A DNA stretch of 64,000 nucleotides from Bryoerythrophyllum caledonicum (lineage: Eukaryota; Streptophyta; Bryopsida; Pottiales; Pottiaceae): positions 9,317,519 to 9,381,518 of the forward strand of contig OZ020521.1 in NCBI GenBank assembly GCA_963971425.1, in the 5' to 3' direction. Both the position numbers and the translations under genes were made by a program. Positions within the stretch are counted from its first letter, which is position 1, and each line of letters opens with the position of its first letter. Positions 1 through 64,000 of the stretch are shown in pieces. Under the pieces are notes generated by a model. The model saw only the letters and a list, made by a program, of their open reading frames with translations. It made no database searches and was not told the origin of the DNA.

Positions 1-277
1 AACGGATATTCTAGCTTCATAATGGGCAAAGGCTACAATTGCGATGAAAAGGTGTTGCAGCTGGATCAAATCCAATCACATACTGCACACTGAGAAACAT
101 ATGTGACGACATGTTGATACATACCGGTCTACTTATATTGGTTGCGCAACATCAAATGAGTCCGTCGTACATCAAAATCTCCTAGGTCTTTGTATACTTG
201 CTATATCAACGAAGCCCTTTGATATGGCCTCAGAAGTATGCACTTAGTTTTACCAGCCACTCCTGAAATAGAAGGTT
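1..277 (-). pseudogene. Ty3/gypsy integrase N-terminal (zinc-binding) remnant
   Basis: Read on the minus strand, this stretch continues the gypsy polymerase towards the integrase. Pieces such as KDLGDFDVRRTHL and TGMYQHVVTYVSQCAVCD match the H2C2 zinc-binding segment, with its HH part and CxxC part, that precedes the integrase core in Ty3/gypsy elements. At least three stop codons and frame changes lie between the pieces, so it is not functional. The rest of integrase lies outside the window to the left. Confidence 0.75.
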
Positions 278-281
278 GTTC

Positions 282-960
282 TCAAAACCTTGCTATTCGG
301 TGTCCAACTCGATCACACTCCATTGTAGAAAGAGCTGGTGATAGTGTTCGATGTTGATGCTCGTGCAAGACTATACCGTCTTCCCACACATCGCTAACAA
401 CTTGGGCCCTATTCAGTTCCTCATTTGCTGCCAAATTTGGCAACGACGATGCGGAGCCAGACATCAACGTGAGGAAAGCCACTACATGCCACTCCAAGAC
501 TAACTCCATGTCACATTTCCCATGCCACCTGGCACCAGCCGAATCTTCCTTCCAAAGACTTGGATTGCAATATAGACCATCCGCATTCAAGTTCATAATG
601 CCCACCCGATGCACAACCCGAAATTCATACTTTGGAAGCAACATAGTCCACCTGGCAAGCTTGCCAGTAAGCCTATAAGACTCCATGAGCCACTTCAAAG
701 GCTGATGGTCGGTCATCAACGTAAAACGTTGTCCATACTGATAGGCTCTAAAATGAGCTATGGCCCAAACCGCGTCCAAAGCCACCCCTTCATAGAATGA
801 ATAGTTGGACTCTACGTTGTTATTGCATCTAGAAGCAAATGCTACAACGTATTCTTGTTCATCATCATCCTTCTGACTCAACACTGCCCCCAATTCTACA
901 GCACTTAAATTTGTGTGTGATTAGAAGGGTCGTGTAACATCTCGACGCCGTAGCACATGC
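282..960 (-). pseudogene. Ty3/gypsy RNase H domain remnant
   Basis: The long minus-strand frame gives GAVLSQ, then YEG-ALDAVWAIAHFR, TDHQPLKWLM and ARW...YEF-VVHR-G--N-NADGL. This is the RNase H domain of Ty3/gypsy polymerases (RVH/RT_RNaseH type), including the TDHQ catalytic block. The frame continues upstream through LRRRDVTRPF but meets an in-frame TAA at 921-923. It is joined to the reverse-transcriptase piece at 963-1178 by a frame change near 960. The part towards 282 resembles the linker between RNase H and integrase (DVWEDGIVLH...LSTMECDRVGHR). Confidence 0.85.
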
Positions 961-962
961 AC

Positions 963-1240
963 TCAACTGAGCTTTAGCTTCAAAGTAGCAAACCTTTGTT
1001 GCTGCTCCTGTCCCCGAGTCGATGGATGATTTTTACCCGTGAGAATAGTCAACAACTTAGCAATCATATCAAAGTTCTTGACGAATCGGCAATAGTAATT
1101 CGCCAAGCCAAGAAAAGCATGAACCGTCACACGTCGGTTAGGGCACCAGATTAATGTACGTTTGTGTTCGATGTCCACGAGTGTTTCATGTGGAAGTCTT
1201 TACAAGCGATTGTGCGGAGTACGTTGCATTGATACCACAA
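963..1240 (-). pseudogene. Ty3/gypsy reverse transcriptase C-terminal (connection) remnant
   Basis: The peptide VHAFLGLANYYCRFVKNFDMIAKLLT-LT is the conserved thumb/connection segment that follows the reverse-transcriptase palm in gypsy elements (usual form FLGLANYYRRFV-GFS-IA-PLT-LT). Upstream sequence to about 1240 is too decayed to read, and no palm motif (YxDD) is present. The order RT end, RNase H, integrase zinc domain on the minus strand shows a single collinear, truncated element. Confidence 0.75.
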
Positions 1241-1382
1241 ATTCTTTAATTTCGGAGAGCATTGAACTTGTCTTCTTTGTACGGTGCAAGTAGTTCTCAA
1301 TCCAAAATCAAAGTTTTCATCTATACACATTTGTTTGCCTAAAGATTGTCCTTGGCATGTTGCTTACAATGGAGGTTTCACT

Positions 1383-1769
1383 TGTTGGAGTTAAGAGTTG
1401 CTCGTAGTTATTATGGCATCGTAAATAGCTATTGAGGTAGATTTAGAGTGGAAAGTAAATGGAGAGAAAATCAAGAGAGGTGAAAGGATCTTGAGAGGTA
1501 CATGTATGTCGCAAGATCAAAGAGGTAGGAACAATTCACATGTCTTGGATTGGATAAACAAGGACAAGTGGGTGGCCATGAGTTCACAAAGAGGGACTTG
1601 CAAGTTGCTGAAGGAGCCACTTACAAGATGCATGAAACGCCACTAAGTGGTTGTATAAGTAAAGGCCTTTGAAAGAAGACAATATCTCTTTCTAAGCATT
1701 GTTTGTTCTACCTTTATGCCATTCACTTGCTAGTGCACCCATCTCTCTATTTCTTTTAACATCAATAGA
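1383..1769 (+). repeat. 5' LTR of a Ty1/copia element
   Basis: The sequence starting TGTTGGAGTTAAGAG at 1383 is repeated from 5795 (TGTTGGAGTTAGAAG) in the same orientation. Similarity runs to about 1769, near ACATCAATA. The LTR pair brackets gag and pol remnants and the second copy is preceded by a purine-rich tract, so this is the left LTR. The exact CA end is unclear because the copies diverge after this point. No convincing primer-binding site was found. Confidence 0.8.
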
Positions 1770-2515
1770 TTATAGGCCCACTTATGAGAGTTGCGAGTGT
1801 AGAGTTTTGTTGCTAAGTTGTTTAGAGAAGGTTTTGAGTGAGTTTGAATGTTTGAGTGCACAAAGGCTGATTTTGAGCTTTGGACGTGCACAAGGACGGC
1901 TTTTGGATCTTTGGTGGTGCACAAAGAAGGCTTTGAAGCTTTGATATTGTAGAAGGAAGGCTTTGAAGCTTTGGTGGTGCACACGGACTCATTTGAAGCT
2001 TAGGAGGTACAAAAAGTCTATTTGGAGCATCAGAGGCGATTTGAGAAGGCACATGTAGTTGCAAAGAACGGCGGTTGTGCACATACAACCTTTTGAACCT
2101 TGTAAGTCTTCATTCATAATGGATGTGCTTGTCTGTTCTCTAAAGGTGCTGATTTGAGTGATTGAGGTGCTTAGTTGCACATTGGAGTCTACGCAAAGCT
2201 CACTGAGGTCATTGAAGTTCATATTTGCGTGTATGAGCAAAGAAAGGGCTGATTTGTGTGAATGAGGTGTGTAGGTGTACATTTGAGTCTAGAAGAAGAG
2301 GATTTCAGTGTTCGAATAATACTTTTGCACATTTGAGGTTAGAAGTGAGTCATTTGATTGTTCTAACACATTAGAGCCTTGAAGGAGCTGATTTGAGGGT
2401 GTAAGGTGCTTAGTTGTTCATTTGAGAGTCTGAAAGGGGCTCAATTGAGTGATTGAGGTGCATTAGTGCACATTAGGAGCTTAGAGGGGCCAATCTTGGC
2501 CATTTGAGTGTCATC
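1770..2515 (+). repeat. Copia leader with degenerate internal repeats
   Basis: Between the 5' LTR and the gag start lies about 750 bp of non-coding leader. It is made of imperfectly repeated phrases, such as GAAGGCTTTGAAGCTTTG-T (twice near 1928-1978) and GCTGATTTGAGTG...TGAGGTGCTTAGTTG (near 2150-2480). Short frames here are not coding. Confidence 0.6.
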
Positions 2516-3358
2516 ATGGCCACATTCGACTATGAAAGTGTTAGGATCATTGACAAGTTCAAAGAGGACAACTTCGACCTTTAGAAGTTCAAGATGGAGA
2601 TGGTGATGGAGTCCGTGGTCCTTTGGGAGATTGTTGAGGACTCCGAGGAACCTCAATCCTCCAACAATAATCCAAAGGTGATAAAAATTTAGAATCGACG
2701 TATAAAGAAGGCCATGTCCGTCACTGGGCTCAATTTGGTGGACAACCAACTTGCCCACATCAAGAGTTGCAAAGGATTGGGGGAAGCATGGAAGACTTTG
2801 TGCAACATCTACGAATGAAAGAGTTTGTCCAACATCCTCTTGATTTGTCGCAAGTTCTTCACAATCAAGATGCAAAAAGGTAATGACTTGTTGATCCACA
2901 TCAACCAAGTGAAGGCACTTGCCGATCAACTCAATTGCTTAGAGGTAGCCGTCAAAGATGAAAATGTGGTGATGACGTTGCTTGAGAGCTTGCCGCTCTC
3001 ATTTGAGCACTTGTTCACCGCCTTAAAGACGTTGCACATGAAAGACCTCCTCATGGAGTTTGTGGTTGCACGGATGATGCACGAAGTGTCCAAGCCCAAG
3101 GGAGAAGAGGCGCATGGCGATGATGCGGTCTTGATATCAAGGCAAAGCAAAGGGAACACCTCATCCCCACATGGCAAGCCCAATATATGTTACAATCGTG
3201 GCATACCGGGTCATTTTGTACGAAATTGCTTCAAGGCAAAGAAAAGGAAGCATGACAACGCAAACCAAGCAAAGGAGAAGGAGAATGCCAATCATGCTAA
3301 CGAGAATGATGACTACGCATTTGCAACTCAAGTTGGATCTCATTCCAAGTCCATTTGA
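2516..3358 (+). pseudogene. Ty1/copia gag remnant
   Basis: A single reading frame from the ATG at 2516 to the TGA at 3356-3358 encodes a copia capsid/nucleocapsid polyprotein (start MATFDYESVRIIDKFKEDNF; later VKALADQLNCLEV and TLLESLP-SFEHL). Three in-frame stops break it, at 2582, 2690 and 2816. The zinc knuckle reads CYNRGIPGHFVRNC, so the second cysteine of the CX2CX4HX4C box is replaced by Arg. The frame continues past 3358 into the protease, as expected for a single gag-pol ORF. Confidence 0.85.
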
Positions 3359-3640
3359 AAGTGGATTTAGGGCTCGGGCGCCACAAAATACATGACACCA
3401 CATCGGGCGGCATTTCATTCGTATGAGGTAATTCCATCACGCAACGTGCGTTTGGATGATGATAGTGTTGTGGATGCCATTGAAATTCGTGTCATTGTTG
3501 TCGAAGTGCTCTTCAGAGGGCTTTAGAAGAGGATGACAATCAAGGACATGCTCCATGTGCCCAAGTTGCAATCAAACTTGCTCTTGGTGAGCAAACTTGT
3601 ATTAAGCCGTATGAAAGTGTAAATCAATGTGAACGGATGT
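3359..3640 (+). pseudogene. Copia protease remnant, catalytic Asp lost
   Basis: In the gag frame the sequence runs KWI-stop-GSGATKYMTPHRAAF, then MLHVPKLQSNLLLVSKL. The family active site is DSGA; here the Asp codon position reads Gly and the preceding codon is TAG. The peptide cannot be a working aspartic protease. It lies directly before the integrase zinc domain, as expected. Confidence 0.75.
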
Positions 3641-4880
3641 TCGATGAAGGCACCAAATGGAGATGTACTTGCGATAGCACCTCGTGAAGACAACTTGTAC
3701 CAAGTGGCCTTCACCAAGGTGTATGAGACGGATGCGGCCAATTTGGCACAATCATCAAGCAAGAATGGAGCCATGGAGCTTTGGCATCGTCGACTTGGTC
3801 ATTTGAACGTGAAAACTGTGCATTTTCTTCAAAGCATGGTAAGTGGCATGACCTTCACAAAGGTGAGTCATCTATGCCATTTTGTGAAGGGTGTGTGCAA
3901 GGCAAGCAACATAAGGCACCATTTCCAAAAGATAGAGGGACTCATGCCACAAAACCTTTGGAGATTGTACATTCAGATGTGTGCGGCCCCATGAGGACCA
4001 CCTCCATTGACAGTGCAAGGTACTTTGTGACCTTCATTGATGAAGGTGTGGTTGTATACATTAAGGAAGGTGTGGTTGTACACATTAAAGACAAAGGGGT
4101 AGTGCCTTGAAAAGTTCAAGGACTTCAAGGCGCTTGCGGAGAAGCAATCGGAGCACAAGATCAAGGTGTTTTGGTTCGACAATGGTCGAGAGTTCATCTC
4201 CCAAGACATTTCGAGGCTACTCGAAGCATCACGGCATCAAGAAGCAACCATCAACACCGTAGACACCCGAGTAGAATGGAGTGGCAGAGCAAGCTAACCG
4301 CATTGTTGTGGAGATGGCGAGGACTATGATCCATACTCAACAGCTCAAGTTTGTTTTTTGGGTGGAAGCAGTGAGCAATGCAGTATACATCCGGAATTGG
4401 TGCCCGACAAGGGTGCTTGTCACTATTACATCACAAGAGGCTTGGAACGGCCGCAAGTCATGCATTGCACACATGCGTGTGTTTGAATGCATTGCATATA
4501 CAAAGATCTTTGATGCAAAGAGGGATAAACTCGTTGAAAAAGGCACAAAGTATTTATTTCTAGGCTATTACAAGGGCACTAAGGCATATCGCCTCATGTG
4601 TGTCGAGACAAAGAAACCCATTTGGAGTCATAATGTGGTGTTTGTTGAAGATAGCTCAAGTGTTGGTCATGGTTTTGAGATGAGTCCAAGTGGGAGTAGT
4701 GAGACGCCTTTGTTGGTTTCGGTGGACAAATCTTCCAAACTAAGTACTACAGGTGATAGTGATTCTAAGAAAGAGAAGACGGTAGATGGTAAAGAAGAAG
4801 GTGCAACCACGGGGCCTTCAACAACACCTACATCTATACCAAGTAGTGATAAGGATAGTGGAACCACTCAAGAGCCATGA
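3629..4880 (+). pseudogene. Copia integrase remnant
   Basis: GAMELWHRRLGHLNVK starts the zinc-binding domain, and the CxxC part is in the neighbouring frame as MPFCEGCVQGKQHKAPFP. The catalytic core follows in pieces: EIVHSDVCGPM (first Asp), FDNGREF (second Asp, usual form SDNGGEF), then EQANRIVVEMARTM with the C-terminal region FLGYYKGTKAYRLM up to the stop at 4880. Frameshifts occur near 3850, 4040-4100 and 4260. The TTG-rich tandem GGTGTGGTTGTA phrase at 4044-4085 looks like a local duplication. Confidence 0.85.
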
Positions 4881-5794
4881 TATCCAAGAAGGGAACGGCG
4901 GCCGCCTGGAAAGTGGTAGATGAACCACATCTTGTCGTAGCATAAAGTGGAGCGGGCCAATGTGGCCACTCTCGAGGATCCATTGAACGTGTGAAGCCGT
5001 GCAATCCGAGGATGCGAGCAAGTGGGAGGCGGCCATGCAAGAAGAGTATGACTTGCTTATGGCAAATGAAACTTAGGAGTTGGCTCTCCTTCCAATGTGT
5101 CGCAAGAACGTCGGATGCAAGTGGGTGTTTCGTACGAATTATGATGCTTCAGGTCAAGTTGTGCACCACAAGGCGCGGTTGGTGACAAAGAGATACTCTC
5201 AAATTAAAGGAGTGGACTTCCTTGAGATCTTTGCTCCCGTTGCAAAGTTCAATACTATGTGGTGCATCCTTGCGTTTAGAACCACGTTGGATTTGGAGAT
5301 CCATCAAATGAATGTGAAGACCGCATTTTTTAATGGCAATTGGAAGAAAACATCTTCATGAGTCAACCACAAGATTTTGAGAAGAGGGACTTTGAACATC
5401 TTGTATGCAAGCTCAAAAAGTCGTTGTACAGACTCAAGTAATCACTAAGGGCTTGGTACCAACGGACAGACTCATTTATCATCAAAGAGGGTTTTACAAA
5501 AAGTGAAGCGGATCACTCATTGTACATCAAGCATACGAATGAATAGTTGATGACAACGTTCATCTATGTGGATGACTTGATCATCTTGGCTAGCCTTTTG
5601 GCCCAGTTGACGTGGCTCATAGACAAGCTTCATGCAAAGTTTGACATGACCAACTTTAGTGAGATTAACTTAAAGTATTGCCCAACAAAAGACATGGTGG
5701 CCGATGTGTTGACGAAGGCACTTGCAACAGAGCGACATCAAAGGTTAGCTATGGCGATCGGATTGCGAGATGGTAACTTCTCGCAAAGTGGGAG
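4881..5794 (+). pseudogene. Copia reverse transcriptase fused to the RNase H end by an internal deletion
   Basis: Reverse-transcriptase blocks are visible in several frames: CKWVFRTNYDASGQVVHHKARLV, YSQIKGVDFLEIFAPVAKF, CKLKKSLYRLK-stop-SLRAWYQ and YVDDLIIL (active-site YVDD at about 5565-5588). After FDMTNFSEIN (about 5670) the sequence jumps to LKYCPTKDMVADVLTKAL, the extreme C-terminus of RNase H. The end of RT and nearly all of RNase H are therefore missing. A polypurine tract (GCAAAGTGGGAG, 5783-5794) precedes the 3' LTR. Confidence 0.85.
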
Positions 5795-6753
5795 TGTTGG
5801 AGTTAGAAGTAGCTCGTAATTATTACGGCATTGTAAATAGTTATTGAGGTAGATTTAGAAGGGAAAGTAAATGAAGAGAAAATCAAGAGAGGTGAAAGGA
5901 ACAAGAGAGGTGAAAGGAACTTGAGAGGTGCATGTATGGCCCAAGGTCAAAGAGGTAGGACCAACCCGCATGTCTTGCATGGGATAAGCAAGGACAAGTG
6001 GGGTGACCATGAGTTGGCATAGACGGACTTACAAGTTGCTGGAGAAGCCACTTACAAGATGCATGAGGCGCCACTAAGTGGTAGCATTAGGGCCGCTTCA
6101 CACCTGGCCGAGTCGAGAGTCTGTTTGTCAAAAAAATTGCCCAAACTAATGTGAGAGTTCAAACTTTTGGATTTTAAAAAAACATTAAAATATATATACT
6201 CAAGCCTTTGGACAGTTGTGGTGTGAAGCCTCAAAGCCAAAGTCCACAGTTCAAACCCCGTATCAGTACGCCAAAAAAATCAACTCAAAAAAATCATCCA
6301 TAAAAAATCATCCATAAAAAATCAACAAAAAAATTTGGCCTCTTTCATCTAACAATCCAGATCTTGTCAGATTTTGATTATTTCATTGAAAATTTTGACG
6401 GGCTCTCGAAGGAAGTTTGGATCGACTAAGAACAGCAACCCAAATTTTGCTTGAGAGTCCGTCGCCTTAGCGCCAAAACTCTCCAAAAGTACTGCCATGT
6501 AGGCACATTGGAAGACAACGGCCTTTGGACTTTGGCCTTTGGTGTGAAGGCCGAGAGGCAGGACTTTGGCCATTCAAGCAATCTCATTGGTGGAAACCAA
6601 CGGACTTTCGACTTGGGCATTATGTGTGAAGTGGCCCTAAGTAAAGGCTTTCGAAAGAAGGCAATATCTCATTCCAAGCATTGTTTGTACTACCCTGTGT
6701 GTCTTTCACTTGTTTGTGCAACCATCTCTCTACTTCTTTTTACATCAATACCA
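5795..6753 (+). repeat. 3' LTR of the copia element, interrupted by a MITE
   Basis: This is the direct-repeat partner of 1383-1769. It carries an extra 18-bp duplication (GAAAGGAACAAGAGAGGT, about 5896-5930) and a 548-bp insertion at 6090-6637. On either side of the insertion it resumes the 5' LTR sequence (CCACTAAGTGG before, AAGTAAAGGC after). Similarity to the 5' LTR stops near 6753. The many differences between the LTRs point to an old insertion. Confidence 0.8.
6090..6637. mobile_element. 548-bp MITE nested in the copia 3' LTR (probably Harbinger/Tourist type)
   Basis: The ends GGGCCGCTTCACAC and GTGTGAAGTGGCCC are inverted repeats, with weaker complementarity continuing for about 40 bp (AGTCGARAGTCYGTT). 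The 5' LTR serves as the empty site: there GTATAAGTAAAGG is continuous. The flanks are TTA (left) and TAA (right), which fits a 3-bp TAA duplication with one change or a 2-bp TA duplication. GGGCC termini are shared with the PIF/Harbinger element at 28554-32624, which favours that superfamily. No coding capacity. Confidence 0.8.
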
Positions 6754-7211
6754 CTAGTATCTCAATATCAACATTTGTTCACTTCTAATTGTTCTTGAAA
6801 ATAGAGAGCTTGGTGATTTATCTTTATTTTGAATCGGAGAGTTTGGTGGTTCAAGTTAAAAGTAGATATAGCGACCTTTCAGAAGGTAAAAGGAAAAGGC
6901 ATGTTGCACTGTAAATTTTAGCCACCATTTGGCTCTTTGGCCTCATCAAAGTAATTTAGAGCATTTTAGGGCTGATTTCTACCCCTAAATTTTCCAAAGT
7001 CCTCATGAAAGACTGTAAAAGTTCCCTCGTAGAACTCTTGAAAATTTAGGGGATAATATATAATGATGAGAAATTAGGTTGAAATTCATTGTATCTTTGC
7101 CCCATTTTACAAATAACTGTATTCTAGGCAAAAATTTCTTAATAAAGAAACACTTTATTCATGTCGGATGCATGAAGGTCATAGGGTCTTATGTGGCTTT
7201 GATGCATCATG
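6754..7211. other. AT-rich intergenic sequence
   Basis: The stretch after the 3' LTR holds no recognisable gene or clear repeat unit. A fragment at 6960-7080 (CCCCTAAATTTTCCAAAG...AAAATTTAGGGGATA) has weak inverted-repeat character. It may be an old element end. Confidence 0.4.
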
Positions 7212-7215
7212 TTAA

Positions 7216-8132
7216 CCCCTAAGAGCTCAAGTGTACGTGGGGCATACGGTTTGGATTTTGGGCAGGTTCCTACAATTCAAAAAAAATCGTTTATTAAAAA
7301 ACTTTTACACTTGATTTTCCTTGATAAGAGCTCAATTGAGGTTTTTATTTTTATTTTTTTAATTCATGGTTTGAAAGTTAGTACCACTTAAAGTTAGAAA
7401 TGGGGACTCCATGCAGCTCCAAAATTTTGCTAGAAGTCTCTATTGACATTGAGATTTTCTATACACCTAGAGAGTATCACTTTCTTTGAAGATGTCAAAA
7501 AAATTCTTGTCTTTAGTGTTAAAAAACATTTTAACTCATGTCAAACATTTTTACACGTTTCGGGCAAGCGAGGAAATAAACTTCATCTTTTCTTCATAAA
7601 ACTTAGAGATCCTCATATTTTTCACTTTTATTTTTTCTACAACAATATGTGGTATAAACCTTCTTATTGAATGTTTAGTAGATCATTTTAAAACATATTA
7701 AATTCTCAAAAGGATAATTCGTCATTTGACAATTTTTGAACCTCCACTCCTTCCACACTTGTTTTGAATATGGTACACCCCTTCTCTACCTCTAAAAATT
7801 GTTCTATACAGAACTAACATCATGTTCAATACAATGGTAAAAGATTTGGACCTTGTGTAGTGCAAAAATTTAATACCAAGTGAAGTCAAAGTCAGCTGAT
7901 CCACTCACGCTAGAAAGAAAATGAACCATTTTTTTGACTTCAAACACTATAATCTTTCAATCCATGTGGTCAAAATATATGAAATTTTGCGAGCATGTTA
8001 CTTAGTAAGTCTTTACGGAGATCCTACGGTCAAAAAGATAAATATAAGGTTTTATTTCCTTCCATATTCATTTCACTAGAATCAACAATTTTGAAGTGTT
8101 TTTGATGTGAAATTGTCACGGGCTTTAAGGGG
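7216..8132 (+). mobile_element. Family C element, copy 1 (917 bp)
   Basis: The element begins CCCCTAAGAGCTCAAG after TTAA (7212-7215) and ends GGGCTTTAAGGGG before ATAA (8133-8136). The ends are imperfect inverted repeats and the flanks fit a TTAA duplication with one change. Interior phrases (GGGCAGGTTCCTACAAT, CAAACACTATAATCTTTCAATCC, GAGATCCTACGGTC) recur at 16780-18990, 46949-47840 and, inverted, at 47854-49000. Short ORFs inside are not conserved coding frames. Confidence 0.65.
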
Positions 8133-8136
8133 ATAA

Positions 8137-9168
8137 CCCTTAATCCTTTATCGCCCTGGAAGCCCAAAATGTGACTCTGGAGGTGCTAAAACTCAATTTG
8201 CATGATATCCATGAGGAGCTAGGCTTTGAGATACGAGGTTCAGATTTGCACACTCATTACACGAACACTCTCCAACAATCAAATCATGTATTTGGATTTA
8301 TAGAACTCTTGGAAAAGCTAGGAATACAACACAAAATACACCAAATACGCTAAAATACAGTGAATATAGTGTATACTATGCCACATACTATGTTGTATTT
8401 CACACACATGCACATTGATTTTGGTCTTAAATTTTGATTGAACTTCGTCTTTAAGACATTCTTCATTGTTTTGTGATTGTTGTTCTCTCTCTTCACATAG
8501 GAAACTTCCGTTTTGATTTGTATGAGGTTGGAACAATTTTGTATCCAATCAAGTAGGAAAAAGCAATAAAATCACCAATAATTGTGCATTAATATTTTCT
8601 TCACATATGATATGTCAATGCGAAGCTATCAACCTAGTGCACATGTGAACCGCTCTTATTTGAAGTAAAAAAAATCCTCGCAAGAATCTATTGATGGTTA
8701 AAGTAGTACACCCTCCAAAATCCACAATTTTCACTACCAATATACGGTAGCTTTAAACACTGTAATCTATTCCATCAACCGTTGGTTGTTGTGCAAATTT
8801 TCCCCAAAGTTGAGGTCATGGGTTAAGTTCAACTTTGTAAGGTTAGATATTAATATTAGGCATTGTATTTCCATCAAATCTGGTTCAAAGAAAAAAATCA
8901 GAGGAAATCTTAGTTTTTCCATAAACATCCGTGGGTGGTAAAGGGTTAAACGTCATAAGGTGCCACTGGTGGCCACAATATCCTGCATGTATGGTGTCGT
9001 ATTTGAACATTAAAATGTTGAGACAATGAAACAATCTTCAAGGAAAAGATGTTAATGAAGAGTTTTCATTCCAAAGGTGTAAGTCTTGCTAAAGTATGAT
9101 ACATTTTTTTGTAACCTATAGAGTAAAATAGGCGCCTGTATATATGGTTCCCAACTGACTTTTAAGGG
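8137..9168 (+). mobile_element. Family A element, copy 1, split by a family D insertion
   Basis: The left end CCC plus TTAA (8137-8143) is separated from the remainder (TTAAACGTCATAAGG..., from 8946) by the 802-bp element at 8144-8945. Removing that insert restores the standard family A start CCCTTAAACGTCA. The right end is CTTTTAAGGG at 9168, followed by TTAA. The interior GGTGCCACTGGTGGCCACAATAT and the CCAAAGGTGTAAGTCTTGCTAAA phrase are shared by all family A copies. Confidence 0.75.
8144..8945 (+). mobile_element. Family D element, copy 1 (802 bp)
   Basis: It starts TCCTTTATCGCCC and ends GGGTGGTAAAGGG. Perfect TTAA duplications flank it (8140-8143 and 8946-8949), and the target is the TTAA inside the terminal repeat of the family A copy. 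Inverted relatives lie at 15505-16288 and 25131-25932. No coding frame longer than about 75 codons. Confidence 0.8.
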
Positions 9169-9172
9169 TTAA

Positions 9173-9744
9173 TGAGTGAATTTAACTGATGCTTATGGTG
9201 GGGAGCATATGAAATCCATCACAACAGTAAGTGAGAATATTAATTTGCAAACTCTGGAACTCCATCAACACCACATTTGGGCATTGAATGGAGGGCCATC
9301 ATGAAACACAGCACAATTGGTTAAATGGTATCAACTTCGCATGCAGCATCCAATGTACCCTTATACAAGTGTCAAGTATATTACGGTCCATGCTCGGTAA
9401 ATCAATGATGTAATTACAGCAAAGTACTGTCACTCAAGAGACTTCTATGTTTGTTCATGCATTAGCATACTTCAAATCACATAAATTCATGTGATCAATG
9501 CATGACATGACCGCCTGTGCCATTGTTATATACGAGCCTTTGTGATTGAAGATGAATGTACAAGGAGGTTAGAACTGAACAGGACACATGGATGGATGAG
9601 GTTGAGAATGCTGATGAATGTAAAGTTCAAACTATATAGCACTAACGATGAAGTGGCACTTCACGTTGATACCCTAAGGTAAACCCTCCATAACCGACAA
9701 CTTACAAGTTAAGCAATGTGTTTACATGGAGAAAATAAATAGTA
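9173..9744. other. Intergenic sequence without recognised features
   Basis: I see no coding frame, inverted-repeat end or window-internal duplicate here. AT-rich, non-repetitive at this scale. Confidence 0.5.
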
Positions 9745-10715
9745 ATTAAATTTTTTTTGGTTATAGCCAATAAAATTACAATTTCAACCCAAGTGAATTC
9801 ATGTCTTTCCGATAAATTATGAATTAGTTATAAATTTTCAAAGTGTGTTGCCATGTTCAGCCGGTGGTACCTTGATAATCGCCAATAAAAAGTAAAGGGT
9901 CTTGACTTATCAAAAACCTCCTCTTGGAGTTGAATGAGTGGTAATAGGGAATGGAAGTCGGTTGAGTATACCCTAATTTTATAAGTGTCTGTTATGGGTT
10001 TTGGTTGGTTACAGGGTACCTCACAGAATGATTACATCACAACATTTTGAGAGTTTTGGCGCCATGGGTTTGACCTTTTGGGGATGCTTTTGGATCAAAC
10101 AAGAATTATAGAAATCCAAACCCTTGGCAAGGTGCCAAACTTTATTCATGAAAATTTTCAAACTCCACATGCTTCAATAATTTTTTTACAACCCCAGAAC
10201 TAGACTCCTAGGTCTTCAATGTAGTTAGCCCTTGGCACAAGTGTGAAAGGCCCCTAATCGGCTGCAACATCCCAACTCTTGTTTTTTTGTGAGAAATCCT
10301 AAAGAAGTGAATACTTACTTACATGTATTCCACGTCAACCTATGCCCGGTGGGCATGGATTTAGTGGTGGAAAGAACAGACACTTCATTCCTCCGGCCCC
10401 TATTTGGAGACTGGAGTTCTTCTTCTTCTATTCCACGTCATATCCGGCCGATTTCCACCCATTCACTCTTTGTCAGCTTACTATTGGTCAAGACCCCTAC
10501 GTTTTGGTCCGCGCCGGTGGGGGAAACCTAGTGGCAGAAATAGGCCAACCATGGGAGTATACTTTGAAAACTCATAACTAATTCAATTTTCATTAGAAAA
10601 TTTTGAAATCACTTGGCTTGAGATTGTAATTCTATTTGCTATCACTGAAAAATATATGTGTTATTATTTGGGTTCTCCTTACATGCACATTGCTTAATCT
10701 GTTCGGGGGTATACC
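9745..10715 (+). repeat. Family G dispersed repeat, copy 1
   Basis: The first part (GCCAATAAAATTACAATTTCAACCC to TTGGTTGGTTACAGG) is repeated at 25971-26250. The last part (CCTAGTGGCAGAAATAGG to GGGTTCTCCTTACATGCACAT) is repeated at 22815-22985. The middle contains GTGGGCATGGATTTAGTGGTGG, also seen inverted near 62250-62270. Copies are partial, so the element ends are unknown. The short ORFs at 10289-10581 fall inside it and are not supported as genes. Confidence 0.6.
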
Positions 10716-13560
10716 TTAAAATCTATTGTAAATTGTGTAAAGTAGACTCATGATTGAGAGGGAAGAGCTTTACAGTACAGGAAACCGACCTTGGCAGGTG
10801 ATGTAAGTTACATGTGTACCACGTGAGGGAGATGTTTAGTTTGCAATTGTGCGTAAAATTGTGTGAGTGTCCTCAATCATGTACTTGTCAGTTTTTGAGC
10901 ATGATACTTGATGTTAACCCCAAAAGGATCACGACAATATTTCACCGAAACCATTTTAACCCTGTAAGGACAAGGATGATGGGAGAGTCTACAAGTGTAA
11001 TAGATTATATTCTACATAATCTATTATGTTTGTACATTCTCCCATTATTCATAGCCACCTTGTCCTTAAAGGATCAAAACAATCTCTTTAAAAGGAGATA
11101 TTGTGAGGGTAATCTAAACAATTTTTTACTATTTTCAACCATAGGATCTTGAAGTATAGTTTTGTAAGATGACACTCAAAAAAATTTGTAGACTTTGATT
11201 GGATAGATTGTAAGATATATGCATTTGTAGAGTCTAATTTTTTGTTAATCTACTATTATTGGTCAAGGTCCGCGTACTTTGACTCATAATAATGGCATAA
11301 TTTTCCATTACTCATTGTATAAGTTCTATGGAACTAGATCCTCCCTTATGTTATATCATTGCTTGCCAAGAACGTTACTGCAATGTCTAGGGATATAGAA
11401 TGTGGCCATCTCCTTTGCATACTAGTGTTTTTATTTTATTTTTATATTGAATCCAAAATCCAATTGGTAAATGAAATCATCATGCCTTCTTCTATTAGGG
11501 GAGATTTGAAAAAATGAAAGTTCAAATTTCTATGTCATTTCTATGCATTTTGAATGAAAACATTGAGGGCAGTTTTTTTTCAAATTTTGGTGTATATGCA
11601 ATTGAACAAATTATTTAAATATATTAAAATTTACATTCTCCACACTGACCTGACTCTTTTGCATATCTAACTTCAGAGCTCGATTTATCTTCTCTTCCTT
11701 GACAAATCATTTCATTTACTTTGAGAACAACAATTAGTTCTATTTCAATCAAATAATTTCGGTATTATTAAGTGAAATCTATGATTCATCCAAGATATCT
11801 TTATGCCAACTGAGGGTTTATTTCAATTCCATAAATACTCCTGATATTTGTTATTAACTCATAAATGCCCAAGCATCCACATATTGGACATTAATTTCAT
11901 CCATCCAATTGAATTATATCATTCATAATCCAATGTATGGATGGCCAATTTTGGATGCCCGATTCCAAACATTACTTTTCAAAACTGGCATCTTATCAGT
12001 GGACATTACGTGTTGAAGATTACGAACTTATTGCAACATTACTTCATATACTTGTAGCGTCTTCTTAATATTAGATAGTTTGAATTACAGATTTCCATTT
12101 TTATTGGAAATGTATAGAGGTTATGTGCACAAACCACACAATCTCAAAATTCTTCATCCCACATACCACTATTAAACCATCACATGATATTAACCCTTAA
12201 ATTGCCAAGACATTACACTTTTCTTGAAAGTGCTTTCCAAGAAGGAAAGAGAGGAGAAAGGGAGGGTGAGATTTTTTAATGCACCAAAATAGATCATTTT
12301 GTGTTTCATATCCCCTTTTCTTTGCACCAATGAATTGCATGAGTAGTGATGGCAATCAATGCTCTTGGGCCCTACTCATGCAAGTCATAGCTCCTCCATA
12401 GTATCCCAAGTTCCCAAAGGTTGACCGGTAGTTCCCCCACACCTTTCCCAAGCTGTCAACATGTCCATGTGGTCTCAGTTACTAATATAAGACCATAAAG
12501 TAAGGGTGACATGCAGGGTCACCTACCTTTATGTCGGATAACTCTTTTGTTACACTAAAACCACCCCAAAATTGCCTCTCTAAGATGAGACATTGCAAGA
12601 TTGATAGAAACAACTTTTTACTATTTTCCATTGAAGGAATTTAAAGTTGATTACTACAAAAAGACACTCAACATGTTCTTTAAACATTGACCGCAAGGAT
12701 TATAAGCTATTGTATCGTACATGCATTTGGAGAGTACAATATGGTTTTTTTTCTTTCCAACCTGGATAGGATCAACGTACTTTGACTCAAAATAGTGACT
12801 TAATTTTTTACAACACATTGCACAATTTTATGAAGTATGTCCTACCTTGTGTTAAGTTATTGCATGCCCAAAAGCACAAGTAATGGAGGTGTTTAGGATA
12901 AAAAAATAGACTTGCAATGATGGGGTATTGAAAGTTGCTATATACTTAAGAAAGAAAATTTATTTTTTGAATTAACAAATAATTGTTGAATCTACAATCC
13001 AAACATCAGATAGGATCATAATGCCTTCTTCCTATTAGGAAATATATATATTCTTTTGAAAAATGTAAAGTCCTTTATTTCTACCCATTTTAAAGTAAAA
13101 ACAATGACAGTTGCCAAGAAGTTTCCTTCAATGCTATCGGCCCCAAAAAATTGCATTGTTCGGCACTACATAGTACTATTGAACCCTATAGTATTATACC
13201 CAACCTGCCCGTCCTCTTTAAAAAATTGCTTCGAGTAGCATAAATTTTACATTAAATATTGGATTTGGAAAAAAAATGTACTTCCACAAAGGTTTTAGTA
13301 GTGTCCATCTTCAATAGAAATTTCAAAGATGAATGTTATAATTTGACACCATGAACCTACCAAAACCTTCAAAAGTCCCCAATAGGACTCTTTGGAATTC
13401 AAGGGTTAAACCATACTAACTACAATGGCTCTTTACTTGAGTATAAAAATGAAGCTTGTTAAAGGGAGATTTCACCTCAAGTTCAAGTGAAAAAAAAATC
13501 TACTCTACGCTCATTCAAACTGAAGTTTCAGGGCAGTAAGACAAAAGCCGGAACCGGAAT
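10716..13560. repeat. Mosaic of family E repeat fragments
   Basis: Several stretches recur elsewhere. CTTTTTACTATTTTCAACCATAGGATCTTGAAG (about 11125) resembles 12612-12650 and 43215-43245. The GAAGTGCTTTCCAAGAAG / GCACCAATGAAATGCAT / CTCTTGGGCCCTACTCATGCA block at 12220-12500 recurs at 43630-43910 and 54420-54720. TTGACTCAAAATAGTGACTTAATTTTTTAC (about 12780) is close to a phrase at 11280. No gene is visible. Confidence 0.5.
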
Positions 13561-14260
13561 TTTACTGGATCTAAAACACGAGATTCAATCTAGATCTGAA
13601 TCTAGATCTGAATCTAGAGTTAGTTGGAACTTTGTTTCTGCTGTTTTTCTTGGGTTTAACTCACAGATCTAGAGTTTTCACACTAGATTACAACAAAATA
13701 GATTATGTCCACAACATATCGGGACAAATTCTAACTCTAATCTACTAGTAGTGTGTAGGGTTTAGTAGATCGGGCTAGATCTATCTTAGATCTAGTGTAT
13801 TCAAGCCGAATCTACAATACCCACAACCAAGTATGCTCTTTTAACAATAAGATCTACTCACACCTTCACAACATAACACAAATACACAATAGAGAGTAGC
13901 AAGTCTTGCTTTACTTCCTCAAACTTCCATATATCACTTTCATACTCACTACCACTCAAGATCCACACAATACCTTCACTTCCTAGCTCTCTAACCACAC
14001 CTACACACTCTAAGTTGCTACACAAGAAGAGAAGAGGAAAAAGAGAGAGCCCCAAAGTCCAAGAGGGCGGATCTCTACCACCTCCAAACCCTAATCCTCC
14101 ACAATGGATGAGAGATGTCTGGATGGATGACATCCATGTCCGAACAGTTTCATTCAAAGTCCAAACTGGACAATTTCATCCACTGTTCGGATTCATCCAC
14201 AGTTCTACTTTTTACCCATAACTACTTAGTAACTCGAAAAATTACTACGTGGACCTTACA
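13561..14260. other. Unassigned segment with a TCTAGATCTGAA tandem
   Basis: A 12-bp unit, TCTAGATCTGAA, is repeated about three times at 13588-13618, and AGATCT sites recur to 13850. The part at 13860-14220 is less AT-rich than its surroundings. It reads like an old UTR or LTR fragment (ACAAGAAGAGAAGAGGAAAAAGAG...CCAAACCCTAATCC), but I cannot identify it. Confidence 0.35.
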
Positions 14261-15504
14261 ATAAGTCCAAATCTTCGGTTAACATAGCTCAAAAGTGTGT
14301 GTCATATTTTTAATAGCGTGAATAGATAACCCATGTTAACTCTCAAACATTGAATCTATGGCCATGGATTTAAGAATTATATTATAGATTGTTTGATATA
14401 TTCAATTTTGTTCTCAAATTAAAAATTAATTATCAGTATAATTTCCCTAAGTGAAGATTTAGATTTTATGTATAAATTTATTAGCAAAGAAACCACGATT
14501 TAGATTATCTAAATCTACAGGGAAAATCTAAGAAAATTCATACAAATTAAAAAATCCACTAAATTGTTTTTCCACATCCCTTTAACTTACTATAAATATC
14601 CTTGTGGGGTATGAAAACCATCCATGTCTTTGAAATCAATAGAAAGTATTATACCATGGTAATAGGTATTGAACTTGCATTTTCTAGAAATTAATAAATT
14701 TTAATGTTTGAAAATATAAAAAATTGGAGTCAAGAGCTAACTTCAAAAATATCAAATGCATCAATGAAAATATTCATGGTAATCCCTGAAATCCAATAGT
14801 CCAAGGTGGGATTTTAGTGATTTTGGGTAGCTTACACCAATGTCAATTATGATCACAAGTTTTTAAATATAATTTTGAAGATGTGGGTAAGTAGTAAACA
14901 ACCTTAAAAAATTAAGAACAACGAATGGAATCATAGTTACAAGATTTTGAATTTCAAACGTAGCAATAAAGGAAACTTCGTGGCAACCCACATTGATTTT
15001 ACTAAAAAATGGGTTGAACTATAGGACTTAACATTTTTCCAAGAAAAATAAAAATTGCTAATAGAAAGAGGGCATAGTGATTCTATCTATTGTTTGGATT
15101 GTAGATCCAAAAATTATTTGTCAAATCAAAAAAATAAAATTGCTTTCTTAAGTAGATAGCTACTATCAATACCTTGTCATTGCAAGTCTATTTTTCTTAT
15201 TCGAAACACCTCCATTACTTGTGATTTTTGGCATGCAATGGCTTAACACAAGGTAGAACATACTTCATTAAAATTTATGGAATGTGTAGTTAAAAATTAA
15301 GCCACTATAATTTGTGGGGTCAAGCTTACAAAATCTCTTGAATGTCTTCTGTAGGAGTTGTTTTTAAGATCCAACGATTGATAGTATTGTAATGTTGTTT
15401 CACTTAGTATTGCAACATCTCATCTTATAGAGGCAATTTTGGAGTTGTTTTGGTAAAACATAGTCTCATAGTCTGAGTCCTTTAGGGGTTGAACAAGATT
15501 TTGA
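14261..15504 (-). repeat. Family E repeat fragments, inverted
   Basis: The stretch AATTTTTGGCATGCAATGGCTTAACACAAGGTAGAACATACTTCAT (about 15215-15260) is the inverted form of 12830-12870. Neighbouring sequence is the inverted counterpart of 12540-13060. No coding region is seen. Confidence 0.5.
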
Positions 15505-16288
15505 TTAACACTTTGGTGCAGATTCACGTTTTTGGGAAAACAAGATATGTGCTAATTTTTTCTTTGAAGTAACTTTGATGGAGATATATTGCCTAATTTT
15601 GGTATCTAACTTTACAAAATTGAACTCAAACCATGCCCTAAACATTGGAGAAAATTTTCACAACATCCTATGGGTGATGGAATAGATTATAGTGTTTAAA
15701 GTTACCGTTGGAGGTTATACTACTTTATTCATTGATAGATTCTTGCAAGAATTTTTGTACTTTGAATCAAAGAGGTTCACATGTGCACTAGCTTGATAGC
15801 TTTGCAATGACATCATATTTGAAGGAAAAATTGATACATCATTATTGATGATTTTTTTACTTTTGTCTTTTTGATTGTATACAAAAATGTTCCAAACTTA
15901 TACAAATTGAAACAAAAGTTTTGTATTGATGAGAGAAATCAACAATCACAAAACAATGAAGGAATGTTAAAGACAAATTTCAATCAAAATTTATGACCAA
16001 AATCATTTTGCATGTGTATGAAATACAACATAGTATAGAGCAAGGTATTCACTGTATTTTAGTGTATTTGATGTGTACTATGCATATTAGTATGCGTTGT
16101 ATTCCTAGCTTTTCCATGAGTTCTGTAGCTCCAAATCATGATCTGATTTTTTTAGAGTGTTTATATAACGTGTGCGCAAATTTGGACGTCAAATTTGGTA
16201 ACCTAGTTCCTCATGGGTTTCATGCAAACTGAGATTTAACACCTCTAGAGTCCACATTTGGATCTCGTGGGCTCCAAAGGGTCAATAA
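15505..16288 (-). mobile_element. Family D element, copy 2 (inverted)
   Basis: The sequence from TTAACACTTTGGTGCAG to GGGCTCCAAAGGGTCAA is the reverse-complement relative of 8144-8945. Shared landmarks are the GATAGATTCTTGCAAGAATTTTT phrase, the ACAAAAATGTTCCAAACTTAT phrase and the ACACCTCTAGAGTCCACATTTGG end. Terminal TTAA duplications are decayed. Confidence 0.65.
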
Positions 16289-16518
16289 AGCTAGAAATTT
16301 CAAAATACATTGTATAGGAGATATGTTTTTACTGTATATATTTCTTCAATGGCCCAAAACTAAATCTATAATTATCCTACATGGCTTGAAATAAATTCCA
16401 TGTCCTTAAAGCACTCATGAATTGCATCTAGACACAATCTTGGATGAAAATAAAATTTCTCCATCTGTGAGGGACATTTCTAGTAGTATATCAATGAGAT
16501 TTTGGTCTCCTTGACAAC

Positions 16519-16747
16519 TAACCTCTAAACGTCAAAAGGTGCCACTCGTGGCTACAATATTCTACATGTAAAGTGTGACCGTAGTTGAACACAACAAGGT
16601 TCAGGTACTGATATGACCTCCAATCAAAGATGTTAGTGGAAGAATCTTTAATTCAAAGATGCAAGTCTTGCTCTATTGAAATACATTTTCATATATTCTA
16701 TAGAGTAAATACATGTCTACATATACGGTCGCAAATGATGTTTAACC
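16519..16747 (+). mobile_element. Family A element, copy 2
   Basis: CTCTAAACGTCAAAAGGTGCC starts the copy. It continues through the family phrases for the variable ACATGTA...GTGACC segment, AAGATGTTAGTGGAAG and CAAAGATGCAAGTCTTGCTC, and ends GATGTTTAACCTG. It is about 227 bp with both termini mutated. Confidence 0.65.
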
Positions 16748-19100
16748 TGTAAATTTTCAAGAGTGCCCTTGGAGGGCTCTTGAAGATTTGGGCAGGTTCT
16801 TACAATGTCAATTTGGAACAATATTCTTCAGATTTTCTATGATAGATGACATTATCAAAAGCTTTATATTGATACAACTTTTTCTAAATCGGACCTTTCA
16901 CCCAAAAGTTATGCCATCCTAAAACAAAACTTCTCAAGTGCGGACACGTTGGGCAACTCTAAAAATGCTTGCTATGACACTCTATTGAATGTGAGATTTT
17001 TAATACTAGCAACTAATATCATTCCTTCCACATTCCCCTAATTTTTTTTTGTCTTTAGTGAAAAATAGCATGTCAATCCAAGTCAAAACATATTCAAAAG
17101 TTGTCACACATTGTCAAGTAACGTACCAAAAAGCTTCTTCAATCCTACATAAGAAGTAGAGATTTTATAATAATTTTTACTTTTTATTTTTCCTACTACA
17201 AAATGTGGTCCAAACCTTCCTACTAACGATTTGGATTCTCATTCAAAAACATATTTAGTTCACAAAAATATATAACATGAATTGGTAATTTTGAACCTGC
17301 ACTCTTTGCACAACTTATTTGAATATGCAACACCCTTTTTCTACTTCTGAAAATTGGTATTCAAGGAACTGATATCATGCTTATCATGATGATAATTAAT
17401 TTAGACTTTATGTAGTGCAAAACTTTGACACCAAGTGAAGTCAAAGTTTGTTGATTCACTCAAAACATGCAATTAAGCAATTATGCACTTGGCCAAGTGC
17501 ATTGGTTGGTGGTAAAAAAACAACGTGTTTTTGCTCAAAACCTTTTTTTAAAATTATAAAAATTGTAAACCGTTTTGAAGTGAATTTAAATGTCTTTTGT
17601 ATTCAACATTGGCATTTTCATGTGCATATAAGTGACATGTTTTCTTTGTTTTGGTTTAAAAGACATCTTGAATGTTGTCATATGTTATTACACAAGTGAA
17701 TTTGCTATACAAAAACTAACTTGATTCTTATTCAAGATAACTTGTAAGGCGATGTGTACATTTGACTATTTCCTTTTTTGTCTAAGAAATAGATCATGGA
17801 TGCATCTATTGCAAATTGAACCGCGTAATTGCAAGGACTGTTAGAGAATTTTTACATTGTTTCCTTGAACATAATGTAGACCAAACTGGTTTGAGTTTCT
17901 ACACTACATGGAAATCAACATGCAACCATTGACTGGCACACACTTGGTTATAAATGAATATGCAATGAAAAGTTGACATGCATGTGCTTGATGTGAAGTA
18001 GTGTGGGTGATCCACATCAATAATGAATCCTCACTATACAAAGTGAATGGTATAGTGGCTAAATCTATTTGGCAATAATGAATCCTCACTATACAAAGTA
18101 GAGGCTTTGAGGGAAGCGCGTCATCGACTGTTGGAATAGATGGCTTTTGAGACATCTTGCGACATCACAAATGCCACTACAATCTAACTAATCCGAAACA
18201 CATGTCGCGGAACTGGGCGCTCGACTCATCCACTTTTGCAATACATCAGCCGTGGCTCTCCCAAATTCTGCCAATTTTTGGTGGTGCCATATTGCTACAC
18301 TCAAAAAACCTGTATATCATTACAAACCCATAGTCACTATTAGTATGGAATAAGAATTTTTGAACTTCCACTCATTGCACAATTTTTTTGAATATGCTAC
18401 ACCCCTTGTCTACCTCTAAATCCAATACCATCGTGTTAAGCATGTTCTTAGTTCTTTGGTGAAATAGCATATTAATCCAAGTCAATTATTTTCACACATT
18501 GTCACACATTTTCGGTCACGGTACCAAAAAATCATCTACCTTTCCACATAAAACTTTGAGATCTTTGTATGAATCACTTTGATTTTTCCTACGGCATTAT
18601 GTGATGTAAAACCTTCTTATTGACCATTTGGATTCTCATTTAAAACAATATCAAGTTTACAAAAAAATATAACGTGAATTGAGAATTTTTGAACCTCCAC
18701 TCATTGCACAATTTTTCTGAATATGCGACACTCCATTTCTACCTTTAAAAACTGGTGCATAAGGAACCAACAACGTGCTTAACATTATGGTAATTAATTG
18801 AGAGCTTTTATAGTGCAAAAATTAGACACCAATTGAAGTCAAACTCTGCTGGTCCAATAAACGCAGGGAAGAAAATGAGCCTACTCACTACTTCAAACAT
18901 TATAATCTTTCAATCCGTGCGGTCAAACTTCATGAAATTTTGTGAGAATAGTACTTAATAAGTCATAATTGAGATCCTACGGTTAAAACTACCAAAAAAC
19001 TTCATTTTTTCTTCCTTGCTAATTGCACAAAAACAAGCATTTTTAACGATTTTTGGTTGAGATATTTTCAACATAATTTCTGGACCAACGTACTTTGGGT
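16748..19100. repeat. Family C fragments in series, plus a 26-bp direct repeat
   Basis: Blocks with the same order as family C occur at least three times: AACCTTCTTATTGA...GGATTCTCATTTAAAA, TGAACCTCCACTCATTGCACAATTTTT, TACACCCCTTGTCTACCTCTAAA and CAATCCGTGCGGTCAAACTTCATG. Around 17904-18155 a different AT-poor piece contains AATAATGAATCCTCACTATACAAAGT twice, at 18019 and 18074. No gene is seen. Confidence 0.5.
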
Positions 19101-19244
19101 ATCAATAACAAGTGTAACACCAGCAGGGTATGACTTCTTGGGCACCACTACCCGGATATCATTCAAGGTATCAATTTAGGGTTTCAGATTAGGGTTTTTG
19201 ACTTGCGGGTATCAATCCTTTGCAACGTTGGGTAGTCCTACGAG
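19101..19244. other. Short segment with telomere-like TTAGGGTTT motifs
   Basis: ATTTAGGGTTTCAGATTAGGGTTTTTG at about 19168-19196 contains plant telomere-like heptamers, and similar TAGGGTTT phrases occur at 21148-21226. They are scattered, not a tandem array. I take them as composition or element ends, not a telomere. Confidence 0.4.
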
Positions 19245-19264
19245 GGGTGTGCGCACGCACACCC
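19245..19264. repeat. Hairpin at the left edge of the GC-rich block
   Basis: GGGTGTGCG and CGCACACCC form a 9-bp stem with a 2-base loop. An almost identical hairpin lies at 21078-21095. The two enclose a 1.8-kb block of higher GC content than either flank. Confidence 0.8.
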
Positions 19265-19699
19265 TTTGCAGTAGTTGTGAGGGAGGCTGTGATTGTGAGA
19301 GCCTAGGGTTTGGTAGAGGGAGACAATGGAGGTGTGAGAGAGATGGGCTTGTGAGGGCAAGAAGAGACGGGCTATGAGGGTTAGGAAAGAGGAGTTTTGA
19401 GGGAGAGGAATGGACGGAGTGTGAGAGAATGTGAAGGTGAGAGGGAGCTGGGGCGGCGTCTGAGGGTGAGAGAAGAATGTGAGGGGCGGCAGGCGTCCAC
19501 CGATCCGAGGCGTCCAGCAGCTGTGCGCGATGAGCAGGGCACGATGAGCGCGCGATGAGCGGGCGATGGGCAGCAGCTGTGCGCGATGAGCGCGCGATGG
19601 GCAGCAGCTGTGCGCGATGAGCAGCTCGCACCGATCCGAGGAGCTTGATGACGCAGAGTATACCGTGTGGGGGAAGGGTTCCTCGGGAAGTCTCCTCCG
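19265..19699. other. GC-rich block, left part
   Basis: GC-rich sequence contains repeated short phrases such as CAGCAGCTGTGCGCGATGAGC (three times at 19512-19622). The minus-strand frames here are open only because of composition and repeats. I see no protein family. Possibly the left half of a non-autonomous element. Confidence 0.45.
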
Positions 19700-20181
19700 C
19701 CGCGAACAGAAGCTGACGACCCATTAAAGGTGCGACCGCACGAGCTGCTCAATCCCCACGCCGCGAACAGAAGCTGACGACCCATGAAAGGTGCGACCGC
19801 ACGAGCTGCTCAGTCTCCACGCCGCGAACAGAAGCTGGCGACCCATGAAAGGTGCGACCGCACGAGCTGCTCAGTCCCCACGCCGTGAACAGAAGATGGC
19901 GACCCAAGAAATTTTCCCTCACGAGCTGCTCAGTCTCCACGCCGCGAACAGAAGCTGACGACCCAAGAAAGGTGCGACCGCACGAGCTGCTCAGTCCCCA
20001 CGCCGCGAACAGAAGCTGACGACCCATGAAAGGTGCGACCGCACGAGCTGCTCAGTCCCCACGCCGTGAACAGAAGTTGGCGACCCAAGAAATTTTCCCT
20101 CACGAGCTGCTCAGTTTCCACGCCGCAAACAGAAGCTGACGACCCAGGAAAGGTGCGACCGCACGAGGTGCTCATTCCCCA
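19700..20181. repeat. Minisatellite, about eight units of 60-61 bp
   Basis: The unit reads CCGCGAACAGAAGCTGACGA...GGTGCGACCGCACGAGCTGCTCAGTCCCCACG, with eight copies of 60-61 bp. Two units, near 19883 and 20064, carry ATTTTCCCTCAC in place of GGTGCGACCGCAC and also TGAACAGAAG-TGGCGACC. They are three units (181 bp) apart, so a higher-order three-unit repeat is present. The period is not a multiple of three, so minus-strand frames through it change frame with each unit and are not taken as genes. Confidence 0.9.
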
Positions 20182-21077
20182 CGGGGGCTGACGGTGTCAC
20201 CTTCGGTTGGTTTGCCTGTGTGTGTCATCGACGTCAACTTCTGAGTCGCGGTGGCCTCGGGGCAACTTCTGAGTCGCGGTGGCCTCCGGGCGACGCGACC
20301 CACTGTCTCGATTGGCGCCTGGCGAAAGCGAAGCTAGGTTGTCCTCTCAGTTGTGGGTTGCCGAGCCCAGTGTCCCGTGTGGTCATGGCTGCTGAAGTCA
20401 TGCAAACCAACCGCAGGTGAAGACCGACATCACGGAGTGGAGCGCAGCTTCATGGCGCCTTCCTGTCGACATGCACACGCCTCTCCTGTGTAGCACTCGC
20501 GCCGCCTTCCTGTCTCCTTCCTTTGCTGTAAAGCTGCGCCCCACTCCTCGTCGAGATTCCCTCCTTCGCAGAGATCTCCTTGTCTGTGTGCGAGCTCCTT
20601 AAACGCAGCTTGTCTGCGTCTGCATTGAGCTCCTTCCACGCAGCTTGTCCGTGTCTACAGCGAGCTCCTTCTCCGTGTCTTCTCCTTGTTTGCAAAGATT
20701 CCTTCACGTGGAGGAGTGCCCTCACCTCTCCTTTCCTGTGCGTGTCCAAACAGCTGCTCTTGCTTGTGCATGGTGGCACGAGAGTCCTTCTCCACAGCTC
20801 TTGCTTGTCTGCAGAGACTCAATGTTATACTCTGTACTACACTCTCTCGACAGTGTCTGGACAGGATTCCTTCTCTCCTCGACAGTGTCTCGACAAGACA
20901 TTCCTTCTCTGCAGCTCCGGTGTTTCTTCGCTCAAGAGCCTGCACTTTTCCTCTCTCACGTGTGTCCAAACAGCTACGAGGATTATCAGCTGCAGAATCC
21001 GTGTTCATAACACTTCCACTAATTGTCGTCCCAGATCTCGTTCGGATGTACTGGATGGAGGAACACTAGCATGCGGG
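20182..21077. other. GC-rich block, right part, with diffuse internal repeats
   Basis: Phrases such as GAGCTCCTT, GTCTGTGTGCGAGCTCC, GTCCAAACAGCT and ACTCTCTCGACAGTGTC recur irregularly between 20400 and 20960. Frames on both strands are open and overlapping, which is typical of repeat-rich non-coding GC sequence. None matches a family I know. Confidence 0.45.
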
Positions 21078-21095
21078 GGTGTGCGCGCGCACACC
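21078..21095. repeat. Perfect 18-bp palindrome at the right edge of the GC-rich block
   Basis: GGTGTGCGCGCGCACACC is its own reverse complement. It matches the stem of the hairpin at 19245-19264 and is followed by TCTAGT. A hairpin next to a CTAG-T end would be compatible with a Helitron-like terminus, but the spacing is shorter than usual. Confidence 0.8.
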
Positions 21096-21318
21096 TCTAG
21101 TCAATGGAACTCCATGGGATCGTCAAGGATCTCATGGGAACACGGCTAGGGTTTTTTAGTTTAGGGTTTGGGTTCCTAGTGGCGGCGGCTAGGGTTTGGA
21201 TCTGTGGCGGCTAGGATTAGGGTTTCTGGGCTGATGTGTGTAGCTGTACCCACAGACTCAGTGTCATACTCTGTACTACACTCACGGCCTCAATTGTAGT
21301 GGTTTCGATGTCACTCAG

Positions 21319-21536
21319 TACACTAAAATTGAGAATTAGTGTAACCACTAATTACTTTGTAACTGCTGTAAGTTTTTACTTTTGATGAAGGTTTTTACTA
21401 TGAGCACAACTATTGATAGTATTCAATGAGGGGAATCATTGTAAACATTGTTGGTAAAAACGTTCATCACAAGTAAAAACTTATTAACAATTTAGATCAT
21501 TTACTGTGCTTAACACTAATTCTCAATTTTAGTGTA
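21319..21536. mobile_element. Family F MITE, copy 1 (about 218 bp)
   Basis: The ends TACACTAAAATTGAGAATTAG and CTAATTCTCAATTTTAGTGTA are inverted repeats of at least 20 bp. The interior GTAAGTTTTTACTTTTGATGAAGG phrase is shared by other copies. TA at each outer edge may be the target duplication, with CACTA-type ends inside it. The superfamily is undecided. Confidence 0.75.
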
Positions 21537-21539
21537 GTT

Positions 21540-22330
21540 GATGTCTCCCATCATATATAAACATTCAACTTGTTTTGAATTTGACAATTTGAACATATTA
21601 TTTGGTGCCTTTTTGTATGTTGAGTTGTCTATTTCTAATTCAGCAATAAAACCATGTCCGGGGCGAGCGGGTGGAGAAAGCGCAAGGTATTTGGAGTGCA
21701 GGCTTATAGCAGAATTCACATTCTTCAATCGGCAAAGGCTTACATACTACAATATGTTGCAATGCAAACCGAAGCTATTGATGACGACCGTTTGCAAGCA
21801 ACCCTAAATTCTATGGAGTAGATAGTGTGCCTTTATGAGAGTATACTAGTTGTGTATGATAATTGCTATATAGTGTATGTGTAAGAGTAGTATATTCTAA
21901 GAGTGATGTAAGACGTTATGTCATTAATCCTATAGAGTAAAGGTGTTTTTAGTATTGGTGCTAAGTCCATTTGTAGAAGCATCTACATTTAGTTTCCACC
22001 ATTGTATGCATTATGTACTACGTTAGAATATCTTTTAATCAACTGTCAACCCTTGCATAAAGTATATTTTTTTGTGATTACACCTGTTTGAATACTACAA
22101 TCCTTCAAATCTATCATTGAAATATTGTGAAACTATATTAAATATACTTTTATCTAGTATTAACGAGGGGCCACCAAAAATTAGTTGAAAATGCCAAAAA
22201 ATCGCTTCCAATATTAACAACCATGATTGTACCTAATATTGTTGCAAAAGCTCATTTTTTTTTTCTTTGAAAAACATTTTTTTTCTTCAATTTTGTCACT
22301 TTTGCTCGTAATGGCCGCCGTTGTACCCAA
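21540..22330. other. Intergenic sequence without recognised genes
   Basis: A short stretch near 21655-21710 (CCATGTCCGGGGCGAGCGGGTGGAGAAAG) is more GC-rich than its surroundings, but frames are short and unmatched. Nothing else stands out. Confidence 0.4.
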
Positions 22331-22625
22331 GTGCACTTTTAAATGGCCAAGTGCATAATTGCTTAATTGCGTGTTTCAATGCAAGGAAGAAAATGAACCA
22401 TTTTCTTGACATCAAACGCTGTAATCTTCATATCTGTGCTATGGATTGTAGCCAAAAAACTATCGTAGGTTTAAATCAAAGTCTTTTTAAAGATCTTACG
22501 ATCAGAAGTCTAAATGTACACATCAAAATAAGATTTTCTTGCCACTTTTTGATAGTGGCAGCTTTGGAGTGTTTCTTGAGGATAAAATGCCTTGGACCTT
22601 TAGGTGTTAATAGTCTTGATTGAGA
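22331..22625 (+). repeat. Family C end fragment
   Basis: From AATGAACCATTTTCTTGACATC to GATAAAATGCCTTGGACCTTTAGG this is the reverse-complement relative of 47854-48065. It shares the TTGTAGCCAAAAAACT and GCCACTTTTTGATAGTGGC phrases. The latter forms a small hairpin. No gene. Confidence 0.55.
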
Positions 22626-22739
22626 TCCTACGGTTGAAAATGAGAGTAAGGTATACACCCCCATGGTCACCACCTTCCTAACATCGCCACTATTTATTTG
22701 GTCTCAATTTCACCTCACGTTCCCCTCATCGCCATTCAA

Positions 22740-23008
22740 TCTCTCTTTGTCAACTCCAAATTAAGGCTTACTATTGGTCAAGACCCAGACTTTTGGCCGG
22801 CGCTCATGCAGTGTACCTAGTGGCAGAATTAGGTTAAAGTGGCAGCGCACTTTGAAAATTCATTACTAATTCAGCTTTCATCAGAAAAATATGAAACCAC
22901 TTGGGTTGAGATTGTGATTCTATTGTCTATAACTGAAAAATCAATATATATATATATTGATTTGGGTTCTCCATACATGCACATTTCTTAATTTGGCAGT
23001 CATATACC
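22740..23008 (+). repeat. Family G dispersed repeat, partial copy
   Basis: GCTTACTATTGGTCAAGACCC and the following ACCTAGTGGCAGAATTAGG...GGGTTCTCCATACATGCACAT match 10475-10700. An (AT)n run sits at about 22945-22962. Confidence 0.55.
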
Positions 23009-23012
23009 TCAA

Positions 23013-23310
23013 CCCTTTAAGGCCAATAAGATTTTTCGGCTTATGACGATCTACAAGGGTTCTAGATCATGCAAAATGGCATCTACGTAAAGGTTACATT
23101 TTAGCACAAAAATCTACAAACTCGTTTCACGGAAATCATTGTAGCTCGCCCATGCTTGCACCAAATGCAGTGGCGATGGTCTCAATAGATGCCTATCTTC
23201 CTCCACCTCCAAGTCATGGTCTATTTTTTTCCTTTGAGGTGGCTTGTAATACTTTCTATGAATGTTTTTGTCCAAAATCAACCCACATATGGTCAATCGG
23301 CCTTAGAGGG
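23013..23310 (-). mobile_element. Family B MITE, inverted copy (298 bp)
   Basis: Ends CCCTTTAAGGCC and GGCCTTAGAGGG are inverted repeats. The flanks are TCAA (left) and TTAA (right), a TTAA duplication with one change. The interior is the reverse complement of other B copies (AATCATTGTAGCTCG, ATGGTCTCAATAGATGCC, CACCTCCAAGTCATGGTC, CCACATATGG). Confidence 0.75.
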
Positions 23311-23314
23311 TTAA

Positions 23315-24294
23315 GAGTTGTTGTTTTCTTCCTTGCTCATTGCAATAGAATCAACAATCTCTAAGTGTTTTTGGAGGAAAATTTCACATAAATTTAGGGT
23401 TTAAGGGTCCAGGGTTAACACAAACACCGATGATCAGTTGTAGATTACACGGTTTCATGTCATGTGGTGGTTTCACAACATGCACCTTTGGTGACCATAC
23501 GTTATTCATCTTGCCCATCTGCCATTATAAACAATTTGCTCCCAAGAGCCATGACCAAGGAAAATGGATTAATTCCATGGTCACACTTCATGGTCACACT
23601 TCCATGGTCACACTTCAAAAAAATGTAATTTTTAAAGCCCTTGGGCCTTTCACGAAGTGTAAACCAAACTTGGATTGGGAGGAATGACCATGTACTTAAA
23701 AGAGGGCGTGCTGATTTTTTTTAATGAATGTCTAAAAAGGGCAATTTTGCCTAAGAAAAACGAAGGAAAAAAAGAAGTCATAAAGACTAAAGGGTGGCCG
23801 CCATTGTATCTACACTAACGTTGGCCCCCCGCAAAAAGAAATTAAATTTAAAAAAAGTAGTAAAATTAAAATTAGAATTTAAAAAAAAAAAATAATAAAT
23901 CGGCATTCCAGGCCCATGGTCTCCTTGTTCAGCCATGAGAGAACCCTTCTTGCCTCTCTCGCCGCAAAATCTGGGGGACCCTTCGATATTATCTACTAGG
24001 CCTATTTCTAGGCCTTTCTAGGACCTCAAATCCTTTGGTCACTTTTCTTTTTTCTTCGTAGTGTAAACCCTAGTCATTCCGGGACGAGTTGATGGAGCCA
24101 ATCACAGATTTTAGAGGTGCATGTGACGAGTTCTTGGTCCGTAGTATAAACCGCCCCTAAATTGTAGCAGTGCACACCAGCCCTCTTTGGGGGCCAAAAA
24201 TAGCCAAATGGCAAATTTTTTAATCTAAAAATGGAATATTCCAAAAAAAGTGGGGAATTTGTGATTTCACATCGCCAAATTCCATCAATAGTAG
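23315..24294. other. Intergenic sequence with local duplications
   Basis: CCATGGTCACACTTCATGGTCACACTTCCATGGTCACACTT at 23575-23618 is a small tandem of about 14 bp. The stretch 23800-24200 is a mix of A-rich runs and a GC-richer piece without an identifiable gene. Confidence 0.4.
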
Positions 24295-24961
24295 TTGCTA
24301 TGTCACCATATTGCCACTAATGAACAACGGGGACTCCATCTTGCCGCCAAAAAGGATGTACAAATCTATGTTAATAGAGATGAAAACTTCGAAATAAATA
24401 TTTATGGAGAAAATTTAGTTTCGTTTGGATTGAGGAGAAAGCCAAAAGTGCTACAGCTCCCTGGCCTCTGCAGCCACTGTGGCGATCCCACTAAAACGAA
24501 GAAAAAAAAGGGCTGGTGCACACACTGAAAATGCACTGGACAAACAAGTCCATAAACCTGTCTCAGAATTCTTCTCCTGTCAACCCTACAACTTGGTGAG
24601 CAGTGCTAAGTTACACTACAGTAGCAGCAGGGCAAAATTTGTCAAAGCTTTAAAAACAGGGAGTTCAAATCATTGTACTACTGTAGTGCCAAACCCGGGA
24701 GTTATGGTGCAGTTGTTTGGGTTCTTGTATCATGGCAGCAACTCGTTGTCAGAGTATCGCCGCAACCTTGGGATTGTAGAGTCACTTTGTCCAGGACATA
24801 TGCAAGCATGGCAGCATTCCATCCCCACTAGACTGGTCAACTCACACACTAAACAAAACATTAAACAAAATATTCTTCAGTTTTTCAAGGAGACTGGCCA
24901 TAGATATAAGGTGAGCCCTAATAACCAACAAACACAACCTGGTCAAAATTTATCACTTTGA
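24295..24961 (+). other. Unexplained open frames, possible gene fragment
   Basis: Two overlapping plus-strand frames (24295-24528 and 24479-24961) give uninterrupted peptides of 77 and 160 residues in AT-rich surroundings. The first ends with CSHCGDPTKTKKKKGWCTH, a Cys/His arrangement that could bind zinc. The second (KRRKKRAGAHTENALDKQ..., LVSSAKLHYSSSRAKFVKAL...) is mixed-composition and closes after a GGTGAGCCC that could be a donor splice site at 24911. I do not recognise either peptide. It may be a captured exon, a decayed gene or chance. Confidence 0.3.
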
Positions 24962-25130
24962 CTGTAATTATCTTACAATCTCCACAGTCAAAATTCATAA
25001 AGTTCTTACCACATCATCTCATATAAATTTAGTAGAAGATCCTATGGTTATATTCTTTGAAAGTTCATCTTTGCAGTTTCCAATCAATGGAGTACATATT
25101 CCTCTAAAATATCTTGGTCCTATAGGGGTT

Positions 25131-25932
25131 AACCCTTTACCGCTCATGCATGTTTGTGGAAAAACCAAGATTATTGCTGATTTTTTTCTTTGAACCGGAT
25201 TTGATGGAAATACAATGCCTAATATTAATATCTAACCTTGCAAAATTGAATATAGCCCATGACCTCAACTTCGGGGAAATTTTGCACAACATCCAACGGT
25301 TGATGGAATAGATTATAGTGTTTAAAGCTACCGTATATTGGTAGTGAAAATTGTGGAATTTGGAGGGTGTACTACTTTAACCATCAATAGATTCTTGCAA
25401 GAATTTTTTGACTTTGAATTAGAGCGGTTCACATGTACACTAGGTTGATAGCTTCGCATTGACATATCATATGTGAAGAAAATATTTGTACACAATTATT
25501 GGTGATTTTTTTTGTTTTTTTCTACTTGATTGTGTACAAAAATGTTCCAACCTTATATGAATCAGAAAGGAAGTTTTGTATGTGAGGAGAGAGATCAACA
25601 ATCACAAAACAATGAAGAATGTCTTAAAGTCAAAGTTCAATCAAAATTTAAGACCGAAACCAATGTGCATGTGTGTGAAATACAACATAGAATGTGGCAT
25701 AGTATTCACTGTATTCACAATATTTTAATTTATTTGATGTACTCTGTATTGTATTACTAGCTTTTCCAAGAGTTCTATAAATCCAAATAATGATTTGATT
25801 GTTGGAGAGTGTTCATGTAATGTGTGCGCAAATTTTGAACCTCATATTTGGAAGCCTAATTTTTGATGGATTTCATGCAAATTGAGTTTTAGCACCGCCG
25901 GAGTCCCATCTTGGGCTTCCTGGGTGGTAAAG
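25131..25932 (-). mobile_element. Family D element, copy 3 (inverted, about 800 bp)
   Basis: Starts with CCCTTTACCGCTCATGC after GGGGTTAA and ends GGCTTCCTGGGTGGTAAAGG. It is the reverse complement of 8144-8945 over its whole length. A shared landmark is TTTAAAGCTACCGTATATTGGTAGTGAAAATTGTGG. The left TTAA is intact and the right flank is changed to TAAT. Its ORF at 25530-25760 has a counterpart in the other copies but no recognisable function. Confidence 0.75.
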
Positions 25933-25944
25933 GTAATGTGAGAG

Positions 25945-26280
25945 AACAAATAACAATACACTAAGTTTCTAATGATAGCCAATTGAATCATGATTTCAGC
26001 CCAAGTGATTACATACTCTTTTTTTTAATGAAATATGAATTAGTTATGAAATTTTAAAGTGTGTTGCTATGTTTTAGCAATTGGCCCTGAGTAGGTACCG
26101 GTGATAAGCGTCGACCAAAAGTAAGGGGTCTTGACTTATAACAAACCTCCATTTGAAATTGAATGAGTGCTTATGGGATGGAAGTGGGTTGGGAATTCCC
26201 CCTATTTTATAAGTGCCGGTCATGAATTTTGGTTGATTACAAGGAACTATCTTAGTGCCTGCACTCATAGCTACAAGTGG
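25945..26280 (+). repeat. Family G dispersed repeat, partial copy
   Basis: GATAGCCAATTGAATCATGATTTCAGCCCAAGTG to TTTTGGTTGATTACAAGG matches 9760-10020. It shares GGGGTCTTGACTTAT and TTTATAAGTG. Confidence 0.6.
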
Positions 26281-26531
26281 AAATGGGGCTTTAGGTAGAC
26301 TATTTTCCTTACTTTAAGCCATGTAACATACTTGTAGTAATGGTCTCCAAAAACGAAAGCATTCACACACAAAACTTTGCATGAGAATCCCTAATCCACT
26401 TTTTGATTAGAATAATGACTAATTGTGAGAAAATCCCTGTAGAATTCTAAAATTTAGTAGAGTATTCTATTTTTAGATTCATATCATCCAACGTTCACTT
26501 GCTACAATTTGGATAATGTTTCCATCCATGA
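26281..26531. other. Intergenic sequence
   Basis: No gene or clear repeat is recognised in this short stretch. Confidence 0.4.
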
Positions 26532-26535
26532 TTAA

Positions 26536-26766
26536 CCCTTAAACGTCACAACGGACCACTAGTCGTCACGATATTCTACAAACAATATATGGTGTCGTAT
26601 TTGATCATGATAAGGATCAGATTTTGAAACTACCTTCAAAAGAAATATGTTAGTTGAAGAATTTTCAAGCCAAAGGTGTAAGCTTTGTTAAGCTTTACTA
26701 CATTTTTTGTATTATACAGAGTAAAATACATGCATGTGTATACGATTCCCAATTGATGTTTAAGGG
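26536..26766 (+). mobile_element. Family A MITE, copy 3, with intact TTAA duplications
   Basis: The best-preserved copy. CCCTTAAACGTCA and TGATGTTTAAGGG are inverted ends 231 bp apart, with TTAA on both outer sides (26532-26535 and 26767-26770). The interior carries the family phrases for the ACATT...ATGGTGTCGTATTTG segment and CAAAGGTGTAAGCTTTG. No coding content. Confidence 0.85.
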
Positions 26767-26770
26767 TTAA

Positions 26771-27505
26771 GCACAAGGTAATTTGATTAGGAACTAAAGA
26801 GTCAAGTACATGTATGATAGATATAGACCATTATTAGTTCCACATGAAATAGTATTTTCCACCTCAAGGTCATATCATCAGGGATCTCCTTATTGACCCT
26901 GGTCGAGCATTGCACCAAACCTCAGCCTCAGGTGGGTCCATTTTTCTGGCCTTGCCCGTTTTAGGATCCTAGAGTTTTTTTTGGAATTTTTTTTGGCCAA
27001 AATTAGGGCCTACGGCCGCAAATAATTATGAGGATTCCCCTCATGGATCAAGTAGGGCCCCACTCCAACACAAAAATAGGGGCAAGTTTTGTCCCACCCC
27101 TCCCAAGCCCTGCCGAGCCTGTGGCTCGGCTCAAGGCTCGACCGGGGTCAATAGGCAAATCCTATCATCAGACTTCCGATCTACAGAAGACAAAATGCAT
27201 TAAATGTAAGAGTTGAAGTCATTTGATCATGGTAATATTGTTGTCCCTCTTTGTTACGACATGTTTGAGAAAGTCTACAGAGCATGCCTACTAGACATTG
27301 GAAAACCTGTAGCACATTACAAAATGGATAATATTACTTGAGCTAGAGAGGACATTGGACAAATGGTAAGTTTAGAAACCCCTCCACAAGGCTAGTAAGT
27401 TAGGACAATCTTGAAAGTCGACAATGATGTCTTGTATAATTTTAGTATCTATTTTGTGTGAATTCACTTGTGATTGGTTTGGTACTTTGGTGGGAAAGTG
27501 CAAAC
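26771..27505. other. Intergenic sequence
   Basis: A piece near 26930-27130 is GC-richer (GGCCTACGGCCG, CCTGTGGCTCGGCTCAAGGCTCG) but carries no identifiable gene. Confidence 0.4.
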
Positions 27506-27509
27506 TTAA

Positions 27510-27795
27510 CCTTTAAGCCCTAATGTCCATTTTTGGGTTGTTTGGGCACGTTAACTTTTGTAGCAAGTGTTGCATGCCACCTCCAAGAAGAAATTGAGGA
27601 AAATATTATAGGCGGAGCTAGATGAGCATTTATCGGGATTGGTGCTACTCAAATCGATGCAAGCATCGTCGAACTACGGTGATTTCCATTAAGTGGGGTT
27701 GCGATAAAATGTATTGACTGTGTAGATGATGCTCTGCATAATCTATTACACTAGTAGATTTTCTCATGCCTTGTGAGCTTGTAGGCCGTAAAGGG
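27510..27795 (+). mobile_element. Family B MITE, with intact TTAA duplications (286 bp)
   Basis: Starts CCTTTAAGCCC after TTAA (27506-27509) and ends GGCCGTAAAGGG before TTAA (27796-27799). The interior has the family phrases TGTAGCAAGTG, TGCCACCTCCAAG and GATGCAAGCATCG, and the CTGTGTAGATGATGCTCTGCAT phrase. Confidence 0.8.
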
Positions 27796-27934
27796 TTAAC
27801 TTAGTACAAAATGTTTAGGAAGGGCTAACTTCAAGGTCTCATGCATTAATTAGTTACAAAAATGGCAATTCACATGTGCATTGCTTGAAATAACAACATA
27901 GTGTAGAATGTAGAACTAGGAAACTTCAGTTGTG

Positions 27935-28183
27935 GTTAGAGTGTTTCTAAACATAATGCAAGCTTGTAGCAAGTGCTACAAGCCACCTTCGAGGAAGATT
28001 TGAGGAAGTTTTAGAGGTGGAATAAGATGAGCATCTATTGGGACAAGTGCCACCAAAATTGATGCAAGCATTGGCAAGCTACCGTCAAGTGGGATTGCAA
28101 TGAAATGTACCCTATGTGTAGTTATTTTTTTGCATGATCTATTATCCTCATAGATTCTTCCAGGCCTTTTGAGCTCATCGGTC
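27935..28183 (+). mobile_element. Family B fragment carrying the A-A insertion at its right end
   Basis: Left end missing. The interior from CTTGTAGCAAGTGCTACAAGCC to GAGCTCATCGGTC is family B. The right terminal repeat is cut at its internal TTAA by the family A pair that follows. Confidence 0.65.
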
Positions 28184-28187
28184 TTAA

Positions 28188-28410
28188 CCCTTAAACATTA
28201 AAACAACCCACTTGTGGCCACAATATTCTACATATGCGGTGTTGTATTTTGAACATGATAAAGTTCAGATACTGAAAGGACCTCCAAATGAAAGATGTTA
28301 GTTGAAGAATCTTTAATCCAAAGGTGTAAGTTGTGCTAAACTTTAATACATTTATTATATTCTACATAGTAAAATACATGCATGTATAGACCATTCCCAA
28401 CTGACATTTA
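28188..28410 (+). mobile_element. Family A MITE, first member of an inverted pair
   Basis: CCCTTAAACATTAAAAC starts the copy and CTGACATTTA ends it. The second member begins directly with CCCTTAAACATC on the opposite strand. The interior matches 26536-26766 throughout. Confidence 0.75.
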
Positions 28411-29028
28411 GCCCTTAAACATCAATTAGGAACCATACATACAAGCACTCAATTTATTGTGTAGAATATCAAAAATGTATTTAAGTTTAGCGAGACTTAC
28501 ATCTTTGGATTGAAGATTCTTCATCTCACATCTTTCATTCGGAGGTCATTTTAGGGCCAATTTACACTACGGTGGAGAAGTCCACCTGTCATGCATTTTA
28601 GAGGAATTCTGAAATTTGATTGGCCAAGAGTGACGCTCTTCTCCAATGGGGGTTTACACTATGGCCAAGAGTCCTCCGGTGGAGAACTTTGTGCATGGAT
28701 GAAAAAATGACATGGCTGCCAATGTGGCGACACTTTTTGGAGGGGAGGTTCTCTGGGGGTCAATTTTCTTCGGCGAGCTCAAAGCCTCGGACAAGAAACA
28801 TGGCCTCCGGAGAACTCCAACTTGAATAAAATATTATTTCCTTGGGAGATCTACACCATTAGATTCAAAGCCTCCCATGATCAAAACCTATTGTGGCGGC
28901 CGACTCTTCTTCTCTCATTTTGACACTCTCTCCTTTCGCTCTCTCGTCGAAGAGCTTTCTTGCTTCGTTGTGAGAGGCTGTTTGCAGATTCAAGTGTGAG
29001 AATTTTTTGTGAATTTTATTTTTGCAAG

Positions 29029-30407
29029 ATGGCTCGTTACTCTCAGGTTCCGTTTACTTGTAGCCAAGATGTAACGAGCCAGGATTACGTAGGTAGTGAG
29101 AATTTTTTTCAACCTCTCAATCAGTTTCCAACTAGTGCCTTCAGATCGTACGATCTGAATTTTTTGTCATCTAGGAGAAACTTGATTCGAGAGTTTGAAC
29201 CATGTGAAGACAACATAGATGTCAGAGAAAAGGAAGTAGATGAGGGATGTGATGATGTGCAAATTGTAGAACCTTCAGAGAAATCCACAAAAAAAAAAAA
29301 GATCCAGCAGGAAAGAAGAAAGCTCCTGCCAGAAAGAGAGCAATGAAGGTGAAGTTGGAAGGAGAAGATGATGACGAAGAACTTAAGGCTAGAAGAAGAA
29401 GAATTGGCTCGGCTGCAAAGTTGAGCACCTGATCGCACTTTGAGGAGAGATGCATTCAGAGTTCGAGAAGAATGCAAAAAAACAAGGTATGTATGTTGGA
29501 TTTTTAAGATTTAAAAGTTTTTTTGCTGTATACTTGTAAATTTCAGCAAAAGGCGGATGCCTTTTGCTGCCTCGAAGCCAAGAAAGGCCAGATTGGCCCC
29601 AATATGTGCCCCCCCTTTCCCCCCCATGAGGTCTTGAAATAGGTCTTCAAGCAAAATGACGCCGACAAGCATCGAATTGGGGGTCTCGTGGATCCGAAGC
29701 CTTCCCACATGCACTCTACCAACCTTCCATCTCTTCCCTTGATGCTCAAAAGGTTCATGCAATGCTTCTATACTGATCCTACACTACCTACGCATGTGCT
29801 GTCCTAAACATTCAAAGGTCATTTTTGAAGGTTTAGGGCTTCTTTTTTAGGCATTTTAACATGCTCCACTACATAGTATTGCATGGTCCCCGAATGTTAC
29901 GTTTAATTTCGAGCAGGAGTTGATATGTAGGTTCGACTTCAAGAACGAATGTTGGCTGCAATCCCTGGATTTTCTCGTACTGCAGAGGCATGTCGGAAGA
30001 AGTTTGAGACTGTTTTCAAGTCGTACAAGGAAGACAAGCTTGCCAATTCAGTTTCAGGGAATGATCGGCACGAATGTAAGTTCTACGCTTCTTTGGCTCA
30101 ATGGTGGCACCAAGCCGGCTCCGTAATGAAGCATGTCAGTGCAACTACGACAGACAACACAAATGGCGGTGCACAAGGTAATTCTACAGATACAAGTCAA
30201 GATATATCCGAGGATGTGCAAGTAGAATGCAACTCTCAATTGGGACCACCATCAACATCAAAGAAAAACAAATTTCAAGAACAAGCTTTGCTTTACTTTG
30301 GGAAGATGGTAGAGAATGGAGCTGCAATGCTTGAACACTTTGCCAAGAACAATGAATTGCTGCAGAAGGTAGATCATCAATTGGATCGGCTTATTGATAA
30401 GCTCTAA
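29029..30407 (+). CDS. Harbinger Myb/SANT-like DNA-binding protein (spliced, frame-damaged)
   Basis: This is the partner protein that in PIF/Harbinger elements binds element ends and helps import the transposase. The likely start is ATG 29029 (MARYSQVPFTCSQ). A basic stretch follows (KKKK... then PAGKKKAPARKRAMKVK after a frame change at the 12-A run 29289-29300), then EHLIAL and MHSEFEKNAKKQ, resembling helix 1 of the trihelix/SANT domain. A GTATGT donor follows at about 29487. The second half (RMLAAIPGFSRTAEACRKKFETVFKSYKEDK, from about 29944) gives helix 3 and the following segment. The C-terminus (KFQEQALLYFGKMVENGAAMLEHFAKNNELL) is helical and could dimerise. Stop at 30407, 19 bp from the transposase stop. 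The A-run shift and a TGA near 29439 suggest it is now inactive, unless the exon structure differs from my reading. Confidence 0.6.
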
Positions 30408-30425
30408 TCTTCCTCCATATCAATG

Positions 30426-31838
30426 CTAGTATCTCCTGGAAATGTTATTTTTGCTTTTCTTCCTAACTGCTCCATGTAAAAAGCTTTTTGCTAACATCAA
30501 ATGAATTTGAGTAGCTTCTTTCAACATGTTTTTGATCTTTTCTTCACGGTCTCCTCTTGTTTCAACAACATTTTCTTCAGACTCTATAATATCCAAGTTA
30601 GTTGTATCATTCTCAACGAGGTCATTGAATTCTACTTGCACATCTTGATTTTGTATCTTCTTCATTTCAGCTATGCCTACTTCTAGGACATGAAATGCAT
30701 CTACATTTCTCAGATCACCGAATGATTCTAATGATGTCCTTTTCATATCTTCTACTGCATTCTTTGCCCAATTCAAATCAAATTCATCACCATGTTTGAT
30801 GCATAGGTTGTGGAGGCATAAACAAGCAGTAACAATGTCGGGAATATTTTGTAGAGGCATATCAATCCTCTTCAACAACATCCTCCATCTCCCCTTCAAG
30901 ATGCCAAATGCACGTTCGACCGCCATTGGAGTGCTTGATTGTAGAAAATTCTGGTGTTGCTTTTCTCTTGAGAGACCCGTCTTCTCTCCCTTAAAAGGTG
31001 AATAAAACCATGGACGCATTGGATATGCAGCATCTCCGATGAGTTTGTACGGAAAAAATGCTCCACTCATAGTTCTCTTTCCAGTTTCTGATTTCTGAAA
31101 TAGTGACCAATCATGTATACTTCCGGCCCAACCAAAATCATAATCCCAAAATTCGCATTGATAATCCACTACACCTTGGTGTAAAACAGAATAAAACCCC
31201 TTTCTACAGTAATATGAAGCGGGATCTATGCTTGGAGCAATAATCAGAATGTGGCTACCATCTATTGCCCCTAGAATGTATGGGATTCCATGCAAACTCT
31301 CAAATTCTGCGCCTATTTGCTTCATCCTTCCTAGTGTTGGTCTTTGAAAAACCAAGGGCCGCAACAACTTTTTAATCCCCTCACAAGTCTTTCTAACAAT
31401 AATAGAAGCACTAGGTTTTGATATACCATATAAATCTGCAAGTGTGTGCAAAGCATCACCGGAACCCAATCAATGCAATGTAATTGAAATTTGAACCTCT
31501 AATGGAATATAAGTTCTAAACTTTGTATCCTTTTTGCTCAAGAAGGGTCCAAGCAAATGACACAAATATGTAAGTGTAGGCCTACTCACCCGTAAACGGT
31601 CTTGAAAAATTCTTGCACTATATGATCCAAGAAGAAATTGTGACACATACCTAGTTGGCTGATCGAATTTCCACACCATCCTCTCTTTGCTCCCAAATAA
31701 AAAATATGCCATCATCATAATTGCAGCATTATGTTGATAATTGATGGTTTTTTGAACCGCCATAATTGAAATAATAATATACTTCAAAACCATGAAGATT
31801 GCAAGAGAAACAAGAATTTTCTCTCTTTGATTGTCCAT
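30426..31838 (-). pseudogene. Harbinger (HARBI1-like) transposase with a single nonsense codon
   Basis: The minus-strand frame from ATG 31838 runs through 122 residues, one TGA (31470-31472) and 347 further residues to 30426. That makes 470 codons, a normal length for plant PIF/Harbinger transposases. The N-terminal part has a helix-turn-helix-like segment (RVSRPTLTYLCHLLGPFL). The DDE catalytic triad is intact: Asp in GAIDGSHI (codon 193), Asp in GDAAYP (codon 269) and Glu in VERAFGILKGRWR (codon 308). The stop lies in the segment usually read as L-R-LGSGD, so a CGA-to-TGA change is likely. Otherwise no frameshift is seen, so inactivation was recent. Confidence 0.92.
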
Positions 31839-32324
31839 GATTCAAGATCAATGTTGAAGAGAGAAATTGAAGAGGATGATTAAGATTAATGTATGTATTA
31901 TATAGTAGAGAAGAGTAGTGCTTCCTACAATGTTTATGGGATTACGCCTCTTCACTCCTAAAAAACCATGACTATGTTTTCCAAAGAACTCTCAATGTTT
32001 TGGATTTTTAAACACATATATGGATTTATTTATAAAAAATTACCACACGGATTGGAAGAAAAAAAAAATTGGACCATTTTTTACATGGTCAGCCCACTTT
32101 GACTCTCTAAAAGATGGAATTTTTCCACTATGGACACATAATTTCTTTAAAAATCATTAAGAAATTAATGTTAGCTACTTGTTTACCTTAATTTGGATGT
32201 CTTATAGAGGTGGAACATTTTCAAAAAATTCATGTTATGAAAGAAGTTCCAAAACATTGCCAAATATATTTTATTTTTTAATCAATACAATTTTTTTAAA
32301 ATTTCAATACAATGGTAGTTTATT

Positions 32325-32510
32325 ATCCGGTAAGATTTCTACTATTGCCGGCTATGACCATTTTGTGAAGTAGTCCGATGAAGATATCCGATACACTTCT
32401 CCTTTAGATGGTTACACTACGGCCGGTCAAGACCTCTTCATGAAGTTGTCCGATACACTTCTCCTCTAGGTGGTTACACTACGGCCTGTCAAGACCTCTT
32501 GACACATTTT
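32325..32510. repeat. Subterminal direct repeats of the Harbinger element
   Basis: CCGATACACTTCTCCT starts at 32388 and 32450 (period 62). Each copy is followed by GGTTACACTACGGCC and GTCAAGACCTCTT, and a weaker copy precedes them (TACTATTGCCGGCTATGACC). The left end has a single related phrase, GGTTTACACTATGGCC, near 28646. Such repeats are the usual binding sites for the element's own proteins. Confidence 0.7.
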
Positions 32511-32880
32511 TTTAATTGTCTTTTCCTCTTCTCCGGCACATCGTCCCTTGCCTCAAATAACCATGTCTTGGGCTGAAATTCTTGACCGATCGGTGGACTT
32601 CTCCACCGCAGTGTAAACTGGCCCTCAATATGTGAACTTTATCATGTTCAAATATGATAGCATACATGCAGTATACTGTGGCCACCAGTGCTGCCTTCTG
32701 ACGTCCAAGGGTTAAAAGGCTTAGAAATATGGATGCATATGAAGTGAGCATGGCCTGAGCACAAGATGGGTCAACCCACACCATGACAGGTGGTCACATG
32801 GTGTCTTGGAGGCAGCTCCAGCTTGCAATTACTCACCAAGCCTGGCATTGAATGAGGGGAAACCTAGTAGGATTGATGAC

Positions 32881-33085
32881 TTACACTATAGATGGTATTT
32901 CATATGAACCACACTAATTTGTTTATAAATGCTATAAGTTTTTACACCTTATGAATATTTTTACCAACTATGTTTATGACAACCTCCCTCCTTAAGTATG
33001 GTACCTAGTGGTCACCTCTCTATCGAAAGAATTATTTTTCTTCAATGCAATGATTTGAAAACAAAAGATATCATCTAAATATTAC
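32881..33085 (+). mobile_element. Family F fragment
   Basis: TTACACTATAGATGG...AAATGCTATAAGTTTTTACACC matches 56750-56815 and the interior of 21319-21536. The right part is cut by the LTR-like insertion. Confidence 0.5.
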
Positions 33086-33118
33086 ACGGGTATCACCCAG
33101 GCATTACACGGGTATCAC

Positions 33119-33710
33119 CTTTGTCACGGGATGTGGTGTCAAGGACCGCACCACATTGCGTAGTGTTAGCGTAGATTAGATAGTTCTAATCTAAGTTTGT
33201 TAGTGATGTATATCCGCCAGTCCAAATCCGCACAATGGATGTATTTCATCCGTTGGAGTTTTGCGTGTGTGCATATAGCAGCGTGTACGCACTTGACTTG
33301 ACGTCTTTGTCAAGTCAAGCTTTGTGATTGTGTTTGGAGAGTGTTTAGTGAGTTACCTTTGCTTGAAAGTGATGGATTATCATTAGTACATGTTCCGCAT
33401 CCTCCAGTTGCGCTAACACTCGTTGATTCTCCTCTTGTGGACTGCAAGACACTTGACTACTCTTGTGATTCACAACATTCTCACTTGACAAAGACCTCCA
33501 TTTGTACTCTGGTTTCTTGCCGCATTCCCATTGAGAGAGTTTGCGAAGGAGCAGGAAAAGATGAGATATCAAATGGATTACGAATTGAATGTTGTGTTAG
33601 TATTAGTCGTAGTGGTATTTGGAGTTGTGAGTGAGAGAGAGGAGCTCATGCTCATGTTATGTGAGGAAGGCATTCTGTAAAGATGATTTCTAGGGAAGTC
33701 CCAATTTTTC
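33119..33710 (+). repeat. Possible solo or 5' LTR
   Basis: A segment beginning TGTCACGGGATGTGGTG, after the repeated CACGGGTATCACC phrases, has an LTR-like start. It is followed at 34000-37100 by gag-like remnants in the same orientation. I found no second copy within the window, so the LTR identity rests on context only. The ORF at 33341-33634 falls inside and is not supported. Confidence 0.4.
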
Positions 33711-35949
33711 ATCTATCAAGTCGTAGTTCATCCTCAACGATAATTTCTCATCCAACATTAGGGTTCATCCGTGGAAGAATGGACGGGGTTGACCGGACGA
33801 TTTGACGCTCATGAGCGACATAACATAGAGTTGGAGAGGATAGTTCCACGGTACGAGAATTGGAGGGGATAGCTCGTGGGTAGGGTATGTGTTAAGGACG
33901 TGAGTGGACGACGTGTCGAGTAGGGCTGAGAGATCCACTGTAAATAAACGGCAGACGTTTGACTTTGGATCCTAGGACAACCGGCGAGTCTAATCGGGAA
34001 CCAGGACAATGAGCAAGGCATGGGAAGCCTAAGAAAGCTGACTAAAGCGGGGCTGCTGGACTATCAAGGCCCCGTGGATTTGACATGGACAACATGTCTC
34101 ACCGTAAAGACGAGTTCAAGCATGGAAGGCGTGAATACATTGAGTAGTCAACAACGCGAGATTTAAAGCCCAAAGGACTTGCAGCTACGAGCCAAACACG
34201 AGCATGGTTGTAAGGGCGAGGACCTAAATTGAGCAGGAACTCTATACTGCAAGGTACCTAAAAAGATGCCGCGAAACCCAATTTTGTGAGTTTTAGTTTT
34301 AAATTTTAGAACATCCCTGGAGATGAAACTTCAAAAACTTCAGCTGTGGATTTGAGTTCGAGTTCAAAATGTAAGATTAGAGGAGTTTAAATTTGCTAGT
34401 TTTCACAAGTTTGAAAAATCACATTTTTGTATGGCTTAAAGAACAAGATTAGTGTCTAAACTTTGGAGGTAGCTTGCAATGACATTTTGACTCGGATGTG
34501 AGTGAAATTTGCGCCTCCAGTTGGAGATTTTGCCATTTAATCCAATTTCAGTGTTAATTTGGCTTATTGACGCGTTAAACCACCCATTGTGTCAATTGCA
34601 TTGGGAGGACTTGTGTTTTTGAACACCGCATTCAATTGTCCCACTATTCCTTTAGTTTAGACATTTGGAAGAACATGTTTAGTTTTTCCCTTTGCTTGTA
34701 GATGTTGCGATTTTGGATTCTCTACTCCAGGCATGTGCCAGTGGCTCTAACATTTCATTTCCTACATTCATGTTGTTGAGGGAGAGAATCAAAAATTTGA
34801 TTTCTGCATCCTGTTTATGGTACTTCCCCCATGTTGTGGACTTGTGTTGCGCTAGTTTTCCGACAGCCTCGTTCATTGTTGTACTAGTTTGTGATAGGAT
34901 ACCGTAGGGGTGAGGCTGGGGTAATAACCAGCATAGCTTTATATGTGGGGGGTTGTGGTTGGACATGTGGTAGTTGGAGGTGATGACCGCTGCACCACAT
35001 AATTTGGTGATTTTGTAGGTGGAGGTTGCCCATTCTTACCTTAACCTTAAAATGGTACCAAAAGATAGTTTTCCGGGCCGTTGTGTATATGGTGAGTACG
35101 ATATTATTGCTCCCCCTAACCAAATTACCCAAATAGTGCTTCCATGGCAGACTCTCGATCATAGTAAATACCGACGTGATTTTTTAGCCTATTCCGACGT
35201 TGGAGACCGATTGTAGGCTTTGGGTTTGAGGTGTGGGCATGTTTGACAACATGATGGAAGATCATCGTTATGTCGTGTAAGATAGGATCTCGGGGCGAGA
35301 TGGAGGCATGTCTTTGCCTGATTGGTGGCTTCAATTCTAGACTTGGATGAAGGAGAAACACCATCAAATGCCATCATTTAACGACTGGTATGTGTTCGAG
35401 ATGTTGCCCCAACATTTGGAGCTTGAGACCCTTCAGATGTACGTGGAGTGGACCACACAAGACAATGCAAAATTACGTCCGATTGAGGATTACTGGCGCC
35501 AGCGTGTGGAATTGGTGACTGCACTTAAGGAGAGTGCGGTTGTTCAATTCTTGACTTCTATTGAACAACCCAAGGTGGAAGGATGTTCTCTCAGTTAGGA
35601 CTCTAGGGGCAAGGGCGTTGCCGTTGTGGCAAACGGTCTGGCATAGGGGCCATGTCCACTTTGGTCATAGCCACATGTGCGGCATTGGTGGCACCGGTTC
35701 TTACACATCTGGAGGTGGAGTACGGGGGATTTTGGTGTGATCAGATGCAAAACATCCAAGATTTCCGGTAGGAGAAAGTGGATATCCCCCGCACTGTGTA
35801 CACCCGGTTAGCACATTTGTCTGTAGAGTCCTACGCCATTTTTCCAGAATGTCAGCTGGTGTAGATCTTCCTAACCAAGCAAAAGAAAAGGTGTAGGAGG
35901 CCATGAACTGGCATCTTCCCTTCAAGTACATGGGTAAGGAGACATTTGT

Positions 35950-36350
35950 CTAGGCATTTGCCAAGGTGGAGGACCTGTAAAAGGTCATTTGTATGAGGGG
36001 AGCCACGAGCCTTATCACCTCCATGGTAGAAGCTCCCAAGTCCAAGAAGCTTGCTTCAACTACCGGTAGCTTGGCGGAGGGACAACCTGGAAAGATTCTG
36101 CATTGTTGGTGTGTGAAGAAGTCGCTCACACGAAGGAGGACCCCAACTGCTTCAAGAAGAAAGAGCCAAGCATGGTGAAAGCTAAGCCCAAGATCAAGGT
36201 TTCTAAGCTTGAAAAGAAGGTTGGGGCAAGGAGAAGAAGCCTGTGATATGTTCACTGTGTGAAGTCTGGCCACAGTGATGAGAACTGTTTTGTTTTTCAC
36301 CACGAGAAGCACCCAAGATCTTCAGAGTTGGGTTGGATGTGGTAAAGATA
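35950..36350 (+). pseudogene. gag-like remnant with CCHC zinc knuckle
   Basis: In broken frames one reads YMRGATSLITSMVEAPKSKKL, DPNCFKKKEPSMVKAKPKIKVSKLEKKVG and then VHCVKSGHSDENCFVFH. The last is a CxxC...GHxxxxC zinc knuckle with one cysteine position lost (VHC for C-x-x-C), followed by HPEK-like sequence. This order resembles the nucleocapsid end of Ty3/gypsy gag. Several stops and frame changes are present. The frames at 35347-35598 (YWRQRVELVTALKESAVVQFL) and 36545-37093 may be neighbouring pieces of the same element, but I could not place them. Confidence 0.5.
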
Positions 36351-37339
36351 CTTCAAGCCGAATTCACGGAGTTGAAGAAGTAGATGAGCACAATGACATC
36401 CTTGGGGCAAGTGACAAATACGCGGCCTCCGGTGAGGAGTTAGGGCTCATCTTTAACCCTAGATCGCTACTTGTATGGCACTTCAGGGGAGGTTGTGGCA
36501 GCGGTTGTCAACTTGCGACTTACGCTTAGTCTACTGCCCAGGCCGTGGCACCTTCTTCCACTGTGCCGAGTAGTAGCCGTTGTCCACGTCACGTCGGTTT
36601 GCCAGACCACATTGGTGAGTCCCATCTACTGCTATCGTTCAGCATCGCAGATGCGGACACTTTCAGTGTTGTTCCCACTCCGACCAGGTTCCCACTGGTT
36701 TCTTCCACTCATGGAGATGCCGCACACACCTTAGCGTATAAGGTGTTGCAATTGCCAATATTTGTCGGTGTGGACTGTCTAACAGTGGATTTTCATCCAT
36801 CTGGTATATTCCACTTGGCGGGTAATATGTTGGAGGGCAAGGTACCCATGCCATCATTGGAGGTGTTGCAGGTAGTGACGGTTCCATCAACCAAAGAGGA
36901 TATGGTGGCAATGTGGGCCAAGTTGGAGGTGGAGGCTATTTCTGCGTTGGAGGCCAACGCCACTTCCACACATACAGAGCAATCCTACCGGGATCAGTCA
37001 TTCGTCTTCAGAGTGGCTTATTTGTCTGACGTCGAGCGTGTGCTTTGCATAGTTATGTATGGCTGTGTTTTTTGTTTATTTGATGTTCGTTGAGATTCTT
37101 GATTTATTGTATTTTGCGATTTTGTTTACACAACAACTAGGCATTACGCGGGTAGCACCTTGATATCACATGGATTATCACCTAGACAAAAAAAACATAT
37201 TTTTCAAAATTTTGGACAACTCTCCATTCTGTATGGAAGCGTAGGATAGTGTAGATAGATGTACTGTTCTAAGTAAAAGAAATCTTCAAAAGAAAAAAAT
37301 TATAGCATTTTCAAAACAATCAGTTTGGTTCCACTACTC

Positions 37340-38141
37340 ATTTTGGTATCTAGAGTTATGCACAGTAAATGACTTGTAAATGCTATAATTCTTTTGACTT
37401 TTGATGAAGATTTTTACTAGCAGCACAATAATCTATCCCTTCAAGGCCGATCAACTATACATGGGTTGTTTTGGCACAAGAACCTTTATAGAACGTGTTA
37501 CATGCCACCTCAAAGGAAGAAATAGACCATGACTTAGAGGTGGAGGACAATGGGCATCTATTGATACCATCGCCACAACAATCAGTGCAAGCATCGGCGA
37601 GCTACAGTGATTTCCATGAAGCGAGTTTGTAGATCTTCGTGCTAAAATGTATCCACTGTGTAGATGTCATTCTCTATGATCTAGAACAACCGTGGATCCT
37701 CACAGGCCAGAAAAGCTCATCGGCCTTTTAGGGCTATGTAATGGCCTCTCTTTACCAAAGCATCTAATACAATAACAAATTCATTACAACAAGCAGCATG
37801 GGTCCAAAACAAATATTTGCTTTCTACAACATCCTCTTGGTTTTACAGCAACACCCTTCAATCGAAATTGTCACCCCACATGACATCCACTCAAAACAAA
37901 GCATATCAAAACTAGATGAGTGATGTCATCCTTGAGTAGAACCATTCGTCCAACATTCCCATGCAACAGCCTTCACCCACCCTTTCCATTATAACACCTA
38001 TTCTACATAGCAACCTCTATGTACAATAGGCAGAATCAACAAGGCTGTTGTAATGGGATCATTGCAGACATAGATGGTAAAAAATTCATTGAGGGTAGCA
38101 TTTGCAAGTCATTTACTGTGCACAACACTAAATACCAAAAT
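37340..38141. mobile_element. Family F-like element with a nested family B MITE
   Basis: ATTTTGGTATCTAGAG..GCACAGTAAATGAC at the left and GTCATTTACTGTGCACAACAC..AATACCAAAAT at the right are inverted repeats of more than 40 bp. Without the 297-bp nested B copy the element is about 505 bp. Its interior carries the AAATGCTATAATTC and TTTTGATGAAGATTTTTAC phrases typical of family F. Confidence 0.7.
37437..37733 (+). mobile_element. Family B MITE nested in a family F element (297 bp)
   Basis: CCCTTCAAGGCCGATCAAC and CATCGGCCTTTTAGGG are the inverted ends. The immediate flanks are CTAT on both sides (37433-37436 and 37734-37737), a 4-bp duplication that is not TTAA. The interior is the standard B consensus. 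Confidence 0.75.
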
Positions 38142-38330
38142 CGGTGCAGTGACCATCTTCAGTGTAGTGGCAGCAGGCCAGCCATCACTACTGAGGCTGC
38201 TCTGCAGAACTAGATGTTGCAGAAGATTACTTGAATGGCACTCGCGCCTGCTGCCGTCTAGCACACCCACAGTCGACGTCGCAGTACCGCTCCTCTCATC
38301 ATCGTCACCATCTCCCTTTCGCAGCTTCGA

Positions 38331-38871
38331 GTGAGCACGAATCCGATCGACCTGCCTCTGGGGAATATCATTCCAGACCGCGCGTCCAACCATTGCGGCT
38401 ACTTCGTGTCGGTGTTGCGTTCCATGCTCTAGCAGCTAGTCGCAAAAGTGTTTTCAACTCAAGGTGGTCACGGGGTTGTTTCTGACCGTGCAAGTGGTGA
38501 GTTTTCGGTGACTCGGAGTGTGTGGGCTATGGTGTTTGAGCGAGTCGAGTAGTGCGTACTTGTGAAACATGTGGTGAGTTTCTGGGGGTCACTGTTGTCT
38601 AGTGAGCAGGAATCCGATCGACCTCATGGTGGAACTGCTTCTGGGAGTATCATTCCAGAGCGCGCTTCCAGTCATTGCACCTACTTTGTGTCGGTGTTGC
38701 GTTCCATGCGCTAGCAGCTAGTCGCACAAGTGTTGTCAACTCAAGGTGGTCACGGGGTTGTTTCTGACCGTGCAAGTGGTGAGTTTTCGGTGACTCGGAA
38801 TATGTGGGCTATGGTGTTTGAGCGAGTCGAGTAGTGCGTACTTGTGAAACATGTGGTGAGTTTCTGGGGGT
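38331..38871 (+). repeat. Tandem duplication of about 271 bp upstream of receptor kinase A
   Basis: Two head-to-tail copies start GTGAGCA-GAATCCGATCGACCT at 38331 and 38602 and end GTGGTGAGTTTCTGGGGGT at 38589 and 38871. They are close to identical except for a short CATGGTGGAACTG insertion in the second. They lie 0.7-1.25 kb before the ATG of the receptor-kinase gene and hold no coding frame, so they may be promoter or 5' leader DNA. Confidence 0.85.
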
Positions 38872-39588
38872 GGTTTTGGGTGGAAATCATGGTGTTTGCG
38901 TCACTATCTAATGTGGACTTGGTCGATAATCTCCTGATTTTTTCACGGGGATAGTGAGAAAGAGTTTTTTTAGAGCCCTTTGTCCTTCAGTTGTGAGAAG
39001 AACGTAGCATCTGGAGTGGTTATGACTTCTCCGAGTTCGTGTGCCATGGCGAGGTGGTTGTCAATCACAGCAGTTTTGCAGGGATAGTGAGGAAGTCTTG
39101 TGATCGTCTTCCTCGTTTTCTCAAAGCAGTCGAGGAGGGGCTCTTTCATTAGGTTAAGACGGTTTTGTTCAGCTCAGAGTGGTTACTGAGCAAACCTGTT
39201 CCTGAAAGTGGGTGTGCTGGCATTCAGAAGTATAAGCCCTCGACCACAACGAAAATGCTGTAGGACAAGTCGTACGTTCTGCGGCGGCGCTGTATCTAAG
39301 CTAGCAATGTAGGCAGCTTGCAAAACATATCCTTCACAAAGTATGTGACGCTCTCTCTCTGATGGTATTGTTTCGACAGCCACAGCTGCACTTGCCAGAA
39401 GCTCTTGCGAAGAGCCTGGCTCTTTGGCGTTTTTGCCGTCGTCCTTGGTTCCGAGCTCACAGCTCATGATGTGGGTTGATGCAGATTTCGCAACCAGGTC
39501 GGATGTCGAAGAAACGGAAGGAAGCCGCGGCCTCACTCTCACGTTCAAGATGATCCAAAAGTCCACACTTTGCATGTGACGGTTCGAG
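38872..39588. other. Probable promoter/5' UTR of receptor kinase A
   Basis: No element ends are seen. A minus-strand frame of 130 codons (39183-39575) crosses the region but has no recognisable domain, and I treat it as chance. The start context TTCGAGATGGCGACGA is shared with the paralogue at 51430. Confidence 0.4.
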
Positions 39589-42157
39589 ATGGCGACGAGA
39601 GATCATGGCCGCACCGTGTTGTTCCTTTTGCTCATCTCCTGGATCTCCATGGCGGCATGCCAAGACTTGGCAGCCGACACGAGAGCGCTCACGGCGTTCC
39701 GCGAAGAGTTCGACCCGAGCGGGAGCAAGCTGAAGTGGCGCAACACGACGTCGCCGTGCGCAGGAGGCTGGAACGGCGTGGTGTGCTTCAACAACCGCGT
39801 GAGCCAGCTGCGGTTGCCGGGCGAGGGGCTGAGCGGGGTCATTCCGTCGGGGAGCCTGAGCATGCTCTCGGAGCTTCGGGTTGTGAGCCTGCGGAATAAC
39901 AAGCTGACGGGGCCGTTTCCGGGCGAGCTCGGCAACTGTAACCACATGCATGCGTTGTATCTTGGTGGCAATGATTTCTACGGACCGGTGCCCAATCTCA
40001 CCGGCTTTTGGCCGCGCCTCACGCACCTCAGCTTGGAGTTTAACAGGTTGGTGCTAGCTCTCCCCTCGAAGAATTTCACCTATCTTGCACGTCGTTTGCT
40101 CGATGGATGGTCTGTGTCTTGCATGTCTTCTGATCGATAGGTCTACATGTCTAGTTCACTGATCTTGTAGGTCTTGCTTGAAGATTTTTCATGTGATTTA
40201 CCTATCTCGCATGTCTTTCGATCGATGGATAGTCTGTGTCTTGCATGATTTCTGATCGATAGATCTACATGTCTGGAACTGATCCCGTAGTCTTGCATGT
40301 ACGCCTCTTAATCATGGATCTGTGTCTAAATTGATGGATGGATCTCTGTCTTGCATGTCAGCTTGTATGTCTTCTGATCGATCGAACCATGTTCTTTCAG
40401 GTTTAACGGCACCATCCCGGACTCAATCGGCCTGTTCTCGCACCTCTACTTGCTAGACCTTCGCAACAACTCCTTCTCGGGCGGTATCCCACCGTTCCAA
40501 ATGCAAAACCTGACGTTCCTGAACGTGGCCAACAACAACTTGTCCGGCGCAGTGCCGCAAACCCTCACAAGGTTCGGCGCCGTAGTCTTCCGCGGCAACC
40601 CGGAGCTTTGCGGCTTCCCTCTCGATTCCGTCTGCCCATCCCCTCTTCTCGCGCCGACCCCAGCCCCATCTCCGGAGCCGCAGCAGCAGGGCGCAGCACC
40701 AGCAGCTTCGAGCAGCAGCTCCAAGCTGCTGTCCTCCGCCGCCATCACCGCCATCATCGTGGGCGGGGTGGCCCTCCTGGTACTGCTCACCATCGGGCTC
40801 CTGCTCTGCTTCTGGAAGCGCATCCGAGGCGCCGTGCAAGGTCCCACTCCGAAGACGCGTGAGAAGGGGACCGCGGAGGAGCACGGGGAAGAATACTCGA
40901 GCTCGGTCGCAGGCGAGCTCGAGCGCAACAACAAGCTTGTCTTTTTCGAGGGCAGGCGATTCTCCTTCGACCTGGAGGATCTGTTGCGGGCTTCCGCGGA
41001 GGTGCTGGGCAAGGGCAGCGTGGGGACGGCGTACAAGGCGGTTCTGGAAGACGGCACCGTCCTCGCCGTGAAGCGCTTGAAGGACGTGACCACCGGGAGA
41101 AAGGAGTTCGAGACGCAGATCGAAGTGGTCGGGAAGCTGCAGCACCGGAATCTCGTGCCGCTCAGAGCTTACTACTTCTCCAAAGACGAGAAGCTCTTGG
41201 TGTACGACTACATGCCCATGGGCAGCCTCTCAGCTCTCCTCCATGGTGAGTGATTCAACTGCTCGCTCTTCAATCACTAAGTGTTTGTTCAAGTGATTTC
41301 ATCCCTTTTGGTTGTGTTTTTTCCTTCAGGTAATCGAGGTAGCACGCGGACGCCACTTGATTGGGTGAGCAGGGTGAAGATTGCACTGGGAGCGGCACGA
41401 GGGTTGACATACCTGCACACTCAAGGCGGACCCAGATTCGTGCACGGAAACATCAAATCCTCCAACATCCTGCTCAACCGAGAACTGGAGGCTTGCATCT
41501 CCGACTTCGGACTAGCGCAGCTCCTCAGCTCCACGGCCGCGGCGTCCAGGATCGTCGGATACCGCGCGCCCGAAATCACGCAGACTCGTAAAGTGCTCAC
41601 ACAGAAGTCGGATGTCTACAGCTTCGGAGTGGTACGTGTAGAGTTTCTCACGAAGTCTTTCAGATGACTTGGGGCGATGTGTAACGATGACGCTGTTTCG
41701 GTGGTTTCCGCAGCTGCTTCTGGAGCTTCTGACAGGGAAGGCGCCCAACCAGGTCTCGCTCAACGACGAGGGCATCGACCTGCCCAAGTGGGTGCAGTCC
41801 GTGGTGCGCGAGGAGTGGACGGCGGAGGTGTTCGATCTGGAGCTGATGCGGTACCAGAACATCGAGGAGGAGATGGTGGCCATGCTGCAGGTGGCCATGC
41901 AGTGCGTGGACGCGGTGGCCGAGCGCCGGCCCGCCATGAGCGACGTGCTGCCGCTGCTAGAGGACGTGCACCCCTTCTCCTCCGACGAGGCGACCTCGCG
42001 CCAGTCCGAGAGTGTCTCGGAGGACAAGGACCCCAAGGCCGACAAGGACTCCCAGGAGAACACCCCGTCGCACAACCCCACGCCCTCGGTGCCCACCTCC
42101 TCTCACGGCTCGCATGAGCCGGGTTCTAGTGACAATGCTGCTGCTGCGTCGACGTAG
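39589..42157 (+). CDS. LRR receptor-like pseudokinase A (LRR-III, RKL1/RLK902-like)
   Basis: Exons 39589-40046, 40401-41245, 41330-41631 and 41714-42157 join in frame at GT-AG sites to give 682 residues, normal for the family. It has a signal peptide (1-25), an LRR N-cap ([12 protein letters not shown]...W...C), about five LRRs (to 216), a Pro/Ser-rich linker and a transmembrane helix (266-291). The cytoplasmic kinase domain starts at GKGSVG (356-361). The ATP-site Lys (AVKRLK, Lys377) and DFG (493-495) are present, but HRD reads HGN (473-475). With the catalytic Asp missing it is probably a signalling scaffold at the plasma membrane. The family is known for atypical kinases in hormone, defence and development signalling. 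The C-tail (from about 620) is Ser/Pro/Glu-rich. It lies in tandem with the paralogue at 51430. Confidence 0.93.
40047..40400 (+). repeat. Intron 1 of receptor kinase A with an internal duplication
   Basis: The intron is 354 bp, against 125 bp in the paralogue. ACCTATCTTGCACGTC...TCTACATGTCTAG (40078-40153) is repeated as ACCTATCTCGCATGTC...TCTACATGTCTGG (40200-40275), period 122. The extra length comes largely from this duplication. Confidence 0.8.
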
Positions 42158-42204
42158 AAACAGGACTCACTTCTTCCAAGTTCATGCAGTGCGTGGCTTC
42201 TCTT

Positions 42205-42511
42205 TGTTGCTGCTTGCTTTCAGATTGTTTTCTAGCATCCATTCATATGTTGGTCGGCTGGCCATTCACTGTGGACTCCTTGTAGCGTTCGTGTGATTTG
42301 ATCAACAAGATTCGAGCCATTTTTTTCCCAAGTTCGGCACTTGCACTTCATTGATACAACACTCTTAGACTACGTTTTGCAAGCTGCAGAGGATTCCTTG
42401 TGTTGTTGGTTGCTTTGAGATTGTTTTTTAACATCCATTCAGATGTCGGTCGGCTGGGCATTCATTGCGTTTGAGTGACCTGATCAACAAGATTTGAGCC
42501 ATTTTTTTATA
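42205..42511 (+). repeat. Duplicated 3' flank of receptor kinase A
   Basis: GATTGTTTTCTAGCATCCATTCATATG...GATCAACAAGATTCGAGCC is repeated about 190 bp downstream as GATTGTTTTTTAACATCCATTCAGATG...GATCAACAAGATTTGAGCC. Both copies lie just after the stop codon, so the gene probably has a duplicated 3' UTR segment. Confidence 0.75.
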
Positions 42512-42796
42512 CCCAACACGTGAAGCTGATGTTACGCATCTTCAGCTGATTTTGGATCATCACTTCCTCCATAGATTTTCAGTGATCGTCCAGCGCTAAA
42601 CCTCTGGAACAGCCTAAGCTCACACTGTAATTATGGTAACCCTCATAATTAGCAACGAATCTGTAATTTTGAACTCATCCAAATTGTAACCTTTGTGCTG
42701 CAAAATGGAGTTCTTTGGACTCCATTCCTATTATTTATCAAAGAGAGTGTGCAGCCTGCAAGAACTGTTCACCATCACGATAAGTACCAACAGTGG

Positions 42797-43119
42797 ATTA
42801 ATCCTTTAGAGCCGAGGCGGCCGATTATGGGTCGATTCTGGTGCTTTCCGGGGTATAGCTCCTTTTGTGTAAGTTGGATGCACTTTATTTGCTAGGGACG
42901 TGTCTAGAACTAGTTCATACGCTTCAAATGGAACAATTCCCGGGCAAATTGGTGCAAGCATCGGAGAGCTACAATGATTTTTATGAAGTGGGGTCAACGT
43001 GAAGTGTACCCTATATGGAGATTTCGTTGTGCATTATCTACTAGCATGTGTCGTGCATGATCTCGGTATACTTGTGAATTCTCTCGTGCCTTGTGAAGAC
43101 CTGAAGCGGTAAAGGATTG
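42797..43119 (+). mobile_element. Family B-like element, diverged copy
   Basis: TTAATCCTTTAGAGCCGA starts it and GAAGCGGTAAAGGATTGA ends it. The interior AATTGGTGCAAGCATCGGAGAGCTACAATGATTTTTATGAAGTG is family B. The central part contains an extra duplicated GCATTATCTACTAGCATGTG phrase. Confidence 0.6.
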
Positions 43120-44090
43120 ACCCCTAAAATGCCAAGATTATGTTTCACCAAAATCACCTTAAAACTACCTCTTTCAGATAAGATATTATTAGACTAATCT
43201 AACAACTTTTTTGTATTTCTCACCTTAGGATCTCAAGTTTTAGTACTATTGAGACGCAGTCAAAACATTTCGTAAATTTTGACCGCACAGATTGTAAGAT
43301 ACATACATTTGAAGGGCTCAATGTAGTTTTTTTTCTTTCCTTCATTGTTGCATGCCTCCAAAAATTGTACTATTCAACTCTACAATACCCTGCCTAACTT
43401 CTAGAGACTTGAGCTTTCAATGTTTGAAGCGCCCATATTTTTTTACCCTCTAAGTCCAAATAAAGAAGAGAAAAACCCGCAAAGGTAACATGTATTCCTA
43501 TTCTCAATAGAGTTTTTTAAAAAAATTGTCTTCCAAATTATTTTTTTAGAAACTTGCCAAAACTCAATTTGTACCCGAGAGGTACAAGTTGTCCCTTCAA
43601 GGTTTAAACCATTAGAGTTTCTTGAAAATCCCTCTTGAAGAGGAAAGAAAAGAAAAAGACAAGGTGAGATTTGACTACGGAAAGAAAGAGAGCTTGAGAA
43701 ATTTCATGCTCTTACTTCTGCACCAATGAAATGCATTGGTAATCAACGCTCTTGGGCCTATCTAATGCACAAAAGCTCCCTGGAGTACCCCAAGTTCTTG
43801 AAGAGTTTACGCCTTTCCCAAACCAAGTCACCATGACCATGTGGTTCCGATTACTCACACAAGACCTTAAAGCAAGGTAACATTCAAGATCACCCCTTTC
43901 ACTTTCAGAAAACTCTAGTGTGGTTATGAAGTTCACGTTTTCGCTTGCACAGAATGAGGGCCGGATTGGGACGGTAGTTAATGTGAAGTTTCGGTGCCAG
44001 CCACTACTTTCACTCCACCCTTGCCACTCCAAGCAATTATGATGGATGTAAATTAGGTCACCATAACTCTAGTATCCAGTCACCGTAAGC
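43120..44090. repeat. Family E repeat fragments
   Basis: CCCCTAAAATGCCAAG to AAGGGCTCAATGTAG resembles 10917-11240 and 12590-12760. 43630-43910 (GCACCAATGAAATGCATTGG...CTCTTGGGCC...CCTTTCCCAAACCAAG) matches 12230-12490 and 54430-54700. No gene. Confidence 0.5.
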
Positions 44091-44320
44091 AGTGGTACTA
44101 CACTGATAATGATGTTTAGTGTTGGCTACATTTTTAACTTAAACATGCTATAACTTTTTATTTTTGATGAAATTTTTTACAAGCTATGGTCATGAAGGTA
44201 CTCTCCACTCATGACTATGGATGTGTTTGTTGTGGGTAAAAATATTCACCTTGGATAAAAACTTATAGCCTTTCCAAAAATTCAGCATGGACAACACAAA
44301 ATATCATTATTAGTGTACTC
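44091..44320 (+). mobile_element. Family F-like element
   Basis: Starts GGTACTACACTGATAATGATG and ends AATATCATTATTAGTGTAC, an inverted-repeat pair. The interior carries CTATAACTTTTTATTTTTGATGAAATTTTTTAC and GGATAAAAACTTATAG, as in other F copies. Confidence 0.6.
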
Positions 44321-44659
44321 TTTGATTTCAAGATGGATGTCGCCGACGCTATTGGAAAGTTCAGTGATCTGTCCACAAAACGGATGTTGCACTCTGTGGA
44401 TTGGGGTTGTGGATTTCGAGCATCTCCAACGGTTCTCAAGACCAATGGAGCTCTTTGAAGGACCTTTTGGAGGTGGGTGAGAGTTGGGCCGGAGCAAGCC
44501 CTATCTACTCTCCAACCCAGTCACTCCCGATTTTCTTTCATGGTAACTTGTTGATTTATTAACTTGCTAATACACGGCAACTAAGTGTGGTTAGTAAACA
44601 TGCACTAAGCGTCAAACATGTTGAATTAAATCTTTGAACGTGTCGACATGCAGTGGACT

Positions 44660-44821
44660 TAAACTCGAGTCAATCAATTGTACTTAAGTTTGGTTGTCTT
44701 CATTTTGGTTGACTTGAGCATTGTGAAGCATTGTGAAGCATTGGTCAATTTGAGTTACCTGCTTGGTTGACTTAAGTAATGTGAAGCATTGGTTGACTTA
44801 AGCATTGTAAAGCTGTCAACC
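44660..44821 (+). repeat. Degenerate short tandem (GTTGACTTAAGCATTGTGAAG)
   Basis: GCATTGTGAAG and GGTTGACTTAAG/GAG phrases recur about five times at 44705-44810. The run holds several TTAA tetramers, and one of them was used as the target of the next MITE. Confidence 0.65.
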
Positions 44822-44825
44822 TTAA

Positions 44826-45109
44826 CCCTTTAAGGCCGATCGACCATATATGGGTTGTTCTGGACAAAAACCTTTATAGAAAGCGCTACATGCCACCTCA
44901 AAGGAAAAAATAGAGGTGGAGGAAGATGGACATCTTTTGAGACCATTGCCATTGCAATTGGTGCAAGCATTGATAAGCTACAATGATTTCTGTGAAACAA
45001 ATTCGTAGATTTTTGTTTAGAAATGTAACCATCGCGTAGATGCCATTCTGCATGGTCTAGAACACTTGTAGATCCTCACAGGCCAAAAAAGCTCATCGGC
45101 CTCAACGGA
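44826..45109 (+). mobile_element. Family B MITE with TTAA duplications (284 bp)
   Basis: CCCTTTAAGGCCGATCGACC follows TTAA (44822-44825), and the end CATCGGCCTCAACGGA precedes TTAA (45110-45113). The host reads GTCAACC-TTAA before and TTAA-GTCAACC after, so the insertion split a TTAA in the short tandem. Confidence 0.8.
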
Positions 45110-45405
45110 TTAAGTCAACCAAGCATTGAATTTGTGAAGCATGAGTTCAAGTCCACGAGTTTAGACTAAACTTAAGTCAACGCAACTCTTACGAAACTTA
45201 AGTTGGCTGTTAAACTTACAATGAGTAACTTATCGAAGTTTGAAGTATCAACTTACGTTACTGCAGTGAAAACAAACGATCGGATAAGACAACTGGTATG
45301 TGCGGAAAAAGAAGCATAAAAAGAATAAATGGCAACCTTCCAAGGAAGACCTCCGGAGCTGCATCCTTGCTAGCGATGGACCGTCCAGAGGCAGTACTAT
45401 CTCGC

Positions 45406-45665
45406 TATTAACTCTTTAGAGCCAATGAGCTTCAGAAGGCTTGAGAGAATCCATGAGAATATTAGATAATGCACAACAACATCTACACATAGGGTACATT
45501 TCCACTTCACATGAATAATTGTAGCTCTCCAACGTGCCCGGGAATTGTTCCATGTAAATTAGTACTAGACATGTTGGGACCAAAAAAAAGTGTATCTAGC
45601 TTACACACATGGGGCTATAATTGGAAGTACACCAAAAGCGACCCAAAAACAACTGCTAAAGGGTA
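45406..45665 (-). mobile_element. Family B element, inverted diverged copy
   Basis: AACTCTTTAGAGCCAATGAGC...AATTGTAGCTCTCCAACG...CCGGGAATTGTTCC runs to AACTGCTAAAGGG. It is closest to the diverged B copy at 42797-43119, as its reverse complement. Confidence 0.6.
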
Positions 45666-46463
45666 AAGGAAGAAGAACTATGGTCCTTGAAGGAAGCCAG
45701 CGTGAATATAGTATTCGTTCATTCTTTTCACTAAGCCAATGGCCACACGGCATAGCTTAGTGTAATAAAACTACTACCGCCTTTTGAGGGTAAACACTTT
45801 TCTACACTAAGTAACTTAGAGACAACCGACATGTCATCTCCCTCAAGAGCCTTGTGGGTACCCATACAATTAGGTATGAGGATCCCCCACCATAGTTGGG
45901 TGGACTATGGTGGTAGGCACCACGCAGACATTGGAACTTAAACTTACAGCCACCTCACCGGTGTATCATGACCCACACCACGACACCAACGTTGTGATAC
46001 CTCTCTGGCTATTCTAGTGGTTTTTGAAAAATATAATGCGTATCATAGCACCTCCTCAAATGGGCAGTGAAACGCCAAAAAGTAGTGTAGCTAGGCGGAA
46101 AATATGTTAACCCCTTTCCATCAATATCCTCAAATATTCTAAATGTTTCGCACGTCCTTGCAAATATAGAGGTGTATTCTACAGGGAGGCTTTTGTAGAG
46201 TGCCCTTGTTCTTGCTCTCAACGTCACTATTCACTTGATCTTGTCACTCATTGGCCCAAGGAGAATTTGAGGGCATGATTTTAATGGCTCACGGGGCGAG
46301 TGCCTATAATCCCCTTCCACTGCCCAAAAAAAAGCCCCTCTAAAAGCCTCGTTTAGTGTCGTAGAATCCACAACTGTTGGACATGCTCTCATTCAACAAG
46401 GCAAGCCTGGAATGAACCACCATGGATATCCACGGATATCTTGTGTAGGTGTTTTGCATCAAC
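45666..46463. other. Intergenic sequence without recognised features
   Basis: No gene, element end or duplicate was identified. Small frames such as the one at 46009-46227 have no recognisable product. Confidence 0.4.
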
Positions 46464-46784
46464 TACACTAAACATCGCATTAAGTGTAGTCACACAAATA
46501 GTGTAATTACCCTACTACATTATTTGCGAACAAGTTCACAATTAGTGTTAGTTGCGGCAAGCTTTTTCATACACTAATGGTGATTTTATTCACTACGGCA
46601 AGCTTTTTCTTACACTAATTGTGCACAAGTGAAAAAAAAAAACACCCATTTTTACTGCCATTCACATATAGTGTAATGTTTCACATTTAGTGTAATGTTG
46701 TGTCATTACACTAATTGTAATTCTTACATTTAGTGTAAGGGCTCGTATTTAGTGTAGACGACACTAAATGCGATGTTTAGTGTA
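46464..46784. mobile_element. Family F MITE with 27-bp inverted ends (321 bp)
   Basis: TACACTAAACATCGCATTAAG and CACTAAATGCGATGTTTAGTGTA are inverted repeats. The interior holds further TTTAGTGTAATGTTT-ACA repeats in both orientations (46640-46760), so the whole element is rich in TTAGTGTA boxes. Confidence 0.8.
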
Positions 46785-46948
46785 TTGAAAACTGCAGGGT
46801 ATCAGGCTGGTGTAACCCGAGTATCACATGAGTAACCGAGAAAACTAACCAACGACCTCTTGGATGGATGTCGATGATTTTCAAGCTGACTATGATATTA
46901 GTCAAGTTGTTGACTTTGACTCCAGTCCACTGAATATTTGAATATTAA

Positions 46949-47848
46949 ACCCTCCAGGACTTTTTGATTCTGGGGAGACATTTGCAATTTTGGCGGGTTC
47001 CAACGATGTCAATTTTGATTGCAGTTTTTTGAAATTATTTATAAAGATGTGCCATATTATTAGCTTCATGGGAATATATATATTTTTCACACTGGCCTTC
47101 TAAAACAAAAGTTATGCTACTCTTAAAGCAAATTATATAATTTCCTTTTTCCTGAGAAGCTCAAAAATCCTTTTTGACGTTCAATAGATATTGGGATTTT
47201 TCACACGTTACATCATTTTTAAGACTGCCAAAAAAAATCATTGTCATTGGTGTAAAAATTCCATTTTAACACAAGCCAAACATTTTCATACATTGTTGGG
47301 CAAGGTAACAATAAAAATCCTTTTTTGACATTAAAATTGGAGATCTAAGAATTTAAGGTTATAATTTTCAATACTACAAGATGTAGTTTGAACCTTCTAT
47401 TTGAGGGTTTGGATTCTTATTATATAACAAATTTGGTTCATAATATATAAAATCATATATTGGCAATTTTTTAATCAATGTTTCTAGCATAGTTCCTTTG
47501 AATATGCTACACCCATTGTCTACCTTCAAATATTGGTGTACATTGAGCTAACATTATGTAAAACATGATGGGATAAAATTTGGACCTTAGAATAATGCAA
47601 AAATGTAATGCCAAGTGAGATTGTAGTCTACTTATCCTCTCAGTGTAGGGAAGGAAAAGAACCTTTCCCTCCACTTCAAATACCATAATCTCCCAATTTG
47701 TGTGATAGAAGTTTATGAGCACGCTTTTCTACAAGGTTAGAACAAGATCTCATGGTCAATATTGAAATGAAACTTTCCTTTTTCTATTTCCACTCTTTAT
47801 ACTAGAATGGGTAGATTTGAAATGTTCCTGGTGTGAGATAGCTAACCC
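46949..47848 (+). mobile_element. Family C element, copy
   Basis: Starts ACCCTCCAGGACTTTTTGATTC after TTAA and follows the order of 7216-8132: GGCGGGTTCCAACGATGTC, CATTTTAACACAAGCC, CTACACCCATTGTCTACC, CAAATACCATAATC. The right end is truncated beside the next element. Confidence 0.6.
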
Positions 47849-47853
47849 TTTAA

Positions 47854-49004
47854 CCCCTATAGGCCCAAGGCATTTTCCCTCAAGAAACACTACAAAAGTG
47901 CCATTATCAGAAAGTGGCAAAAAAAATATAATTTTGAAGTAAACTTTTTAAACTTTTGATGGTAAGATCTTAAATCATACTCCTATATGAACTTCCCAAA
48001 GTTTTTTGGCTACAATCCAATGCACTGATACGAGGATTATAGCATTTGAAGTCAAAAAAATGGTTCATTTTTCCCCTACGTTGAGTGAATCAACAGACTT
48101 GGACTTCACTTGGTGTCTAATTTTTGCACTACACAAGGTTTGAATCTCTTAGCATTGTGGTAACCTTTAAACGCCACTCGGGAACCGTATGAACATGCAC
48201 ATATTTTATTCTGTAGAATACAAAAAATGTGTAAATGTTTGGCAAGACTTACACCTTTGGATTGAAGATTCTTCAACTAACATCTTTCATTTGGAGGTCA
48301 TTTCAATATCTCAACCTTATCATGTTCAAATACGACACCATACATGTGGAATATTGTAGCTACCAGTGGCACCTTCTAATGTTTAGGGGTTAAGCATGAT
48401 GTAAGTTCCTTATACACTAATTTTTAGAGGTAGAGAAAGGGTGTAGCACATTCAAAACAAGTATGCAAGGAGTAGAGGTTCAAAAATTGCTAGTTCACGT
48501 TTTATTTTTTTGTGAACTTAATTGGTTTAAAAATGATAATCCAAACGGTCAATATATTTTTTTTACAACATATTTTTGTCAAAAATCAAAATGTGAAAAA
48601 TATGAAGATCTCTAGGTTTTATGTAGAAAAGAGAAGTTATATTGGTTCCTTGCCTAACAATGTGTGAAAATGTTTGACTTGGGTTAAATAAATTCTTACA
48701 TTATAGAGAAGATTTTTTAATTTTTGACATCTTCAAGAAAGACAATATTGTATATATGTATGAAAAATCTCAATGACAATAGAAACTTCTAGCAATAATT
48801 TTGGAGCTGCTCGGAGTCCCCATTTTCATATTTGAATGGTACTAACTTTCAAACCATGAATTCACCAAAAAAACCACCTCCACAAAGCTCTTATCAAGGA
48901 CAATATAGTTTAAAGATTTCATGTTTTTAAATTAAAAAAATAAAAATTAGGAACCTGCCCAAAATCAAAATTATTACTCCAAGGGGAAATTGTCCTTTTA
49001 GGGA
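47854..49004 (-). mobile_element. Family C element, inverted, with a nested family A MITE
   Basis: Begins CCCCTATAGGCCCAAGGC after TTAA and ends GTCCTTTTAGGGATTAA. The interior reads as the inverse of 7216-8132 (for example TTAGAGGTAGAGAAAGGGTGTAGCAC). The family A copy at 48164-48389 interrupts it at a site that is uninterrupted in four other C copies. Confidence 0.65.
48164..48389 (-). mobile_element. Family A MITE nested in family C (226 bp)
   Basis: CCTTTAAACGCCACTCGGGAACC to TCTAATGTTTAGGGG, flanked by GTAA (48160-48163) and TTAA (48390-48393). Related C sequences at 18778, 55068 and 55398 carry a single ATGTTAAGCA-G or ATTAAGCACG at this position. The target was therefore a TTAA and was duplicated on insertion. 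Confidence 0.85.
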
Positions 49005-49008
49005 TTAA

Positions 49009-49304
49009 CCCTTTAAGGTCAAACAACCATATATGGGTCGTTTTGGCACAAGAACCTTTCTAGCAAGTGCTACAAGCCACCTTGAAGGAAAAAATAGACC
49101 ATCACTTAGAGGTGGAAGAAGATGGGCATCGATTGAGACCATCGCCACGACAATCGGTGCAAGCACCAGCAAGCTACAATGATTTTTGTGAAGTGAGTTC
49201 ATAGATCTTTGTGCTAAATGTGCCTAATGCATAGATGTCATTACGCATGATCTAGAACACTTGTAGATTCTCATAGACCAAAAAAACTCATCAGCCTTAA
49301 AGGG
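49009..49304 (+). mobile_element. Family B MITE, first of two in tandem (296 bp)
   Basis: CCCTTTAAGGTCAAACAACC to CATCAGCCTTAAAGGG with TTAA on both sides (49005-49008, 49305-49308). Interior standard. Confidence 0.8.
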
Positions 49305-49602
49305 TTAAGGCCTAAGAACCACATATGGATCGTTTTGGCACAAGAACCTTTGTACCAAGCGCTAGAGGCCACCTCAAATGAAAAAAATACACCATGATTA
49401 AGAGGTGGAGGAAGATGGGCATCTATTGAGACCATCACCCTGACAATCACTGCAAGCATTAGCAAATTACAGTAATTTCCATGAAGTGGAATCTAAGATT
49501 ATTTTGCTGAAATGTACCGTGTGTGTAGATTCCGTTCTACGTGATCTAGAACAATCATTGATTCTCTCCGGCTAGAATACCTCATCGGCCTTAAAGGGTT
49601 AA
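49305..49602 (+). mobile_element. Family B MITE, second of two in tandem
   Basis: TTAAGGCCTAAGAACCACATATGG begins directly at the TTAA that ends the previous copy, and its own CCC is missing. It ends CATCGGCCTTAAAGGG before TTAA. It is followed by GGAGCTTAAGGGGTTAA, which looks like the right end of yet another TTAA element. Confidence 0.75.
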
Positions 49603-50061
49603 GGAGCTTAAGGGGTTAATTCAAAAGGTGCCACTTCCTCGGTTTGTGGGCGGTGTTGCCTAGGTTGGAGGTCCGGGTATTCTAAATTCCCCGGTATTCT
49701 CAATTTGGATATACATATACTCGGTTAAAAATTTGTAGTTGATGGAAATTTGTTGGTACAAGGAGAAGTTAGAACTACATTGTCCTCAACCCCATAAGGA
49801 TTAGGTTTGGGTATTTTTGGGACGAGCCCTGCTGTTATTAAAAAGCTGATGGCCAGGAAGGTGGTGGCTTTTTTATGTGATTGAACAAGAGAGTTTAAAT
49901 AAGAGCCTTGGATGGTGGGCTTGGCCCAGAAGACCTTTAGTAGATATGGGTTCTGTCATGTCAACGTGAAGGTCGCGCCAACTGCCAGCTCGACTGATAC
50001 CCGTAAATACCACTTCAATACCCTCACCATATCCGGGAGATACACAGACCTCATATCCCAT
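49603..50061. other. Unassigned sequence
   Basis: A GC-richer piece at 49900-50050 includes CCAACTGCCAGCTCGACTGATACC, and a related GGCCAACTGCCAGCC occurs at 50423. No gene is recognised. Confidence 0.35.
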
Positions 50062-50308
50062 GAGTAAAATACGTGCCTATATGTACAGTTCCCAACCGAC
50101 GTTTAAGGGCTAACCCTTAAAAGTCAATTGGAAACCATATATATCGGCACATATCCTACTCTGCAGAATACAACAAAATGTATCAAAGTCAGGCAAGACT
50201 TACACCTTTGGATTGAAGATTCTTCAACTGCCATCTTTCATGTGGAGGTCATTTCAATATGTGAACCTTATCATGTTCAAATATGACACCATACATGTAG
50301 AATACTTT
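50062..50308. mobile_element. Family A inverted pair, both members truncated
   Basis: 50062-50110 is the right end of a plus-strand copy (GAGTAAAATACGTGCC...CCGACGTTTAAGGG). It joins through CTAA to an inverted copy, CCCTTAAAAGTCAATTGG...CATACATGTAGAATA, that stops about 50 bp short. The same tail-to-tail layout is seen at 28188-28553. Confidence 0.75.
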
Positions 50309-51429
50309 CAGGGGTGAAACGAGGCCATCCGACGTCTGGGCCGATACCATGTGATACCTGGGTCCGTAGCACTCGGATACCCTGGTGACGTCCGTCCCTC
50401 CCACAGGAAATCAACGGCAAGTGCGGCCAACTGCCAGCCTTCACAGGATGACGGTAACCTTGTTCGAACTCAGGCCACGCTACAGTCGCACCCAATCAAA
50501 GCCTCACGAATAGCAAGGCGGCAAGGCCGGTGCTCATTCCTATTTGCGGTGCGGTCCCGGGTGCAGATTGTCAGGCATCCGCAGCGGGCGCCAAGCGCCG
50601 AGAATGCCGACCAGATTCCCACTGCAACTCTCTCCCGCGCACTCGCAACCGAACTAAGCGCTCCCGCACCACCCACGCACTCTTTGTTGCAGTGCTCGCC
50701 TTGGTTGCTAGAGGCGTGTCCGGCGGGCCACTCATGGCTACCGTTGCAGATCAGTCATGGTCGTTCTCGACGTCAGTGCGGTAATGGAAACGAACTGGAG
50801 CTTTTGGACAAGGCTGGAGTGGAGTCCGCGCGTTTTCAAGTTGACGGGTACGAACTTGTTCGGAGGCTTTCTCTTGCATCTGTATTTCGGCGATGAAGTT
50901 TATGGAGTTTTCGCCTTTCGCACTATGGGTTTGAGCGATTCAGGGTTTGGCGGCGTCTGAAGAGGAGGGCATTGTATCACTTGCATATTTTGCTCCCTTG
51001 GTTTGGTGATGGAGTTTTGGAGGATTTTTGCTGCGGGAAACCCGCATTGCGACGAGGAGTTTGTTTGGGATACGAGGGAGTTTCAGGGTACTTTGAGGCG
51101 TTAGAGGAGAATCGAGGAGCACATTGTATGTTCTGAGCGCTTCGGTAGGAGTGTCATCGTATTGCACTTGAATCATGGTTGGAGTGGTAATGTGAGTCTG
51201 AGTGCTTCAGGGGAGGTGGCATTGTGCTGGTTCTCCTAGTGGATTATGAAACGCACGGTTCGTTGCTAAGATTTTAAGTTTACTGGCTTGTTTCAGGTAG
51301 CCAGGTTTGTACACAGTGCGACAATCTAGGAGGGTTTCCGATGAAAGATTGGGGAGAATCGCAGTTATGTGAGTGTAAGATAATTTACAAATGATCAAAC
51401 AGTAGCAAACAACTTGACAAAACGTCGAG
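50309..51429. other. Upstream region of receptor kinase B with unexplained open frames
   Basis: GC content rises from about 50310. A 181-codon frame (50351-50896) and overlapping smaller ones are open, but I recognise no domain. The frame is Arg/Ser/Ala-rich, as expected from GC-rich non-coding DNA. The promoter and 5' UTR of the following gene should lie here. Confidence 0.35.
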
Positions 51430-53717
51430 ATGGCGACGATATGGAATTCTCCCCGGGCGTTGAGCACGCTCTTGTTCGTGCTCTTCACCATGGTTTCAGC
51501 GCAAGACCTAGCAGCCGACACGAAGGCGCTGCTCAAGTTCAGCATCGTCCACGACCCGAAGACCACCAAACTGGGGTGGAGCAACATAACCTCGACGTGC
51601 ACCTGGCGCGGCATCACCTGCGAGGGAGGGCGAGTCACGGAGCTCAGGTTGCCGGGGAAGGGGTTCCGGGGCGAGATCCCTCAGGGAAGCCTGGGCCTGC
51701 TCACGGAGCTTCGTGTGGTCAGCTTGCGAGGCAACAAGCTCACGGGCCTGTTTCCGGGCGAACTCGGCGACTGCAACAAGCTCCAGGCGTTGTATCTGGC
51801 GAGGAACGATTTCTACGGGCCTATCTTGACGCTCACCGGGCTGTGGCCGCGCCTCACCCGCCTCAGCTTGGATTTTAATTTGTGAGCATTCCCATGCTCC
51901 CTCAGCTTTGATGCCAAGCACGTGTGTAGCAGCAATGGCTCCGTTCCTGAGAGTTCTTCTCCATCCATGCAGCTTCCATTCCTGATAGTTTTCTCTTTCC
52001 GTGCAGGATCAATGGCTCAATTCCAGAATCGCTCGGGCTCTTCAAGGAGCTCTACTACCTTAACCTTCGCAACAACTCGTTCTCGGGCACTATCCCGGCG
52101 CTCGACCTCGCGAATCTCACCATCCTCGACGTCGCGAACAACAACCTCACGGGCGCCATCCCGCCGTCGCTCTCGAGGTTCCTCCCCGCAGCTTTCCTCG
52201 GCAACCCGGGCCTGTGCGGCGCGCCTCTGGCCGCCTGTCCGGGCACTCTTCAACCAACGTCATCGCCCGCCCCAACAACAACGTATTCGAAGAAGACGTC
52301 CCTCTCAACAGGGGCGATCGTGGGGATTGTCGTGGGATCCGTCGCGGTACTGGGTCTCCTTCTCCTCGTATTATTTTTCTGCGTTTTTCGGAGGAGGAAG
52401 GAGAAGTCGACGGAGGAGACTGCGAAGCCGGACTTGGGAGAAGTTGCGGTGAGAGGACGCGACAAGGAGCTGGCGGCGCCGATGACCGAGGAGTACTACA
52501 GCGCGTCGGGCGAGAAGCTGGACCGCAGAAAGCTCGTGTTCTTCGACAGTAAGAAATACTCGTTCGATTTGGATGACCTGCTGCGCGCCTCGGCCGAGGT
52601 GCTGGGCAAGGGCAGCGTGGGGACGGCGTACAAGGCCATCCTGGAAGACGGCACCATCATGGCCGTGAAGCGCCTCAAGGACGTGATGACGGGCAAGAAG
52701 GAGTTCGAGGCGCAGATTCAGGTCGTCGGCAAGATGCAGAACCGCAACGTGGTGCCGCTGCGCGCGTACTACTTCTCCAAGGACGAGAAGCTCCTCGTGT
52801 ACGACTTCATGAACCGCGGCAGCCTCTCCGCGCTTCTCCACGGTAAGGGAACTTTAGATGCCTCTCCACGTTGCTTTTTTTTTGTTAGCATAGCGAGTTT
52901 GAGTGCGTTCTGATGGACCGTTCGTTGTTATTTTCAGGAAACCGAGGCAGCACTCGCATTCCCCTCGACTGGGCCTCGCGTGTCAAGATCGCCACCGGAG
53001 CCGCACGAGGACTTGCGTATCTGCACGCACAAGGCGGACCCAATTTCGTGCACGCCAACATCAAGTCGTCCAACGTGCTGCTCAACTCGGACCTGAACGC
53101 GTGCATCTCGGACTTCGGTATGGCGCAGCTGCTGACCTCGTCGTCCGCGCAGGCGAAGATCGTCGGGTACCGCGCGCCCGAGGTCACGGAGTTGCAGAAG
53201 GTGACGCAGAAGTCGGACGTCTTCAGCTTCGGAGTGGTACGTACTAGTCCCTGATCTAGACGCCGGCCTCAGTCAGTCCGTTCAACAGGTTTGCTGATCG
53301 ATCATCTTGGTTGACTGTTTGCAGCTGCTTCTGGAGCTTCTGACTGGAAAATCCCCGACGCAAGCGGCGCTGAGCGACGAGGGCATGGACCTGCCGCGCT
53401 GGGTGCAGTCCATCGTGCGTGAGGAGTGGACCACCGAGGTGTTCGACCCGGAGCTCCTGCGCTACAACACCGTGGAGGGCGAGATGGTGAACCTGCTGCA
53501 GATCGCGATGCGGTGCGTGGCGGTGGACCCGCAGGAACGCCCCACCATGAGCCAGGTCCAGCACCTGCTGGAAGACGTGCGCCAGTTGTCCCTCCACAGC
53601 AGCCAGGAAATCAAGTCCGGATCCGCCGGCAGCCCGCCCGAAGACTCACCACCCACGCACCTGAACGTATCGTCGTCGCTCGCACCGCCAGGCTCGCACT
53701 CACGCACCACTCCTTAG
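51430..53717 (+). CDS. LRR receptor-like pseudokinase B (tandem paralogue)
   Basis: Exons 51430-51881, 52007-52842, 52938-53236 and 53325-53717 join in frame and give 659 residues. Intron positions and phases equal those of the gene at 39589. It has a signal peptide (1-24), an LRR N-cap with CTWRGITC, about five LRRs, a Pro/Thr linker and a transmembrane helix (about 253-277, then RRRK). The kinase domain has GKGSVG (351-356), the ATP-site Lys in MAVKRLK (Lys372) and DFG (488-490). HRD reads HAN (468-470), so it too lacks the catalytic Asp and is probably a pseudokinase scaffold at the plasma membrane. The C-tail ([13 protein letters not shown]...) is short and Ser/Pro-rich. The start is set by the signal peptide and by CGAGATGGCGACGA, shared with paralogue A. 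Confidence 0.93.
51882..52006 (+). other. Intron 1 of receptor kinase B with a duplicated acceptor region
   Basis: GTTCCTGAGAGTTCTTCTCCATCCATGCAG and ATTCCTGATAGTTTTCTCTTTCCGTGCAG are imperfect copies, each ending in a usable CAG (51972 and 52006). Only the second keeps the reading frame; the first would add 34 nt and shift it. Confidence 0.7.
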
Positions 53718-53723
53718 CCATCG

Positions 53724-53749
53724 CTCTCTCTCTCTCTCTCTCTCTCTCT
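53724..53749 (+). repeat. (CT)n microsatellite after the stop codon of kinase B
   Basis: About 13 CT units start six bases after the TAG of the receptor-kinase gene, presumably in its 3' UTR. Confidence 0.95.
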
Positions 53750-54410
53750 TTTGTATCCATGTCTAGCACCCCATTCATTTGACAAACCCGGCTGTGGTCT
53801 GATCAATAAGAGTTCCGCCATGATCATTCTTTTCTGGAGACTCGTAGTCGTAGTAGTTGTACTCCTTTTTCCTTCATTCATGGGCCTGTACTCACTTGTA
53901 GGTGTCAAAATAGGATTTTTTAATGGCTTGGTGAATGACTCGAACGGTGGAGATGCCCCCATTCATTCATAAACTGGTTAGTGTGGGAATGAATACTGTA
54001 CCAGTGCAGCTGACAAAAAGCTGATAGACTAGTGCTCCACTAACATATTTTAGCTTGGTTTCAGTTCGTGTGGATTGTTGGTGCCTGAGCTCTCTACGTG
54101 AAGGCTCCCTTCCTTTGTACCATGGCTTTGATCTCAGACAAATGTTTTCTTTGTGAAGGATTGTTTTTGATTGAGATGGTGTACTCTCATCATTGTTTGT
54201 TGCCCAGAATACTTGTATTTATTTGCATGTAAGCAGCGCTTCAAATGGAGATGACAGGTGAGAAGTTCTATTCGGGAGAGGTTGTTACATGCTTTGCGGC
54301 GTTTTCTTTGCGGCGCGGATTGTTACATTCTTTTATGGCACTATATCTTGAAAGGTGTGGTGGTGCCAACTGTGTCACCTTGACTCAGTGCCGGTAATAG
54401 AGTTTTCCTG
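53750..54410. other. 3' flank of receptor kinase B
   Basis: GATCAATAAGAGTTCCGCC near 53799 resembles the GATCAACAAGATTCGAGCC in the 3' flank of paralogue A, so part of the 3' UTR is conserved. No further gene. Confidence 0.45.
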
Positions 54411-56110
54411 AAAGTGCTTCCTGAAGGGGCAAGTCAGGAGGAATATGGTGCCAGACAGTATGAGATGTATAAACAGCAAAAAAGAGAGCATGAGGAAATT
54501 TCATATCGCCTTTTTTTGCACCAATGAAATGCTTTGCAATTAATGTTCTTGGGCCCTACCCCATGCAAGCTAAAGTTCCCCCATAGTACCCTGAGTTCTC
54601 AAAGGGTTGACCAATAGTTCCCCCAAACCTTTCCCAAGCCAAGACACCATGTGCATGTTGTCCCGGTTACTAACACAAGACCTTAAGATTCGGGGTACCT
54701 ATCCAATGTATTTTGGTGACTTTCAGGAAAACTCTAATATCTGACTCCTTTTTTGCCAGCACCAACATTAATAGCACTACATTGTTGTACCATATTGACC
54801 CTTTTACAACTTCACACCAAAAACACTCTAAAATTGCTCATTCTAGGGTAATGAGAAAGGAAAACTTTGATTTCCAATTTTTAACCGTAGGATCTCAATT
54901 TAGACTTATTGACTAATATACTCATAAGATTTGACCGCACATATTGAAAGATTAGAGTGTCTGAAGTAAGGAAAAGTGTTCATTTTCTTCCCTGCGTTGA
55001 GTGAATCAAAAGACTTTGACTTCACCTAGTGTCAAATTTTTGCACTATAGAAGGTCTAAACTTGTTATCATCATATTAAGCACGATTTTAGTTCCTTGTA
55101 TCCCAATTTTTAAAGGTAAAGAAACTTTGACTTCACCTTGGTAGATAAACAAACTTTTGACTTCAAAAGTGTTGATTCTAGTGCAATGAATGAGGAAGGA
55201 AATGAAGACTTTTATTTCCCAATTTCAACCGTGGGATCCTGTTTAAGACCTATTAACTAATATATTCACAAAATTTCATAAACTTTGAAGTAGAGAAAAG
55301 GGTTCATTTTCTTCTCTGAGAGTAGTTGATCACCAAACTTTGAGTTCACTTGGTGTCATTTTTGTGCACCACACAAGGTCTAAATTCATTACCATCATGT
55401 TAAGCATGATATTACTTCTTTGTATACCATTTTTTAGAGGTAGAAAAGGGGTGTAGCCTATTCAAAACAATTATGCAAGGAGTGGAGGTTACAAAATTGC
55501 CCATTGACGCTATATTGTGTTGTGAACTTAATATGTTTTAGAATGATATCCAAATAGTCAATAAGACAATGCGTAATAATGTGTTAAACGTTTGACTTAG
55601 ATTAACCCTTAAATTCCCAAGAGTCTCTACGGAATTTTTTTGAAGGTTTTGGCATGTTCTTATATTGTCAATTTATAAAATTCCTTTTTGAAAATGCTGT
55701 AGATGGACTTCCACAAAGCTTTTCTAAAATTTTGTACTTCCACAAAGCTTTTCTTAAATTTGACATTTGACAATAAAATTATGCAACCCAAAATAGTTTT
55801 TTAGAGAGGGCGGATAGGGCAGAGATACTTGAAACACACATAACAATTTACATAAAGTGGTGTGAGAGTGGAGAGCCCTAAACACTTTCTTGTTGTCCTT
55901 CATGACTTCTTCATTCAAACAAAACATGTACTCCATGAGAGAGCTCCAATGCATTTTGGATTCCTCAATGTACTACAATCTAACCTCTTTAATACGACAC
56001 TTGATTATACGACAACCTCAATAATATCACACATTTTTGCACGACCAAATTTTAATAGTCTTAAACTCCTTCTATAATACAATTATAACATTCGATATTT
56101 GGACACTTTG
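54411..56110. repeat. Mosaic of family E and family C fragments
   Basis: 54430-54720 repeats the GCACCAATGAAATGC...CTTGGGCCCTACC...CCCAAGCC block. 54880-55520 holds three successive pieces of inverted family C (TTGACTTCAC-TGGTGTCA, GTTAAGCATGAT, TAGAGGTAGAAAAGGGGTGTAGC). 55600 (TTAACCCTTAAATTCCCAAGAG) looks like a further TTAA element start. 55713-55760 has the duplicated phrase ACTTCCACAAAGCTTTTCT. No genes. Confidence 0.5.
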
Positions 56111-56740
56111 AGACCTCACTTTGTCAAATTATAGAGGGAGTAAATGTATTGGAAACATGTTATCATGCGAGAAACAAGTTGTGAACGTTAGGGAACACGT
56201 GCATCATGGATTAGGGTTAGAGTTTTTTGTGATATTTGCAATGTTATGAAGTTCCACAAACCTATCCACGTAAATACTTTTTGGCAACCTTCAAGCCTTT
56301 TTTCTTGTAGATGCTTTTTAGCAACCTTTAGGCATCTATTACTGTGCATTGTAATAAAACCTCAATAATGAAATATTTAGGTTTAATAGGTCATATTAAC
56401 AATTATATGACACCTCGATATTATGACATTTTCCTAGTTTTCTAAAGATGTCATATTAAAGAGGTTAGACATTCAAAATGATGTCGACACTTTCCACCAT
56501 CTCCAGTAGCAAACTTATTGTATTCATTTAATATTTTGAGGGCTTTTAAATAGATGAATCATTTTGTCACAAAAACAGAAGGCACCTTTTCCGCATCCTT
56601 AGTGAGAAAATGGCATTTCATTTTGAGTGAGAAACAACAGGGTTCTAGTAGAGCATCCTCTCCACTATCATGTTTGCAACACTTTTAATAATATATTCAA
56701 GCAAATGTAGTGATGAAGATGTCACACCCTCAGTTGCATT
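56111..56740. other. AT-rich intergenic sequence
   Basis: No gene is seen. TTTAATACGACACTTGATTATACGACAACCTC (about 55988) and AACAATTATATGACACCTCGATATTATGAC (about 56398) share related phrases in inverted and direct forms, hinting at an old element between them. Confidence 0.35.
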
Positions 56741-56953
56741 ACACTAAAATCTATGTCTAGTGAAGCTACACTACATGATTCATAAATGCTATAACTTTTT
56801 ACACTCCATTAATATTATTACCAACAATTTTGACAACGATCACCCTTTTTGGATAGTATAGATAGTAGTGCTCTCACTAAAAATCCTTCATGAAATGAAA
56901 AGAATTATTGCACTTTCAAATCATATCGTACCAGTAGACTAAACATTAATTTT
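56741..56953. mobile_element. Family F MITE, diverged copy
   Basis: TTACACTAAAATCTATGTCTAG and CTAAACATTAATTTTAATGTAG are weakly inverted ends. The interior AAATGCTATAACTTTTTACACTCC is typical of the family. Confidence 0.6.
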
Positions 56954-57584
56954 AATGTAGTTGCAATAAGTTCTATCATCTTTCGTCCTTGCATTTGAGA
57001 GAAGATTACTCCTCTCACCCAAAGGTTGCATGAACAAGTCTTTTCCATTCCTAGTACTAGAAGCTCGGGTATTGTTGCAAATCACTTCCTCTCTACTTTT
57101 GCCCTCACTACACCAACAAATTTATAATGCATGAAAACTACAATAGACTCTTTTTTTACAAGCATCTGATACTATAGCAATCTCGTTATTACAGGCAGCT
57201 TGGATCAAAACCAATCTTCTCTCTTTATAACAACACTTGGTGTACACTCATTTATCCCCCCTTTCGATTACAACAACCGCTCAATATAGGAGACTCTATA
57301 TATATAGCAAAGAGAACCGACGAGATTGTTGTAAAAGGAGACGACTATATATCTTAAAACTTGTTTGTCCTTCAATTTTAGGAAATTTGATTGATTTCTT
57401 TGTGACCCTATTTTGTATAATGGAGTTTTTCTAAAGCGAGGAGTGACCCTATACATCACACCATACTTTTATGATCTTATATTCGTAACCGAGACCACAT
57501 GGAAAATGTGACTTGGCTTGGAAAAGGTGTGGAGGAACTACCGATCAACTTTTTGGAAACTTGGAGTACTACGGGAAAGCTTTA

Positions 57585-58000
57585 GAGCATGTCCACCGGG
57601 GCACTGGGAGATTACTTGAAGTGGCGTTGGGAAGTGTCAGATTTCTCACACCGTCCGCTCGAGTTGGCATCCCGGTGCACCTGACTGACGGCGTCGGCCC
57701 TTTCCAACACCAAATGTTCTCAAAATGCAATCCAAGCGCCATATTTTCTCGTTTGTTGTAGCCTGTGAAATGAGGTCACTCGTAGATCCTTGAATGGCAT
57801 CAGCCACAAGTGAGCCGTGAATGGCTGCGACAGAAGTGCGTTTGTGGGAATTACTACTCAGGGCGATTCCCCAGCTTCCAATAGTGCCCGCCTATGACCT
57901 GCAGTGCAGAAAAAACTCTGCAACCTTTGAATGGTGTCCGCTCCACCCCTGCATCGCGAGCCTAGCGTGGACCGGGTTGGCGTTAGGAGTGGAGATGCTC
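57585..58000. mobile_element. Tourist-like MITE (416 bp) with TTA target duplication
   Basis: The ends GAGCATGTCCAC and GTGGAGATGCTC are inverted repeats, flanked by TTA on both sides (57582-57584 and 58001-58003), the target preference of PIF/Harbinger elements. It is clearly GC-richer than the flanks. The two short frames inside (57513-57761, 57821-58009) are not supported as genes. Confidence 0.75.
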
Positions 58001-58119
58001 TTAGCTTGAATTAGGTAGGGCCTAGAAACATTGACTACCACTACTACAATTGCATTTCATTGGTGCAAATAGAGGGAGCATGAAACCTTTCATGCTCTAT
58101 TTCTTTCCATATTAAACCC

Positions 58120-58410
58120 TTTTATGCTTGTGAGGCCCTAGCAGGGTCAATTTTGGTGTTTTTCCTCTTCTAACTCTTTCCACAATTGGCCATTGTCTCT
58201 CACATCTGAACACATTTCCAATTCCTCGTTAGCTTTCCAACAAATCTCTCCAATCTCCAATCCATGCAGACATTTGCAAACTACAATGATTTCCGTGAAG
58301 TGGGACCATGCCAAAATATACCCACTGTGTAGATATTCTACCTAATCTATTACACTTGTAGATTCTCCTAGGCTCTCATGGTCCCCGTGGAGGTGTTAAA
58401 GGGTTACATC
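58120..58410 (+). mobile_element. Family B fragment
   Basis: GACATTTGCAAACTACAATGATTTCCGTGAAGTGGG to GGAGGTGTTAAAGGGTTA matches the right half of B copies. The left half is not recognisable. It ends about 215 bp past the 3' end of the PhzF-like gene. Confidence 0.5.
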
Positions 58411-58624
58411 ACCTCCCTTCCCTTCTAGAAGTTTCAGGAAAATGATTAGGTGTTTCTGAAACCACATTAATTCCGGCAAATCCTTTGAACACATGTGGTA
58501 TCCTAAAGCATGTCAGTTTATTCACAAGCCTAACCAGCTCTTCGCCATATCTTTACAATGACTTCGTAGGCACTTCTTTTAATATTTAGATGTTTCCCTA
58601 CAAAGCGATGTCCAAAGTCCTATC

Positions 58625-60605
58625 TCAAAAGATCCCAATGACTCCAGCCATTACCAAAACAGCACCGCCTTCTAAGTAGCAGCGTCCTCCATCCTCATCC
58701 ACGCGAATAAGGAATTTGCCTCCGCGCTCGGAAGCCTGATCAAAACAGATGCAAACAGAAGACAAAAATGAGCTTTCATACATATAGAGACATATCATAT
58801 CCATTGGCAATCATACATCAGAAAGAACCACCAAAAATGACCATATAGACAGAAGAAATCAATGCATAATGTGAACTCACTGAGTCAAAGAGAGCATTGT
58901 AAGCGATGGAAGATGCTTACGCTACCTAATGTTGTCCAGAACGGACAAACAAAGAAATAAAACTATATGCAACGTTGGGGAATTTGAGCACTCACTTGAT
59001 AAGCATTCAACTCGGTTTTGCCGAGTTTAGATGCCCAGTATGGACCCAAGGTACAATGGGCGCTTCCCGTGGCAGGATCCTAGCAAAAATAATTTAGTTG
59101 TCAACATCATGCAGAGCTTTCAAGACATATTTTCAGTCTCGAAGGGAAAATAACTCAAGATGACATGCCTGATATTCCTGATCCGTGAGTGGTTTGACTA
59201 GTGCTAACTTGAGAATATTGACACACACAAACAGACACAGTACCTCTTTGATTCCAAACTTAGGGCAGAAGAAGCGTGATATAAAGTCGTACTCGCTACT
59301 TGCAGCTGCAGGTGCGGTGACTATAATACCTCGACCAGGCAGGTCTAGCATCATCTCAAATCTGGGCTTGATGTTCTCCACATCCTCACTAGATTGCAAC
59401 TCCACCTACAGAAAACTCAGCAAAAATTTCAGCGGCATTCCCAACAACAAATGGATTGTCAACCATGGAAGTGGGAAAACAGTGTAAAAGGGTGGACGAT
59501 TACCAGATAATCACCTACGCTGCTCGTTCCAACCCATTTGACCTTGACTCCACCCAAAGCCTCTGAGAGAAGCACAGCGTCGTCACAAGCAGTAGGTGGC
59601 GACAAAGGAAAGTCTAGTTGGACGACACCCTTGCTAGATGGCTTTCCTTGCTCTGCAACTGATATTTCTTCCCCTTCTGGCTCGTCCTGGTACTCCGGAT
59701 AACCAGACACTTTCACGGCTTTCAGAATACCTGATCTTGTGTGGAAAATGGCCGTATCTCCCTCCACCAACCCGGATGCAAATAACAGATGTGCAGACGC
59801 CAATGTTGCATGTCCACAGAGGTCAACCTGTAGAGAAACGCACTTTAACCAACTAGACTCCAGAAACAAACGTACAGTAGATTTGCATTCAGATGTTCAA
59901 CAGCATTTACAGCTTCATATTGGGAATAACAGAAGAAGGGGCATTCACCTCAACCGTGGGCGTAAACCAGCGGAGATGGAACTCATTTTCCACAGTTTGT
60001 GGACCATACGTCTTGTTGGCTCTCAAAGCGTCGCCGCTTTCATCGACTTGCACAAAACCTCTCCCCTTCCGCGTGTTTGATTTCTTCACCAGGAACGCGG
60101 TCTCCGAAAGATTGAACTCGCGTGCTATCAATTGCAGCCATTTGTCGTCCCTTTCATCCGGCAAGACCAGCACAGCCGCCGGGTTGCCGCTGTATGCTCG
60201 ATCTGTGAACGCATCAATCTGTCGATTCATCAATCATCTTCTCATACCCTAGAGATTCACATTTAGGGTTTAGGGTTCACGGACCTCTACTTCCTGCTAG
60301 AATAAAAACCTCAGAGTGCAGCGGAAATCCCAGGAACTTCATCGGCAAATGCTAACCTGAGCGTAATGAACCTGGTCGTCGTCGCGAAAAAGCTCCTTCT
60401 CGACGCTCCCCTCCTCCACAGAGATGACGGAATTCACCACCCTTGCGCGCCGCCTCTCTCTCGCAATCCGCAAACTAGTGACAGGGAACGAAGCAGAGAG
60501 GAGCTGCGATTGCGATTGGACGGAAATGGGGGCTGATCCGGGAGCGCGAAGGGCGAGGGAAGAGAGGGAGCGAGAGGCGAGAGTGCTCGCTGCGAAGGCC
60601 GCCAT
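58625..60605 (-). CDS. PhzF-family protein with probable plastid transit peptide
   Basis: Six minus-strand exons (60605-60357, 60218-59949, 59827-59504, 59405-59244, 59079-58996, 58735-58625) join at GT-AG sites, all phase 0, and encode 399 residues. Residues 1-60 are rich in Ser, Ala and Arg with few acidic residues, as in plastid transit peptides. The mature part has the PhzF landmarks: IDAFTDRAYSGNPAAV (84-99), NLSETAF with the likely catalytic Glu (122), RWFTPTVEVDLCGHAT (166-181) and EDPATGSAH (335-343). The family are two-domain isomerases/epimerase-like enzymes; plant members are mostly uncharacterised, so the substrate is unknown. Length without transit peptide (about 320-340) fits. 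A foldback element begins 91 bp before the ATG. Confidence 0.92.
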
Positions 60606-60695
60606 CGGGAAGTATTCTGGCTTTCAGTGAGCACGTCGCCAAAACACAAAGCAGCTTGAACGTCGAAGGCGCATCCTGCTCGTGTGAGTGTCGGA

Positions 60696-61289
60696 GTACA
60701 GTCAGGTACTGGCCGTTAACGAATTACAGAGGGAGTTTTTCTGAAAACTTTGAAAATTCATTGTGAACTCAAAAATGATCGGATTTGAGAACCGTAAAGT
60801 GTGTTGGAATCACATCAAAGTGTACTACAATATTATGATAAAATATCAATTCCTTTTTTTGTTATCATATAACATATTACAACTACTTTATATACCATTT
60901 ACCATTGATTACTTCTAAACCAAAAACTACTTCCTCCAAGCCAAAAACCAAACAAGTTATAAATCAATGATACCACAAATATGTGCTCAAGTATCCCAAG
61001 AACAACTTTGGAAGCTCATTTCAAATTTGCAATTGAAATGTACATTGTAATTGAAGCAAAAGATAAGAGTAGTCAATGGTAGATGGTATATAAAGTAATT
61101 GTAATGTGTTATATGATATTAAAAAAAGGAATTGATTTTTTATCATAATATTGTAGTACACTCTGATGTGATTCCAACACACTTTACAGTTCTCAAATCC
61201 GGTCATTTTTGAGTTCACAATGCATTTTCAAAAATTGTAGAAAATTTCCCTCCAGGAGGAATTCGTTAACGGCCAGTACCCGACTGTAC
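60696..61289. mobile_element. Foldback element with arms of about 220 bp (594 bp)
   Basis: The ends GTACAGTC-GGTACTGGCCG and CGGCCAGTACCCGACTGTAC are inverted. Complementarity continues through GTGTGTTGGAATCACATCA and ACTACAATATTATGATAAAA to TTTATATACCAT, about 220 bp per arm with few mismatches, around a loop of about 150 bp. No clear target duplication was found. A transcript would form a long hairpin. It sits in the presumed promoter of the PhzF-like gene. Confidence 0.85.
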
Positions 61290-61310
61290 ATTGGGAGAGT
61301 ATCACGTAAG

Positions 61311-61810
61311 TAAGGTAGAGGCACCCAATTCCGATCACTTTGGGGACTCAAAGGACATTGTATGTCAAAAACATTTGTGTGGAAAGATGCCGAATTAGGA
61401 ATGAAGCTCAACAAATATTTTTTCAAATTTAATCTCGAAGATTTGTAATTATGTAGTATTTAGAAGCCCAAAATTCACCAGAATCCGTAATCAACCTATA
61501 GAGTAGGTGAGATTTGGTGCCCTCTTTCGCACAACGCCAATAAGTGAGTGAGTAAAAAGAGATGAGGCATGCAATGGATAACCAACTCATGGAGGTACCC
61601 AATGCCAATTGGCCTTGTTCGACTTTCGAGGCAAGGCCACAAATGAGAGCAATCCAAAATTGCAAATGACTAGAGTTTTCAAATTTTGAGTTATTGGTTT
61701 TGGGTCGCTTCATGCACCATTTCATGCATTTATCATTTTCATGCACCATTCCATGCATACTTTATTGAATGGAATTGGGTGGCCGATCGGAATTGGGTGC
61801 CTTTACCTTA
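61311..61810. mobile_element. 500-bp MITE with TAAGGTA-AGGCACCC ends
   Basis: TAAGGTAGAGGCACCCAATT (continuing CCGATC) and GATCGGAATTGGGTGCC (continuing TTTACCTTA) are inverted repeats of about 26 bp. Flanks fit a TA target. The interior has tandem CATTTCATGCA / GCACCATTCCATGCAT phrases near 61710-61760. Superfamily not determined. Confidence 0.75.
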
Positions 61811-61823
61811 TCAATAAGCAAAT

Positions 61824-61981
61824 GCACATGCGGGCGGTTGGGGTAGCTTTCGACCCCCATCTCGTCCCAAGAATCTTGGATTGGGACGTGGGTGACCAGA
61901 TGAGTTCAACCTGACAGACTGAAGGGGTCCAGGTCCAGACCTAAATGGGGGTCGTAAGCCACCCTCACCGCACTCATGTGC
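61824..61981. mobile_element. Short inverted-repeat element (about 158 bp)
   Basis: GCACATGCGGGCGGTTGGGG, continuing to CGACCCCCAT, is the inverse of ATGGGGGTCGTAAGCCACCC, continuing to CATGTGCG. The arms are about 37 bp with some mismatches, around a core of about 85 bp that has its own small inverted repeat (CCCAAGAATCTTGGATTGGG). It follows directly after the 500-bp MITE. Confidence 0.7.
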
Positions 61982-61985
61982 GATT

Positions 61986-62403
61986 GCTTAATATTGGCAT
62001 GGTTGGCTGCTGTGAAACAACCACATACCATTCATTTAGCTTCTCTGTTGCTCTTTGAGCATGTAAAATCATGGTGATTTTACTCTAGAAACATTGTAGA
62101 AAAGTAGTCCCTTTTTTTTCTTTGGTAGACAAGATGTTCTGAATTTATGCAAAAAAATAAATTTACACCTTCGTTTTGATTGAGTGGATTCCCATTTAAG
62201 AAGAAGGGTCTCAGGGGATGCCGGCGTAAGTAAAGTTTCTGTTCGTACCACCACCAAGTCCATGCCCACTGGACATGGGTTAGCAATATGGAACTACTTC
62301 CCCCTCTCAGGGTAGACCCCATGTACCACATAACAAGTAACTAGGGACAAGGAATCAATGCCGATAGGGGGGAACTTAATGCGATGAGATTCAGAGTAGA
62401 TTC
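61986..62403. repeat. Intergenic sequence with a family G-related phrase
   Basis: On the minus strand, GTGGGCATGGACTTGGTGGTGG (about 62250-62271) resembles the family G middle at 10353-10375. An A-rich run on the minus strand at 62110-62128 could be a retroelement tail. No gene. Confidence 0.4.
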
Positions 62404-62915
62404 TCAAGGGGGGTCAAGCGTGTCCAATATGGGTTGGTTATTTTTAAGTTTGCTTTTGTGTAGGAGTATAGACATAACATGTTGGATAGCAATATTAATA
62501 TTTGTAAAAGTGGTTTTAATTGTGGTCATGGGGATTTTGAATGTTTTTTCAAGGGTTGTCAAAGAGGGGATAAAAGTGGTGGCTCTAGCACCCACTGTGA
62601 TGACAATGAGGGGGTCTACTTTCCATCCAAGTGCTTGGATATCATTGAAGAGTGGTTGGTATTTGTTTACTTTGTTATCAATAGCTTCCGGTGAGAATCT
62701 ATCATTACAATATTTGAATTCAATAAACTGAATGGTGAAATTTGGGTCAATGTGGGTAGGTGGAGAGCCTTTGTATGGCAGCCCTTTAACACATAATAGG
62801 TCAGGTTTAAATCTAGCATTACAATGACATCTTTGTGTATCACATGTGCATGGTAACAACCATGGGGGGCCGTATATTCTTGCGGGTCGTCATTAAAGGT
62901 TCCGGCATGATTCAC
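62404..62915 (-). pseudogene. Fragment with Cys cluster and PD...ExK (endonuclease-like) pattern
   Basis: The minus-strand frame 62859-62404 (151 codons) encodes CTCDTQRCHC, a possible zinc site, then FKPDLLCV, then FIEFKYCNDRF and KYQPLFNDIQALGWKVDPLIVITVGAR. The spacing PD (19-20) to E-F-K (47-49) fits PD-(D/E)xK nuclease folds, as in the restriction-like endonuclease part of some non-LTR retroelements. No reverse transcriptase is seen nearby and the upstream frame is shifted. It is probably the end of a decayed mobile element. The assignment is inference from motifs. Confidence 0.4.
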
Positions 62916-63021
62916 ATTTTATATATAACTGCATGTATAATGAATAAAAAAAAGTGTATCAACTGGCAATTTTTAAATCTCCTCTTGCACAATTTTGTAA
63001 AATGTCATTCTACCCTTCCAC

Positions 63022-63191
63022 TACACTAAAATTTATGTTTAGTGTAGTATACACTAAGTGCAAACCCCTACACCAATTGCAAACGAGGCATTTAGTGTAG
63101 TGTACCGTACATTAAACGCCAACTACTACACTATTTGTCAATTTTGATAAAGACAGCAAATTATTTTTTTTACTTGTGCACATTTAGTGTA
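63022..63191. mobile_element. Family F MITE (about 170 bp)
   Basis: TACACTAAAATTTATGTTTAG at the left and CACATTTAGTGTAT at the right, with further TTTAGTGTAG and ACACTAAGTG boxes inside. Short relative of 21319-21536. Confidence 0.65.
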
Positions 63192-63520
63192 TCAATAGTA
63201 GAAGTATAAAAAAAAGGTCCATCGTTGAGGGCTGTGAGAGAATCTTATCAACAATATTTTGAAGAGTATAATACATTCAAATTTTATCCGAATTGGGCAT
63301 ATGAGGCAACTTTCTGGCATCTACATTTTTTGTAGATGTCAAAAAACAAATTATATGCTTAATTCAGATAAAATTTGAATGAATTTTGGCCATTTGAAAG
63401 TTGCAAATGAGGAGAAGCATGGGGTGCCCGTTGAAAATCAGAGTTTAATTCCTAAAGGACCAGGCCTTGTACAATAGGGTGACATTCAAATTGGCGTTTT
63501 GGCGATTTCAGGGATAATGT
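63192..63520. other. Intergenic sequence with an inverted phrase
   Basis: TTCAAATTTTATCCGAATT (about 63270) and AATTCAGATAAAATTTGAA (about 63361) are inverted copies about 90 bp apart. They suggest a short MITE or hairpin. No gene. Confidence 0.45.
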
Positions 63521-63527
63521 CCTACAC

Positions 63528-64000
63528 TGCAGGCAACTTTGATACCCTCCTAAGGGCTAAAAAATTGTCATTTTACTATGAAACTTTAGGCATGAGATCA
63601 TTTCTATGTTTGCAACATGTGGGCAAAATTTCAAGGCCAGAAGATGAATACAAAAAACGATATCCAATCTCTACCAACATGTGTAGTTGTCAGCCATTCA
63701 CAGCTGCCAACTTTGACACCCTCTCTAGTGTTGATTTTTTTAAAATTTACGGTGAATTTTATGGCACAAGATCAATCCTATGTTTATAACAATTGCGCCA
63801 AATTTCAAGGCCATATGATGAATGCAAAAAAAGATACTCAAAATTGTTTCTCATAGTTCTATATATTGGTAGATTTTGAAGATGGTTTTTTGGTATTCAT
63901 CTTCTGGCCTTAAAAACTGGCAGAGATGATCTTGTGCCAAAAATTTCATGGTCAATTAACGATTTTTCAAACCTAAAGAAGGTGCCGAAGTTGGCAATAG
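63528..64000. repeat. Three copies of a roughly 140-bp unit, the last inverted and cut by the window end
   Basis: GGCAACTTTGATACCCTCC...AATTTCAAGGCCAGAAGATGAATAC (63532-63655) is repeated as GCCAACTTTGACACCCTCT...AATTTCAAGGCCATATGATGAATGC (63707-63830). It occurs a third time in reverse at 63885-64000 (GGTATTCATCTTCTGGCC...GGTGCCGAAGTTGGCAATAG). Frames across it share peptides (ANFDTL, KFQGQMMN-like) only because of the repeat. Confidence 0.75.

Follow-up and report, generated by a model that had tools for sequence, protein, structure and literature searches.

Transposons of the piggyBac superfamily are best known from animals, and a TTAA target is a trait of the animal piggyBac MITE class. 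Plant MITEs are characterised by their size, their abundance and their nesting. Animal piggyBac MITEs include mPok of Daphnia (PMC4912750) and the coral MITEs (PMC2872659). For plants, the accessible parts of three papers mention piggyBac elements in general terms (PMC8086355, PMC10813416, PMC10140906), and the repeat table of the C-fern, in the part of that paper available, has 1,230 entries under PiggyBac (PMC6890710). A 2025 MITE survey that covered 207 plant genomes, four being from bryophytes, distinguishes five superfamilies plus one special group, and neither piggyBac nor TTAA occurs in its main text (PMC12550479). The same two words are absent from a study of transcribed transposons in P. 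patens (PMC7466625). Among the matches listed in a literature search that lay mostly outside the subscription journals, no title or abstract start dealt with piggyBac MITEs of mosses. An earlier note on the DNA treated here had remarked that reports of piggyBac-like MITEs from land plants are uncommon, and this fits the literature examined, within its scope.

The window, which is the whole 64-kb stretch of DNA that was analysed, comes from what is probably a moss (see below), and a same-source assembly of 437 Mb in 894 contigs was used for the genome-wide searches. The element at the centre of the analysis is a non-coding family A MITE of 226 bp at 48164-48389 (+), delimited from the window letters and by self-BLAST. 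Its ends are CCTTTAAACGCCAC ... CTAATGTTTAGGGG, and the majority end of the family is CCCTTAAACGTCAG on both sides. The window letters agree with the earlier description of this copy as lying between GTAA and TTAA: the left copy of the target duplication is GTAA (48160-48163), one base off TTAA, and the right copy is TTAA (48390-48393). The element hit by this insertion belongs to family C and occupies 47854-49004 (+; the borders are approximate, the right one being set by eye). Without the family A copy it is about 920 bp long, and its left end reads TTAA followed by CCCCTATAGG. In the self-BLAST the alignments of the C flanks with further C copies run as far as 48155-48163 and resume at 48389, which shows that the family A copy interrupts family C. 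No transposase relic was found in the window by tblastn at an E-value of 0.01 with three queries, one of them an N-terminal part only; family A is short, non-autonomous and without a transposase. An Rfam scan of the window gave no match at gathering scores.

Window letters and self-BLAST further identify an empty target site in three other C copies, at 18770-18790, 55060-55080 and 55390-55410. These are the copies near 18778, 55068 and 55398 that had been claimed to be uninterrupted, and each indeed has TTAA at the homologous place, the one near 18778 on the other strand. For the genome, a query was built in which both C flanks were joined over a single TTAA and the A element left out. It gave 5,522 first-look candidates, 40 of which were scored, and the junction was spanned in all 40. 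Exact TTAA stands at the empty site in 25 of the 30 C copies that were fetched from these 40 and aligned, the remaining five having TTGA (two copies), TCAA, TTTA or a one-base gap, and no gap difference of more than 20 bases is found among the 30. These empty sites are paralogous copies of a repeat, not the same locus in another individual, and are compatible with sites that were never occupied. The locus had been put forward as an empty-site proof; the argument is strong for the single window site; it is the genome-wide data that carry the case.

More family A copies are found in the window. One at 26536-26766 (-) has exact TTAA on both sides (window letters, self-BLAST), and one at 8947-9168 (-) has TTAA at 9169. 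The copy at 50114-50304 (+) is partial and comprises the left part; this copy and the one at 8947-9168 come from the window comparison. The self-comparison gave a diverged copy at 16522-16745 (-) and a copy at 28188-28410 (-). Directly next to the latter, at 28412-28551, is part of another A copy that points the other way.

A profile search of the genome with the DDE_Tnp_1_7 catalytic domain (PF13843) gave 120 matches, all over the curated cut-off and the best with an E-value of 6e-81; some genes are counted here in two pieces, and large contigs may be duplicated by some of the small ones. PF13843 had no match in 14 control genomes, which are not a set of plants chosen for this comparison. Two transposases, one from each of two lineages, were compared with known structures. 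The C384 transposase (P0003) and the L012-type transposase (P0004) contain the catalytic domain with E-values of 1.3e-79 and 2e-81, respectively. Using phmmer, they match PDB 6x67, an entry named Transposase that we take to be T. ni piggyBac, at 5e-30 and 1e-28, and piggyBat (PDB 9c0f) at 3e-25 and 1.5e-24. In both proteins three catalytic aspartates are aligned to those of 6x67, two of which presumably are D346 and D447 of T. ni piggyBac. The other, D268, is named as a catalytic aspartate of that enzyme in the accessible part of its description (PMC9499001). The motifs DEMM, DNFFTS and GVD..DQ are present in all of five frames examined, which were picked by DNFFTS and of which two (L059 and L012) are 98% identical. 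The 955-codon frame of the C11 element holds all three catalytic-aspartate motifs. The five frames also have a Cys-rich C-terminal region with 6-9 cysteines in the last 80 residues; Pfam zinc-ribbon profiles gave no match over the cut-off in the two transposases tested.

The transposases fall into a C384/C11/C9 group and an L059/L012 group that are 36-40% identical to each other. The open frame continues for about 330-460 residues before the catalytic domain, the start codon not being fixed; T. ni piggyBac, by comparison, has about 100 disordered residues there (PMC9499001). Pfam gave no match for the 328-440 residues before the domain in the three transposases tested (L060, L084 and L012). 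When the long N-terminal region and the domain are taken together, the C384 and C11 proteins are 58% identical over 725 columns. The N-terminal part of C11, used as a query, finds nine further places at 84-95%, one of which has a separate second piece at 81%, besides weaker matches at 34-52%. Copies of the L059 type are found at six places and are 96.5-99.8% identical in long aligned stretches; three of these places are on small contigs and could duplicate chromosomal ones. Between the copies on C3 and C9, both large contigs, the identity is 99.2% over 3.8 kb. Judged from these identities, one transposase family looks recent.

Several of the transposase genes lie in elements whose ends can be read. 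The C384 element is 5,054 bp long, contains an 860-codon frame, has the ends CCCTTAAGTGCC/CCCTTAAATGCC and is flanked by AACTTAA on the left and TTAAGTT on the right. The C11 element (3,952 bp) contains the 955-codon frame mentioned above and has the ends CCCTTAAACGTCA/CCCTTAAACGACA, while an element on C9 near 3.12 Mb (4,925 bp) contains two overlapping frames and has CCCTTAAACGCCCAGG at both ends; all these frames were counted from stop to stop. Each of the three has TTAA on both sides and CCC-type ends (CCCTTAA). Two more, on C3 near 30.32 Mb and on C9 near 7.39 Mb, have TTAA adjoining CCC at both ends, with about 1 kb of the middle unread. In the stretches of 1.5 kb downstream of further transposases, a right end of the TTAACC type or the TAACCCCTA type was found in 7 of 20, the other 13 being without one. 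Near the first ten transposase loci, where the 1.5-kb flanks were too short for most, right-end motifs were found in two. The earlier note had proposed a search of the same genome for a piggyBac-type transposase with matching terminal repeats; what this search gave is complete elements that encode a DDD transposase, have TTAA on both sides and belong to the same class of terminal motif as the MITEs.

The full-length elements of this genome share a homologous catalytic core, the TTAA target, CCC-type ends and a Cys-rich tail with T. ni piggyBac (IFP2) and piggyBat. They differ from both in being 4-5 kb long and in having a plant as host. The L059 copy (C9 near 9.72 Mb), whose two ends match each other in inverted orientation over 30 bp, was not counted as a complete element, its right flank being TTAC and the copy containing a run of 200 N. 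At the C384 element a 430-codon open frame spans the right end (L060, 5162-6451), which suggests that this element landed in coding-like sequence.

Family A and the C11 element share terminal sequence. The first 13 bases of family A are identical, without interruption, to the left end of C11, and 10 to its right end; beyond the first 13-14 bases the two are not clearly alike. A terminal likeness this short is not very specific, because the left end of the family B copy described below also matches the C11 element, in 13 of 16 bases of which only five are consecutive. Among the elements with readable ends, the C11 type is the best candidate for a partner of family A. Kolobok and Sola3 are superfamilies that likewise use TTAA, and if one of these moved family A the CCCTTAA start that it has in common with piggyBac would be a convergence. 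Such an origin would agree with the fact that only about 13 terminal bases are common to A and the C11 element. It would at the same time leave to coincidence that 13 terminal bases are identical and the target the same, in a genome with abundant piggyBac transposases of the same terminal class, and we regard it as very unlikely.

The size of the target was determined from the flanks of family A across the genome, as the earlier note had recommended for its families. The search gave 3,919 first-look candidates, of which 40 were scored; the window copy (L058) was among them and was dropped, leaving 39. Exact TTAA is found on both sides of 13 of the 39 copies, or at 12 of 38 distinct sites when L020 and L022 are taken as the one site that they represent. 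With at most one flank mismatch the number is 24 (23 of 38 sites), and with at most two it is 32 (31 of 38 sites). A set of 22 clean copies was then defined by taking one copy per site, L020 being dropped in favour of L022, and keeping only CC[CT]/[GA]GG ends. Nine of these have exact TTAA on both sides. In their left flanks T is found at position -4 in 22 copies and at -3 in 15, and A at -2 in 20 and at -1 in 18; in their right flanks T is found in 21 copies at both +1 and +2, and A in 20 at +3 and in 19 at +4. The two positions beyond the four-base flank are mixed on either side, and conservation is therefore limited to four bases, TTAA. Family A has a 4-bp TTAA target duplication.

The exact 14-base end CCCTTAAACGTCAG occurs 802 times in the genome. 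It is preceded by TTAA in 537 cases, by A, C or G plus TAA in 46, and by neither in 219, while the reversed-pattern controls gave counts of 0. As background, TTAA starts at 0.5% of the window positions, and TTAA is commoner before A ends than expected by chance. The inexact flanks, with only 13 of 39 copies exact on both sides and 219 of 802 ends outside both classes, mean that decay or non-canonical targets must be invoked. The commonest deviation is TCAA at the left flank (6 of 39) and CTAA at the right (4 of 39). The median pairwise identity within family A is 87%, and by this measure its copies look old. The suggestion that the TTAA system is active or recent is only partly supported, by the near-identical transposase copies and not by family A.

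PIF/Harbinger elements are common in plants and have TTA/TAA targets. Family A could accordingly be a Tourist-like MITE that duplicates 3 bp (TTA/TAA) and depends on a DDE_Tnp_4-like transposase for its movement, and the window does contain a PIF/Harbinger-type frame at 30426-31469 (-), which has 347 codons and matches PF13359 with an E-value of 6e-29. A TAA target would, however, leave the preceding base free, and this base is T in 537 of the 583 exact A ends preceded by TAA. The outer flank bases are moreover conserved on both sides, with T at -4 in all 22 clean copies, and this genome contains a piggyBac element whose ends match those of A, which together make a PIF/Harbinger origin exceedingly improbable. 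Family A might also be of the Tc1/mariner type (Stowaway-like), with a TA duplication, the ends ACCC...GGGT and a TTAA preference due to chance. At a single site the two readings cannot be told apart by the letters, TA plus ACCC..GGGT spelling the same as TTAA plus CCC..GGG. A mariner would need a fixed preference for TTAA, which is not a known mariner trait, and wherever such ends belong to full-length elements the encoded transposase is of the piggyBac type; we find this reading barely credible. The conserved fourth base was taken to rule out a PIF/Harbinger as well as a mariner origin.

Family A is very probably a non-autonomous piggyBac-type MITE, presumably mobilised at TTAA by piggyBac transposases of its genome. 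This assignment builds on a target of four bases (TTAA), on the sites found empty, on the terminal repeats and on complete elements in the same genome that encode a piggyBac-type transposase and belong to the same terminal class. The earlier reading of these repeats as piggyBac-type non-autonomous elements is likewise supported, by the TTAA target together with complete elements of matching terminal class. Our confidence is lowered slightly by the 219 ends that lack a flank of the TAA type and by the limited specificity of the short terminal matches. Mechanistically, a piggyBac-superfamily transposase from full-length elements elsewhere in the genome would bind the CCCTTAAACG.. terminal repeats and excise the family A element with TTAA overhangs; upon insertion of the element at a TTAA the four bases would be duplicated. 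The cutting, the TTAA overhangs and the mobilisation of A in trans are drawn from the known piggyBac mechanism.

Two further families can be assigned in a similar way. Family B is most likely another non-autonomous piggyBac-type family with its own terminal variants. A family B MITE lies at 49009-49304 (+) with TTAA at 49005-49008 and 49305-49308 and the ends CCCTTTAAGG ... CCTTAAAGGG, and it is abutted at the TTAA by a second, tandem copy at 49305-49604 (+; self-BLAST), which is 77% identical to it. A diverged B-like copy at 27510-27795 (+) has exact TTAA on both sides and is 69% identical to family B over 182 columns; like the copy at 49009-49304 it was defined from the window letters and self-BLAST. 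The elements at 26536-26766, 27510-27795 and 49009-49304 had been listed together as family A copies with TTAA on both sides. The TTAA holds for all three, but the latter two are of the B type. A genome search for family B gave 2,047 candidates, 40 of which were scored with 45 matches, and among 20 fetched copies the TTAA is exact at both flanks in 11 and has no more than one mismatch in 15. Of the elements read, none of full length has the ends of family B. Close pairs or triples of B copies, of which 49009-49604 is a head-to-tail pair, are also present on C14 near 15.05 Mb and on C2 near 11.826 Mb.

Family C is probably also a non-autonomous piggyBac-type family with terminal variants of its own. 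In 14 of 30 loci TTAACCC stands 110-210 bases ahead of the matched stretch, marking the left end, and in 15 of 30 GGGTTAA stands 680-800 bases after the start of that stretch, marking the right end; nine loci have both. Control bands in the same loci gave 0-3 of 30, with the exception of GGGTTAA in one internal band (11 of 30). TTAACCC is present 28 times in the window, both strands counted, where 4.6 would be expected from trinucleotide and 8.6 from dinucleotide composition. Among the ends that were read, those of family C are closest to L078, L072 and the C9 element near 7.39 Mb, the left end of C384 being equal on one side, and the body of the family has its match in the 3' portion of the L059 locus, on C9 near 9.72 Mb. 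In 11 of the 30 family C loci (L108-L137) GGGTTAA recurs internally, 400-520 bases from where the matched stretch begins.

In being short non-coding elements beside full-length relatives, these families are like mPok and the coral MITEs, the likeness resting on the descriptions in the available parts of those sources (PMC4912750, PMC2872659). They differ from the animal piggyBac MITEs in their plant host and in their numbers, with 3,919 (A), 2,047 (B) and 5,522 (C) candidates, 40 of each being scored. Compared with the usual MITEs of plants, they are alike in size, abundance and nesting, while target and transposase differ. The superfamily is already known, and the surprise lies in the host and the abundance.

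More tentatively, and with somewhat greater doubt than assurance, it may be proposed that this probable moss lineage hosts at least two deep piggyBac lineages (about 36-40% identical) with a long N-terminal region unknown to Pfam, that at least one of them was recently amplified, as the near-identical copies and open frames would indicate, and that they and their derivatives have seeded thousands of TTAA-flanked MITEs. PiggyBac would then be a major shaper of this genome, possibly as a native TTAA system that still works. Annotation pipelines built on the usual plant MITE classes, in which piggyBac is not included, could misfile or drop such families. A piggyBac-rich plant genome widens the known range of the superfamily and makes one ask whether the elements were inherited or came by horizontal transfer. 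It could also provide a TTAA transposon with scar-free excision that is native to plants.

Complete psaB genes are found on two contigs, C821 and C894 (L081-L083). Both encoded proteins score highest against PDB 7ksq, 6l35 and 8htu, in a database with few bryophytes, and we take 7ksq and 8htu to be from the same species as 6l35, Physcomitrella patens. The entry 6l35 belongs with a paper on photosystem I of this moss, as stated in the part of it available (PMC7884438). These protein matches make a moss the probable host. As the two PsaB proteins are not the same, the assembly contains either a second plastid or a diverged copy; possibly this is a second moss. These contigs mean that some foreign or variant sequence may be present, and the piggyBac signal could on that account be animal or other contamination, but the copies and transposases are found not just on small contigs but also on large ones such as C1 (65.2 Mb) and C15 (20.1 Mb), the window elements lie among leucine-rich-repeat and kinase frames, and both PsaB proteins score best against the same moss chains, so that we give contamination next to no credence.

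Leucine-rich-repeat or protein-kinase frames account for four of the five window frames tested. Two similar gene regions with leucine-rich repeats and a protein kinase, at 39589-41253 and 51430-52913 (+), lie about 11 kb apart and are likely paralogous receptor-like kinases. The window also contains two tandem arrays, one at 19698-20183 in which a 61-bp unit is repeated about 8 times, and one at 38352-38871 with a 282-bp unit present about 1.8 times.
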